Below are positions 1 through 49,990 of a stretch of DNA of 49,990 nucleotides, in pieces. Every line of letters starts with the position of its first letter. Within the stretch, counting starts at the first letter, position 1. The stretch is from an uncultured Bacilli bacterium (GTDB taxonomy: Bacteria > Bacillota_I > Bacilli_A > RF39 > UBA660): contig CANRPP010000006.1 of the NCBI GenBank assembly GCA_947632545.1, forward strand, positions 1 to 49,990, read 5' to 3'. The notes under the pieces were generated by a model. The model saw only the letters and a list, made by a program, of their open reading frames with translations. It was not told the DNA's origin and did not search any database. The translations under genes were made by a program, and so were the position numbers.

Positions 1-411
1 CCAGATATTTTAAATAAAATAAACGAAGAAACTAAAAGACAAGAAGAAGAAATAAGAAAAGAAGCTGAAAAGAAAACGGTTGAATTCCATTTCTATAGTA
101 CAAGTAAAAGTTTACCAATCCATTGTACAGAAAGTTACTGTGGTGATAGTGGACACATTTGGTTTGTTGAAGTAGAATGTGATTTAAATAAATGCGAAGG
201 ATTTACTGATTCTAGAACAGGTACTCAAGTTTCTACTTTACTAATAGGGAAACGTGCTGATATTACCAGTTACACAGTCACTGCACCAGCCCCTAAATAT
301 GGTTATAGATTTACAGGCTGGGAATTAATATCTTCAAGAAAAGCTGTTTCAAATGAGTTGGGTTCAGGAATTCTTTCGGGCAAGTATATAGCAACATATG
401 AAAAAGTTTAA
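1..411 (+). CDS. C-terminal fragment of a surface-type repeat protein (5' end outside window)
   Basis: The reading frame is open from the first base and stops with TAA at 409-411, giving 136 residues of a protein that begins outside the window. The first ~25 residues are a charged helix rich in E, K and R. The rest looks like an extracellular beta domain, with cysteines at several positions and the motif GYRFTGWE near the end, which resembles the end of InlB B-repeat (Listeria-Bacteroides) modules found in secreted proteins. No sorting signal or membrane anchor follows, so attachment, if any, lies upstream. A clear terminator follows at 434-481. The domain call rests on one short motif. Confidence 0.6.
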   Translation, partial: PDILNKINEETKRQEEEIRKEAEKKTVEFHFYSTSKSLPIHCTESYCGDSGHIWFVEVECDLNKCEGFTDSRTGTQVSTLLIGKRADITSYTVTAPAPKYGYRFTGWELISSRKAVSNELGSGILSGKYIATYEKV

Positions 412-433
412 TAATTGAATAGTATACAAAATT

Positions 434-481
434 AAAAAACAGGTATCAAAAAATTGAATGTTAAAAGTACCTGTTTTTTTT
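434..481 (+). terminator. Rho-independent terminator
   Basis: A 12-bp arm (434-445, core ACAGGTA) pairs with TACCTGT and the following T-run (468-481). It ends the transcript of the surface-type protein. Confidence 0.85.
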
Positions 482-510
482 ATCATAATAAGATATATAC
501 AAAAAAAGAA

Positions 511-797
511 ATGATATATTGGGAAGAATTAGATAGACAAGTAGAAGAATATGCGAATAAAAGTGGATTTATGTATGTAATAGATGAAGAACTATTTTCG
601 AAAATTCAATAGATAAACCAGCATCATTTGAAATAAGATATTTAAAACAATTTTATGAATTAGTTGGATTTGAAAAATTAGTACCAAATTATAATGAAGG
701 TTCAAAAAATATAGTTATTTCTTCTGATAACGAAAGAAATACTATAGTTACTTATATATATAATGAAACATTGGAAACAGGTATAATTACTAACTAA
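511..797 (+). pseudogene. Small gene of unknown function broken by a single-base frameshift
   Basis: Frame 1 opens at ATG 511 (MIYWEELDRQVEEY) and stops at TAG 610-612. A second open stretch in the next frame (..SIDKPASFEIRYLKQFYEL..) runs to TAA 795-797. The two join in one frame if the four-T run at 595-598 had one more T, which would give an intact protein of about 95 residues. I do not recognise the family. A terminator overlaps the stop codon, which supports a real former gene. No convincing ribosome binding site precedes the ATG. A sequencing error in the homopolymer would give the same picture. Confidence 0.55.
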
Positions 798-813
798 AAG
801 TAGTTAGTTTTTT
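788..813 (+). terminator. Rho-independent terminator
   Basis: ACTAACT (789-795) pairs with AGTTAGT (802-808), followed by a T-run. It overlaps the stop codon of the broken gene. Confidence 0.75.
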
Positions 814-924
814 GCATAAAAAGAAAAAAATAGTGATAAACATTTGATAAAGAAACTAAATAGTTAGGAATAAATCAAGATATAAAATGGCTAAAAAATA
901 CTTAAATAGAGGATTTAAATACAA

Positions 925-953
925 TTGATTTTCTGTTAGTTTTATATTATAAT
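925..953 (+). promoter_or_regulatory. Sigma-A type promoter
   Basis: TTGATT (925-930), 17-bp spacer, TATAAT (948-953). It lies 55 nt before the ATG of the 474-residue protein, whose ribosome binding site is AGAGGTG. Confidence 0.8.
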
Positions 954-1007
954 ATAAAACACAAATTACTACATACTAAATCAATTAATAAAAAGAGGTG
1001 TATTTTT

Positions 1008-2432
1008 ATGAAAAACGATAAATCTAAAGACAAAATTAATAAAAATAAAGTATCAGATATGAATGGCATAGATATAAGTAAAAAAGATATTATTAGTCAT
1101 AATGTTGTAGTAGAAACAAATATTCCTATTGAAGTATGTCATAATAATGGAAAATCAGTTATTACTAACTATGATGTTGTTCGTATTTTAGAAATACATT
1201 TAGATGTCTATTTTAAGGAAGATAGTGAAAAAAAAGAAAATATTGAAATAACACAACCTGTTCGACTAGTAACGTTTAAAGATAATAGTTATGAACTTGG
1301 AAAAATACAATTAAATAGAAGGCAAACATACCAATTATTATGTGATATGATAGATAAAAATACAATTGATAAGTTTAATAATAAAATGAATTTTTTATCC
1401 ATAAGTGATAATCATCCTTTCCATATAAGTACTAAAACAATATTTAATGGCATAATGAGTACAAGTGAATTTAGTTATGATCTTTATAATGATGAATTTA
1501 AAAAAATTATCAAACATATTATGAAACATAATAAAGAAAATTATAAAAATTCAGATGATACTTTATCATTTTTTAAATTTTGTAAACATTATTTTGAACA
1601 AAAAGCAATCACTGACAAAAAACAAATTGCGTGCAAAAAAATAGAAAATATTATTAATGATAAAAAAATTACAGATTATAAAGTTAGAAACAATATTGAT
1701 ATTAATAATAATGATATAAACAAGATAGTACATTTGGATATTTGTCTTGATGACAACGAGTGGACACATCTTATAACCTATGAAGGAAATAACTATATAC
1801 CAAGCAATGTTAGGCTAAATAGGAAGCAATTTGTTGATTTGTTAGAATTAATTATAAAAAATCCCAGTCATTTTATTGATACTGAAAGTATAATTCAATC
1901 TATATGTGATAATAATTTTTCTATAAATTACGAAAAGGTATTAGAGGGCTTATTATTAATTAGTAGTGTAGATACAGATCTATCTAGTATTAAACTATGC
2001 AATTTTTTTCTAGAAACAATGAAAAAGGAAAGAAAAAACAAAAATCCCGAAAGAATGTTAATTGATAATATAAGTGATATAATTCCAAAATTAGAAATGA
2101 TTACACAAGTAAAATTTGATTTTAATGATGAAGATAAGGATACAATTATTAAATTGCTCATTTCTCTTAATAACGAGCAATACATTAATTCTGATAATAA
2201 ATTATCAACTTATTCTTTAGCAGTGTCAATATTAAATAAATCATTCTTTAAGGCATCTATTTCTGGAAACAATAAGTTGAAAGTATCTGATATTGCTTAT
2301 TCAATATCAAATTGTGACCAAATTCAAAAAGATATTAGAAAAAAGACAGCTAGTTTATTATTAGATAACTTTAATCAAAAGAAGAGTGAAAATAAGAAAA
2401 ACTCCAAAAAATTGAATTTCCCCAAAAAATAG
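1008..2432 (+). CDS. Protein of unknown function with an internally duplicated domain (paralogue 1)
   Basis: This 474-residue soluble protein has no signal peptide or membrane segment and I do not recognise a family. It contains two copies of one module. Copy A (residues ~57-199) has RLVTFKDNSYELGKIQLN, a helix, then FCKHYFEQ; copy B (~236-340) has HLITYEGNNY..RLNRKQ, a helix, then LCNFFLET. A helical C-terminal domain (~349-447) follows, then a Lys-rich tail. The gene downstream has the same architecture in the same order, so this is a duplicated gene of a duplicated domain. It starts at ATG 1008, with a near-perfect promoter upstream. Base composition is as AT-rich as the neighbours. Regulatory or structural roles are possible, but nothing shows an enzyme active site. 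Confidence 0.85.
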   Translation: MKNDKSKDKINKNKVSDMNGIDISKKDIISHNVVVETNIPIEVCHNNGKSVITNYDVVRILEIHLDVYFKEDSEKKENIEITQPVRLVTFKDNSYELGKIQLNRRQTYQLLCDMIDKNTIDKFNNKMNFLSISDNHPFHISTKTIFNGIMSTSEFSYDLYNDEFKKIIKHIMKHNKENYKNSDDTLSFFKFCKHYFEQKAITDKKQIACKKIENIINDKKITDYKVRNNIDINNNDINKIVHLDICLDDNEWTHLITYEGNNYIPSNVRLNRKQFVDLLELIIKNPSHFIDTESIIQSICDNNFSINYEKVLEGLLLISSVDTDLSSIKLCNFFLETMKKERKNKNPERMLIDNISDIIPKLEMITQVKFDFNDEDKDTIIKLLISLNNEQYINSDNKLSTYSLAVSILNKSFFKASISGNNKLKVSDIAYSISNCDQIQKDIRKKTASLLLDNFNQKKSENKKNSKKLNFPKK

Positions 2433-2514
2433 TATAGATAATTTATTATATAATAAATAATATTTAATCAATAATTATATATTTAACTTTTAACTTTAAT
2501 TATGGAGGTAAACT

Positions 2515-4119
2515 ATGAATAAAACAAAAAAAATTGCCAAAGAAAATATAGAAAAATATGAAAAAATGAAAGAAAAAGAAGCTGAAGAAAGGACACGTGA
2601 AAAGACAATAGGTGATTATCATATTAATATAGAAACAAATTTTGATGATCCTATTAATCATAAACATGATAATATACGTATTAGAGCAGTTCATTTATAT
2701 ATTTGGTTTTTAGAAGATGATGATATTGAACTTGGATATGTAATAAAGAGAAAACCTATTCGACTTATATCATTTAAGAATGATAGTTATGAATTAGGTC
2801 AAATTCGATTAACATTTTGGCAAATGTATGATTTATTATCTTTGATTTCTTTAGATGGAGGGGAGATATTTGATAATTCATCTAAATTACTATCAGAAAA
2901 AGATAATAAAATTTTTTCTATAAACCCAGAAACAATAATTAAGGGATTCTCTGATTTGTGTAAAAGTTTTGAAGAATATATTTTCTATAAAAATTTTGAA
3001 AATAATTTTATAAAACAAAGAAAACAAAGTAATGAAATCGAAAAAATTCTTGATGATAATTCTTCATTTTTAAAGAATTGTAAGCACTATATAGAACATA
3101 AAGAAAAAACTAATAAAAATGAACAACCTAAAAATAATGAAGATTTTTGGAAAAAGAAAATTAAATCATATGAAATAAAAGTAAAAACAGATAAACCTAT
3201 TATTTATGGAGAAGATCCGTGGAATTTGAATAATCCTATTATTAAAAATAAAAATGATATATATATTAACTCAATTAGTCTAAAAATTTATTTCAAGGGT
3301 GGTTCAGCTCGTCTTTTAAAGTTTGACGGATTTGATTATAGTTATAAAGCAGGCAAAATAAAGTTATCAAAAAAACAGTTTTCTGATTTATTAAAGATGA
3401 TTATAACAAACCAAGATTTTTATTATGACAATAAAATCGAAACTATAGAATCTGACTTTTTTGATTATATAGGTGCTGAAAAATTATTAGAAGCCTTATT
3501 ATCAGTTAGTGATGTAGATGCAGATTTATCAATTATTAAATTGTGTAATGATTTTTTAAATTCAAGAGAAAAACATATAAAAGAACAGGAACAAGAAATA
3601 TACCAACCATTATATGAAAAGCATAAAGAATTTGATAAACTTTATGATGGATTAAGAAATAATAATTATAATAATAGTGATATATTAACAGAAATGTTTG
3701 AAAAAAATTTTTCTTCAAATAAAAAGTTACCAGAAGGTACAATTGATGAAATGTTATATGATTCTATGAGTGCAATAATTCCCACATTAGAAGAAATTAC
3801 AAAAGTAGAGTTTAATTTTAATAAGAAAGATAAGAAAGTAATTATTAATTCAATTATATCACTTATTAATTATGAATGTATGAAGTCTGATGAAAAAGTT
3901 TCAGCTAAATCTATAACAACATCAATATTAGGTGAAGCATTTTCTCAATCAGCAATTTTAGGTAAAAAGGAATTAGATATATATGATGTTGCTCAATCAA
4001 TATTAAATTGCGATAAAATTAATAAAGATATAAGAAAAAAAGAAGCTGAATCTTTGATAAATAAAGTAAAGAAAAATCAAAGAAAAAATGAAAAAAGTAA
4101 TAAAATAAAGAGAAAATAG
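2515..4119 (+). CDS. Protein of unknown function with an internally duplicated domain (paralogue 2)
   Basis: This 534-residue paralogue of the preceding gene shares RLISFKNDSYELGQIRL (copy A, ~53-215), RLLKFDGFDYSYKAGKIKLS (copy B, ~260-365) and the helical C-terminal domain (from ~423: SMSAIIPTLEEI..) ending in a basic tail. It has an extra charged helix at the N terminus (~1-30) and an insertion of about 60 residues, probably coiled, between copy B and the C-terminal domain. The start is ATG 2515 after GGAGG. It lies 82 nt after paralogue 1 with no terminator between, so the two are probably co-transcribed. No membrane segments or catalytic motifs are visible. Confidence 0.85.
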   Translation: MNKTKKIAKENIEKYEKMKEKEAEERTREKTIGDYHINIETNFDDPINHKHDNIRIRAVHLYIWFLEDDDIELGYVIKRKPIRLISFKNDSYELGQIRLTFWQMYDLLSLISLDGGEIFDNSSKLLSEKDNKIFSINPETIIKGFSDLCKSFEEYIFYKNFENNFIKQRKQSNEIEKILDDNSSFLKNCKHYIEHKEKTNKNEQPKNNEDFWKKKIKSYEIKVKTDKPIIYGEDPWNLNNPIIKNKNDIYINSISLKIYFKGGSARLLKFDGFDYSYKAGKIKLSKKQFSDLLKMIITNQDFYYDNKIETIESDFFDYIGAEKLLEALLSVSDVDADLSIIKLCNDFLNSREKHIKEQEQEIYQPLYEKHKEFDKLYDGLRNNNYNNSDILTEMFEKNFSSNKKLPEGTIDEMLYDSMSAIIPTLEEITKVEFNFNKKDKKVIINSIISLINYECMKSDEKVSAKSITTSILGEAFSQSAILGKKELDIYDVAQSILNCDKINKDIRKKEAESLINKVKKNQRKNEKSNKIKRK

Positions 4120-4213
4120 ATTTTTAAATATTTACAATTATACGAAATAATTAAAATAATATATAATTTTAAAGAAAATAATTTATTAATAAATATATAA
4201 TAAAAAGTAAATA

Positions 4214-4239
4214 ATGCAATAGATTAATCTTAATTGCAT
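4214..4239. promoter_or_regulatory. Nested inverted repeat upstream of uvsE
   Basis: ATGCAAT (4214-4220) and ATTGCAT (4233-4239) form a perfect 7-bp stem whose loop contains a second palindrome, AGATTAATCT. No T-run follows on the plus strand, so it is not a good terminator. It sits 43 nt before the uvsE start and could be an operator. AT-rich DNA makes chance palindromes common. Confidence 0.3.
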
Positions 4240-4281
4240 ATAAAACATATTATTTAATACATACTAATACTGGTGATTGTA

Positions 4282-5226
4282 ATGAAAATAAGATTAGGAT
4301 ATGTATCTATTAGTAAAGCCTTAAATAATATTACACCCTCTAGTACATTTACTTATACAAATTATTTAAAATGTGAAAATAAAGAAGAAAAATTAGATTC
4401 TATTATAAAATCAAATTTATTAGATTTAAAAGAACTTATTATTTATAATATTAAAAATAATATTCATTTTTATCGTATAACCTCTAAACTTATTCCCCTT
4501 GCAACACATAAAGAAGTTAATTTTGATTATATAAAAAAATATAGTAAACAATATAATGAAATATCAAAATTAATAAATAAATATAATATAAGAGTAGATA
4601 CACATCCAGATCAATTTTGTGTTTTGAATAGTACAAATAAAGAGGTTATAGAAAACTCTATTAGAATAATTAACTATCACTATAATATATTAAAAGCATT
4701 AGGTATAAAAAATATAGTAATAATATTACATATTGGAAGTAGTGTATTTGGAAAAAATAATTCGATATCAAGATTTATTAATAATTATAAAAAATTACCA
4801 AATCATTTAAAGAAAATAATAGTATTAGAAAATGATGATAAAATATATAATGTTTCTGATACTCTTGAATTATCAAAAAAGTTAAATATTCCAATGGTAT
4901 TAGATTATCACCATCATATATGTAATAAAAGTGATAAGGATATAGATTTTTATTTAAAAGATATCTTTGCATCATGGAATGGTAAAACTCCAAAAGTCCA
5001 TTTTTCAAGTCCTAAAAATAAAACAAAAAAAGATTTTAGAAGTCATCACGACTACATAAATTCAGATGATTTTATTGATTTTTTGAATATAATTAAAAAA
5101 TATAATGTAGATTTAGATATTATGTTGGAAGCAAAAGCAAAAGATGATGCATTATTTAGGCTAGTTAGAGAATTAAAATATAAGACAAATTATAAATTCA
5201 TTGATGAAACTTCTTTTTATATTTAA
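4282..5226 (+). CDS. uvsE: UV DNA damage endonuclease (UVDE family)
   Basis: This 314-residue TIM-barrel endonuclease nicks DNA 5' to UV photoproducts and other lesions, starting excision repair independently of UvrABC. The family opening LGYVSISKALNN with SPS/TPSSTFTY is present, followed by the metal-ligand motifs DTHPDQF (~107-112), LHIGS (~149), LENDD (~182) and LDYHHHIC (~207), and by HFSSPK and LEAKAKD near the end. The ATG at 4282 is chosen because the in-frame GTG at 4273 is part of the Shine-Dalgarno TGGTGAT. Length is normal for the family. With uvrC, mutL and mutS this makes the window rich in DNA repair. Confidence 0.93.
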   Translation: MKIRLGYVSISKALNNITPSSTFTYTNYLKCENKEEKLDSIIKSNLLDLKELIIYNIKNNIHFYRITSKLIPLATHKEVNFDYIKKYSKQYNEISKLINKYNIRVDTHPDQFCVLNSTNKEVIENSIRIINYHYNILKALGIKNIVIILHIGSSVFGKNNSISRFINNYKKLPNHLKKIIVLENDDKIYNVSDTLELSKKLNIPMVLDYHHHICNKSDKDIDFYLKDIFASWNGKTPKVHFSSPKNKTKKDFRSHHDYINSDDFIDFLNIIKKYNVDLDIMLEAKAKDDALFRLVRELKYKTNYKFIDETSFYI

Positions 5227-5237
5227 TTAAATAATTC

Positions 5238-5266
5238 TAGACAAATTGTCATAAAAATGGTATAAT
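5238..5266 (+). promoter_or_regulatory. Sigma-A type promoter
   Basis: TAGACA (5238-5243), 17-bp spacer, TATAAT (5261-5266). It serves the 158-residue gene starting at 5295. Confidence 0.75.
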
Positions 5267-5294
5267 ATGTAAGAAAAGAGGGGGGACTAAATAC

Positions 5295-5771
5295 ATGAAA
5301 AATTATCAAAAATATATAAATGTTGCACAATCGTATTTAGATAATATTGGTTCGGATTATAAAATACAATCAGATAGTTATAATAAAAGTTTGTCAATTA
5401 TAGGAAATAAACATGATTTTATAGTAGAAACAAATGAGCAGCAGGATGATAAAAAAATAACATGTACTATAAATGTTTCTGATACAACAGGAGTTATGAT
5501 ATATATTAAAAATATACAGCCAGATAGTGATAGTACTATTAATAGCAAACTAATATCTGAAATGTTTTCAAAAATTGAATATGATGAGCAATCAAAAAAA
5601 ATATTCTTTTCAACTAAAAATGTTTATTCAAAAAAAGAAAATATAAAAAATCAAGATTCTGAAAGTTGTTCTTTATATGAAACTGTTAGTATTACATTAA
5701 AACATAATAATTTTAAATATAGTGATGGTATAGATAATAATTTAATTGAATCTAAAGAATTAATAAAATAG
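5295..5771 (+). CDS. Hypothetical protein, 158 residues
   Basis: I do not recognise this protein. It appears soluble, without a signal peptide or membrane segment, and is polar (many N, D, K, S). Alternating hydrophobic residues suggest beta strands, for example in FIVETN, ITCTINVSD and VMIYIKNI, followed by an acidic linker and another strand-rich end. It has its own near-consensus promoter, a G-rich ribosome binding site (AGAGGGGGG) before ATG 5295, and its own terminator overlapping the stop. It therefore forms a single-gene unit between uvsE and a nitroreductase. Confidence 0.8.
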   Translation: MKNYQKYINVAQSYLDNIGSDYKIQSDSYNKSLSIIGNKHDFIVETNEQQDDKKITCTINVSDTTGVMIYIKNIQPDSDSTINSKLISEMFSKIEYDEQSKKIFFSTKNVYSKKENIKNQDSESCSLYETVSITLKHNNFKYSDGIDNNLIESKELIK

Positions 5772-5795
5772 AAAGGAATATATCTTTTCTTTTTA
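5770..5795 (+). terminator. Rho-independent terminator
   Basis: AGAAAGGA (5770-5777) pairs with TCTTTTCT (5783-5790, one G-U pair), followed by T-rich sequence. The left arm includes the stop codon of the 158-residue gene. A TATAAT at 5803-5808 downstream may be the -10 of the nitroreductase gene, but no clear -35 was found. Confidence 0.7.
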
Positions 5796-5823
5796 TTTTT
5801 ATTATAATATTTAAGGAGTATAT

Positions 5824-6357
5824 ATGGAAGTTAATGAAGCAATAATAAACCGTAGAAGTATTAGAAAATTTACTGATAAAGAAATAAATGACATAGATAT
5901 AAATAAAATTATAAATGCCGCAAGACTTGCTCCTTCAGCAAAAAATAGACAACCTTGGCTATTTAAAATTACAACTGAAGAAGAAAAAAATAAATTAGCA
6001 GATATTATGATAAAATATGATAATGAAAATGAGTCAATTTCATCTAGTATAGGTTTTACTGCTAATATTATAAAAAATGCTAAAGAATTAATATTAGTAT
6101 TACGAAATAACAATGATCAAGAATGGTTAGAGATGGATTTATTATCAATAGGAGCTGCAATAGAAAATATGTGTCTAGAAGCAGAAAATTTATCTATTTC
6201 AACATTATGGATAGGAGATATTTTCTTTGTAAATAACGAAATATGTTCTAAATTGAATATAACTGAAGGAAAGATAATATCAGCTATAGCAATAGGATAT
6301 AAAGACCAAAATCCTAATCCTAGACCTAGAAAAGGAATGGATGAAATACTTATCTAA
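5824..6357 (+). CDS. Nitroreductase family protein (FMN-dependent)
   Basis: This 177-residue flavin oxidoreductase of the nitroreductase fold reduces nitro groups, quinones or similar acceptors with NAD(P)H. The family signature is at the N terminus: AIINRRSIRKF (residues ~6-16, FMN phosphate contacts), then ARLAPSAKNRQPW (~38-50). Later come MDLLSIGAAIENMCLEAENL (~101-120) and the C-terminal IAIGYKDQNPNPRPRK, which is also typical. It starts at ATG 5824 after AAGGAG. The natural substrate cannot be read from the sequence. Confidence 0.9.
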   Translation: MEVNEAIINRRSIRKFTDKEINDIDINKIINAARLAPSAKNRQPWLFKITTEEEKNKLADIMIKYDNENESISSSIGFTANIIKNAKELILVLRNNNDQEWLEMDLLSIGAAIENMCLEAENLSISTLWIGDIFFVNNEICSKLNITEGKIISAIAIGYKDQNPNPRPRKGMDEILI

Positions 6358-6359
6358 AT

Positions 6360-6388
6360 TTTACAAATAATTATAAATATGATATAAA
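6360..6388 (+). promoter_or_regulatory. Sigma-A type promoter of tkt
   Basis: TTTACA (6360-6365), 17-bp spacer, TATAAA (6383-6388). It is followed 31 nt later by the tkt start and begins directly after the nitroreductase stop codon. Confidence 0.65.
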
Positions 6389-6419
6389 TATATATAATGT
6401 AATAGAAGTGGAGTATTAT

Positions 6420-8408
6420 ATGAGATTAATTAAAGAAAATAACAATCCAATAAATGAAGAAAAAATAATAAATCAAATACGTTCATTAGGAATAGATATG
6501 ATATCTGAAGCTAAAAGTGGTCATCCTGGAATAGTATTAGGTGCAGCACCAATTATTTATACCTTATATGCAAAACATTTGAATATAGATATAGATAATC
6601 CTAATTACTATAATAGAGATAGATTCATATTATCATCTGGTCATGGTTCAGCATTATTATATGCAACATTATTCATGGCAGGTTTTGATTTAGAACTTGA
6701 TGATTTAAAGAATTTTAGACAAATAAATTCAAAAACTCCAGGGCATCCTGAATTAGGTATAACTCCAGGCGTTGATATGACAACTGGACCATTAGGTCAA
6801 GGTTTTGCAACAGCAGTAGGTATTGCCATAGCAGAAAAATATCTAGAAGCAAGATATAATAAATTTTCAAAAAATCTATTTAATTTTAATACATATGTCT
6901 TATGCGGTGATGGTGATTTAGAAGAAGGTATTAGTTACGAGGCTGCATCACTTGCAGGAACACTTGAACTAAATAAATTAATTGTTTTATATGATTCAAA
7001 TGATACCCAATTAGATAGTAAAACAGATATAGTATTTACTGAAGATATAAAAATGCGTTTTGAAGCATGTAATTGGAATTATATAAAAGTATCAGATGGA
7101 GAAGATTATAATGCTATTTCTAAAGCAATTGATGACGCTAAAAAAAGCCTAAAACCAACTATTATAGAAGTAAAAACACAAATAGGAAAATATTCTAAAA
7201 ATGAAGGTACTAATTTAGTACACGGAGGTCCACTAGACGCTTTAGATATTACTAATATAAAGCAAAAACTAAATCTTCGAGATGTTAATTTTAATATTAC
7301 AAATGATACTATTGAAGATTTTCAAAGTATGATTACAAAAAGATGTACTAATTTATCAAGTAAATTTGATAAACAATTAAATAAATTAAATGATGATATA
7401 AAAGATGAAATATTATATTTAATGAATACTGATAAGAAATTAGATTTTAAAGATTTAATCTACGATGAACCTGAAAATAAAGAAGAATCACCTAGAGTAA
7501 CTTCTGGAAAAGTTTTAAATGAATTAGTTAAACTAAATCAATCAATAATTGGTGGTAGTGCTGATTTATTTAAATCTACAAATACTTTAATAGAAAAAGA
7601 AGATATATTTTCACCTAAAAATTATGAAGCAAGAAATATATATTTTGGGCTTAGAGAACATGCAATGGGGGCTATTTTAAATGGTATAGCGCTATTAGGA
7701 TTTAGACCATATGGTTCAACATTTCTAGTTTTTTCAAATTATATGATGCCTGCAATCAGAATGGCTGCAATGTTAAAATTACCAATTACCTATATATTTA
7801 CACATGATTCAATCAGTTTAGGAGAAGATGGTCCAACACATCAACCTATAGAACAATTAGCCCAACTACGAGTTATACCAAATTTAGAAGTATTTAGACC
7901 ATGTGATGCTAATGAAGTAATTGGTGTTTATAAAACTATTATGAAAAAGAAAAATTCACCTGCTGTTATTTCTCTTTCAAAAAACGAATTACCTATATTA
8001 GAAGAAACAAATTCAAATGAAGTAGAAAAAGGTGGATATATAGTAAAAAATAATATAAGAAAATTAGATGGTATTATAATATCTTCAGGAGAAGAAGTTC
8101 ATCTTGCTATAGAAGTTGCAAAAAGATTATATATAAAAGGGTTTGATATAAGAGTAGTAAGTATGCCTTCTATTAAAAGATTTATAGAAAATGATAAAGA
8201 TTATATTGAAAATATTTTACCAGTTGGTATTAAAAAAATAGTTATAGAAGCATCTTCTCAAATGCCATGGAATGAATTAGTCTTTAATAAGAAATATTTA
8301 ATAACCCTAGATACATTTGGAAAATCAGGTAAAAAAGATGATGTTTATAAAGAATTCGGTTTTGATATTGATACTTTAGAAGAAAAAGTAGAAGAATTAT
8401 TAAAATAA
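6420..8408 (+). CDS. tkt: Transketolase
   Basis: This thiamine diphosphate enzyme of the non-oxidative pentose phosphate pathway moves two-carbon ketol units between sugar phosphates. It has 662 residues, the usual length. Visible landmarks are AKSGHPG near the N terminus, SSGHGSALLYATL, TTGPLGQGFATAVG, the ThDP/Mg motif GDGDLEEG (~165), DLFKSTNT, the glutamate-containing FGLREHAMG, and the pyrimidine-domain motif EDGPTHQPIEQLA. The ATG at 6420 is chosen because the in-frame GTG at 6408 lies in the AGTGGAG ribosome binding site. It is followed by sirA and yneF, the same order as in Bacillus subtilis. Confidence 0.97.
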   Translation: MRLIKENNNPINEEKIINQIRSLGIDMISEAKSGHPGIVLGAAPIIYTLYAKHLNIDIDNPNYYNRDRFILSSGHGSALLYATLFMAGFDLELDDLKNFRQINSKTPGHPELGITPGVDMTTGPLGQGFATAVGIAIAEKYLEARYNKFSKNLFNFNTYVLCGDGDLEEGISYEAASLAGTLELNKLIVLYDSNDTQLDSKTDIVFTEDIKMRFEACNWNYIKVSDGEDYNAISKAIDDAKKSLKPTIIEVKTQIGKYSKNEGTNLVHGGPLDALDITNIKQKLNLRDVNFNITNDTIEDFQSMITKRCTNLSSKFDKQLNKLNDDIKDEILYLMNTDKKLDFKDLIYDEPENKEESPRVTSGKVLNELVKLNQSIIGGSADLFKSTNTLIEKEDIFSPKNYEARNIYFGLREHAMGAILNGIALLGFRPYGSTFLVFSNYMMPAIRMAAMLKLPITYIFTHDSISLGEDGPTHQPIEQLAQLRVIPNLEVFRPCDANEVIGVYKTIMKKKNSPAVISLSKNELPILEETNSNEVEKGGYIVKNNIRKLDGIIISSGEEVHLAIEVAKRLYIKGFDIRVVSMPSIKRFIENDKDYIENILPVGIKKIVIEASSQMPWNELVFNKKYLITLDTFGKSGKKDDVYKEFGFDIDTLEEKVEELLK

Positions 8409-8421
8409 TATACGACATAAT

Positions 8422-8470
8422 AAGACTTTCATATTTATTACAATATATTTGGTGATAATATGAAAGTCTT
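8422..8470 (+). promoter_or_regulatory. Perfect 13-bp hairpin across the sirA start codon
   Basis: The arms at 8422-8434 (AAGACTTTCATAT) and 8458-8470 (ATATGAAAGTCTT) are perfect complements with a 23-nt loop. The right arm contains the sirA ATG (8460) and its first codons, and the loop contains the Shine-Dalgarno GGTGAT. In RNA read through from tkt the start codon would be base-paired. The short TTTT after the stem could also make it a weak tkt terminator. Either role would limit SirA synthesis. Confidence 0.6.
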
Positions 8471-8888
8471 TTATATATTTAAAATAAAAAAAGAAATTAG
8501 AAATTTATATAATAATAATCAAAATGCATTATATAATATTTTAAAAAATATATTTATAAATCAATCTAGAGATAATATTATTGTTAAAAAAAATATATTA
8601 AATCAATTAATAGACAAATTTAATAAAGAAAATTTAGATAGAAATTTATTTATATTATTGCATAAGAAATTAATTTATTGTAAAAGAGGGGAAATTCATT
8701 ATATTAATGATTTATATAAAGATGAAATATCAAAAATGGTTATTAAAACTAGTTATATAAAAATTGATACTGAAACAAATTATTCATCTTTTATTGATAT
8801 TATTTCAAATTTAGATAATAATTTATTTGTATGTGACTTTTCTATAGATAAATATTTCTTTATAGATAGAATAAAAACACTTGTATAA
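8460..8888 (+). CDS. sirA: SirA-like sporulation inhibitor of replication
   Basis: In Bacillus, SirA binds domain I of DnaA at the onset of sporulation and blocks new rounds of replication. This 142-residue protein starts MKVFYIFKIKKEI, like the Y-x-Y-x-IK-EF opening of SirA. It ends LFVCDFSIDKYFFIDRIK, which matches the SirA C-terminal pattern (FLAMDF..KRYGWLN..K in B. subtilis, from memory). The position between tkt and yneF is the B. subtilis one, which is strong independent support. The middle is divergent and very rich in N, I and K. The start codon is inside a perfect hairpin. Confidence 0.8.
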   Translation: MKVFYIFKIKKEIRNLYNNNQNALYNILKNIFINQSRDNIIVKKNILNQLIDKFNKENLDRNLFILLHKKLIYCKRGEIHYINDLYKDEISKMVIKTSYIKIDTETNYSSFIDIISNLDNNLFVCDFSIDKYFFIDRIKTLV

Positions 8889-8929
8889 TAATATAAATTT
8901 TAGTAAAATAAATATAAGGAGATGATATT

Positions 8930-9139
8930 ATGTTACATGATATATTAATGGTTGTATTAGGATTAGTTATTGGATTAGTAATAGGTTTTATAGTTGCAAG
9001 AACTTTAATGAAAAAATATATGAAGAAAAACCCACCAATTAATGAAGAAATGATTAAAGCATTAATGATGCAAATGGGAAGAAAACCAAATCAAAAGCAA
9101 ATTAATCAAATGATGAAAAATATGCAAAAGTATATGTAA
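8930..9139 (+). CDS. yneF: UPF0154 (YneF family) membrane protein
   Basis: This 69-residue protein has one N-terminal membrane helix (residues ~5-24, glycine-rich [14 protein letters not shown]), then [36 protein letters not shown], the conserved UPF0154 signature. Its function is not established; the family is common in Bacilli and Mollicutes. It lies 41 nt after sirA and is preceded by AAGGAG. The tkt-sirA-yneF order is that of B. subtilis. Confidence 0.93.
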
Positions 9140-9154
9140 GGAGGTGTTAGTACA

Positions 9155-9346
9155 ATGGATTTAATTAAAAGATCACATAAAGATTTAGAAAAATATTATC
9201 AAAATATATTAAACCTAACTGAAACAGAAAATGAGTTAATGATAAAACAAAATGAAAAAGAACGAGAAAAAGAAGTAGGAGTAACTTGTTTTGATACAGC
9301 TCTTAAAGGAGCAGAAAAAATAAAAATTAAAGCAAGAAGAAAATAA
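9155..9346 (+). CDS. Hypothetical small basic protein, 63 residues
   Basis: I do not recognise this protein. It is a soluble, highly charged, probably helical protein (MDLIKRSHKDLEKYYQNIL.., then a KE-rich stretch) with one cysteine in GVTCFDTA. It has a strong ribosome binding site (AAGGAGGTG) and lies 15 nt after yneF, so it is co-transcribed with it. A weak terminator follows. Confidence 0.75.
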   Translation: MDLIKRSHKDLEKYYQNILNLTETENELMIKQNEKEREKEVGVTCFDTALKGAEKIKIKARRK

Positions 9347-9369
9347 AGAGTTTTAACAACTTCTTTTTC
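9345..9369 (+). terminator. Probable weak terminator
   Basis: AAAGAGTT (9345-9352) pairs with AACTTCTTT (9358-9366) with one bulged C and one G-U pair, followed by a T-rich tract. A TATAAT at 9387-9392 lies 15 nt before the uvrC ATG and may be its -10, but no good -35 is visible. Confidence 0.5.
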
Positions 9370-9407
9370 TTTGTTATAAAATAAGGTATAATAAAAGTGG
9401 TGATTAT

Positions 9408-11165
9408 ATGAAAAATTTTAAGGAAAAACTAGCATTAGTACCAAATAAACCTGGTAGCTATCAAATGAAGAATAAAGATGGTGCTATCATATATGTAGGT
9501 AAAGCTAAAGATTTACAAAGACGTCTTAGAAGCTATTTTACTAGAACTGTTACTGGTAAAACTAAAATGTTAGTAGAAGATATAGATGATTTTGAATATA
9601 TAGTAACATCTACTGAATTAGAATCTCTAATATTAGAAATAAATTTAATTAAAAAATATAATCCCAAATATAATATTTTATTAAAAGATGATAAATCATA
9701 TCCATACATTGAGTTAACCAAAGATAAATATCCTATTTTAAAAGTAGTAAGAAATGTTAAAAGAAAGAAGAATAAAAACTATCTATATGGACCTTATCCA
9801 AATGTTTACGCAGCAAGAAAAACAGTAGAAATGTTAAATAGAATTTATCCTCTTCGAAAATGTAATAATTTAAAAAAAGATTTATGTTTGTATTATCATA
9901 TTAATGAATGTTTAGGTTATTGTAAAAAAGAAATTAATAAAGAAGAAATTGATATTATGACTAGGGAAATTACTAACTTTTTAAAAGGAGACTCTAAAGC
10001 TGTAATAGATAAAATAACTAGTGAAATGTATAAAGCTAGTGATAATTTAAATTATGAAAAAGCAAAAGAATTAAAAGAGATGTTAAATGATATAAATATA
10101 ACTCTAAATAAACAAAAAATTGATTTAAATAATAATTATAACTTTGATTTATTTAATTATTATAAGGATAAAAATTATTTATCAATACAAATATTTTTTA
10201 TAAGAGGGGGATTATTATTAGGAAGACATGAAGAAATTATTAATTCTTTAGATGATGAAGAAATAATTGAATATATAATTAAATTTTATGATAAAAGAAC
10301 AATTCTTCCTAAACAATTATTAGTACCAAATGAAATAGATAATAATTTATTGAGTGAATATTTTGATATTAAAGTAGATATTCCAAAACGAGGAAAACTT
10401 TATTCGTTAATGAAATTAGCAAAAGAAAATGCTAAAGAAAAATTAGATGCTGAAGAAGAAACTTTAAAGAAAAATGATGATTTAAGACTTAATGCCATAG
10501 AAGAGTTAAAAAAATTACTTAAATTAGATAAAGTATCAAGAATGGAATCATTTGATAACTCTCATTTATTTGGAACTTTTTATGTAGGTGGTATGGTAGT
10601 ATTTAATGATTTTATACCACTAAAAAATGAATATCGTAAATATAAATTAGCCATAGATGTTAAAGATGATTTAGCAGCTATGAGGGAAGTATTATACAGA
10701 AGATATTATAAAGTACTTATGGAAAATTTAGAAAAGCCAGATTTAATTGTTTTAGATGGTGGAAAAACTCAAATAAAAATATGTAAAGAAATAATATCTA
10801 GTTTAGGTATAAATATTCCAATTATTGGTCTTGTAAAGAATAAAAATCATAAAACAAATGAAATTATGGATGAAAATTATAATATATTACCAGTTGATAA
10901 AAATAGTAATTTATTTCTATTTTTAACTAAAATACAAGATGAAGTACATAGATATGCCATAACATATCATAGAAATATAAAAGCAAAAGGAGCTTTATCT
11001 TCACTTTTAGATCTTGCACCAGGTGTTGGTGAAGTAAAGAAAAAAGAATTATTAAAAGAATTTGGATCACTAAAGAAATTAAAAGCTGCAAGTATAAATG
11101 ATTTAGAAAAAATATTAAATAAAGATACAGCTAAAAAACTATTTTCATATTTAAAAGAATTGTAG
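9408..11165 (+). CDS. uvrC: Excinuclease ABC subunit C
   Basis: UvrC makes both incisions of nucleotide excision repair after UvrAB loads it at damage. The 585 residues show all parts. A GIY-YIG nuclease (PGSYQMKNKDG..YVGKAKDLQRRLRSYF, ~13-45) comes first, then a UvrB-binding UVR motif (~205-225, LNYEKAKELKEML) and the RNase H-like 5' nuclease (ESFDNSH, LDGGKTQI, HRYAITYHR). A helix-hairpin-helix end follows (APGVGEVKKKELLKEFGSLKKL). It starts at ATG 9408 after AGTGGTGAT. uvrA and uvrB are not in the window. Confidence 0.97.
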   Translation: MKNFKEKLALVPNKPGSYQMKNKDGAIIYVGKAKDLQRRLRSYFTRTVTGKTKMLVEDIDDFEYIVTSTELESLILEINLIKKYNPKYNILLKDDKSYPYIELTKDKYPILKVVRNVKRKKNKNYLYGPYPNVYAARKTVEMLNRIYPLRKCNNLKKDLCLYYHINECLGYCKKEINKEEIDIMTREITNFLKGDSKAVIDKITSEMYKASDNLNYEKAKELKEMLNDINITLNKQKIDLNNNYNFDLFNYYKDKNYLSIQIFFIRGGLLLGRHEEIINSLDDEEIIEYIIKFYDKRTILPKQLLVPNEIDNNLLSEYFDIKVDIPKRGKLYSLMKLAKENAKEKLDAEEETLKKNDDLRLNAIEELKKLLKLDKVSRMESFDNSHLFGTFYVGGMVVFNDFIPLKNEYRKYKLAIDVKDDLAAMREVLYRRYYKVLMENLEKPDLIVLDGGKTQIKICKEIISSLGINIPIIGLVKNKNHKTNEIMDENYNILPVDKNSNLFLFLTKIQDEVHRYAITYHRNIKAKGALSSLLDLAPGVGEVKKKELLKEFGSLKKLKAASINDLEKILNKDTAKKLFSYLKEL

Positions 11166-11192
11166 TATAATTTTAATAAAGTAGGTGATTTT

Positions 11193-11624
11193 ATGATAAA
11201 TAATAATAAAGGATTTTCACTTGTTGAATTATTAGGAGTAATAGTAATATTTGGAATACTAGCAACAGTTGCAACAGTAGGTACAACTCATTATTTACAA
11301 GATTCAAGAGAAAGTTCATTTTTAATGATGTCACAAAGTATATATTTAGCTACTGAAAATTGTATGATTGAGAATAAGTGTATTCCAGATAATACTTATG
11401 ATATTAAAACATTAAAAGAAATGAAATATTTAGATAATATAAAAAGTCCAGGTGATAAAAGTAAAGATTGTACAGGTACTGTGAAAATTTATAGTAACAG
11501 TTCCTCATCTATTCCATATGGTTTTAAAAAATATAAATATGATGTTTCTCTAACATGTCAAGGTGTTAATAAAAAAGAATATAAAAATTTAACTTGGCCT
11601 GATGCTAAAGTAAAAATAAAATAG
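11193..11624 (+). CDS. Type IV pilin-like (pseudopilin) protein
   Basis: This 143-residue protein has a class III signal: a short basic leader MINNNKG, cleavage by prepilin peptidase expected between G7 and F8, then FSLVELLGVIVIFGILATVA with the conserved Glu5 of the mature protein. The globular part has four cysteines (NCMIENKC, KDC, LTC) that could form disulfides, fitting an exported protein. It resembles ComGC/PulG-type major pseudopilins used in competence or secretion. No assembly ATPase, platform protein or prepilin peptidase is nearby, so it is a lone pilin gene between uvrC and mutL. Confidence 0.85.
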   Translation: MINNNKGFSLVELLGVIVIFGILATVATVGTTHYLQDSRESSFLMMSQSIYLATENCMIENKCIPDNTYDIKTLKEMKYLDNIKSPGDKSKDCTGTVKIYSNSSSSIPYGFKKYKYDVSLTCQGVNKKEYKNLTWPDAKVKIK

Positions 11625-11663
11625 CAATAAAACCTATTAATAAAAATAAAAGCAGGTGGTAGT

Positions 11664-13409
11664 ATGGCAAATATTAAAATAATGGATGAAGTTTTAGCTA
11701 ATAAAATAGCTGCAGGAGAAGTAGTTGAAAAAACTATGAATGTAGTAAAAGAATTAGTAGAAAATAGTATTGATGCAGAAAGTTCTATCATAAAAATAGA
11801 GCTTATTGATTCTGGTGTTAAAGAAATAAAAGTTACAGATAATGGTAAAGGTATGGATAAAGAAGATGCTAAACTAGCATTTTCTCGTCATGCAACTTCT
11901 AAATTAAAAGATATTGAAGATTTATTTAATATAGAATCATTAGGTTTTAGGGGTGAAGCTTTACCTTCTATTGCCGCAGTATCTAATGTCGAATTAAAAA
12001 CATCCAACGGAAAAACAGGTACAAAAATCACTTTATCAGGTGGTAAAAATATAAAGTCTGAAAATTCTGATTTACAAGAAGGAACTACTATAATTGTATC
12101 TGATTTATTTTATAATACTCCAGTACGTTTAAAATATTTAAAAAATCTTTATATAGAACTTGCTAATATAGAAGAATATATAAATAAAATGGCTCTTGCA
12201 TATCCAAATATTAAATTTACATTAATTAATAATAATAAAACTTTATTAGATACAGCAGGTGATGGTGATCTATTAAAAGTAATCTATAATATTTATGGTA
12301 TAGATATAGCTAAAAAAATGATTGAAATAACTGGTGAAAATGATGATTATTATATATCAGGTTATATCTCATATCCAGAAGTTGCAAGATCAAATAGAAA
12401 TGCTATTACAACTTTAGTAAATGGTCGTGTTATTAAAAATAATAGATTAAATAAAACAATTATAGATAGTTATCATACATATATACCAAAAGAAAAATTT
12501 CCAATAATAGTTCTAAATATAGATGTTGATCCAATCTTAATAGATATTAATATTCATCCTACTAAAATGGATATTAAATTTTCTAAATTTGATGAGTTAG
12601 AAAATTTAATAGAAAAAGAAATAAAACAAAAACTAGAAACATTATTACTAATACCAAATGTTGCAGTAAGAGATAGAAAAACTATAGATGAAGTAAGTAA
12701 TATAAAACCAAGTATTAGTAAAGACTATGAAGAAGATAGTAATACAAATAATACTAATTATGAAGAAGTAACAATTGATTTTGAAGTTGCTGATGAAAAG
12801 GAAGAATATCAAGAAGAAAAAATAAAAATTAAAAAAATGATACCAAAAGGTATAGTATATTCTACTTATATAATTGCTGAAAATTCTGATGGTATGTATA
12901 TAATAGATCAACATGCAGCAGCAGAGAGAATTAATTATGAGAAAGTATTAAAAGAAATAACTAAAGATAATCCTATAATTTTAGATTTATTAGTACCTAT
13001 AAAAATAGAATTACCTAGTAATGAATACTTAATTTTAAAAGATAAATTAGATATTTTAACTAATATGGGATTTAATATAGAAGAATTTGGTACTAATACT
13101 ATTATAGTTAGAGCTCATCCTAATTGGATAAAAGAAGGTTATGAAGAAGAAGATATTAGAAAAGTTATTGATACAATAATTTGTAATGATAAATTTGATT
13201 TAGAGATGTTTGTTTGGAAAATTTCAGCCACTCAAGCATGTAGAATGAGTATAAAAGCAAATGATTATATTAATTATGATGATCAAGTATATTTATTAGA
13301 AGAATTAAGAAAATGTGAAAATCCATTTACCTGTCCTCATGGAAGACCTACTATAATAACCTATACAAAGTATGATTTAGAAAAATTATTTAAAAGGGCA
13401 ATGGATTAA
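11664..13409 (+). CDS. mutL: DNA mismatch repair protein MutL (endonuclease type)
   Basis: This GHKL ATPase couples MutS recognition of a mismatch to strand incision. N-terminal ATPase motifs are ENSIDA, DNGKGM and GFRGEALPSIAAV. The C-terminal dimer domain contains DQHAAAERINYE (~413-424), the metal-binding nuclease motif of MutL proteins from bacteria without MutH, together with ACRMSIKAND and CPHGRP. It should therefore nick DNA. The linker is short and acidic. It has 581 residues, starting at ATG 11664 after AGGTGGT. Its last base is the first base of miaA, and mutS follows two genes on. Confidence 0.97.
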   Translation: MANIKIMDEVLANKIAAGEVVEKTMNVVKELVENSIDAESSIIKIELIDSGVKEIKVTDNGKGMDKEDAKLAFSRHATSKLKDIEDLFNIESLGFRGEALPSIAAVSNVELKTSNGKTGTKITLSGGKNIKSENSDLQEGTTIIVSDLFYNTPVRLKYLKNLYIELANIEEYINKMALAYPNIKFTLINNNKTLLDTAGDGDLLKVIYNIYGIDIAKKMIEITGENDDYYISGYISYPEVARSNRNAITTLVNGRVIKNNRLNKTIIDSYHTYIPKEKFPIIVLNIDVDPILIDINIHPTKMDIKFSKFDELENLIEKEIKQKLETLLLIPNVAVRDRKTIDEVSNIKPSISKDYEEDSNTNNTNYEEVTIDFEVADEKEEYQEEKIKIKKMIPKGIVYSTYIIAENSDGMYIIDQHAAAERINYEKVLKEITKDNPIILDLLVPIKIELPSNEYLILKDKLDILTNMGFNIEEFGTNTIIVRAHPNWIKEGYEEEDIRKVIDTIICNDKFDLEMFVWKISATQACRMSIKANDYINYDDQVYLLEELRKCENPFTCPHGRPTIITYTKYDLEKLFKRAMD

Positions 13410-14281
13410 TGAAAGATATTATAGTAATAGTAGGCCCAACTGGAGTAGGTAAGACAAAATTAAGTATTGAACTTGCTAAAAAATTAGATGGTGAAATAAT
13501 TAATGGAGATTCTGTAAGTATTTATAAAAATTTAGATATAGGTAGTGCAAAACCAACTAAAAAAGAGCAATCAGAAATACCACACCATTTAATAGATATT
13601 AGAAATGTAGATGAAGAATATAGTGTCTATGATTATCAAAAAGACGCTAGAAGAAAAATAGATGAAATAACTTCACGAAATAAAAGAGTAATTATAGTAG
13701 GAGGAACAGGATTATATATAAAAGCAGCACTATATAATTATGAATTTAGTGAAGGTACTACATATAATCAATATAACAAATTATCTAATGAAGAATTATA
13801 TAAAAGAATAAAAAAAATAAATAATAATATAGATATTCATATAAATAATAGAAAAAGATTAGTAAGAGTCTTAAATAAATTAGAAAATAATGAAAAAATT
13901 ACAAATCATAAAGATGAACTTTTATATAATGTTAAAATTATAGGTTTAACTACACCTAGAGATATATTATATAAGCGAATTAATAATAGAGTAGATTTAA
14001 TGATTAAAAATAACTTACTTATAGAAATACAATCCCTAAAAGATAAATATAAAAATTCAAAAGTTTTAAATAGTGCTATTGGATATAAAGAGTTTTATGA
14101 TTATTTATTTAATGATAAAAAATTAGATGATGTTATTGATGAAATTAAAAAAAATTCTAGACATTATGCTAAAAGACAATATACCTTTTTTAATAATCAA
14201 ATGAATGTAGTTTGGTTCGATACTGATTTCAATAATTTTAATAATACAATTGATTTAGTAATTGATTATATAAATAACTAG
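13409..14281 (+). CDS. miaA: tRNA dimethylallyltransferase
   Basis: MiaA adds a dimethylallyl group to A37 of tRNAs that read UNN codons. This 290-residue protein has the P-loop GPTGVGKT (~8-15), the DSVSIYKNLDIGSAKPT segment, the catalytic-region HHLIDIRNVDEEYSVYDY, the tunnel motif VGGTGLYIKA (~95), and SAIGYKEFYDYL with RQYTFF near the end. The ATG shares its A with the mutL stop codon, so translation is coupled. A terminator overlaps the stop codon. Confidence 0.96.
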   Translation: MKDIIVIVGPTGVGKTKLSIELAKKLDGEIINGDSVSIYKNLDIGSAKPTKKEQSEIPHHLIDIRNVDEEYSVYDYQKDARRKIDEITSRNKRVIIVGGTGLYIKAALYNYEFSEGTTYNQYNKLSNEELYKRIKKINNNIDIHINNRKRLVRVLNKLENNEKITNHKDELLYNVKIIGLTTPRDILYKRINNRVDLMIKNNLLIEIQSLKDKYKNSKVLNSAIGYKEFYDYLFNDKKLDDVIDEIKKNSRHYAKRQYTFFNNQMNVVWFDTDFNNFNNTIDLVIDYINN

Positions 14282-14310
14282 TTAATTATTGACTTTTAAC
14301 TAGTTTTATT
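14276..14310 (+). terminator. Terminator whose loop carries the next promoter's -35
   Basis: AACTAGTTAA (14276-14285) and TTAACTAGTT (14296-14305) form a perfect 10-bp stem with a T-rich tail. The left arm includes the miaA stop codon. The loop and right arm overlap the TTGACT box of the promoter at 14289-14317. Confidence 0.75.
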
Positions 14311-14317
14311 GTATAAT
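14289..14317 (+). promoter_or_regulatory. Sigma-A type promoter inside a terminator
   Basis: TTGACT (14289-14294), 17-bp spacer, TATAAT (14312-14317). It drives the 177-residue membrane protein starting at 14341. Confidence 0.8.
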
Positions 14318-14340
14318 ATAGAGCAATTTGAGGTGATAAT

Positions 14341-14874
14341 ATGGAAAAAAGTAGAACATTAAATGAATGGATAAAAGATAAAAAAGAGTATATTAAAGAC
14401 GAAAAAAAAGGATTACTAATAACTGGTGCTACACTAATAGGAGTAACAGGCTCTCTTTTAATAGCTTCTTCTTTTTCAAAGGTAGATAATAATAAACAAT
14501 TAGTTTTAACAAACCAACCTAAAACTATTACAGAAGAAGATAATGCTAATGATAATAATATATCATTTCAAGAATCACAAGATATCAGAATATATAAGTA
14601 CCAAGGAGAAGAAAATCCGTATGATATAAATATTTTGTTTTTAAAATCAATGAAAGATAAGAATAAAAAACATTATAATATTGATATATTATCTGATGTA
14701 ATAATCACTAATGAAACTCTAAATAGAGGAAATGGCCAATTTTTAGGATGTTTACAAGACTATCTAATAGTAAATGATAATATGAAACAAAATTATACTA
14801 AAGAAGAATTAAGAGAATTAAAAAATCTAATAAAAGTAAAAGAAATATCTAATAATAAAAAATTGACTAAATAA
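14341..14874 (+). CDS. Hypothetical single-pass membrane protein
   Basis: I do not recognise this 177-residue protein. It has a charged N-terminal stretch (MEKSRTLNEWIKDKKEYIKDEKKG), one membrane helix (~25-44, LLITGATLIGVTGSLLIASS) and a polar, probably extracytoplasmic part ending in a basic tail. The positive residues before the helix suggest the N terminus stays inside. It has its own promoter, the AGGTGAT ribosome binding site and its own terminator, so it is a single-gene unit between miaA and mutS. Confidence 0.8.
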   Translation: MEKSRTLNEWIKDKKEYIKDEKKGLLITGATLIGVTGSLLIASSFSKVDNNKQLVLTNQPKTITEEDNANDNNISFQESQDIRIYKYQGEENPYDINILFLKSMKDKNKKHYNIDILSDVIITNETLNRGNGQFLGCLQDYLIVNDNMKQNYTKEELRELKNLIKVKEISNNKKLTK

Positions 14875-14877
14875 CAT

Positions 14878-14903
14878 AAAGGACTAATTAAGTTCTTTTT
14901 TTT
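14878..14903 (+). terminator. Rho-independent terminator
   Basis: AAAGGACT (14878-14885) pairs with AGTTCTTT (14891-14898, one G-U pair), followed by a T-run to 14903. Confidence 0.75.
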
Positions 14904-14912
14904 CTACTAAAA

Positions 14913-14942
14913 TTGGACTTATATTTTTATTTTTGATAAAAT
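14913..14942 (+). promoter_or_regulatory. Probable promoter of mutS
   Basis: TTGGAC (14913-14918), 18-bp spacer, TAAAAT (14937-14942). It lies 18 nt before the mutS ATG. Confidence 0.55.
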
Positions 14943-14960
14943 ATAAGTGGTGAATGTAGT

Positions 14961-17516
14961 ATGAAAAGAAGTTCAATTGATAGAGAAAAATTAAGTCCAA
15001 TGATGAAAGAATATATGATTTTAAAAGACAAATATGAAGATTGTATTGTATTTTATCGATTAGGGGACTTTTATGAAATGTTTTTTGACGATGCTATTAC
15101 TGCATCACGTGAATTAGAACTTACTCTAACTGGAAAATCAGCTGGACTAGATGAAAAAGTACCCATGTGTGGAATTCCACATCATGCTTATTCAAATTAT
15201 ATAGATGCTTTAATAGAAAAAGGTTATAAAGTAGCAATTGCTGAACAATTAGAAGATCCAAAAACTACTAAAGGTACTGTAAAAAGAGATGTTATACAAG
15301 TAGTAACTAGAGGAACTAGATTAGATAATAACCTAGATAGTAAAAATAATAATTATATTGCAAATATTTATGATTTTGGATATTGTAAAGGAATATCTTA
15401 TACCGATATATCTACAGGAGAATTTTTTTGTGAATTATTAGAAAAAGAAAATGATGAAATTATAAGAGAAATAGTTAAACGAGGATTTAGAGAACTTATA
15501 GTAAATGAAACTATTGATAGAGAACTTATAAATACATTAAGAGTTAATTATGGAATATTAATTACTATAACAAAAGAATTATATGATAGTGATGATTATA
15601 AATATATTTATGAAGATATAGAAGATATTAGATTAGTTAATACAATAAAACATTTACTATATTACATAATAGATACTAAAAAAGGAGACTTACATCATTT
15701 AAAAAAATGTGAAATTGTAAAAAGAGGTAATACTTTAATATTTGATAATAATACCAAAAGAAATTTAGAGCTTGTAGAAACTATTAGAGGCCGTGATAGA
15801 CAATACAGCCTACTTTGGCTTTTAGATAAAAATAAAACTGCAATGGGTTCTCGTTATTTAAAAAATCAAATAGAAAACCCAATAACAGATAAAAAAGAAT
15901 TAGAAAGAAGATATGATTTTGTAGAAAAAATATCGACTGAATTTATAATTAGAGATGATTTACGTTCTGCATTAGATGAAGTTTATGATTTAGAAAGATT
16001 AGCAGCACGTATAAGTTATGGTAATTTAAATGCAAGAGATATGTTACAATTAAAAAGAAGTTTAAAAGCATTACCTAAAATAAAAGAATTATTAAATAGC
16101 CTTAATTATGATAAAAATATAGAAACACTAGATGAAGTTACTTCCTTATTAGAAAAAACTATTAATGAAGAACCACCTCTATCTTTAAAAGAAGGTTCAA
16201 TTATCAAAGATGGATATAATAGTGAATTAGATGAATTAAGAAGTATCAGTAGTGGTTCTAAAGACTTTATTTTAAGTATTGAAAAAACTGAAAAAGAAAG
16301 AACTGGTATTAAAACTTTAAAAGTAGGTTTTAATAAAATATTTGGTTATTATATTGAAGTAAGTAAAGGGCAAAAACATCTAGTTAAAGATGAATATGGT
16401 TATGAAAGACGTCAAACACTTGCTAATTGTGAAAGATATATAACTAAAGAATTAAAAGAAAAAGAAAATATAATATTAGGGGCAGAAGAAAAAATAAATA
16501 ATTTAGAATATAAATTATTTATGGATATTAGAGAAATTGTAAAAAGATATATTCCTAATATTCAAAAAATATCTAAAATAATAAGTGAAGTAGATATGTT
16601 ACAGTCTTTTTCTATAGTAAGTGATGAAAATAAATTTGTAAGACCTAAATTAACTAAAGAAAAGGAATTAGAATTAATTGAATGTCGTCATCCTGTAGTA
16701 GAAAAAGTTATAAAAGATAAATATGTATCTAATGATATTATTATGAATAAAGATACAAATATTTTATTAATAACTGGCCCTAATATGGCAGGTAAATCTA
16801 CTTATATGAGACAATGTGCTATAACTGTTATAATGGCTCAAATAGGTTGTTTTGTACCTTGTAAAAGTGCTAAAATGCCTATATTTGATAAAATATTTAC
16901 AAGAATTGGAGCTAGTGACGATTTAGTAAGTGGTGAATCCACATTTATGATAGAAATGAAAGAAGCAAATTATGCAATAAGTGAAGCAACAGAAAATAGT
17001 TTAATTCTTTTTGATGAGTTAGGTAGAGGTACTGCTACATATGATGGTATGAGTCTTGCTCAAGCTATATTAGAATATATTCATGATAAAATTAAAGCAA
17101 AAACACTATTTTCTACCCATTATCATGAATTAACTTCTCTAGAAAGAGATTTAAAAAACTTACGAAATGTACATGTATCAGCTCAAGAAGAAGATGGAAA
17201 CATTACATTTTTACATAAAGTAAAAACTGGAGCGGTAGATAAAAGTTATGGTATCAATGTAGCATCACTTGCCAAACTTCCAAAAGATTTAATCAAAAGA
17301 AGTGAAGAAATATTAAATGTATATGAAAATAAAAATGTAAAAAAACAAGTATTTACTCAAACTAGTTTATTTGAAGATACTGAAGAAGAAGTAGCTAAAG
17401 TAGAAGTAGAAAATGAAATAGAAGAAAAAATAAAAGAAATAAATCCACTTGAGATGACTCCTCTTGAAGCGTTAAGTTTCTTATATGAATTAAAAAATGA
17501 AATAAATAAAGAATAG
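14961..17516 (+). CDS. mutS: DNA mismatch repair protein MutS
   Basis: MutS recognises mismatches and small loops and recruits MutL. The 851 residues carry the mismatch-reading Phe-x-Glu motif (GDFYEMFFDDA, ~36-46), the core/clamp, and the ABC-type ATPase. ATPase landmarks are Walker A GPNMAGKST (~606-614), the STFMIEMKEA signature, Walker B ILFDELGRGT and the HYHELT histidine. The C terminus ends in a short acidic linker and a helical dimer/tetramer motif (LEMTPLEALSFLYELK). It starts at ATG 14961 after GGTGAATG. Confidence 0.97.
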   Translation: MKRSSIDREKLSPMMKEYMILKDKYEDCIVFYRLGDFYEMFFDDAITASRELELTLTGKSAGLDEKVPMCGIPHHAYSNYIDALIEKGYKVAIAEQLEDPKTTKGTVKRDVIQVVTRGTRLDNNLDSKNNNYIANIYDFGYCKGISYTDISTGEFFCELLEKENDEIIREIVKRGFRELIVNETIDRELINTLRVNYGILITITKELYDSDDYKYIYEDIEDIRLVNTIKHLLYYIIDTKKGDLHHLKKCEIVKRGNTLIFDNNTKRNLELVETIRGRDRQYSLLWLLDKNKTAMGSRYLKNQIENPITDKKELERRYDFVEKISTEFIIRDDLRSALDEVYDLERLAARISYGNLNARDMLQLKRSLKALPKIKELLNSLNYDKNIETLDEVTSLLEKTINEEPPLSLKEGSIIKDGYNSELDELRSISSGSKDFILSIEKTEKERTGIKTLKVGFNKIFGYYIEVSKGQKHLVKDEYGYERRQTLANCERYITKELKEKENIILGAEEKINNLEYKLFMDIREIVKRYIPNIQKISKIISEVDMLQSFSIVSDENKFVRPKLTKEKELELIECRHPVVEKVIKDKYVSNDIIMNKDTNILLITGPNMAGKSTYMRQCAITVIMAQIGCFVPCKSAKMPIFDKIFTRIGASDDLVSGESTFMIEMKEANYAISEATENSLILFDELGRGTATYDGMSLAQAILEYIHDKIKAKTLFSTHYHELTSLERDLKNLRNVHVSAQEEDGNITFLHKVKTGAVDKSYGINVASLAKLPKDLIKRSEEILNVYENKNVKKQVFTQTSLFEDTEEEVAKVEVENEIEEKIKEINPLEMTPLEALSFLYELKNEINKE

Positions 17517-17538
17517 TATTTACAATTGCTTAACATAA

Positions 17539-17566
17539 TTGACTTATTTGTAATATATGATATAAT
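17539..17566 (+). promoter_or_regulatory. Sigma-A type promoter
   Basis: TTGACT (17539-17544), 16-bp spacer, TATAAT (17561-17566), upstream of the PP2C-like gene. Confidence 0.75.
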
Positions 17567-17593
17567 ATAGTCAAATTTTAGGAAGTGGTAGTT

Positions 17594-18934
17594 ATGAATT
17601 CCCTAATTTTAACTGAAACACAGATATTAAATTTATTAAAAATGTTAAATCCTAATGCAGATATTAGAGGTATAGATACTAATTTTAATAATGGAGAAAA
17701 TATCCTTTTTTCAGTTGTTCCTAAAGAAAAACTAATCCTTCCATATGGTTGCCATATAACAAAAGATGGTATTACAAATAAATGGGATGATGATACTTAT
17801 GATGATATTTATATAACATATAAAATATATTCACAAAAACGTGCTATTTTAATGGGTAAAAAATTAGAACAAAAAGTTAATAATAAAAAAGAATTACCTA
17901 AAATTAAAAAAATATATATGCTAGAAGATAAAATAAAAAAAGCATTAATATGCTATGAACATGGATATAAAATTGTAGAATATAAAGATTTTTGGGATAT
18001 ATTAATAGAATTAGAAAAACAAGATCATAAAAAAATAAATATAAAAGAATTTCTACGCAATGATAATAGATTTATGAAGAATGTACCACCTGTAATTATA
18101 AATAAAATTATAAAAGGTATTATACCATATGATATAGATGATTATTTATTAATGAATAATACTTATGTAAATTTAAGACCAAATGCTAGAAATATTTTAA
18201 AAAATAATTATGCTGTTGTAAAATCAAGTACTTTAATGGGTAAAAAAAGAGCTAAAAATACAGATTCATCTATTATTCTTTCACATTTTCAAAATAAAGA
18301 TTTAAAACTAATAGCAGTAGCAGATAGTAATGAAGATGATTATAATATAACAGCATCAACTCTTGTTATAGAAGAATTAAAAGAATGGTTTAATAAATTA
18401 AATTTAAGCGAATTAGAAGATGAATCTATAGTTACTAAATTACAAGAAAAAATCTATAATATAAATTGTATATTATATAATATAGGTTATAGAAATAATA
18501 TAGTAAGTAGTTTTACTTCTTCCCTAACAGTTGCTTTAATTTTAAAAAATAATACTATAATTTCAAGTATTGGTAATACAAAAGCTTATAGAATAAAAGA
18601 AGAAATATTAACTCCAATATTTAAACCTAGTTATAAACCATCTGAAACTATAATAAAAAAAGATAATCAAATAATTGAAAATAGTAAATTAGGTAAATAT
18701 GCACCATATCAATTATATACAGCGAATATAGAGAATACAAGTTATGATAAATTAATATTAGTAACAGATGGAGTATGTTACTCATTAAATGATAAGACTA
18801 TAGAGTTTATCGCAAATACTGCAAAAAAAGAAGAATTAGCAGAAAAATTAGTAGATATGTCTATAGGTGATTATAATGATAAATCAAACTATGGAGAAGA
18901 TAACGCTACTGCTTTAGTTTATATAAAAAAATAA
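17594..18934 (+). CDS. PP2C-type phosphatase-like protein with unknown N-terminal domain
   Basis: This protein has 446 residues. The C-terminal ~240 follow the PP2C (PPM) pattern in a degenerate form: RAKNTDSS (for R..NEDS), LIAVADSN (for DG-GG), SSFTSSLTVALIL..SSIGNTKAYRI (for GTT..GDSR), LILVTDGVCY and GEDNATALVYI. The four metal-binding aspartates appear kept while the DG glycine is Ser, so it may be active or regulatory. The N-terminal ~200 residues match nothing I recognise and have no membrane segment. The ATG 17594 is chosen over the in-frame GTG at 17585, which lies in the GGAAGTGGT ribosome binding site. Target proteins are unknown. Confidence 0.75.
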   Translation: MNSLILTETQILNLLKMLNPNADIRGIDTNFNNGENILFSVVPKEKLILPYGCHITKDGITNKWDDDTYDDIYITYKIYSQKRAILMGKKLEQKVNNKKELPKIKKIYMLEDKIKKALICYEHGYKIVEYKDFWDILIELEKQDHKKINIKEFLRNDNRFMKNVPPVIINKIIKGIIPYDIDDYLLMNNTYVNLRPNARNILKNNYAVVKSSTLMGKKRAKNTDSSIILSHFQNKDLKLIAVADSNEDDYNITASTLVIEELKEWFNKLNLSELEDESIVTKLQEKIYNINCILYNIGYRNNIVSSFTSSLTVALILKNNTIISSIGNTKAYRIKEEILTPIFKPSYKPSETIIKKDNQIIENSKLGKYAPYQLYTANIENTSYDKLILVTDGVCYSLNDKTIEFIANTAKKEELAEKLVDMSIGDYNDKSNYGEDNATALVYIKK

Positions 18935-18945
18935 TTATAAAGAAT

Positions 18946-18975
18946 ACTGCACTATTCACTTGGTGTAGTTTTTTT
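18946..18975 (+). terminator. Rho-independent terminator
   Basis: ACTGCACT (18946-18953) pairs with GGTGTAGT (18962-18969) with two G-U pairs, followed by TTTTTT. Confidence 0.8.
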
Positions 18976-19017
18976 ATTATATTAATTAGTATAATAAAAA
19001 AATTATTAATATTATTA

Positions 19018-19046
19018 TTGATTTATCAAACATATGTTGGTATAAT
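19018..19046 (+). promoter_or_regulatory. Sigma-A type promoter of nusB-xseA-xseB
   Basis: TTGATT (19018-19023), 17-bp spacer, TATAAT (19041-19046). It lies 64 nt before the nusB start. Confidence 0.8.
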
Positions 19047-19110
19047 AAATATATAACTACATAATGACAATTTATATTAGTTATGGTAAAATTAAGACGA
19101 GGTGAGCATT

Positions 19111-19518
19111 TTGAAAAATAGAAGTGAACTAAGAGAAATTATAATGAAAATAATCTATCAAGTTAATATTTTAAATGAAACTAAACTTCCATATGATATA
19201 GATTCGTTAATTAAAGAACAAATAGATATAAAAAATGATTTTGTCATAGATACTGTTAAAGGTATAATAAAAAGTCAAAATAAAATAAATAAACTTGCTA
19301 ATAAATATTTAGAAAATTGGACTATTGATAGATTAAATAAAGTAGATCAAGCTATATTATCAATTGGAATATATGAATTAATGTATACAAAAACTCCATC
19401 TATTGTATCAATAAATGAAGCTATAGAATTATCTAAAAAATATAGTGATTTAGATGTAGTTAAAATGATTAATGGAGTATTAGATAATATATTTCATAGT
19501 GAGATAGAAAATGAATAA
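19111..19518 (+). CDS. nusB: Transcription antitermination factor NusB
   Basis: NusB binds boxA RNA with S10 (NusE) and supports antitermination of rRNA operons. This 135-residue all-helical protein shows the family pattern: [15 protein letters not shown] at the start, the central [31 protein letters not shown], and the C-terminal [28 protein letters not shown] place the start at TTG 19111, just after the Shine-Dalgarno GAGGTGAG, rather than at the GTG (19102) inside it. It overlaps xseA by 8 nt. Confidence 0.93.
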
Positions 19519-20767
19519 TGATAAATATATTACAGTAACTCAATTAACTAGATATATTAAATATAAAATTGATAATGATACTAATCTACAAGAAGTATTT
19601 TTAAAAGGAGAAATTTCAAATTTCAAAGCTCACTCACGAGGTCACTATTATTTTACTTTAAAAGATGAAAATAGTAGAATAAATGCGATTATGTTTGCAT
19701 CACAAACAAAAAATATAAAATTTATGCCAGAAGATGGTATGAAAGTATTAGTAACAGGAAAAATAAGTGTATATGAAGCAAATGGTGGTTATCAAATATA
19801 TGTATCTGATATGATAGAAGATGGTATTGGTAATTTATACATTGCATATGAACAATTAAAAAAGAAATTAGAAGATAAAGGATTGTTTGATAAAAGCAAG
19901 AAAAAACAAATTCCAAAAATTCCTCAAAGAGTAGGAGTAATAACTGCTCCAACTGGAGCGGCAATTAGGGATATAATATCAACTATTAAAAGAAGATTTC
20001 CTCTAACCGAAATTATACTATTACCTGCATTAGTTCAAGGTGCAGAAGCAGCTCCATCAATTGTAGAACAAATAAAAAATGCAAAAAATTTTGATTTAGA
20101 TACACTAATTATTGGTAGAGGTGGAGGAAGCATTGAAGATATGTGGTGCTTTAATGATGAAGAAGTAGCCTATGCCATATATAACTGTGATATCCCAACA
20201 ATAAGTGCAGTAGGACATGAAATAGATTTTACAATTGCAGACTTTGTTGCAGATTTGCGTGCACCAACTCCAACAGGAGCAGCTGAACTTGCTGTACCAA
20301 ATAGATTAGACATAATAAACTATATTGATCAATTAAATATAAGAAGTAAAAAAATAATAATAAATAAAATCGAATTTTTAAAACAAAAATTAACTGATAT
20401 AACTAGTAAATATATATTAAAAAATCCAATGAGTATTTACGAAATTAAAGAACAGCAATTTTCTAATCTTGTAGATAAATTAAAATATAATATTATAAAT
20501 ATTTATAACCAAAAAGAAAAAAAATATTTAAATATTACAAGTAGTTTTATCTTTAAAGAGCCATTAAAAATTATTGAAAAAAAAGAACAAAAATATATTC
20601 AAATATTATCTAAATTAGAAACATTATCACCTTTATCTACAATAAAAAGAGGATATAGTATTTTAAGAAAAGATAATAAAGTAATAACAAAAACAAAAGA
20701 TTTAGTAAAAAATGATAAAGTACAATTAGAATTATCAGATGGTAAAATAAATATGGAAGTATTATAA
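19511..20767 (+). CDS. xseA: Exodeoxyribonuclease VII large subunit
   Basis: XseA is the catalytic subunit of exonuclease VII, which degrades single-stranded DNA from both ends. The 418 residues comprise an N-terminal OB fold ([28 protein letters not shown], ~34-60), then the catalytic core ([64 protein letters not shown]) and a long coiled coil. It ends TIKRGYSIL. The ATG lies inside the nusB gene, so translation is coupled, and xseB follows after 16 nt. Confidence 0.96.
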
Positions 20768-20783
20768 TAAGGAGGAATAAATC

Positions 20784-21011
20784 ATGGCAGAGAAAAAAGA
20801 AAAAAGTTTTGAAGAAAATCTAGAAAAATTAGAAGAAATAGTTAAAAAATTAGAAAATGGCGATATACCATTAGATGATGCTATTAAAGAATTTAATGAA
20901 GCCACAAAACTTGCTAAAATTTGTGATGATACATTAAAAAATGCAGAAGAATCATTAACTAAAATCGTAAATAAAGATAATTCACTAGATAACTTTGAAC
21001 TTAAAGACTAA
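20784..21011 (+). CDS. xseB: Exodeoxyribonuclease VII small subunit
   Basis: This 75-residue helical subunit assembles on XseA. The signature SFEENLEKLEEIVKKLENGDIPLDDAIKEFNEA is complete. It has a strong AAGGAGG ribosome binding site. The stop codon lies within the left side of the terminator at 21003-21023, which ends the nusB-xseA-xseB operon. Confidence 0.95.
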   Translation: MAEKKEKSFEENLEKLEEIVKKLENGDIPLDDAIKEFNEATKLAKICDDTLKNAEESLTKIVNKDNSLDNFELKD

Positions 21012-21023
21012 TAAGTCTTTTTT
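21003..21023 (+). terminator. Rho-independent terminator
   Basis: AAAGACT (21003-21009) pairs with AGTCTTT (21014-21020), loop AATA, then a T-run. The 177 nt that follow, up to spoIVB, hold no feature I can support; a sporulation-sigma promoter could be there but is not evident. Confidence 0.8.
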
Positions 21024-21200
21024 AGTTTAAATTTAAAAATTATTTACATAATATAAATAGAAATTAAATTACCAAAAATAAGAAATTTTAAAAAAATTAG
21101 ATAAAATATACAAATTAAATAATTGGAAATTTTTTTTAGATATATTTTTACTAAATAAGAAAAAAATAATATTGTAGGAAGTTTTTAATGAGGTGATTTT

Positions 21201-22181
21201 ATGAAAATTAAAAACAAACTACTAAAATATATTGTTCTTCTTTTTATTATACCACTAAATGTATTTGCTTATTCATCATATATAATACCTGGTGGAGAAA
21301 CAATTGGAATAGAAGTTAATTCGAAAGGAGTATTAGTTGTTGGTTTTTATAAAGTAAATAACTCCTATATTGGACGTGAAGCTGGTTTTCTAGTTGGTGA
21401 TAAAATAACTAAAATTAATAATAAGGAAGTTAATGGAGTAAGTGGACTACTAGAAGCTATTAATAATACTGATACTAATACAGTAGATATAACTATAATT
21501 AGAGATAACAAAGAAAAAGATATAAAACTAGAATTACAAAAAGATGCAGATAATATTTTAAAAACTGGATTATATGTAAAAGACGAAATAACAGGTATTG
21601 GTACTTTATCGTATATAGATCCAGAAACTAAAATATTTGGTGCCTTAGGACATGAAATAATTGAAAAAACTACTGCTAAAAAATTTGAAATATCAGATGG
21701 TATCATCTTTGGAGCAGATGTAATAAGTATAGAAAAAAGTGATAGTGGTTCAGCAGGAGAAAAAAACGCTAGATATGATAAAACTGAGGTGTTAGGAACC
21801 ATAAACGGAAATGAAATATCCGGAGTATTTGGATCATATACTAGTAATCTTTCAGATAATAAAAAAATGGCTGTAGGTGAAATAAAAGATATAAAAACAG
21901 GTAATGCCACAATAAGAACAGTTATAAAAGATAATAAAGTTGAAGACTTCAATATAAATGTTTTAAAGATCAATGATTCCAGTGATACTAAAAATATACT
22001 ATTTGAAGTTACAGACGAAAGACTTTTAAAAGAAACCGGAGGAATAGTACAAGGAATGAGTGGTTCTCCAATTATTCAGGATAATAAAATAATAGGAGCA
22101 GTTACTCATGTTATTGTAAATGAACCAACTAAAGGATATGGTATCTTTATAACTACAATGTTAAAAGAAGGAGAAAATTAG
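21201..22181 (+). CDS. spoIVB: SpoIVB peptidase
   Basis: In Bacillus this serine peptidase (family S55) is secreted by the forespore and triggers SpoIVFA/B cleavage of pro-sigma-K. The 326 residues have an N-terminal membrane/signal segment (~8-24) and a PDZ domain (~50-110, AGFLVGDKITKINNKEV). The S55 domain opens GIGTLSYIDPETKIFGALGHEI, with the catalytic His at ~150, and holds the Ser in GMSGSPI (~289), followed by IIGAVTHVIVNEPTKGYGIF. All are characteristic. It starts at ATG 21201 after GAGGTGAT. In B. subtilis spoIVB lies in the same nusB-xseA-xseB neighbourhood but several genes further on. Confidence 0.95.
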   Translation: MKIKNKLLKYIVLLFIIPLNVFAYSSYIIPGGETIGIEVNSKGVLVVGFYKVNNSYIGREAGFLVGDKITKINNKEVNGVSGLLEAINNTDTNTVDITIIRDNKEKDIKLELQKDADNILKTGLYVKDEITGIGTLSYIDPETKIFGALGHEIIEKTTAKKFEISDGIIFGADVISIEKSDSGSAGEKNARYDKTEVLGTINGNEISGVFGSYTSNLSDNKKMAVGEIKDIKTGNATIRTVIKDNKVEDFNINVLKINDSSDTKNILFEVTDERLLKETGGIVQGMSGSPIIQDNKIIGAVTHVIVNEPTKGYGIFITTMLKEGEN

Positions 22182-22201
22182 GAAGATATTTCTTCCTTTT
22201 T
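22180..22201 (+). terminator. Rho-independent terminator
   Basis: AGGAAGA (22180-22186) pairs with TCTTCCT (22191-22197), loop TATT, short T-run. A TATAAT at 22221-22226 is a possible -10 for the DUF421 gene, but its -35 is weak. Confidence 0.75.
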
Positions 22202-22244
22202 GTATAAAATAAAAATTAAATATAATACTAATAATGGTGATTAT

Positions 22245-22961
22245 ATGAATATTGATTATTTAGAAGCTTTTAAAATTATACCTAGAAGTATTACTTCATT
22301 AATAGTATTATTTTTTATTACAAAATTAATGGGTAAAAAACAAGTATCAGAACTTAGTTTATTTGATTATGTTATTGGTATTTCTATAGGTAACTTTACT
22401 GCAGAGATGGTTATGAATTTTGACTATCAATATATTAATGGTATTGTTGCTATAGTATCATTTGGACTTGTATCTTACTTAGTATCTGTTATAACCCTAA
22501 AAAGTATTAAATTAAGACGTTTTATAATAGGAGTACCTACAGTTATAGTAGAAGATGGTAAAATAAGCCTAGAAGCTTTAAAAAGTACTAAATTAGATGT
22601 AAATGATTTATTAGAAGAATGTAGAAGTATGGGATATTTTGATATAACCCAAATAAGTTATGCCATATTAGAAGTAAATGGAAAAATATCAATCTTACCT
22701 AAAAGTGATTATCAAGTACCTAATTTAACAGATTTAAAAATAAAAAAAGAAAAAGCATACTTATCAATAAATGTTATAATAGATGGAAAAGTTATGGAAA
22801 ATAATTTAAATAATACAAATAAAGATATTAATTGGTTAAAACAAGAATTAAAAAAACAAGGATATACTAATTTTAATAATATCTTACTAGCAACAATAAC
22901 TAATGGTAATTTAGCTGTATTTGAAAAAAATCATAAAGAAACAAAAAAAGTACTAGAATAA
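22245..22961 (+). CDS. DUF421 (YetF/YkjA-like) membrane protein
   Basis: This 238-residue protein has three N-terminal membrane helices (~12-90) and a cytoplasmic alpha/beta domain. Family landmarks are LMGKKQVSELSLFDYVIGISIGNFTAE (~30-56), GVPTVIVEDGKISLEALK, LLEECRSMGYFDITQISYAILEVNGKISI and LPKSDYQ. The biochemical role is not settled; several paralogues in Bacillus are sporulation genes, which fits a neighbour of spoIVB and spoIIM. The ATG 22245 follows a GGTGAT ribosome binding site; the open frame extends further upstream without one. Confidence 0.9.
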   Translation: MNIDYLEAFKIIPRSITSLIVLFFITKLMGKKQVSELSLFDYVIGISIGNFTAEMVMNFDYQYINGIVAIVSFGLVSYLVSVITLKSIKLRRFIIGVPTVIVEDGKISLEALKSTKLDVNDLLEECRSMGYFDITQISYAILEVNGKISILPKSDYQVPNLTDLKIKKEKAYLSINVIIDGKVMENNLNNTNKDINWLKQELKKQGYTNFNNILLATITNGNLAVFEKNHKETKKVLE

Positions 22962-22990
22962 TTGTATTTTTATACTTTTCATAGTATAAT
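22962..22990 (+). promoter_or_regulatory. Sigma-A type promoter
   Basis: TTGTAT (22962-22967), 17-bp spacer, TATAAT (22985-22990). The -35 begins at the base after the stop codon of the DUF421 gene. Confidence 0.7.
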
Positions 22991-23018
22991 ATATAACCAT
23001 AACAAATGGAGTGATTAT

Positions 23019-23315
23019 ATGAAAGTATGGACAACTTTAAAAGTAAAAGATGAAAATAAATTAATAAATAAAATAGCTATATCTTTAACAAATTATATAT
23101 ATAAAAATGGTCCTATAAATGATATAGTAAGAAAATATAAAATAAATAATGAAGATAAGAAAATGTTAGATAGATACACACAAAATAGAATAGCAGGACT
23201 ACTTATGTTATATAGTTCTAAAAATACATCAAGAATAAATGATATAGTAAATAAATATTTAACTAATACTGATATAGATATAACTCCTGAATTAGAAGGT
23301 TATATAGAAAAATAA
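23019..23315 (+). CDS. Hypothetical protein, 98 residues
   Basis: I do not recognise this small soluble protein. It appears mostly helical and basic, with an internal near-repeat of the pattern (I)NDIV.KY (residues ~32-40 and ~75-82: PINDIVRKYKINN and RINDIVNKYLTN). It starts at ATG 23019 after GGAGTGAT; the reading frame is open upstream of this but without a ribosome binding site. It has its own promoter, and a terminator shared with the small gene on the other strand. Confidence 0.75.
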   Translation: MKVWTTLKVKDENKLINKIAISLTNYIYKNGPINDIVRKYKINNEDKKMLDRYTQNRIAGLLMLYSSKNTSRINDIVNKYLTNTDIDITPELEGYIEK

Positions 23316-23343
23316 AAAGAACTTTATGAATGAAGTTCTTTTT
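23314..23343. terminator. Bidirectional terminator
   Basis: AAAAAGAACTT (23314-23324) and AAGTTCTTTTT (23333-23343) form a perfect 11-bp stem with T-runs in both directions. It separates the convergent 98-residue and 28-residue genes. Confidence 0.85.
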
Positions 23344-23428
23344 AAATATAAATTAATACACTTAGAAATGTTATTACCATAACCAATGCTAATATAATTG
23401 AAACTATCTTGATAACTTTATTACTCAA
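23342..23428 (-). CDS. Putative 28-residue membrane peptide
   Basis: On the minus strand, TTG 23428-23426 follows a strong Shine-Dalgarno (GAGGTGA, 8 nt before it) and opens a 28-codon frame: MSNKVIKIVSII..VLIYI. The product is a short basic N terminus and a single hydrophobic helix filling the rest. A promoter with 17-bp spacing lies upstream, and the bidirectional terminator begins at the stop codon. Promoter, ribosome binding site and terminator together make a real gene likely despite its size. The family is not recognised. Confidence 0.65.
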   Translation of the reverse strand: MSNKVIKIVSIILALVMVITFLSVLIYI

Positions 23429-23446
23429 AATATTCACCTCATATTA

Positions 23447-23475
23447 ATTATAAATTATTTGTAGAAAAAAGTAAA
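23447..23475 (-). promoter_or_regulatory. Probable promoter of the 28-residue gene
   Basis: On the minus strand TTTACT (23475-23470), 17-bp spacer, TATAAT (23452-23447). Confidence 0.55.
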
Positions 23476-23529
23476 TTATAAATTATTCTAAAAACACTTA
23501 TTAAATAATATTATTTGATAGGTGAAGAT

Positions 23530-24117
23530 ATGAAAAATAAAATAATAAAAAATAAAAAATTATTTAAATTAATTATCCTAGTACTTATATCAATTATATT
23601 AGGAATACTTTATATTGCTATAATTTCTAAATCAAATAGACTAATGATTAAAGAAAATCTAGAACTATACTTTTCAAGTTTAAATAAATTAGACTATACT
23701 AAAGCTATAATTAATTCATTAACTGCAAATTTACTTTATAGTATAGGAATATGGTTATTAGGTATATCAATAATAGGAGTACCTATAATTATATTGTTAT
23801 TATTATTTAAAAGTTTTATATTAGGTTTTACTATTAGTAGTATTATTTATTTTTATAAATTTAAAGGTATTATAATTGCATTAATATATATAATACCTTT
23901 AATAATAAATTTATTTTTAATATTTTTCTTAAGTTATTATAGTTTAATGTTTTCTTTTAATTTAAATAGATTATTATTTTTAAAGAAAAATATAAATTTT
24001 AGAAATATAATGAGAAGATATATTAAAATATTAGTATTTGTTATAATATGTACAATAGTTAGTAGTGTTATTGAAGTATATGTAGTACCTAATATCTTAA
24101 AGTTTTTACAAATATAA
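23530..24117 (+). CDS. spoIIM: Stage II sporulation protein M
   Basis: In Bacillus, SpoIIM forms the DMP complex with SpoIID and SpoIIP, which remodels peptidoglycan for engulfment. This 195-residue protein has about five membrane helices and the family pattern: NSLTANLLYSIGIWLLGISIIGVPIIILLLLFKSFILGFT (~61-100), a central loop, and a C-terminal helix ending near EVYVVPNIL. It starts at ATG 23530 after AGGTGA. SpoIID and SpoIIP are not in the window. In B. subtilis spoIIM is close to xerD-deoB, which here lie 3-5 kb away. Confidence 0.85.
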   Translation: MKNKIIKNKKLFKLIILVLISIILGILYIAIISKSNRLMIKENLELYFSSLNKLDYTKAIINSLTANLLYSIGIWLLGISIIGVPIIILLLLFKSFILGFTISSIIYFYKFKGIIIALIYIIPLIINLFLIFFLSYYSLMFSFNLNRLLFLKKNINFRNIMRRYIKILVFVIICTIVSSVIEVYVVPNILKFLQI

Positions 24118-24150
24118 ATAAATATTGTATAATAACACCAGGTGGTATTA

Positions 24151-25257
24151 ATGAAAAAAGTAATAGTTGGTATATCTGGAGGTGTAGATTCATCCGTTGC
24201 AGCCCTTCTTTTAAAAAAAGAAGGTTATTTAGTAGAAGGACTTTTTATGCGTAACTGGGATTCATCTTTAAATAATGATATTTTAGGTAATCCAAATATA
24301 AATAATGTAGATATTTGTCCACAAGAAAAAGATTATAATGATGCACTAGAAGTATGTAAAAAACTAGATATAAAACTTAATAGAATAGACTTTGTAAAAG
24401 AATACTGGGACTATGTATTTAAATACTTTTTAGATGAATTAAAAAAAGGGAGAACTCCTAATCCAGATATAATGTGCAATAAGTATATAAAATTTGATTT
24501 TTTTATTAAAGAAGCTAAAAAATTAGGAGCAGATTTTATCGCGACAGGTCATTATGCCAAAATAGAAAATGGTTATTTAAAAAAGAGTTATGATACAAAT
24601 AAAGATCAAACTTACTTTTTATCTCAAGTTTCTAAAGAACAATTAAAAAATGTTTTATTTCCATTAGGAGATATTGATAAAAAAGAAGTTAGAGAAATTG
24701 CCAAAAAAGAAGGACTAATAACTGCAGATAAAAAAGATTCTACTGGAATATGTTTTATTGGAGAAAGAAACTTTAAAAAGTTTTTAGAAAACTATTTACC
24801 TGCTAAAGTAGGGGATGTAGTAGATATTGATACAAATAAAGTTATAGGTAAACATAATGGTCTAATGTATTATACAATAGGGCAGAGAAGGGGTCTAGAT
24901 ATAGGTGGTAATAAAGATAAAATGTTTATAGTAGGTAAAAACCTAGATAAAAATATTTTATACGTATCATTTGGTGATAATGAATATTTATATTCAACTA
25001 GTTGTATTGTAGATACCTTAAATTTTAATTGTGATTTAAGACCAACTAAATGCCAAGCAAAATTTAGATATAGACAAGACGATATAGATGTAGAAATAGA
25101 GTATTTAAATGATAAAGAAATATTAGTTAAATATGAAAAAGTTAAAGCAGTTACACCAGGACAAGCATGTGTTTTATACGATAAAGATATATGTATTGGC
25201 GGAGGTATTATTAAAGAAGTTAGAAAGAATAATAAAAAGCTTTGGTATTTGTTATAA
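24151..25257 (+). CDS. mnmA: tRNA-specific 2-thiouridylase
   Basis: MnmA thiolates U34 of Lys, Glu and Gln tRNAs, using sulfur relayed from a cysteine desulfurase. The 368 residues show the PP-loop GISGGVDSS (~6-14), the catalytic-Cys motifs [12 protein letters not shown] (~104) and [12 protein letters not shown] (~201), ATGHYAK, and the C-terminal beta domain with [10 protein letters not shown]. The ATG at 24151 is chosen because GTG 24142 is inside the AGGTGGT ribosome binding site. A strong terminator begins at the stop codon. Confidence 0.97.
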
Positions 25258-25284
25258 AGATGTAAAGTATTTTACATCTTTTTT
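25256..25284 (+). terminator. Rho-independent terminator
   Basis: AAAGATGTAAA (25256-25266) pairs perfectly with TTTACATCTTT (25271-25281), then a T-run. It is followed after one base by the next promoter's -35. Confidence 0.85.
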
Positions 25285-25285
25285 C

Positions 25286-25314
25286 TTGACACTCTTGACA
25301 AAAACATGTACAAT
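25286..25314 (+). promoter_or_regulatory. Sigma-A type promoter
   Basis: TTGACA (25286-25291), 17-bp spacer, TACAAT (25309-25314). A second TTGACA at 25295-25300 is too close to the -10 to act with it. It serves the HTH gene. Confidence 0.75.
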
Positions 25315-25332
25315 TATATTGAAGGTGATAAT

Positions 25333-26100
25333 ATGAAAGACTTAAACAAATTATTAACAGAACTAGGAATCAGTAAAGTAAGATTATCAAAATATTTAGG
25401 GGTTTCTAGACAAATGTTATATAATTATTTAGCACTAGGTTCATTAGCAGATTGGCCTAAAGAAAAATCTGTAAAGTTATTAAGTTTACTAAATGTAACT
25501 AGTGAAGAAGAAATAAGTAAAATAGAAGTAACAGGTGAATATATTATAGAAGTAGAATCTAAATTAAATGAAGGAGTTAAAGATTCAGTAAATAAAGAAG
25601 TACTAACTGATTTAAAAGGATTTAATAAAAGAGAACAAGAACTTCTATCTGATATAATTAATCTATTAAAAGAAAAACTAGCAGATGATAAAACTAAAAA
25701 TACATATAATGCATATAGCTATTTATATCATTTCTTACAAGCAATGGAAACAACACCAGAAATTAACTATATTTTAGCATATATGTCTAAATCATTAGGA
25801 TTTACTGACGCTATGGAGTTTTTATTTAATAAAGACCAACAATTTATTTTTGAAAGCATAATCTTTAGTGCTATGACATTATATAATAATGGGGGAGCAT
25901 CAAAGAGTAAGATATCAGAAACACATAAAAGATTCGTTGAAGATATAGAGCACAAAAATGAAGAAAAACTTAGTAGAACCCAAGAATTAAATACAGCTAA
26001 AGTTCAAGCTTTAAAAGAATTAGGATATACAGAAATAAATGAAAGTAATGCTAAAGAAGTTTTAGAAAAAATAGCAGAAATACAATCTAGAAAAGTATAA
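25333..26100 (+). CDS. HTH-domain DNA-binding protein
   Basis: This 255-residue protein has an N-terminal helix-turn-helix (~2-42; VRLSKYLGVSRQMLYNYL is the turn and recognition helix). A helical middle region and a longer helical C-terminal domain follow, ending in a coiled segment (VQALKELGYTEINESNAKEVLEKIAEIQ). The C-terminal domain is not one I can name. The ATG 25333 follows AGGTGAT; an earlier ATG at 25306 overlaps the -10 box and cannot be the start. It has its own promoter and terminator. The target is unknown. Confidence 0.75.
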   Translation: MKDLNKLLTELGISKVRLSKYLGVSRQMLYNYLALGSLADWPKEKSVKLLSLLNVTSEEEISKIEVTGEYIIEVESKLNEGVKDSVNKEVLTDLKGFNKREQELLSDIINLLKEKLADDKTKNTYNAYSYLYHFLQAMETTPEINYILAYMSKSLGFTDAMEFLFNKDQQFIFESIIFSAMTLYNNGGASKSKISETHKRFVEDIEHKNEEKLSRTQELNTAKVQALKELGYTEINESNAKEVLEKIAEIQSRKV

Positions 26101-26131
26101 AAAAGGAAAACACTTGACTTTTCCTTTTTTT
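26099..26131 (+). terminator. Rho-independent terminator
   Basis: A-run plus GGAAAA (26099-26110) pairs with TTTTCC plus T-run (26119-26131). The loop contains TTGACT (26114-26119), a possible -35 for the following gene with TATAAT at 26135-26140 (15 bp), TAATAT at 26137-26142 (17 bp) or TATAAT at 26140-26145 (20 bp). Confidence 0.8.
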
Positions 26132-26179
26132 ATTTATAATATAATAATGAATAATTTTATACAAAAGGAGGAATTTTAA

Positions 26180-26479
26180 ATGAATAAAGATTCTGAATTA
26201 GTTAAACATGTTTTTGAAAATATTGAACAAATATTAAAAGATGCAAACGTTCCAGAAAGATGGTACAGTATAGGAAGATCTACTGAAATGACCAATTGTA
26301 TTGATTTTGTTAATAATGAATGGATTATATATTATGTAGAAAAAGGAAATAAATTAGGTATAGAAACATTTCCGAAAGATAAATATAATGCAGCAGCTTT
26401 ATCATACATAAGAAAGTTTATTAATGATAAAGAAAAAGTAAATGAATTACCTAAAGTATATTCAAAAAATAAGAAATAG
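26180..26479 (+). CDS. Hypothetical protein, 99 residues (immunity-protein-like pattern)
   Basis: This small soluble protein has a strong ribosome binding site (AAAGGAGG). The pattern NVPERWYSIG..TNCIDFVNNEWIIYYVEKGNKLG..TFPKDKYNAAALSYIRKF resembles small immunity-type proteins that carry W-Y-S-x-G, a strand ending in W-x-x-Y-Y-x-E-x-G and a final helix. No toxin gene is next to it, so a toxin-antidote role is only a suggestion. It stands alone between the HTH gene and a 455-nt gap. Confidence 0.7.
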   Translation: MNKDSELVKHVFENIEQILKDANVPERWYSIGRSTEMTNCIDFVNNEWIIYYVEKGNKLGIETFPKDKYNAAALSYIRKFINDKEKVNELPKVYSKNKK

Positions 26480-26648
26480 GATATGTAATATAAAATATAG
26501 TAACTTCCTATAATTGATATTATGTTAACTTCTTATTTAATATCTATACATTATATTAAATAATTAACTATAACTAATATAAGAAGCACATATATATAAG
26601 TTAATAATATTACTACACTATTTCATATAATATATATTATAAAACTAT

Positions 26649-26682
26649 AATAAAACTGAATTTATATTTAGTTTTATTTTTT
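26649..26682 (+). terminator. Rho-independent terminator, no adjacent gene
   Basis: A 12-bp stem (one G-U pair) with a 6-nt loop is followed by TTTTTT. The nearest upstream stop codon is 170 nt away. Confidence 0.7.
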
Positions 26683-26895
26683 ATTTCTATTATTTATTCA
26701 TATATCTTAATTAATAATATAATTACTAATTTATTAATAATATTATAAATAACTATATAATAAAATACATTTTAATTTCTCTACTACTCCTCTATTTTTA
26801 AATTTAATAAAATAGGGAAATCATGAAAATATTAGATTAATTTTAAGAAATCGAAATTAAATTAGACGGATAATTATCCACCTCAAGTTAAAATA

Positions 26896-26924
26896 TTGAA
26901 TGTATAAAATTAGATAAATATTAT
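26896..26924 (+). promoter_or_regulatory. Sigma-A type promoter
   Basis: TTGAAT (26896-26901), 17-bp spacer, TATTAT (26919-26924), upstream of the DUF1540 gene. The palindrome GGATAATTATCC ends 16 nt before the -35. Confidence 0.65.
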
Positions 26925-26949
26925 CATAATATAAATGGAGGTTAAAAAT

Positions 26950-27213
26950 ATGGCTAAAAAGCAAAAAATAAAATGTGATGTAGAAAGTTGTAAACATCAA
27001 AATACTGAAGATGAAGTATGCGAATTAAATGAAATAAAAGTATCATGTAACTGCAATAATGATGAATGTGAATCAAACGATGAAACTGTATGTGAAAGTT
27101 TTGAAAGTGTAGAAGATGATATTGACGATGACGATATTGGTATAGAAGTAGAAACTAATGAAGAAGAGGAAGAGGAAGAAGAGTACTCAGAAGAAAATCC
27201 TGAAACAGAATAA
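26950..27213 (+). CDS. DUF1540 cysteine-rich protein with acidic tail
   Basis: This 87-residue protein has one DUF1540 module (residues ~8-52): C.VESCKHQ..DEVCELNEIKVSC..NECESNDETVCESF, with eight cysteines that probably bind metal or form disulfides. A tail of about 35 residues follows, made almost only of D and E. DUF1540 proteins are common in spore-forming Bacillota but have no settled role. The ATG 26950 follows TGGAGG; the ATG at 26935 overlaps that ribosome binding site. The acidic tail is not typical of the short family members I know. Confidence 0.85.
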   Translation: MAKKQKIKCDVESCKHQNTEDEVCELNEIKVSCNCNNDECESNDETVCESFESVEDDIDDDDIGIEVETNEEEEEEEEYSEENPETE

Positions 27214-27238
27214 AAATAGGGGACTTATCCCCTATTTT
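27213..27238. terminator. Bidirectional terminator
   Basis: AAAATAGGGGA (27213-27223) pairs perfectly with TCCCCTATTTT (27228-27238), loop CTTA, with T/A-rich flanks both ways. It ends the DUF1540 gene and the minus-strand xerD-deoB transcript. Confidence 0.85.
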
Positions 27239-27254
27239 ATTTTTTAAATTTCTA

Positions 27255-28421
27255 TTACACTAATTTATCTAATATACTTTCCCCTATTTCTGGATTATCT
27301 AGATTAAAATTATCAGCTATAGTAGCGCCAATATCAGCTAAAGTATTAAGTACTGGTAATCTTTTTGGTTCAGTAAATCCTCTACTATAAAAAATAACTG
27401 GTACATTTTCTCTTGTATGATCACATCCATCAAATGTAGGATCATTACCATGATCTGCTGTTATTATAAGTAGATCATCAAGTTCTAATTTATTTAGCAT
27501 CATAGGTATCTCTACATCTAATTCTTCTAACGCTTTAGCATAACCAATAGCATCTCTTGTATGACCATATAAACTATCAAAATCTGCTAGATTAGCCATA
27601 CAAATACCTGTAAAATCTTTATCCATTATATCAGTTAATTTATTTAAAGCTTCAATATTACTAGATGCTTTAATACTTTTATTAATACCTGTACCATCAA
27701 ATATATCATTAATTTTACCTAATGCAATAACATTATATCTATTTTCTGCAAGTGAATCTAAAATAGTCTTTTTTGGAGGTTTTACAGCATAATCTTTTCT
27801 ACCACTATTAGAAAATTTATAATTACCACTAGTTCCAACAAATGGTCTTGCAATTACTCTCCCTACTCTCCAGTCACTTCTTAATGTAATAGCTCTGATT
27901 CTTTCGCAATACTGATATAATGTAGAAACAGGTATAATATCTTCATGTGCTGCTACTTGTAAATCAGAATCTGCAGAAGTATATATGATTAATGAACCAT
28001 AATTTAATTGTCTATCACCTAATTCTTTTATAACTTGATCATTATTACAACATATATTACCAATTACTCTTCTTCCTGTTGCTTTTTCTATTTCATCAAG
28101 AAGTTCAGCAGGAAAACCACTATTGAATGTTTTAAATTCTATATTATTAGTAATACCCATCATTTCATAATGACCATTTAGTGTATCTTTGCCAGCATTA
28201 TTTGGCTTTGCAATAGTATAATATGCATCAACATCTTCATCATCATTCATATTTAAAGTATCTAAAAAACCAATCTTTTTCAAATTAGGTATAAATAAAT
28301 CACATGATTCTTTAATATGACCTAATGTATTTGAACCAGTATCACCATATTTTATTGCATCTTCTGCTTCCCCTACTCCTAATGAATCTAACACCATTAA
28401 AAATATTCTTTTAAATTCCAT
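27255..28421 (-). CDS. deoB: Phosphopentomutase
   Basis: DeoB interconverts (deoxy)ribose 1- and 5-phosphates, linking nucleoside salvage to the pentose phosphate pathway. This 388-residue member of the alkaline phosphatase superfamily has FLMVLDSLGVGE (metal Asp, ~7-18), the catalytic Thr in GKDTLNGHYEMMG (~77-89), the cap domain, and ITADHGNDP with DHTRENVPV near the end. It lies 4 nt after xerD and is co-transcribed with it, the same xerD-deoB (ripX-drm) order as in B. subtilis. Confidence 0.96.
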   Translation of the reverse strand: MEFKRIFLMVLDSLGVGEAEDAIKYGDTGSNTLGHIKESCDLFIPNLKKIGFLDTLNMNDDEDVDAYYTIAKPNNAGKDTLNGHYEMMGITNNIEFKTFNSGFPAELLDEIEKATGRRVIGNICCNNDQVIKELGDRQLNYGSLIIYTSADSDLQVAAHEDIIPVSTLYQYCERIRAITLRSDWRVGRVIARPFVGTSGNYKFSNSGRKDYAVKPPKKTILDSLAENRYNVIALGKINDIFDGTGINKSIKASSNIEALNKLTDIMDKDFTGICMANLADFDSLYGHTRDAIGYAKALEELDVEIPMMLNKLELDDLLIITADHGNDPTFDGCDHTRENVPVIFYSRGFTEPKRLPVLNTLADIGATIADNFNLDNPEIGESILDKLV

Positions 28422-28425
28422 AATA

Positions 28426-29325
28426 TTATTCTCCTTTATGTTCTCTAGGATGATATTTTAAATAATCATTTTCTACTTTTTCATCACTAACATGTGTATA
28501 TATTTTTGTAGTTGCAATATCAGAATGTCCAAGTAATTCTTGTATACTTCTTAAATCAGCACCATTACTAAGTAAATGTGTAGCAAAAGAATGCCTTAAA
28601 GTATGTGGATGAATTTCAGGATCTAAACCCTGCTTTTTCAATATAGTTTTTAAATTTTTAAAAAAACCTTGTCTTGTCATTCGCATGCCATGATTATTTA
28701 AAAATAATGCATCTGTAGCAACACCTTTTAGCATAGAATTTCTTATCTTTAAATACTCTTTCAAATAATAAATACTATACTCTCCAATAGGAACAATCCT
28801 CTCTTTAGAACCTTTACCAGTAATTCTAATAATACAATTAGTAAAGTCTATACTATTAACATCTAAACTAATAAGTTCAGATACACGTAAGCCTGCTCCA
28901 TACATCAATTCTATCATAGCTTTATTGCGATAGTCAAATTGAGTATCAAGTTTAATATCAAGTAATTTATTTATATCATCAATACTTATTGCTTTAGGTA
29001 TTTTTTTCCTAAGTTTAGGTCTAGAAATAGATTCTGCTACATCTGTACTAACTAATTTAGTTTTAAATAAATACGAATGAAAATTTTTTATTACAGTTAA
29101 ATTATGTGCAATAGTTGAAGTCGTATCATCTAATTTATTTCTATACTTTAAAAAATTTTCTATATCATCAGTAGTTATATCATCTACATTATTAATTTTT
29201 TTCTTTACAAAATAATTATTATATACTTTTAAATCATAATAATATGACTCTTTAGTCTTATCTGAAAGTCCCTTTTCAAATATACAATAATTTATAAAAT
29301 CATCTATTGCAGTTTCTATATTCAT
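28426..29325 (-). CDS. xerD: Tyrosine recombinase XerD
   Basis: This 299-residue recombinase resolves chromosome dimers at dif during cell division. It has the N-terminal core-binding SAM-like domain (FINYCIFEKGLSDKTKESYYYDL) and a catalytic domain with Arg in GAGLRVSEL, Lys in GKGSKER, HTLRHSFA, LLGHSD and the nucleophile Tyr in TKIYTHV. I name it XerD rather than XerC because deoB follows directly, as in Bacillus. The ATG 29325 is chosen over GTG 29334, which lies in the AGGTGAAT ribosome binding site. Confidence 0.88.
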   Translation of the reverse strand: MNIETAIDDFINYCIFEKGLSDKTKESYYYDLKVYNNYFVKKKINNVDDITTDDIENFLKYRNKLDDTTSTIAHNLTVIKNFHSYLFKTKLVSTDVAESISRPKLRKKIPKAISIDDINKLLDIKLDTQFDYRNKAMIELMYGAGLRVSELISLDVNSIDFTNCIIRITGKGSKERIVPIGEYSIYYLKEYLKIRNSMLKGVATDALFLNNHGMRMTRQGFFKNLKTILKKQGLDPEIHPHTLRHSFATHLLSNGADLRSIQELLGHSDIATTKIYTHVSDEKVENDYLKYHPREHKGE

Positions 29326-29368
29326 ATTATTCACCTATAAATATTTTATCATATATAAAAAAAAAGAG

Positions 29369-30343
29369 CTATTTTTTTATCTTTTTCTTTGTATTAACTC
29401 TTTCACACATCCTATCTATATATAATGAAAATATTCTTTTTTCAAAAGGATTTAATTTATCTTTTTCTAATTTCTTTTTATAATTATAGAAAAAATAGCC
29501 CATATCTTCACCAGTAGAAAATTTTCTTATTTTACTATTATATGATTTAGAAAAGCAACAATTAGATGGAAAATCATTAATCTCAATAGTAGCAGCTACT
29601 AATTCTCTCATTTTAGAAATAAATAAATGTTTACTAAAATGTTCTTTAAATAATAAAAATTGTCTATAATAATTACTATCAGCGTAGTTAAGTTTTCCTT
29701 CTTTATATCTTTTATCTAGTTTTAATAAATATAATCCTACATCAACACCATTTGAAAAAGATATAGTACTAGTTTTAGCTGAACTCGGTTGAATAGAAAC
29801 AGGAATAAAGTTATGTTCAATAATAAGATTTTTTATTTCATCTAATCTAGCTTTAAATTTTCTATTTACATAATATTTTTTTAAATTAAGAAAGTCATAT
29901 ACTATAGCTTTCATTTCAGCATCTAGTTTATCTTCTCTTATATATTTTTTACACTTCTCTATAAATTGACCAATATCTGAACCATCAGAAAATGATAATA
30001 CTTCACAGGTATTTTTACTTTTTTTAGTAAGTTTTACAGGTATAAATTTATTTTTCTTAATAATTTCTGTAGCTTCTTTTATATCTTTACATAATTTTAT
30101 ATTAAAAAATTGATCTTCTAATTTTAATAAATCTGTAAATAATTCTTCTCTATCTTTTTTTAATTCACCATTTTTTAATAGTCTTTTTTGATCTTGAATC
30201 CAAGTACCTATATCACATCCATCTGAAAAAGTTTTAACTCTTTTTTGATTTTCAATAGGTCTATCTTTTCTATATAGTACAGGAAAATGACACAATTCAA
30301 AAGCTGCTTTTCTACATTCTTTTATTTTATCTTCATAGGTCAT
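29369..30343 (-). CDS. Protein of four helicase-associated-like repeats
   Basis: This 324-residue basic protein consists only of four repeats of about 79 residues. The repeat core is FSDGCDIG (39-46), FSDGSDIG (118-125), FSNGVDVG (196-203) and FSTGEDMG (275-282). Each is followed by a helix with K/R residues and a G/D-KL turn, and each is preceded by F-(I)-P-V or a similar strand. The pattern of F-x-(D/N)G-x-D-(L/I)G-x-(W/F) plus an R/K helix resembles the helicase-associated (HA) domain, usually found in arrays behind helicases, which suggests nucleic acid binding. There is no helicase here. It has its own promoter. Confidence 0.75.
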   Translation of the reverse strand: MTYEDKIKECRKAAFELCHFPVLYRKDRPIENQKRVKTFSDGCDIGTWIQDQKRLLKNGELKKDREELFTDLLKLEDQFFNIKLCKDIKEATEIIKKNKFIPVKLTKKSKNTCEVLSFSDGSDIGQFIEKCKKYIREDKLDAEMKAIVYDFLNLKKYYVNRKFKARLDEIKNLIIEHNFIPVSIQPSSAKTSTISFSNGVDVGLYLLKLDKRYKEGKLNYADSNYYRQFLLFKEHFSKHLFISKMRELVAATIEINDFPSNCCFSKSYNSKIRKFSTGEDMGYFFYNYKKKLEKDKLNPFEKRIFSLYIDRMCERVNTKKKIKK

Positions 30344-30368
30344 AACACTACCTCCAAAAACTTTTTAT

Positions 30369-30397
30369 ATTATAACATAAAATAATAAATTAGTAAA
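30369..30397 (-). promoter_or_regulatory. Sigma-A type promoter of the four-repeat protein
   Basis: On the minus strand TTTACT (30397-30392), 17-bp spacer, TATAAT (30374-30369). A TATAAT at 30410-30415 on the plus strand is the likely -10 for rarA, so the two promoters diverge within ~50 bp. Confidence 0.7.
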
Positions 30398-30432
30398 TAA
30401 AATTTATGATATAATATCTATAGGTGATTAAT

Positions 30433-31650
30433 ATGAATAAACCCCTTGCTTTAAAATTAGCTCCTACTTCTATTAAAGATGTTATTGGACAAAAGCATTT
30501 AATAGGTAAAGATAAAATTATAACTAATTTAGTAAAAAATAAGAAAATATTTTCAATGATTTTATATGGTCCTCCTGGTGTTGGAAAAACATCTATCGCT
30601 AATGCTTTAGTTAATGATTTAGGCGTTAAATATAGATTTTTAAATGCCACTATAAATAATAAAAAAGATTTTGATATTGTAGTTGAAGAAGCGAGGATGT
30701 ATGATGGTTTAGTTTTAATAATAGATGAAATACATAGAATGAACAAAGATAAGCAAGATTTATTACTACCACAACTAGAAAGTGGTTTAATAACCTTAAT
30801 AGGTATGACAACAGCTAATCCATATCATTCAATTAATCCTGCTATAAGAAGTAGATGTCAATTATTTGAACTACAAGAGTTAGATGAAGAAGATATAATA
30901 AAAGGCTTAAAGAAAGCAATAAAACATCCTGAACTAAAGGATATTAAAATAGATAATAAAGCTATTAAATTAATTGCAAAACTATCAGGAAATGATTTAA
31001 GATATGCTTATAATTTATTAGAAATATCATTTTATTCTACTAGTGATAAAGTAGTTAATGAAGAAATCATTAGGAAAATAAATAGTAAACCCGTATTTTT
31101 TTCAGATAAAAATGGTGATGGACATTATGATGTATTATCTGGATTTCAAAAATCTATTCGTGGAAGTGATGTTGATGCTTCCCTTCACTATCTAGCAAGG
31201 CTTATAGAAGAAGGTGACCTAGATTCAATATATAGAAGAATGAGTGTTATAGCCTATGAAGATATAGGCCTAGCTAATCCTGGAATTGGACCTAAAGTAG
31301 ATGCTGCTATTAATGCTGCAGAACGTGTAGGCTTACCAGAGGCTAGAATTCCACTAGGTACTATTGTTACTGAAATGGCTTTATCTCCAAAAAGTAATAC
31401 TGCTCATACTGCCTTAGATGAAGCATTAAAAGATATAGAAGAAGGTTCTGTTGGTACTATACCAAAACATTTAAAAACCAATTCAGAAGAATATAAATAC
31501 CCTCATAATTATAAAGGAAGTTATGTAGTTCAACAATATTTACCAGATAAGTTAAAAAATAAAAAATATTATCATCCTAAAGATATAGGATATGAAAAAC
31601 AACTAAAAGAAATTTATGAAAAATTAGAAAAACTAAAAGAACAACTTTAA
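30433..31650 (+). CDS. rarA: Replication-associated recombination protein RarA (MgsA)
   Basis: This 405-residue AAA+ ATPase, related to clamp loaders and WRNIP1, acts at stalled forks. It has Walker A GPPGVGKT (~45-52), Walker B LVLIIDEIHR (~95), sensor 1 MTTANP and an arginine finger region SRCQLFEL. The C-terminal tetramer domain is typical (FQKSIRGSDVDASLHYLARLIEEGDL, RRMSVIAYEDIGLANP, LPEARIPLGTIVTEMALSPKSN, HLK). The ATG 30433 follows AGGTGAT, whose GTG at 30424 is in frame. Confidence 0.96.
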   Translation: MNKPLALKLAPTSIKDVIGQKHLIGKDKIITNLVKNKKIFSMILYGPPGVGKTSIANALVNDLGVKYRFLNATINNKKDFDIVVEEARMYDGLVLIIDEIHRMNKDKQDLLLPQLESGLITLIGMTTANPYHSINPAIRSRCQLFELQELDEEDIIKGLKKAIKHPELKDIKIDNKAIKLIAKLSGNDLRYAYNLLEISFYSTSDKVVNEEIIRKINSKPVFFSDKNGDGHYDVLSGFQKSIRGSDVDASLHYLARLIEEGDLDSIYRRMSVIAYEDIGLANPGIGPKVDAAINAAERVGLPEARIPLGTIVTEMALSPKSNTAHTALDEALKDIEEGSVGTIPKHLKTNSEEYKYPHNYKGSYVVQQYLPDKLKNKKYYHPKDIGYEKQLKEIYEKLEKLKEQL

Positions 31651-31665
31651 TAAGTGTTCTTTTTT
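31635..31665. terminator. Terminator, probably bidirectional
   Basis: AAAAGAACA (31635-31643) pairs with TGTTCTTTT (31655-31663), with an inner CTT/AAG pairing after one bulge. T-runs occur on both strands. It separates convergent rarA and the broken NUDIX gene. Confidence 0.7.
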
Positions 31666-32095
31666 ACTTTTTATATACTTTAATTAGACTAGTATTTACT
31701 TCAGTTTTATTTATATATGCTTCAGTACTATCAATAATCCAATCATAATTTCTTAATTCATCTTTCATATTTAACATTTCTTCATAACTAAACCATTTAA
31801 CATCTAATATTTCATTTTTATCATATGAAATATTTTCTTCTAAAAGTTTAGTTTTAAATATTATACCTATAAATGTATTATCTTCTAAAACCTTATTACC
31901 AATACTTAATATACCTGTTAATTCCACTTTACAGCCAGTCTCTTCAAATATTTCTCTTTTAGCACCTTCAAAAATTGTTTCATTAAAGTCTAGATGACCA
32001 GCAGGTATATTCCACTTACCATAAACTATTTCTTTTGCTTATTTTACAAGTAAAAACTTTCCTTCTTTTTCTATAATTTCACCTGTAACTATCAT
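31664..32095 (-). pseudogene. NUDIX hydrolase with a premature stop codon
   Basis: From ATG 32095, after a strong AAGGAGG, the frame reads MIVTGEIIEKEGKFLLVK, then TAA at 32041-32039 (codon 19). It continues in the same frame, AKEIVYGKWNIPAGHLDF.., to the true end at 31664, 144 codons in all. The NUDIX box is intact (G-x5-E-x7-REIFEETG, in GHLDFNETIFEGAKREIFEETGC). A single C-to-T change (CAA to TAA) would explain the break, since Q is common at this place in the family. No other lesion is seen, so the loss is recent or is a sequencing error. It is the last gene of the T-box operon. Confidence 0.75.
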
Positions 32096-32112
32096 ATAAA
32101 ACCTCCTTCATA

Positions 32113-33048
32113 TTACAAATTAATAATAAGCATATCTATTGCTATATCAGGTAATATTTTACCACTTTTTACTTTATAATCTATATCAGCAAGTTTTTTT
32201 ATAAAATCATATATTTCAGAATAAGTATAATTATAAATATATTCTTTTATTTTTTTTACTTGATAAAGTGATTTTAAATTTAGGGTATCTGCAATCTCTT
32301 GATTACTTAATTTATCTTCATCTAATAGTTTTATTTGATATACTAATTTAATTTGAGATGCCATTAAACCTATAATAGAATTCATATCAATATTATATTC
32401 ACTTAATTCTTTATAAGTAATAAAAGCCATATGTTTATCTTTTAATATAATATACTTAATAAATGAAAATAATATTTCATTAGAATCCCCTAACTTTTTT
32501 ATAACATAATTATTAATATCATCTTTAGTTATTTCTTTTTCATTTTCTTTATAAATCATTAACTTATTACATTCACTATTAAGTCTAGTTATATCACTTT
32601 TACATAAATTAACTAATAAATTTATATTAGAATTATCAATTTTATATCCTTTTAGTAAATCTTTTACATATTTAAAAGGATCTACTTCAATACTAATAAT
32701 TTCTATATTATCATTTTTCTTTAATGATTTAATTATATTTAATCTATTATCTATTTTTCTAGTAGTTAATATAAGTAGATTATCTTTATTATAATTATCA
32801 ATATATTTAAGTAAGTGATTTAATCTATTTTCATTATTATCACTAAAACAATTTTTTATAATTATTACTTTCTTATCACTTAAGAAACTATAAGTATCTA
32901 AATCTTCTAAAGCATTATCAAGACTAACTTCTTCTAGATCATATACACTTTTATATGCATTAGAAAATGAATTCTTATTAATAAGTTCTTCTATTTTTTT
33001 TTCTAATAATGTAGTATCTTCTGTTTCTAATAAATAATTATTTTTCAT
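32113..33048 (-). CDS. holA: DNA polymerase III subunit delta
   Basis: Delta opens the beta clamp within the clamp loader. This 311-residue protein has the degenerate AAA+ fold of the family without a P-loop: NYLLETEDTTLLEKKI at the start, LEDLDTYSFLSDKKVIIIKNC (~48-68), LLILTTRKIDNRLNI, the lid region with LVNLCKSDITRLNSECNKL, and the C-terminal collar helices ending DIDYKVKSGKILPDIAIDMLI. It overlaps the end of alaS by 11 nt, so translation is coupled. Confidence 0.92.
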   Translation of the reverse strand: MKNNYLLETEDTTLLEKKIEELINKNSFSNAYKSVYDLEEVSLDNALEDLDTYSFLSDKKVIIIKNCFSDNNENRLNHLLKYIDNYNKDNLLILTTRKIDNRLNIIKSLKKNDNIEIISIEVDPFKYVKDLLKGYKIDNSNINLLVNLCKSDITRLNSECNKLMIYKENEKEITKDDINNYVIKKLGDSNEILFSFIKYIILKDKHMAFITYKELSEYNIDMNSIIGLMASQIKLVYQIKLLDEDKLSNQEIADTLNLKSLYQVKKIKEYIYNYTYSEIYDFIKKLADIDYKVKSGKILPDIAIDMLIINL

Positions 33049-35731
33049 TTTTTATTTCTTTCTCTACATAGCTATAAATTTCTTTTAATTTAGAGATATC
33101 ACTACCTCCACCTGATGCAAATGTAGGACTTCCTCCCCCATTACCTCCTGCTGCAGTAGATGCTTCTTTAATAATAAATCCTGCATTAACAGAAGTTGTA
33201 CTTCTAGCTATAAAATTAATACTATTTTTATTTTTTATATTGGCAAAGAAAACAAAACCTTCACCCATATAATTTACTAAACTATCTGCGATAGCTTTTA
33301 AGTGAGATACTTCCATCGATGTAGTTTCCATAATAAGAGCTTTAATACCATCATAATCTTTAATTTTTTCTTTATAATAATCTAAATTATTTAATACTTT
33401 TTCTAACTTTAATTCATTATATTTCTTTTCAAATACTTTAACTTCGTCTTTTACATAAGAAAGTTCATTTTTATTAAATATAATGTCTTTATAAGAAGTT
33501 GGTTTTGAATTATCAATATCAACATTAAAATCAATAATAATACCTTCACGTCTTGCTTGAGACATCATTTCTTTAACTTTCATTAGTAATTTCATCATTT
33601 CATCATTATAAGGTTTTATAACTTCAAATAACATTTGATTTAATTTGCTACCAGTAGCAGCTTCTATTCTATAAACATTACTACCTTTTGATTCAATATT
33701 ATATATTGCAAATTTATGAATATCAGAAGTATTATTAGCATGAGTACCACCACATAATTCAATAGATTTACCTATTTTTACAACACGAACCATATCGCCA
33801 TACTTTTCACTAAATAGTGCCATTGCACCTAATTCACGTGCCTTATCAATTGGCATTACTTCTGTAGAAACAATAATTTTTTTATTAATATAATCATTAA
33901 CAAAATCTTCAACTTTTATAACTTCTTCATCACTAATTTTTCCTGGATATGTAAAATCAAATCTAAGTCGTTCATCATCGACATAACTTCCTGCTTGTTT
34001 AATATCTTTAGAAATAACAGTTTGAAGCGCTAATTGAAGGATATGTACACTAGAGTGATTGGCTTCTATTAAACGACGTCTATCTTTATCTACTACAATT
34101 TCACAATCATCATTTAGATGAATTTCTCCATCTAATAATCTAATTTTATGAATATGCTGACCATTAGGAGCTTTAAATACATCTACTACTCTAGCCTTGA
34201 AATTCTTACCAATAATCATACCAGTATCACTAACTTGTCCTCCACTTTCTGCATAAAAACAAGTTCTTTTTAAAGCAATATAGCCTGAATGAGTTAATTT
34301 TTTTTCTAAATTATCTTTAGAGAAAATCGCTAAAATATTACTCTTTATTCTATATACACCATATACAAATTTAGAATCTTTTTTAAAATCTAGTAACACC
34401 TTTTTTTGACTTGCCATAGAAGATTTAGATTGAGTATTTTTCTTTGCAAGTTCTCTTTGTTTTTGCATAAGCTTATCAAACTCTTTTTTATCAGTTTTAA
34501 ATCCAGCATCTTGTAAACATTCTAAAGTTAGTTCAAAAGGAAAACCATAAGTATCATATAATCGGAAAGCTTCTTCTCCGCTAATTATTCCATCTGTTGA
34601 ATTTTTCATAGCTTCTTTTAATCTTTTTTCTCCTGCATCAAGTGTTTTTAAGAAAAGTTTTTCTTCTTCTAAAATAATTGTTTCAACAGTAGGTCTTTTT
34701 TCTATTAATACAGGATAAGCATCTTTCATAACATCTACTACATCTGATACTAATTTATACATAAAAGGACCAGTAATACCTAAATATTTACCCATTCTAA
34801 TACTTCTACGAAGTAATCTTCTTAAAACATAACCACGACCAACATTATCAAAATTAGCGCCATCTGATAATGCAAAAACTATAGTTCTTATATGATCCGC
34901 AATTACTTTAAATTCTTTTTGAGACTCATATAGAAATCCTGTTAACTCTTCAATATGCTTAAGTATAGGTTTAAATAAATCTGTATCAAAGTTACTATCA
35001 ACACCTTGAAAGATACAGCACCATCTTTCTAATCCTGCACCTGTATCTATATTTTTATTAGGTAATTCCTTATATTTTTTTCTATCAACATTTGGTTTAG
35101 AATTAAATTGACTAAATACATTATTCCATATTTCTACAAAACGTTCTTGCTCTTCATCATTTTTAAATTTTTCAAAAGCAGTACCATCAGGATCATATTT
35201 TTTACCACGATCAAAGAAAATTTCAGAATCGGGTCCACAAGGTCCTTCTCCAATTTCCCAAAAATTTCCTTCAAGTTTTATAAGATGATCTTCTAAAATA
35301 CCAACTTCTAACCATTTGTTATAAGCATCAACATCATCAGGATAAACTGTAACATAAAGTAATTCATTTGGAATATCAAACCATTCTTTAGATGTTAATA
35401 ATTCATATGCATAACTAATTGCGTCATCTTTAAAATAATCACCTATTGAAAAGTTTCCCATCATTTCAAAAAAAGTTTGATGTCGTTTAGTAACACCTAC
35501 ATTTTCTATATCATTTGTACGAATACATTTTTGAATACTAACAATCCTTTTACTATCAGGAACAACTGTACCATCAAAGTATTTTTTTAAAGGTGTAACA
35601 CCTGCATTAATCCATAGCAAACTATCATCATTTATAGGAATTAGTGGAGCGGATTCAAATACTTTGTGACCCTTACTTGAAAAAAAGTCAAGCCACATTT
35701 TTCTTATTTCATTACTAGTTAATTTTTTCAC
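33038..35731 (-). CDS. alaS: Alanyl-tRNA synthetase
   Basis: AlaRS charges tRNA-Ala and edits Ser/Gly errors. It has 897 residues: the class II core (FFSSKGHKVFESAPLIP, LLWINAGVTPLKKYFDG, RRLLRRSIRMG), the editing domain with the zinc motifs HSSVH (usually HTATH) and CGGTH, and the C-Ala domain ending AAGGNGGGSPTFASGGG. Translation starts at GTG 35731, inside the GTGA that is also the TGA stop of the dNMP kinase gene, with AAGGAGG upstream. The Ala-type T-box leader before the operon fits its control. Confidence 0.97.
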   Translation of the reverse strand: MKKLTSNEIRKMWLDFFSSKGHKVFESAPLIPINDDSLLWINAGVTPLKKYFDGTVVPDSKRIVSIQKCIRTNDIENVGVTKRHQTFFEMMGNFSIGDYFKDDAISYAYELLTSKEWFDIPNELLYVTVYPDDVDAYNKWLEVGILEDHLIKLEGNFWEIGEGPCGPDSEIFFDRGKKYDPDGTAFEKFKNDEEQERFVEIWNNVFSQFNSKPNVDRKKYKELPNKNIDTGAGLERWCCIFQGVDSNFDTDLFKPILKHIEELTGFLYESQKEFKVIADHIRTIVFALSDGANFDNVGRGYVLRRLLRRSIRMGKYLGITGPFMYKLVSDVVDVMKDAYPVLIEKRPTVETIILEEEKLFLKTLDAGEKRLKEAMKNSTDGIISGEEAFRLYDTYGFPFELTLECLQDAGFKTDKKEFDKLMQKQRELAKKNTQSKSSMASQKKVLLDFKKDSKFVYGVYRIKSNILAIFSKDNLEKKLTHSGYIALKRTCFYAESGGQVSDTGMIIGKNFKARVVDVFKAPNGQHIHKIRLLDGEIHLNDDCEIVVDKDRRRLIEANHSSVHILQLALQTVISKDIKQAGSYVDDERLRFDFTYPGKISDEEVIKVEDFVNDYINKKIIVSTEVMPIDKARELGAMALFSEKYGDMVRVVKIGKSIELCGGTHANNTSDIHKFAIYNIESKGSNVYRIEAATGSKLNQMLFEVIKPYNDEMMKLLMKVKEMMSQARREGIIIDFNVDIDNSKPTSYKDIIFNKNELSYVKDEVKVFEKKYNELKLEKVLNNLDYYKEKIKDYDGIKALIMETTSMEVSHLKAIADSLVNYMGEGFVFFANIKNKNSINFIARSTTSVNAGFIIKEASTAAGGNGGGSPTFASGGGSDISKLKEIYSYVEKEIKNEK

Positions 35732-36264
35732 TTTAATTCCTCCTTAACTATTTTCATAGCCTCATTTTCTAAAGTATCTAAATCTTTATTAATAATTTTA
35801 TATTGATAATCGTCATAATCGTCAAGAGCAGTTTCAGTTACATGTTTTTGTTCACTACTTGATAACTCGCTAACAAGATCAGGTCTTTTTATATGCATCT
35901 TTACTGTATCAGGATATACTTTTTTTATAGAATCAAATTCTAGTGGTAATCTAACATCCGCTATAATTGCAATATCATAAAAATTTTCTAAAACTTTTAT
36001 ATCTTGTAATAATCTATCAATGAAAAAATTAGGCATATTCATTTTTTCTCTAATTATATCTGTACCTAAATGTTGAAGTAATGTTCTAGGTTTAGTTTCA
36101 TCATTACCATCCCAACCAAAATAATCTATTGCAAAATGTTTTATATAATTACCTATATGCATAATACAGGTTTTTTTGCCACTTTCTTCAAAGTGTTTTT
36201 GCATAAAACCAGCTAAAGTATCCTTTCCATTTCTAGCTTTTCCACCAATCATATAAATTTTCAT
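35728..36264 (-). CDS. Deoxynucleoside monophosphate kinase-like protein
   Basis: This 178-residue P-loop kinase resembles the phage T4-type dNMP kinase family: P-loop GGKARNGKDT (~7-16), HIGNYIKHFAIDYFGWDGNDETKPRTLLQHLGTD (~36-69), DVRLPLEFDSIKK (~102-114) and a C-terminal core with HVTETALDD. It probably phosphorylates dNMPs for DNA synthesis, though the substrate cannot be read. It is the first gene behind the T-box and overlaps alaS by 4 nt (GTGA), so translation is coupled. Its place in an alanine-controlled operon is unusual. Confidence 0.8.
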   Translation of the reverse strand: MKIYMIGGKARNGKDTLAGFMQKHFEESGKKTCIMHIGNYIKHFAIDYFGWDGNDETKPRTLLQHLGTDIIREKMNMPNFFIDRLLQDIKVLENFYDIAIIADVRLPLEFDSIKKVYPDTVKMHIKRPDLVSELSSSEQKHVTETALDDYDDYQYKIINKDLDTLENEAMKIVKEELK

Positions 36265-36284
36265 AATATCTCCTCTTTCTATAC

Positions 36285-36430
36285 AAATAAAAGACCAACA
36301 ATTAGGAGGACATAAAGCCCGGTACCATCCTAAATTTGGTCTTAATTAGATAACGGTTTCCCTTTTAAACTCTGGAGTAGCTTTTCATAGATTATATATG
36401 TTAATTTTCACCAATCATTAACTCTCTAAA
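36285..36430 (-). promoter_or_regulatory. T-box riboswitch leader, alanine specifier
   Basis: Read on the minus strand, the leader has a short stem I (opening AGAGAG), a specifier GCU followed by A and then ACUCC closing the stem, and the T-box core AGGAUGGUACCGGG. The UGGU in the bulge fits a tRNA end ACCA, and tRNA-Ala has discriminator A. An intrinsic terminator follows: AAGACCAA (36343-36336) pairs with TTGGTCTT (36298-36291), extended by UUAGGA/UCCUAA, then a T-run. Uncharged tRNA-Ala should favour readthrough into the dNMP kinase-alaS-holA operon. Confidence 0.9.
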
Positions 36431-36431
36431 A

Positions 36432-36460
36432 TATATAGAACTATTACTTTTCTCCTTCAA
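36432..36460 (-). promoter_or_regulatory. Possible promoter of the T-box operon
   Basis: On the minus strand TTGAAG (36460-36455), 17-bp spacer, TATATA (36437-36432). The -35 lies in the last codons of the AI-2E gene, and a start just before AGAGAG would fit the T-box leader. Confidence 0.5.
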
Positions 36461-37613
36461 CGTCTAATTCATTTTTTATTTTTTTAACTAATTCTATTTT
36501 TTCATCAATAAATGTAAATATTACTTTAAATGTCGCAATAACAGGTGTTGCAACAATCATACCTATAATACCAAAAAAATGTTCAAAAATCAATAGTCCA
36601 ATCATAATTGTTACAGGATGTAATTTCATTGTATGCCCCATAATTAAAGGTTGATAAAAATTATTTTCCAATAACTGTACAATAACTATTGCAATAATAC
36701 AAAATACTCCAGTAAGTGGCGACATTGTAAAACCAACTAATACAGCAGGTATTGCTCCTATATATGGACCAAAATATGGTATCACATCAGTTAATGCACA
36801 AAATAAAGCAAATACAAGTGGAGCTTCCAATCCAACAATACTAAGACATATACTTTGAGAAATAAAGACTAAAAGCATAACTAATAATACCCCACTAACA
36901 TATCCTCTTAACGAATGATTAACACGACTCATTAATTCAGTTGCATTCTGCTTCCAAGATTTAGGTAAAATCTTTATAAAATGTTCATTAAGTTTATCAA
37001 AATCATATAACATATAAAATCCTATCATAATACCAAGTAAAACAAACATACCACCACTAACAAGTCCTCTAGCAAAATTAATTAATAAATTAGGTATATT
37101 AGTAGTTAAGTTATTTCCAAAGGTTTCTAAATTAGAAAACATTTGAGCCTTAATACCTGCTAAATCTAAATCATGACTACTACTAAAATTATTAACTATA
37201 TCAGAAATAAATTTTTTAGCATCACCAAGTATTCCAGGTATTGCACCTATAAAATCTTTAATCTGATCAGTAAATGATGGAAGTAAAATTACAAAAAGCA
37301 ATGTAAGAGTTCCTAAAAATATTAAATATATAAGTATACAGGCAAGTATTCTTGGCATTTTTTTATTAGTTAAAAATTTAACAACAGGATCAAATAACCA
37401 AGCAATTATTAAACCTATAAAAACAGGTGAAATAACAACTAATAATTCTTTTATAATTTTAAATAAACTTATCGTTTTAATTATACTAAGTATTAATAAT
37501 ATTAAGGCAATTACTGAAAGTGCAAAACCTACATGAAGTATTTTTCTACTAGTAGATATAATATCATTAACACCATCTATATCAATATCTTTATTTTTAT
37601 TTTTCTTAAACAT
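36444..37613 (-). CDS. AI-2E family transporter
   Basis: This 389-residue polytopic protein has about eight membrane helices. The family pattern is clear: GLIIAWLFDPVVKFLTNKKMPR (~68-90), the periplasmic-like helical part, LMSRVNHSLRGYVSGVLLVMLLVFISQSICL, and the signature LTDVIPYFGPYIGAIPAVLVGF (~279-300) with QPLIMGHTMKLHPVTIMIGLLIFEHFFGIIGMIVATP. Members export signals or ions; the substrate here is unknown. It lies upstream of the alaS operon, as yrrI does in B. subtilis. The ATG 37613 follows GGTGA. Confidence 0.92.
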   Translation of the reverse strand: MFKKNKNKDIDIDGVNDIISTSRKILHVGFALSVIALILLILSIIKTISLFKIIKELLVVISPVFIGLIIAWLFDPVVKFLTNKKMPRILACILIYLIFLGTLTLLFVILLPSFTDQIKDFIGAIPGILGDAKKFISDIVNNFSSSHDLDLAGIKAQMFSNLETFGNNLTTNIPNLLINFARGLVSGGMFVLLGIMIGFYMLYDFDKLNEHFIKILPKSWKQNATELMSRVNHSLRGYVSGVLLVMLLVFISQSICLSIVGLEAPLVFALFCALTDVIPYFGPYIGAIPAVLVGFTMSPLTGVFCIIAIVIVQLLENNFYQPLIMGHTMKLHPVTIMIGLLIFEHFFGIIGMIVATPVIATFKVIFTFIDEKIELVKKIKNELDVEGEK

Positions 37614-37745
37614 ATGCCTCACCATCTTAATTATATCATAATTATATGCAATGTAAATTCTACTTTTATAATTTTATTTATATTATACATAATTTTTACT
37701 ATATTATTTTTAATAAATATAAGTTATAATATATTTGGTGATATT

Positions 37746-38324
37746 ATGTATGTTATATCTAATAATTATAATAATGAAATAATTATTAAAAATTCACGTT
37801 TTATTACAATTTTAATAAAAATAAAAAATAAAGAAGAAATAGATAAATGTTTAAGTGATATAAAAATAAAATATCCTAAAGCAGATCATTATTGTTATGG
37901 ATATATTATAGATAATTATAAGAAATCAAGTGATGATAAAGAACCTAGTGGTACTGCAGGTATACCAATTCTAAATGTTTTAGAAAAAGAAAATATAACC
38001 AATATTTTAGCAGTCGTAGTAAGATATTTTGGAGGTATTAAACTAGGAGCTGGAGGTTTAACAAGAGCGTATTCAAAAAGCATAAGAGATTCTATTAAAA
38101 ATGTAAAATTAATCGAGTTAATAAAAGGTAAAAAAATAGAAATAAGTTTTAATTATAATGAACAAAATAAAATAGATTATATTTTAAAAGATTGTGATAT
38201 AATAGATAAAATTTATAATGATGTAATAACATATCAAGTATTAGTTAAAGATGAAATAATAGAAAAATTAAATAACTATAACTATAAAATTATAGAAAAT
38301 ACATATATAGAAAAAAAGAGTTAA
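37746..38324 (+). CDS. YigZ/IMPACT family protein (UPF0029)
   Basis: This 192-residue protein has the N-terminal IMPACT domain: SRFITILIKIKNKEEIDKCLSDIKIKYPKADHYCYGY, then DKEPSGTAGIPILNVLEKENITNILAVVVRYFGGIKLGAGGLTRAYS, the strongest signature. A small C-terminal ferredoxin-like domain follows. The eukaryotic relative regulates translation; the bacterial role is not settled. The ATG 37746 follows GGTGAT; open sequence further upstream overlaps the AI-2E gene and is not coding. A TATAAT at 37725-37730 is a likely -10. Confidence 0.93.
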   Translation: MYVISNNYNNEIIIKNSRFITILIKIKNKEEIDKCLSDIKIKYPKADHYCYGYIIDNYKKSSDDKEPSGTAGIPILNVLEKENITNILAVVVRYFGGIKLGAGGLTRAYSKSIRDSIKNVKLIELIKGKKIEISFNYNEQNKIDYILKDCDIIDKIYNDVITYQVLVKDEIIEKLNNYNYKIIENTYIEKKS

Positions 38325-38340
38325 CCTCTTTTATTTTTTT
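38311..38340. terminator. Bidirectional terminator
   Basis: AAAAGAG (38314-38320) pairs with CTCTTTT (38326-38332), with A-run and T-run flanks, so it works for the convergent YigZ-like and CvpA-like genes. It overlaps the last codons of both. Confidence 0.75.
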
Positions 38341-38996
38341 ATCTTTAACTTTCCTAGTGAAATAATATAATCTAAATCTTCATTACTAATGATATTATAC
38401 TTTTTATACATATCAAGTATTTTTAAATTAATTTTATTCTTATCATATATTTTATCTGTTTTTAGATCATAAATATCTATTATTAAATCATCTACATTAC
38501 CAAAAGACATAGATAATATTTTAGATGAAGTTAATATTTTATTAGTTAAATAAGAATTTTTATATATATCAATATTTTTTAATGGAACAGATAAAACTAC
38601 AAGAATTATAAATATTGTAATATAACCTTCTATTAAACCTAAAATACCTCCAAGTATTTTAGAAGGAATAGTTAAAATAATAGTAACATCTACTAATTTT
38701 TGTAAAATACCTGTAAATTTTAAAACAATTCCAAATATTGCAAATAAAATACTCGCTATAATTACAAAAGCTACTAGCTGATAAATTAATATATTTAAAC
38801 TAACTAAACCATTAAAATTAAAAAAAGGTAGTATTCTGCATAATAATATGCCTAACTTATCTTTTAATAAAAAAGAAATAACATATATTATAATAGTTCC
38901 AAATAACATTACTCCTTCTTTTAAAATACCTCTTTTATAGCCATTAATAAAAGAAAGTCCAAGTAAAAGTATAATTATTATATCAATAATATTCAT
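38331..38996 (-). CDS. CvpA family membrane protein
   Basis: This 221-residue protein has four N-terminal membrane helices in the CvpA pattern (MNIIDIIIILLLGLSFINGYKRGILKEGVMLFG..., then a helix ending in KILGGILGLIEGYI) and a soluble C-terminal tail of about 60 residues. CvpA proteins were linked to colicin V production and to envelope stress; the exact role is unclear. The ATG 38996 follows AGGTGGT. It is divergent from rnhC; in B. subtilis the cvpA-like yshB is also next to rnhC. Confidence 0.85.
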   Translation of the reverse strand: MNIIDIIIILLLGLSFINGYKRGILKEGVMLFGTIIIYVISFLLKDKLGILLCRILPFFNFNGLVSLNILIYQLVAFVIIASILFAIFGIVLKFTGILQKLVDVTIILTIPSKILGGILGLIEGYITIFIILVVLSVPLKNIDIYKNSYLTNKILTSSKILSMSFGNVDDLIIDIYDLKTDKIYDKNKINLKILDMYKKYNIISNEDLDYIISLGKLKIKK

Positions 38997-39012
38997 ATTA
39001 CCACCTGATATA

Positions 39013-39041
39013 ATTATATATGAATTAATTATATTTATCAA
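39013..39041 (-). promoter_or_regulatory. Sigma-A type promoter of the CvpA-like gene
   Basis: On the minus strand TTGATA (39041-39036), 17-bp spacer, TATAAT (39018-39013). Confidence 0.65.
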
Positions 39042-39094
39042 ATAAATAAATTTGTAAAGTAAATCTTTTTATAAAATTAAAAGTACAAAATTTA

Positions 39095-39103
39095 TGCTAT
39101 AAT
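39095..39103 (+). promoter_or_regulatory. Extended -10 promoter of rnhC
   Basis: TGCTATAAT (39095-39103) is an extended -10; no good -35 is present at the usual distance. The rnhC ATG is 17 nt downstream, with GGAGGTG between. Confidence 0.6.
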
Positions 39104-39120
39104 AAAATGGAGGTGTTAAT

Positions 39121-40026
39121 ATGAATGTAGTTATAAGAGTTAATGATGAAATAAAAGAAAAAATGATTGAATATTATAAAGATAAAAAAAGAGATAAAAA
39201 AATTCCTTATGTAGTATTCCAAGCTAAAGATGAAGATACTGTAATTACAATGTATGAATCTGGAAAAGTAATGTTTCAAGGAGTATCAGCTGATGTAGAT
39301 GCTTCTATGTGGGGTATTCTTTCAGAACAAAATAAAGATAAAAATACTACTCCAAAAGAAAATCCGTATCACAATTGTAATTCAGTTGGTTCTGATGAAG
39401 TTGGTACAGGTGATTATTTTGGACCAATTGTTGTAACTGCATCATATGTTACTAAAGATGATGTTGAATTTTTAGATAAATTAGGAGTTGGAGACTCTAA
39501 GAAAATAACCGATGAAAAAATTAAAAAAATTGCACCTGAAATAGCAAAAAGAATTAAATATAGAAGTATTATCTTAAATAATAGTGAATATAATGAAAAA
39601 TATACTAAAGATGTTAATATGAATAAAATTAAAGCAATCATGCATAATAAAGTATTATATCAATTAATTAATGAAGAAAAGCCTAAATATGATTATATAA
39701 TAGTAGATGAATTTGCTAGAGAGCAAAGATATTATAGTTATTTAAATGGTATTGATAAAATCCAAAAAAATATAACATTCATGACTAAAGCAGAAGATAA
39801 AAACCTAGCAGTAGCAGCATCTTCTATAATAAGTAGATATATATTTCTAAAAGAATTTGAAAAAATATGTGATAGTATCAATATACCATTAGTAAAAGGT
39901 GCAGGAAAAGATGTAGATACTATCGGAGAAGAAGTAGTTGAAAAATATGGAGAAGATAAATTAAAAGAAATCGCTAAACTTAATTTTAAAAATACTGAAC
40001 GAATTTTACATACAATGATATATTAA
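39121..40026 (+). CDS. rnhC: Ribonuclease HIII
   Basis: This 301-residue enzyme removes RNA from RNA-DNA hybrids. An N-terminal TBP-like substrate-binding domain (~1-85; FQAKDEDTVITMYESGKVMFQG) is followed by the RNase H fold with GSDEVGTGDYFGPIVVTA (~91-108, the first acidic residues), LGVGDSKKITDEKI, YIIVDEFA, and AEDKNLAVAASSIISRYIFL. These are the class III features, distinct from HII. It ends exactly where the convergent DHHW gene ends, with no base between the stop codons. Confidence 0.95.
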   Translation: MNVVIRVNDEIKEKMIEYYKDKKRDKKIPYVVFQAKDEDTVITMYESGKVMFQGVSADVDASMWGILSEQNKDKNTTPKENPYHNCNSVGSDEVGTGDYFGPIVVTASYVTKDDVEFLDKLGVGDSKKITDEKIKKIAPEIAKRIKYRSIILNNSEYNEKYTKDVNMNKIKAIMHNKVLYQLINEEKPKYDYIIVDEFAREQRYYSYLNGIDKIQKNITFMTKAEDKNLAVAASSIISRYIFLKEFEKICDSINIPLVKGAGKDVDTIGEEVVEKYGEDKLKEIAKLNFKNTERILHTMIY

Positions 40027-41166
40027 TTAAAAATTTAATTTATCTAAATCTTCATTTAATGATATATCAGCCATATATATAACACAATCTGGATTAGAAT
40101 TTTTAATATATTCTTTAATATTTTCACTAAAGTTACCATTTTGTGTTCTAATATCAATTGCATCAAAGTTTCCTATTGATAAAGATAAATATGGAGCTAA
40201 ACTATAAAACATTGAATCGTATATAAACAAAATTTTTGGTGTCTGATTTAGATCATTATTTTTTATACTTATATTAGGTTGCATTCCTCCTATTTGATAC
40301 ACATAAGGTTGGTGTGTTGATAGAGAATATTGGTTAACATCATATAATGTATTTAAAAAACTTCCAGATACAGTAGTCCTATCTTTTCCATAATATACAG
40401 TATAATTAGGAGATTTATTTGGTACATAAATAGTAAAATCATCAAATGAGTCACTAGATTGCCCTAGTAGCCTACCATAATAACCATAATAAGAATTTTT
40501 ATATACAATTTTATGAAAATTATTATAATTTAATGCACTTGTATCAAAATGATAATCATAGGTATTATTCAAACAATCAATCATCTTTTTTGCAAAATAT
40601 AATGAAGTTTTTGAAGTCCAATGATAATCTAATTTATAATACAAATCTTCTCTTTTGTTATCATCATTTTCTAAAAGAAAATTACCAATTATAAAATTTA
40701 TTTTTTCCTTATTTAAATTATCATAAATAACTGATTCTTTTGAAAAATGATAATCAAAAGAATAATAGTTTAATACATCTCTATAAAAGTATTCTTTTTT
40801 AGGAGTTTCAATATATAAAAACTTTATATTATTATCAGTCAAATATTTATTAAGCTTTATTAATTTTTTGGAAACACGTTGTGAATTATTAATATTTAAA
40901 TCAGTAAAGTGTAAGATATTTTGATCAGAATATTTATAATAATAATCATATATTTTACCACTATGTTTAATAGTAAGTCTTTTATTAATTTTTGAATTTA
41001 TATATGAATTTAATGATATTATTCTATCATAAAATGGAAAATATTCATTACTATCCTTATTAAGATTCTTTTCATAGTTACAAACTAAATTGACAATATA
41101 ACCAATTGAAAATACAAAATATACAAATATTAAGATAACAATTATTCCTTTATTTAATTTTTTCAT
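40027..41166 (-). CDS. DHHW/AlgX-like SGNH protein, probable glycan O-acylation
   Basis: This 379-residue protein has one N-terminal membrane anchor (~8-30) and an extracytoplasmic SGNH-like domain. The DHHW-type motif DYHW is at 180-183, and the nucleophile-type Asp-Ser (IYDSMFYSLAPYLS) at 317-318. The family includes AlgX/AlgJ and DltD-like partners of MBOAT proteins, which pass acyl groups onto polysaccharides outside the membrane. The ATG 41166 lies inside the end of the preceding gene (17-nt overlap) after GGAGTGAT. It is the last gene of the acylation locus. Confidence 0.82.
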   Translation of the reverse strand: MKKLNKGIIVILIFVYFVFSIGYIVNLVCNYEKNLNKDSNEYFPFYDRIISLNSYINSKINKRLTIKHSGKIYDYYYKYSDQNILHFTDLNINNSQRVSKKLIKLNKYLTDNNIKFLYIETPKKEYFYRDVLNYYSFDYHFSKESVIYDNLNKEKINFIIGNFLLENDDNKREDLYYKLDYHWTSKTSLYFAKKMIDCLNNTYDYHFDTSALNYNNFHKIVYKNSYYGYYGRLLGQSSDSFDDFTIYVPNKSPNYTVYYGKDRTTVSGSFLNTLYDVNQYSLSTHQPYVYQIGGMQPNISIKNNDLNQTPKILFIYDSMFYSLAPYLSLSIGNFDAIDIRTQNGNFSENIKEYIKNSNPDCVIYMADISLNEDLDKLNF

Positions 41167-42814
41167 TTTTATCACTCCAACTTACATACTTAACTACTAC
41201 TAAAAACATAATACATAACATACTAATTATTGTACTTAAAGATTGGATAAATGTGCCACTATAATATACAATTATTTTACCTTTTTTTGAATTTAAATTC
41301 ATTCCAATCAGACCATTTTTATTTTTAATTATCTTAACAGGTTTTCCATTAACTAAAATCTTGTATCCTTTATAATATATAATTGGTAATTCAATATAAT
41401 TATGTAATTTTTTATTATCATAAAAATATATTTGATATATATTATTAGAAAATAATATATTATATTTAAAATTATAACGTGAATTAATTTTAAAATTATT
41501 ATATTTTATAGTATATGAGTCACCATAAAATATATTTTTTATATTATAATTAATAGGCAAATACTCTCCCCAAGCTATTGAATATAAATATTCATTATTA
41601 ATTTTTCTGTAATATGATAATGAATCCTTTTTAATATATATATTTATAATATTTATAATAGTTATAAAACTGGTTAATAATAAAGTTATAAATAAAATAA
41701 TATATCTATACTTAAATTTAGTTATTTTCATATCTTTTAGCAAAAAAGCTGTTCCAAATACAAATAAAGTAGTTACAATTGCTAATAACCTCCATGGAAA
41801 TTGAAAAATTTTTAAATAACTTTCAAATAATCGCCATGGAAAAATATTAGTAGTAAATATTAATCCAATAAATGCTACAACAAATATTATCTTTGTATTA
41901 TTTTGGCACTTTTTAATATTTATAATAAATATTAGTAATATTGTCGAAAGAACAATTCCAATACCTGGTGGAATGTAATTTTTAGAAGGAATAAAATAAT
42001 TAAATTCGGTAAATAAATCTATTATTGATAAACTTCTATCATAAATATGAATATCAGACCCAGCATAAGCAAATCTAAATTTTTGATCTAATATTTGTTC
42101 AAACATAGGAAATGTAAAGAAAGCAGTTAATGCAATAGTAATAACTGATGAATAAAATAAATATAATAATATTTTTTTATTTTTCTTAACATTTTTAATA
42201 TTAAATAAAAGTATCATTAATAAAAAGAAAAATAATATACATGATGATAATAAATGCGATAAAATAACGGCTGACATTGACAAGGCTAATAATATATATT
42301 TATTTTTGCCATTAATAATTTCAAAAAATGAATATATTACAATAGGAAAAAATATATAAGCCATCGCAACACCTAATTGGCTACTAATATATATTGCAGA
42401 TAACCTAAAAGGCAAAAATCCATATATAATTGAACATATTATACCAATATTTTTTGAATTAGTAATTTTTTTAGTACAATAATACATTGTAAAAATACTA
42501 CAAAAGTTAATTATTAAAATAAATATTTTATATACTATTATATTATCAATAAATATATTAAATACAGCTGGTATATATAGAAAAAAATCGGGATAAAAAA
42601 ATCCTTCACCATAACCATAACCATAAAAATAATAAATATTACTTAAATTTAATGATAAGATTTTATCTCTAACAAACATGATTCTACTTATATGAAAATA
42701 AATATCATCACTATATAATATTTTATCGGAAAGTAAAATACTAGAAATAATTAAAGTTACAATTATTATAATAAAAATTGGCTTTTTAAAACTTTTAATT
42801 AATTTATTTTTCAT
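41150..42814 (-). CDS. Membrane protein of the PTPS-related/YfhO (GT-C-like) type
   Basis: This 554-residue protein has about 12 membrane helices. The first outer loop has YSDDIYFHISRI, an acidic pair plus His typical of GT-C enzymes, followed by GYGEGFFYPDFFLYIPAVF and ISSQLGVAMAYIFFP as in 6-pyruvoyl-tetrahydropterin-synthase-related membrane proteins. An outer C-terminal beta domain (IIYYKGYKILVNGKPVKI..MNLNSKKGKIIVYYSG) resembles YfhO, which glycosylates lipoteichoic acid. It probably transfers a sugar from a polyprenyl carrier. The ATG 42814 follows AGGTGAGAG. Confidence 0.75.
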   Translation of the reverse strand: MKNKLIKSFKKPIFIIIIVTLIISSILLSDKILYSDDIYFHISRIMFVRDKILSLNLSNIYYFYGYGYGEGFFYPDFFLYIPAVFNIFIDNIIVYKIFILIINFCSIFTMYYCTKKITNSKNIGIICSIIYGFLPFRLSAIYISSQLGVAMAYIFFPIVIYSFFEIINGKNKYILLALSMSAVILSHLLSSCILFFFLLMILLFNIKNVKKNKKILLYLFYSSVITIALTAFFTFPMFEQILDQKFRFAYAGSDIHIYDRSLSIIDLFTEFNYFIPSKNYIPPGIGIVLSTILLIFIINIKKCQNNTKIIFVVAFIGLIFTTNIFPWRLFESYLKIFQFPWRLLAIVTTLFVFGTAFLLKDMKITKFKYRYIILFITLLLTSFITIINIINIYIKKDSLSYYRKINNEYLYSIAWGEYLPINYNIKNIFYGDSYTIKYNNFKINSRYNFKYNILFSNNIYQIYFYDNKKLHNYIELPIIYYKGYKILVNGKPVKIIKNKNGLIGMNLNSKKGKIIVYYSGTFIQSLSTIISMLCIMFLVVVKYVSWSDKNEKIK

Positions 42815-42850
42815 TCTCTCACCTACCATTAAAATAGTTTATATTAGAAA

Positions 42851-43399
42851 TTAAATGTTAACTGTATCATCAATTATAAAATCACTATTATCGTTTATTT
42901 TATAACAAACAATTTTTTTATTAATTTTTCTATTAGAAAAACAATTTAATAGAATTTTTCCATCAGTATAAAATAATTTATTTATATCGTTATCTATAAT
43001 TACATCCGACATTTTTTTATTAATACCAGTACCTAAATATTTTAAATATGATTCCTTTTCTACCCACTTCTTTAACAAATTATAATTATCCTTTTGATAG
43101 TTATCAGACTCATTATAAATATAATTAATTAAATTATTTGGAAATAATCTACTACATAATTCAATATCTATTCCAACTTCATCTGTTGAAACAACCAATA
43201 CAATATAATCTTTTGTAGTACTATAATTAAAGAAAATTAAATTATTAATATATGGTTTTCCAAATTTATTATAATAATAATTAAATTCATAAATACCATA
43301 ATATTCGCTTAATATAAACTTTAAGAATTTTTTTCCACTTATATCATTTCCCTTTAGTAAAAATATATTAGCTATCATTCGTTGTTTTTTTGATAACAT
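42851..43399 (-). CDS. Sfp-type 4'-phosphopantetheinyl transferase
   Basis: This 182-residue enzyme moves phosphopantetheine from CoA to an acyl carrier protein serine. The family motifs are KFGKPYI (~45-51), FFNYSTTKDYIVLVV (~56-70), the Mg site VGIDIE (~75-80), and KKWVEKESYLKYLGTGI (~110-126). It overlaps the end of the ACP gene by 32 nt (or 11 nt if it starts at the second Met, 43378), with no Shine-Dalgarno, so translation is coupled to its likely substrate. It is shorter than Sfp, but the catalytic core is complete. Confidence 0.9.
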   Translation of the reverse strand: MLSKKQRMIANIFLLKGNDISGKKFLKFILSEYYGIYEFNYYYNKFGKPYINNLIFFNYSTTKDYIVLVVSTDEVGIDIELCSRLFPNNLINYIYNESDNYQKDNYNLLKKWVEKESYLKYLGTGINKKMSDVIIDNDINKLFYTDGKILLNCFSNRKINKKIVCYKINDNSDFIIDDTVNI

Positions 43400-43607
43400 A
43401 TTTTTTCAATTCACCCCAATTTTTAATACCTTTTAAATCCTTAAAAGAAATACTTATATTATATCTATTTGATATTTCATAGAGTAGATTCATATGTGAA
43501 AGACTATCCCACTCGACTATATCTCCAGGGGCAAGACTATCATTAATAGAATAATTATCATCTAAATATAATATTTCTCTAAAAATATTATCTAACTCTT
43601 TTTCCAT
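43368..43607 (-). CDS. Acyl carrier protein
   Basis: This 79-residue four-helix carrier has the modified Ser35 in EWDSLSHMNLL. The W-D-S-L form is common in carrier proteins of surface polysaccharide and specialised loci rather than in fatty acid synthesis (D-S-L-D) or DltC. It lies 14 nt after the MBOAT gene and overlaps the PPTase gene. The likely job is to carry an acyl or aminoacyl group to the MBOAT protein on the inner face of the membrane, as DltC does for DltB. The group is unknown. Confidence 0.92.
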   Translation of the reverse strand: MEKELDNIFREILYLDDNYSINDSLAPGDIVEWDSLSHMNLLYEISNRYNISISFKDLKGIKNWGELKKYVIKKTTNDS

Positions 43608-43621
43608 ACACTAAATTCCTC

Positions 43622-45031
43622 CTAAAAATTAAAATATAAGAATGGGCTATAACCATTAATTATTATATAATAAATTGATATAAGAAACATTGAAAAAATT
43701 ACAATTGTATGCAATATATCATAATATTTTTTATTTTTAATAATAGCTTTTATTTTTTTTATTATTGGAAAAGAAAACATAATACCAATTATAATATATA
43801 TATAATAATTGCTAATTAATAAAAAAAATCTATTATCAATAAATTTATTATTTATAAATAATGATTTAAGAAATATAAATTTATTATCCTTAAACGAGAA
43901 AAATATAACCGTTCCTATCGTTACTACAATTAGTGTAAATATACGGGATAGTACTTTTCTTTTCTTTATAAACAAACAATTTTTTTCTAATGAAATTACT
44001 ATAAAATAAAATAATCCTAGATATAAAAAATTAATTGCTATACCATGCCATAATCCAATTATTAACCATAGTATTAATAATACAATAAAATTACATAATT
44101 TATATGCTACCCTTTTATTAAATACCTTTGAAAATATAAAAATCATTTTTTTATATATCTTACTATTACATATAGGAAATAATAAATAATCATTAAACCA
44201 CTGTCCTAATGAAATATTCCATCTTTTCCAATAGTCATTTACTGATATAGCATTATACGGATAGTTAAAATTTCTTTTTATTTTAAAACCAAAAATTTCT
44301 CCTAAACCTATTGCCATATCTGAATATCCAGAAAAATCATAATAAAATTGTATCATTATTAAAATAGCACCTAACCATGATGTAGCATAACTTATTATTT
44401 TTCCTGTAAATATAGACATTGCAACAACACCAAGTGTATCAGCAATAACACTTTTTTTAAATAAGCCTATTATTAAATTAGTACTACCAGATTTAATATT
44501 ATCAAATGAAGTTTTTCTATTATCTATTTTTTTATAAATATCTTCATATCTTACTATAGGGCCAGCAATTAATTGTGGAAAAAATGTTATATATAAAGCA
44601 TATTTTAAAAAGTTTTTTTGTGGTGGTATAACTCCCCTATAAATATCGATAATATATGATAATTCTTGAAATGTAAAAAAAGATATACCTAAAGGTCCTA
44701 CAATAGGTAGCAAAGCTGTTTCAGTTTTCATAGCAGTTATAGTTCCTAAAATTTTATAAATTAAAAATATAGTTATATTTATTATTACACCTAATGCTAA
44801 AATTAATTTTTTACATCTTACTTTATTTAACACTATTCCAATTGTATAATTTAATATAATAGAAAAAACAATAATATATAGATATTTTAAAGCCCCATAA
44901 CAATAAAAGATTATACTAAAAATTAACAATATAATATTTTTAAATTTAATATTTTTTATAATAGGATTAAAATATAATAATAAACATATTGGCAAAAATA
45001 TAAATAAAAAACTTAAAGAAGAAAATACCAT
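43622..45031 (-). CDS. MBOAT family O-acyltransferase (AlgI/DltB-like)
   Basis: This 469-residue membrane enzyme moves an acyl group across the membrane towards a surface polymer. Family landmarks are MVFSSLSFLFIFLP at the start, QLIAGPIVRYEDI, FYYDFSGYSDMAIGLGEIFGFKI, YPYNAISVNDYWKRWNISLGQWFNDYLLFPI, and the catalytic His in LIIGLWHGIAINFLY (~residue 327). It is the first gene after a near-consensus promoter at 45068-45096 and starts the run MBOAT, ACP, PPTase, GT-C, DHHW. It is closer to AlgI-type in start and length than to classical DltB, but the ACP next to it argues for Dlt-like chemistry. Confidence 0.94.
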   Translation of the reverse strand: MVFSSLSFLFIFLPICLLLYFNPIIKNIKFKNIILLIFSIIFYCYGALKYLYIIVFSIILNYTIGIVLNKVRCKKLILALGVIINITIFLIYKILGTITAMKTETALLPIVGPLGISFFTFQELSYIIDIYRGVIPPQKNFLKYALYITFFPQLIAGPIVRYEDIYKKIDNRKTSFDNIKSGSTNLIIGLFKKSVIADTLGVVAMSIFTGKIISYATSWLGAILIMIQFYYDFSGYSDMAIGLGEIFGFKIKRNFNYPYNAISVNDYWKRWNISLGQWFNDYLLFPICNSKIYKKMIFIFSKVFNKRVAYKLCNFIVLLILWLIIGLWHGIAINFLYLGLFYFIVISLEKNCLFIKKRKVLSRIFTLIVVTIGTVIFFSFKDNKFIFLKSLFINNKFIDNRFFLLISNYYIYIIIGIMFSFPIIKKIKAIIKNKKYYDILHTIVIFSMFLISIYYIIINGYSPFLYFNF

Positions 45032-45067
45032 ATATTATACTCATCCTTTCTATTTTATATTATAATT

Positions 45068-45096
45068 ATTATATCATTTTAAAGCCGTAAAATCAA
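45068..45096 (-). promoter_or_regulatory. Sigma-A type promoter of the acylation genes
   Basis: On the minus strand TTGATT (45096-45091), 17-bp spacer, perfect TATAAT (45073-45068). It starts the MBOAT-ACP-PPTase-GT-C-DHHW unit separately from the three genes upstream. Confidence 0.8.
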
Positions 45097-45112
45097 TTAT
45101 ATAAAGTACTAA

Positions 45113-46321
45113 TTAATACGCAAATATATACATATGATTGGTTATAATATTAAGTATTATAAATATATTAAAAAACAAGATAATTAATTTTTTTATAACG
45201 TCATACTTCAGTAGATATTTATCTATAACATAAATATCTAAAATAAACATAATTATATAATTAAATATATAATATTTAATATCAACTATATCATAGGATG
45301 CGATTCCAAGAAAAATATAAAAAATTGAATTGAAAACAATTGAGATAAAATTAAATACTGCTAGTTTATTAATTTTCATTTCGTTTTTATTTTTATTTTT
45401 AATTAAGATTATTGGCATAACAACTATAGTAAATAACATAAATACTAGCCTAAATAATATAGTAATACCATAAATGGAGCTTAACGAATAATTAGACATA
45501 TTATTATAATATATAATATATTTACCATTAGTAATTAAATCATAACCATTACCAATACCAAATATACTAATTGCAATATCTATTAGAGAAAGAAATCTAT
45601 TTTTGATATCAAATAATTTATATGATATTGTAAATAAATAATAATTATTTGCAATTATTATATAAAATAAATACAAAAGAAATAAAGTTATAAAAAATAT
45701 CAAAAATTTATATCCGTTTTTTATTTTTTGTTTTTTATAATTATACAATAATTCTAATATAATATAAGGAATTATTATAGTATGTAAACAATAAAAACTA
45801 TTTATACCTAATAATATTATTAGAATAGTAAAAATAATAATTTTAAGTAATTTATTACTATTAAATAATTTAAAACATAAATAATAAACTCCTAAAAAAA
45901 TAACAACTTGATATAAAAATGAATTATATAAAAATATTGATAACATATAATCCCTTGATATACCACATAATAATATTAAAAATAGTACTATTTTTTGATT
46001 TTTATTTAAATACATATCAGAGATTTTATATATTAAAAACATATATACTAATAATAAAGATAATGTAACCAAAAATTTTATAATAAAAGTATTGCCAAAA
46101 AGATATGTTAATAATCCTGGATTAATAATATATAAAGTACCATCATACATATAATTATTAATAATAAAATTATGAAATAAAAATTGTTTTCTCCCAATAA
46201 TTTCTGTCACATTATACATAATTGAAAAATCACTTTTTAGTGAAATAATCATATATAATAAAGCAGAAAAGATTGAAGCAATCAACAATAATATATATAT
46301 ATTATTTTTATTTTTTGTCAT
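45113..46321 (-). CDS. Polytopic membrane protein, GT-C-like, short paralogue
   Basis: This 402-residue protein has about 10-11 membrane helices. It is a paralogue of the next gene upstream: both have an acidic residue in the first outer loop (here SDFSIMYNV), a loop ending in (L/P)TYL, LCGISRDYMLSIFLYNSFLYQ against a similar segment, and MPIILIKN near the end. It lacks the ~120-residue outer C-terminal domain of the longer protein. A glycosyltransferase role is inferred from shape only. It starts at ATG 46321 after AGAGGTGGAT. Confidence 0.7.
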   Translation of the reverse strand: MTKNKNNIYILLLIASIFSALLYMIISLKSDFSIMYNVTEIIGRKQFLFHNFIINNYMYDGTLYIINPGLLTYLFGNTFIIKFLVTLSLLLVYMFLIYKISDMYLNKNQKIVLFLILLCGISRDYMLSIFLYNSFLYQVVIFLGVYYLCFKLFNSNKLLKIIIFTILIILLGINSFYCLHTIIIPYIILELLYNYKKQKIKNGYKFLIFFITLFLLYLFYIIIANNYYLFTISYKLFDIKNRFLSLIDIAISIFGIGNGYDLITNGKYIIYYNNMSNYSLSSIYGITILFRLVFMLFTIVVMPIILIKNKNKNEMKINKLAVFNFISIVFNSIFYIFLGIASYDIVDIKYYIFNYIIMFILDIYVIDKYLLKYDVIKKLIILFFNIFIILNIITNHMYIFAY

Positions 46322-46335
46322 AAATTATCCACCTC

Positions 46336-47988
46336 TTATTTTAAATTTAAAAAAGGATTTTTATTATATACATAAATTAAAAAATCATTGCATTTTATAA
46401 TTTTATCTGGTTTATAATATTTCTTATCTTTATAATAACTAAATCTTTTTTTGTCCAATTTATCCATAATTAAAAATACAGTACCATTATTTTTTTTATT
46501 ATACCATGTTTCATCAGAATACCATTTATATTTATATAAACCTGAATCACGAAATTCCAAAGCTGCAATTGTTACATCATAATTAGATAAAAAATGCATT
46601 AAAAGGCCACTCCAAAAGCAACCATAACCATAATATAAATTATTTTCTTTTAAAACTTTTACCAATTCATATTTCTTATTAATAGCCTCAGTATTATTAA
46701 CACTAATTATATTATAAGTAGTATATAAATTTGAAGCTATATATAATAATATAAAAATATCTACAATATAAAATTTTATTCTTTTTGATACAACATAATT
46801 ATATAATGAATAAATACACATAATCAAATTTAACACAATATTTAAAAGAAAATATTTTAGTTCTGAATAGTTATAGAAAAAATTACATGTTAAAATATAT
46901 AACATAATCATAACTATCCAAGAATAAGTATTAAATATCAATAGAAAATTTATAAATTTATTATTTGATTTATAATTTTTAAACAAAATTATTGGAGATA
47001 TAACAATTACTAATAAACACATAATAATTTTAATAAGCATAGTAAAAGACATAACTGAAAATATTTTATATATTCTGTGATTAGGAACAAAATATTGCAT
47101 ACCAGTCATAAAAGCTGCTGGATTATTTCTATTATCATATCCAAAAAAATTATTAATACAATCAATTATAGCTGAAATTTTATTTATTACTATTTTCCCA
47201 GATAATACTCCTAAAGTCATATTACCTGCTCTTTGCTCATAATGATATATATTTGTTAACAAATAAAATATACCAAGTCCAATTAAAGAAAAAGTAATAA
47301 TATAAATTATAAATATGAGCTTTTTTTTATTTTCTTTAATAATCATTTCAGTATTTTTAGTTTTATTTTCTAAAAATAATATAGTTATAAATGCCATTAT
47401 CAATGGAATAATTACACTTGGAAAATATCGCAAACTACCAATATTAAATAACAAAGAGAAAATCAACAGAAGTACCGAAAAAATTTTATTAGTATTAGTA
47501 TCAAGTATAACTTTGTAAAATAAATAAATTAAAAATAATGAATTTATAATAACAGTAAGATATGCATTAAAAGCATAAAAATAATCTAAAACACTATATG
47601 ATATTCCTGATAAAAAGATAATACAAATTATTATAGTTTGTTTAAAATTAAAAGATTTTTTACAATACTTTATTATTAAAAAGAAAAATAAAATTGCAGT
47701 GATTAATACACTGATTTGCCTCAATATAACATTATTTTTAATAAAAAATGATAATAAGTATGTAGGAATTGATAATGAAAATAGCCAAAATTCATTACCA
47801 TAATACCATGTTTTAAGAAATAATGTATTTTTTAATCGTTGTTGATGTGATAAAACATCAGTAATTACAGAATCAGATGTTAAAATAGCAGTAGAACTAT
47901 GAAATATATAAATTAATGTTGCAATTAAACCTAATATGCCCAATATAAACAATAATATTATTATAAAATTATTATACTTTTTCTTCAT
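46336..47988 (-). CDS. Polytopic membrane protein, GT-C-like, long paralogue
   Basis: This 550-residue protein has about 11 membrane helices followed by an outer C-terminal domain (~430-550). The first outer loop contains LTSDSVITDVLSHQQ, with acidic residues where GT-C enzymes keep their catalytic Asp. The C-terminal domain (YGYGCFWSGLLMHFLSNYDVTIAAL..) may bind the acceptor glycan. No Pfam family can be named with certainty. The ATG 47988 follows GGGAAGTG, whose GTG is in frame. It lies 17 nt after the DUF2142 gene and 14 nt before the short paralogue. Confidence 0.7.
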   Translation of the reverse strand: MKKKYNNFIIILLFILGILGLIATLIYIFHSSTAILTSDSVITDVLSHQQRLKNTLFLKTWYYGNEFWLFSLSIPTYLLSFFIKNNVILRQISVLITAILFFFLIIKYCKKSFNFKQTIIICIIFLSGISYSVLDYFYAFNAYLTVIINSLFLIYLFYKVILDTNTNKIFSVLLLIFSLLFNIGSLRYFPSVIIPLIMAFITILFLENKTKNTEMIIKENKKKLIFIIYIITFSLIGLGIFYLLTNIYHYEQRAGNMTLGVLSGKIVINKISAIIDCINNFFGYDNRNNPAAFMTGMQYFVPNHRIYKIFSVMSFTMLIKIIMCLLVIVISPIILFKNYKSNNKFINFLLIFNTYSWIVMIMLYILTCNFFYNYSELKYFLLNIVLNLIMCIYSLYNYVVSKRIKFYIVDIFILLYIASNLYTTYNIISVNNTEAINKKYELVKVLKENNLYYGYGCFWSGLLMHFLSNYDVTIAALEFRDSGLYKYKWYSDETWYNKKNNGTVFLIMDKLDKKRFSYYKDKKYYKPDKIIKCNDFLIYVYNKNPFLNLK

Positions 47989-48005
47989 ATACAACACTTC
48001 CCTTA

Positions 48006-49808
48006 TTATAAATAATTAACTATTATTTCCATTAAAGACATAATATTTACAATAACTATTGTAAAAAATATCAAGTCATTTGTATATTTTTTTGACTCTT
48101 GTTTGATTAAAGATGATATTAATAAATATATTATTAATATTTCTGGGAAAAAATATCTTCCTTGAACAATCCATATAGATAAATCACAATATGGTATATA
48201 AAATATATAAACACTTAAAAATGTAGCAATTATTAACAATATCAATATAATTGAAATACATATAATATTAGACTTACTCAATAATATTTTTTTTTCGTTC
48301 TTATCTTTTATTATATATATAAATGCAATAATCATCATAATTGGTACAATAGTATTATTGCTAATTATTTCCCCCATTAATAATTTATTACCAAAAAATT
48401 CAGAAATTATTTTAAAACCATAAGTTTCAATAGAATATAAGAAATATTTTATAAATCTAAACGGATTATGAAGAAGAAATAATAAATTCTTGCTTGGGAC
48501 TGAATATGGGCTAGCACCATATGAAATAGACGATGCAATAAGTAACCATATTAAATTTAATATAATTGGTAATATAATTACATATATTATACATTTTAAT
48601 CTAGAAGTATTTTCATATTTACTTTTAGGTATTAATAAAATCAAGAAAGGCATTATTATGTATATAATTTTACATAAAGCCAGTATGCAACTTATTAAAG
48701 ATAATATAAAAATATCCTTATTTGTAATCTTATCTGATTTCATAATTTTAAATATATATGAAACCAATAAAATACCCAAACAAATAGTAATACCATCACC
48801 ACTTAATGTAGTAAAACATTCAATAGCTAATGGATTAAATAAAAAGAAAAATAATATTTTTTTACCAATAGGTATTATTTTAAAGGCACAGGATAACAAT
48901 AATATACAAGTTAATGCATTAAATAATCTACCAATATAAGCAGCTATAATAACATTATTAGATATTTGTTTAGATATAAATACTCCTATTGTTTGAGGAA
49001 TATATTGAACTGGTGAATAAACATCAATACTACCTGCTGATAAAAAAGTTAAAGGAGAATTATAATTATAATAAAATTTATTAAAATAATCTCTGTATTT
49101 ATAATTATCATAGTAATTTAAATTTAAATCAACATCTTTTGGTAAATAAGCACCTGTTTTATTTGAATTTATAATAGGAATTACTCTACCTGAAACTATT
49201 TCATTAATTTTTATTAAATGATATTCTTCATCATGTCCTGCAGTAATAGGTATAAAAATTATATATAATAAAAATATAGGTATGGCAATTTTATAGAAAT
49301 TATTAAAAATATCAATTTTCTTTATATTAATAAAATAATAGATTAAAGAAAATATAATAATAATAAATATAAATAAAATATGAAACCATAATTTAACATT
49401 GTTTGGATAATATAAATTCAATGAATAATAATTTATATCATTTGGTTGAGATTTTATAGAAAAATAATATTCTTTATTATCAGTCAATTTAATATTAGCT
49501 GTATCAAATACATAATATCCATATTTAAGAAATTCTTTACCAATTATTTTTTGACTAAAAATTTCTTTTTTCTTATCTTTAATTACAATTTCAATAGAAT
49601 TATATTTATTTTCTTGTTTAGTTTTTTGAAATATTTTAATTTTTTTCAAATTTGAATTAATATTAATTCTTTTATAATTATTTACACTAATATTATATTT
49701 ATTAATATTGTAACTATTTTCATTCATATCAATTTTATTAACAAAATAAAAATATGAAAATAAAATAAAAAATATGAAAAGAAATATCTTGATTTTATTA
49801 TTTTTCAT
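48006..49808 (-). CDS. DUF2142-type membrane protein, probable GT-C glycosyltransferase
   Basis: This 600-residue protein has an N-terminal membrane helix, an outer beta domain (~40-135), then about 11 membrane helices. Family landmarks are GHDEEYHLIKINEIVSGRVIP (~190-210), where the D-E-x-x-H after the second helix resembles the GT-C catalytic loop, SPVQYIPQTIGVFI, and TLSGDGITICLGILL. DUF2142 genes often sit in surface polysaccharide clusters. It is the first gene of the locus, with its own promoter at 49876-49904 and GGAAGAAG before ATG 49808. Confidence 0.8.
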   Translation of the reverse strand: MKNNKIKIFLFIFFILFSYFYFVNKIDMNENSYNINKYNISVNNYKRININSNLKKIKIFQKTKQENKYNSIEIVIKDKKKEIFSQKIIGKEFLKYGYYVFDTANIKLTDNKEYYFSIKSQPNDINYYSLNLYYPNNVKLWFHILFIFIIIIFSLIYYFINIKKIDIFNNFYKIAIPIFLLYIIFIPITAGHDEEYHLIKINEIVSGRVIPIINSNKTGAYLPKDVDLNLNYYDNYKYRDYFNKFYYNYNSPLTFLSAGSIDVYSPVQYIPQTIGVFISKQISNNVIIAAYIGRLFNALTCILLLSCAFKIIPIGKKILFFFLFNPLAIECFTTLSGDGITICLGILLVSYIFKIMKSDKITNKDIFILSLISCILALCKIIYIIMPFLILLIPKSKYENTSRLKCIIYVIILPIILNLIWLLIASSISYGASPYSVPSKNLLFLLHNPFRFIKYFLYSIETYGFKIISEFFGNKLLMGEIISNNTIVPIMMIIAFIYIIKDKNEKKILLSKSNIICISIILILLIIATFLSVYIFYIPYCDLSIWIVQGRYFFPEILIIYLLISSLIKQESKKYTNDLIFFTIVIVNIMSLMEIIVNYL

Positions 49809-49875
49809 AATCTTCTTCCTTATTATATGATTTTTTAATACTATGTTATCTTAAAACTAATTTTCTAACATACTA

Positions 49876-49904
49876 ATTTTATCATTTCTCGACATATTTT
49901 TCAA
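49876..49904 (-). promoter_or_regulatory. Sigma-A type promoter of the GT-C genes
   Basis: On the minus strand TTGAAA (49904-49899), 17-bp spacer, TAAAAT (49881-49876). The leader is about 65 nt, with no structure I can name. Confidence 0.7.
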
Positions 49905-49939
49905 GATATATTCTAAGAACAAAATGATTTATAAATAAA

Positions 49940-49990
49940 TCATGCCCAAACTTCACAGTTTGGTATTTCTCCTTCATTGGATAATTCTAT
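49940..49990 (-). CDS. C-terminal end of a gene running in from the right
   Basis: On the minus strand the frame is open from the window edge and ends IPNCEVWA then TGA (49942-49940). Only 16 residues are inside the window, too few to name. A 7-bp hairpin (CCAAACT/AGTTTGG) lies in the last codons, and a 9-bp inverted repeat (49924-49943) overlaps the stop. The latter may be a weak terminator, with a short T-rich tail. Confidence 0.4.
   Translation of the reverse strand: MELSNEGEIPNCEVWA

Follow-up and report, generated by a model that had tools for sequence, protein, structure and literature searches.

We found that the DNA within positions 40027-45096 of the window, by which we mean the whole 49,990-bp stretch analyzed, probably encodes a carrier-protein-fed MBOAT-SGNH acyltransferase, whose front end resembles Dlt and whose back end resembles PatA1/PatB1. 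We infer its reactions, acyl group and acceptor; acylation of a surface glycan is the best reading of its role. The window is the entire contig C6; the draft genome to which it belongs measures 1.05 Mb and is split into 42 contigs. Every genome used was a draft assembly, and some were 5-7% contaminated.

The gene cluster and its assignments

All five open reading frames that the sequence-only reading had described were found on the minus strand (Table 1). With single sequences the Pfam assignments were weak: the scores were 28.4 bits to ALGX for the DHHW protein, 50.6 bits to MBOAT for MBOAT, 26.5 bits to PTPS_related and 25.6 bits to YfhO for the YfhO-like protein, 25.2 bits to ACPS for the phosphopantetheinyl transferase (PPTase), and 16.8 bits to PP-binding, under the cut-off of 20.8, for the acyl carrier protein (ACP). 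The assignments became firm because profiles built with relatives matched PatB1 (DHHW protein, E=7e-59), DltB (MBOAT, E=2.5e-25), Sfp (PPTase, E=8e-9) and a putative ACP (carrier, E=9e-12). The five genes are real and sit where the sequence-only reading had placed them.

Table 1. Features of the acylation module and its upstream neighbors in the window
Feature	Position	Strand	Remark
MBOAT O-acyltransferase, 469 aa, PatA1-type	43622..45031	-	catalytic His329, codon 44045-44047
Acyl carrier protein (ACP), 79 aa	43368..43607	-	attachment Ser35, codon 43503-43505, within WDSLSHMNL
Sfp-type phosphopantetheinyl transferase (PPTase), 182 aa	42851..43399	-	GIDIE and WxxKE motifs
YfhO/PTPS-related polytopic membrane protein, 559 aa	41150..42829	-	likely GT-C glycosyltransferase
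SGNH "DHHW" protein, 382 aa, PatB1-like	40027..41175	-	Asp183, His185, Ser321
MBOAT residues 272-291, NISLGQWFNDYLLFPICNSK	44159..44218	-	stands in place of HISLS...YIPLGG
MBOAT C-terminal FLYFNF = FXYXXF acyl-tyrosine shuttle motif, Tyr466	43625..43642	-	
Promoter-like site TTGATT-17-TATAAT with TG, 5' of the MBOAT gene	45068..45096	-	consensus match only
Membrane protein, 402 aa, upstream in the module's directon	45113..46321	-	without family match
Membrane protein, 553 aa, upstream in the module's directon	46336..47997	-	without family match
DUF2142 membrane protein, probable GT-C	48006..49808	-	directon's first gene before the contig end

The catalytic residues named earlier stood in substance, with some renumbering. 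ACP Ser35 was correct as given, the MBOAT histidine placed near residue 327 is His329 here, and the DHHW residues given as 180-183 and Ser318 are correct on a start three residues later, the residues here being Asp183, His185 and Ser321. In alignments, all of them are unchanged in the four relatives, and Ser321, Asp183 and His185 are invariant across 35 sequences. Among relatives of solved structure, PatB1 of Bacillus cereus is the best match to the DHHW protein. AlphaFold models of the DHHW protein (3 sequences; mean pLDDT 48.9) and of the ligase described below (2 sequences; mean pLDDT 44.9) were discarded; their low pLDDT reflects alignments that were too shallow.

The YfhO-like and DHHW genes overlap by 26 bp and the ACP and PPTase genes by 32 bp, with gaps of 14 and 21 bp at the remaining junctions. 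This spacing is compatible with a single transcription unit, as the sequence-only reading had proposed. The promoter-like match at 45096-45068 carries no weight by itself; a consensus scan returned 168 such matches against 140 expected. The directon also takes in three further membrane-protein genes upstream of the MBOAT gene (45113-49808) and reaches to 182 bp from the contig end, so that a gene missing from the window gives little information. Elsewhere in the window, the products of the neighboring genes at 1008-2432 and 2515-4119 (474 and 534 aa) resemble each other, as seen by eye in the translations, and the two genes are apparently a tandem duplication.

Relatives, the AMP ligase and the carrier

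The survey covered 291 genomes of the host's family. A related MBOAT was present in 132 of them, and nearly all of the about 40 loci inspected were MBOAT-DHHW pairs in which an ACP was not detected. The module recurred in three further genomes: G257 carries ACP-PPTase-MBOAT-DHHW followed by a small gene, rsmD, an AMP ligase and hrcA, and G293 and G294 each carry a contiguous PPTase-ACP-ligase-MBOAT-DHHW cassette, the ACP of G294 (L128:8965-9204) being masked by a spurious ORF. ACP and PPTase adjoin the MBOAT gene in all four genomes that carry the clade MBOAT. The ligase orthologue (E<1e-138) and the clade MBOAT (E<1e-240) occurred in the identical four of nine genus genomes, and the chance of identical presence sets is 1/126.

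An AMP-binding search of the host genome returned five enzymes, of which four were long and FadD-like and one was short. The short enzyme, a 454-aa ligase, lies on contig C31, separate from the contig of the module, in the order rsmD, ligase, hrcA, grpE, dnaK. The G257 orthologue (472 aa) is 48% identical and occupies the same rsmD-hrcA slot. The sequence-only reading had stated that no adenylating enzyme is present; this dedicated AMP ligase on C31, found also in the G257 slot and in the G293 and G294 cassettes, overturns that statement. The family is of about 455 aa, with high scores confined to the host genus: outside the genus, no match of an order-wide search with the ligase exceeded 117 bits, and a profile scan of 84,980 species genomes had two congeners and two remote matches among the matches listed.

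Against acyl-CoA ligase models the two ligase members tested reached 104-127 bits, and against DltA models, for which the cut-offs are 476 and 560 bits, they reached 56-71 bits. All model scores were far under the curated cut-offs, and the closest models were of the PRK06187, PRK08308 and MenE type. The low DltA score is not a lineage effect, because other ACP-adjacent ligases in the bacterial family scored 250-450 bits to DltA and 237-321 bits to the amino-acid adenylation domain. Asp197 of B. cereus DltA holds the D-alanyl amino group (PMC8972799). Around this position the alignment has low identity; the amino-acid-type ligases mostly read FDxS there (two read FSMS), and in the four genus ligases, which read (D/P)(I/L)(S/C)(H/R)(S/A)YS, the Asp197 position is occupied by Ser or Ala. 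Because the ligase is without the amino-group Asp of DltA, it probably loads something other than an amino acid, a conclusion for which the low-identity alignment is good, not final, evidence. The ATP-binding and catalytic residues are intact (SSG(T/S)TG, YGATE, Arg364 and Lys447). The four long AMP-binding proteins of the host (L084-L087, with L088-L090 as further cases) are of 576-665 aa. In three cases the immediate neighbor encodes a membrane protein with a length of about 610-665 aa, and in the fourth there are two acyltransferase-like genes alongside; the four proteins possibly serve a lineage without fatty-acid synthesis by activating fatty acids from outside.

The sequence-only reading had called the module a distinct surface-glycan acylation system, to be checked by a search of relatives for the five-gene order and a loading enzyme. 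The MBOAT-ACP-PPTase-DHHW core is conserved and is distinct from Dlt and from plain pairs, and a ligase is linked to it in relatives. The YfhO-like gene was not in the other three module loci (G257, G293 and G294), being confined to the window among the loci examined, and was dropped as a part of the core; an FkbH gene was not seen beside the module. That reading had also held that an ACP and PPTase conserved apart from the MBOAT gene, or a complete dlt-type set in close relatives, would count against it. The adjacency in four of four genomes speaks for the former genes belonging with MBOAT. The organization in G293 and G294 is largely that of a dlt-type set, although neither the sequence of the ligase nor its pocket resembles that of DltA.

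Upstream of the cassette, G293 (L127:11426-14554) and G294 (L128:83-3192) have DUF6020 membrane proteins, which in G294 lie beyond topoisomerase genes; in the window, DUF2142 and YfhO-like proteins take this place. These differing membrane proteins beside a common acylation module are probably glycan enzymes.

The PPTase contains the GIDIE and WxxKE Mg/CoA motifs, is longer than AcpS and is closest to Sfp; AcpS models scored it more weakly. Searches of the host genome with PF01648 and PF00550 each returned a single match, both in the module, with no second PPTase or ACP match, and a profile search of the same genome did not find a ketoacyl synthase. Across the family, a ketoacyl synthase was present in 5 of 291 genomes (absent from 286) and any PPTase in 46; of the 51 PPTases found in the family, 19 are no more than 4 kb away from an MBOAT gene. 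Loss of fatty-acid synthesis has been reported in order RF39 of Bacilli (PMC6784871), of which the host may be a member. The PPTase is built into the module because the lineage lost fatty-acid synthesis and is without a housekeeping AcpS, so that a module that depends on an ACP has to supply this enzyme itself; the oddity of a built-in PPTase is thereby explained. The host illustrates how carrier-protein chemistry survives without fatty-acid synthesis, with the activating enzyme moving together with the module. At locus L129 (G291:C31), a congener has an ACP together with a ligase that is DltA-like (448 bits); no PPTase was found in that genome, which is only 82% complete.

A changed loop in the MBOAT protein

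The FLYFNF ending of MBOAT belongs to a general pattern, since 59 of 60 MBOATs of the bacterial family end in Y..F. The tyrosine of this FXYXXF motif is acylated in PatA and DltX (PMC12148441). In the tree, the four genus MBOATs formed one clade (support 100/100) nested among 40 MBOATs from MBOAT-DHHW pairs without ACP, and every other ACP-adjacent MBOAT sat in a second, separate clade. At 17 positions the four MBOATs are fixed differently from the 40 sister sequences, and 6 of these positions lie between residues 272 and 289.

In this loop the sister MBOATs, which have no ACP neighbor, read WxxWHxSLS...Y(I/F)PLGG or a near variant, whereas the four genus MBOATs read WxxWNISLG...L(F/Y)P(I/L)CNSK. 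The second ACP-adjacent clade, which descended separately, reads SLG or TLG...(F/Y/M)YP(L/I/V)xxS. We compared the 60 MBOATs of loci L033-L166 and the MBOATs of L182-L204, and found PLGG missing in 28 of 28 ACP-adjacent MBOATs; 15 of the 28 were fetched after the pattern had been noticed and so were not used in finding it. The 28 cases represent about two independent transitions in the tree, not 28 independent events. MBOATs without an ACP in view retained PLGG with three exceptions, one on a 5-kb contig, one truncated at a contig start and one in G221, whose genome has ACP and AcpS on a different contig. The L204 MBOAT has Gly at the position of DltB Ser293 and keeps PLGG, with no ACP in view; only the loss of PLGG is therefore diagnostic.

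By profile alignment to DltB, residues 272-291 correspond to His289-Ser293 and the HC helix, and the changed positions align with His289, Ser293, Phe301, Met302 and Val305. In DltB structures, DltC contacts Met302, Val305, Ile306 and Met309 of the HC helix, and Ser293 contributes to a tunnel block (PMC11035591). Because they align with the docking helix and Ser293, the changes in the MBOAT clade would be expected to affect carrier docking and passage of the carrier arm. The tie between the loop changes and carrier feeding is correlative, has about two independent origins behind it and falls short of proof. Whether PLGG is kept or lost is a possible general mark of the acyl donor of an MBOAT, and the loop signature offers a test of that donor from sequence.

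Carrier-associated MBOATs of other makeup also occur in the bacterial family. Sets of FkbH, ACP, MBOAT and a downstream protein of 340-360 aa were seen at L154:4890-6665 and L157:1016-2887 as well as at L155, L156 and L158, with FkbH-domain proteins scoring about 264 bits to TIGR01686; they make up a second kind of carrier-fed MBOAT, with a loading enzyme of a type that the sequence-only reading had suggested looking for. A set of amino-acid-type AMP ligase, ACP, MBOAT and AcpS was repeated at L165:4664-10458, L166:4555-10320 and L185-L191. The L165 and L166 sets include a LysA-like PLP enzyme, which suggests a racemized or decarboxylated amino acid as cargo.

Proposed pathway and its place among known systems

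In the pathway that we propose, the Sfp-type PPTase would convert apo-ACP to holo-ACP, and the dedicated AMP ligase would activate a carboxylic acid, probably a non-amino one, and load it onto the ACP. The acyl-ACP would then dock at the cytoplasmic face of MBOAT, on the loop equivalent to the DltB HC helix, where His329 would catalyze acyl transfer to Tyr466 of the FLYFNF shuttle. Outside the cell, the PatB1-like DHHW protein would receive the acyl group on Ser321 and hand it on to a surface-glycan hydroxyl; this glycan is perhaps the product of the adjacent membrane glycosyltransferase-like proteins. We also lean, with less assurance, toward a broader view, in which one gut genus converted an acetyl-CoA-type PatA1/PatB1-like machine so that it accepts a non-amino acyl group from a dedicated carrier, its docking loop was rebuilt in convergence with those of other carrier-fed MBOATs, and PLGG, kept or lost, predicts for bacterial MBOATs acyl-CoA as against carrier feeding.

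The placement of MBOAT among pairs without ACP, the closeness of the DHHW protein to PatB1, the gene order that differs among species and the unlinked ligase in the host would all suit two units lying side by side, in which MBOAT-DHHW O-acetylates from acetyl-CoA like PatA1/PatB1 while ACP, PPTase and ligase serve another reaction. We nevertheless consider this arrangement unlikely, given that ACP and PPTase adjoin every clade MBOAT, that the presence sets of ligase and MBOAT coincide, and that the changes in the carrier-docking loop are common to other ACP-adjacent MBOATs.

A divergent but true Dlt system, placing D-alanine onto a teichoic-acid-like polymer, is less probable again. The functional set of ligase, carrier, MBOAT and outer SGNH protein is equal, and MBOAT matches the DltB equivalog model TIGR04091 with 147 bits, which is under the cut-off of 375. 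Against this stand the preference of the ligase for acyl-CoA ligase over DltA models, in a family whose amino-acid-type ligases score well to DltA, its lack of the amino-group Asp, the fused shuttle in place of DltX and the PatB1-like DHHW protein. As for a ligase-independent route, in which the ACP would be loaded from acyl-CoA or through an FkbH enzyme, sets of FkbH, ACP, MBOAT and SGNH protein do exist in the host's bacterial family; with the ligase orthologue in four of four module-bearing genomes and no FkbH-like gene seen beside the module in the loci examined, we give this route very little credence. A carrier-fed MBOAT-SGNH acyltransferase with its own ligase thus remains our preferred reading.

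PatA1/PatB1 of Bacillus cereus O-acetylate the secondary cell wall polysaccharide, and PatA/PatB are their Gram-negative counterparts. The module shares with both a catalytic-His MBOAT, a C-terminal FXYXXF shuttle and an SGNH partner with Asp-His and Ser. Pat-type pathways are described as carrier-free and acyl-CoA-using (PMC12148441). Unlike such pairs, the module adds ACP, PPTase and ligase, and the PLGG loop of its MBOAT is replaced. DltABCD(X) carries out the D-alanylation of teichoic acids, and the module resembles it in having an ATP-dependent ligase, a dedicated carrier, an MBOAT and an outer SGNH protein. It differs from Dlt in that the ligase is without an Asp197 equivalent, the cassette holds its own PPTase, the shuttle motif is fused to the MBOAT C-terminus with no separate DltX, and the outer protein is PatB1-like.

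The sets of G250 and G103, and those of G066 and G012 with a LysA-like gene, likewise have an MBOAT that is carrier-fed and bears a fused shuttle, with a PPTase or AcpS close by; unlike the module, their ligases are of amino-acid type (252-304 bits to DltA, 305-321 to AA-adenyl-dom) and their MBOATs form a separate clade. The module ligase shares family and catalytic motifs with acyl-ACP synthetases and acyl-CoA ligases (PRK06187, PRK08308 and MenE), but it lies far below their curated cut-offs in a genus-confined family of its own. In a non-exhaustive literature search, with most subscription papers outside its scope, we found no published carrier-fed MBOAT with a fused shuttle. MBOAT-SGNH pathways have been split into Dlt, with a carrier and separate DltX, and the rest, with a fused shuttle and acyl-CoA (PMC12148441). 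The module would not be a member of Dlt, because the tested Dlt-defining features fail, nor, given its carrier, a simple pair of the Pat type; it unites a fused shuttle and a carrier, two arrangements that this division keeps apart.
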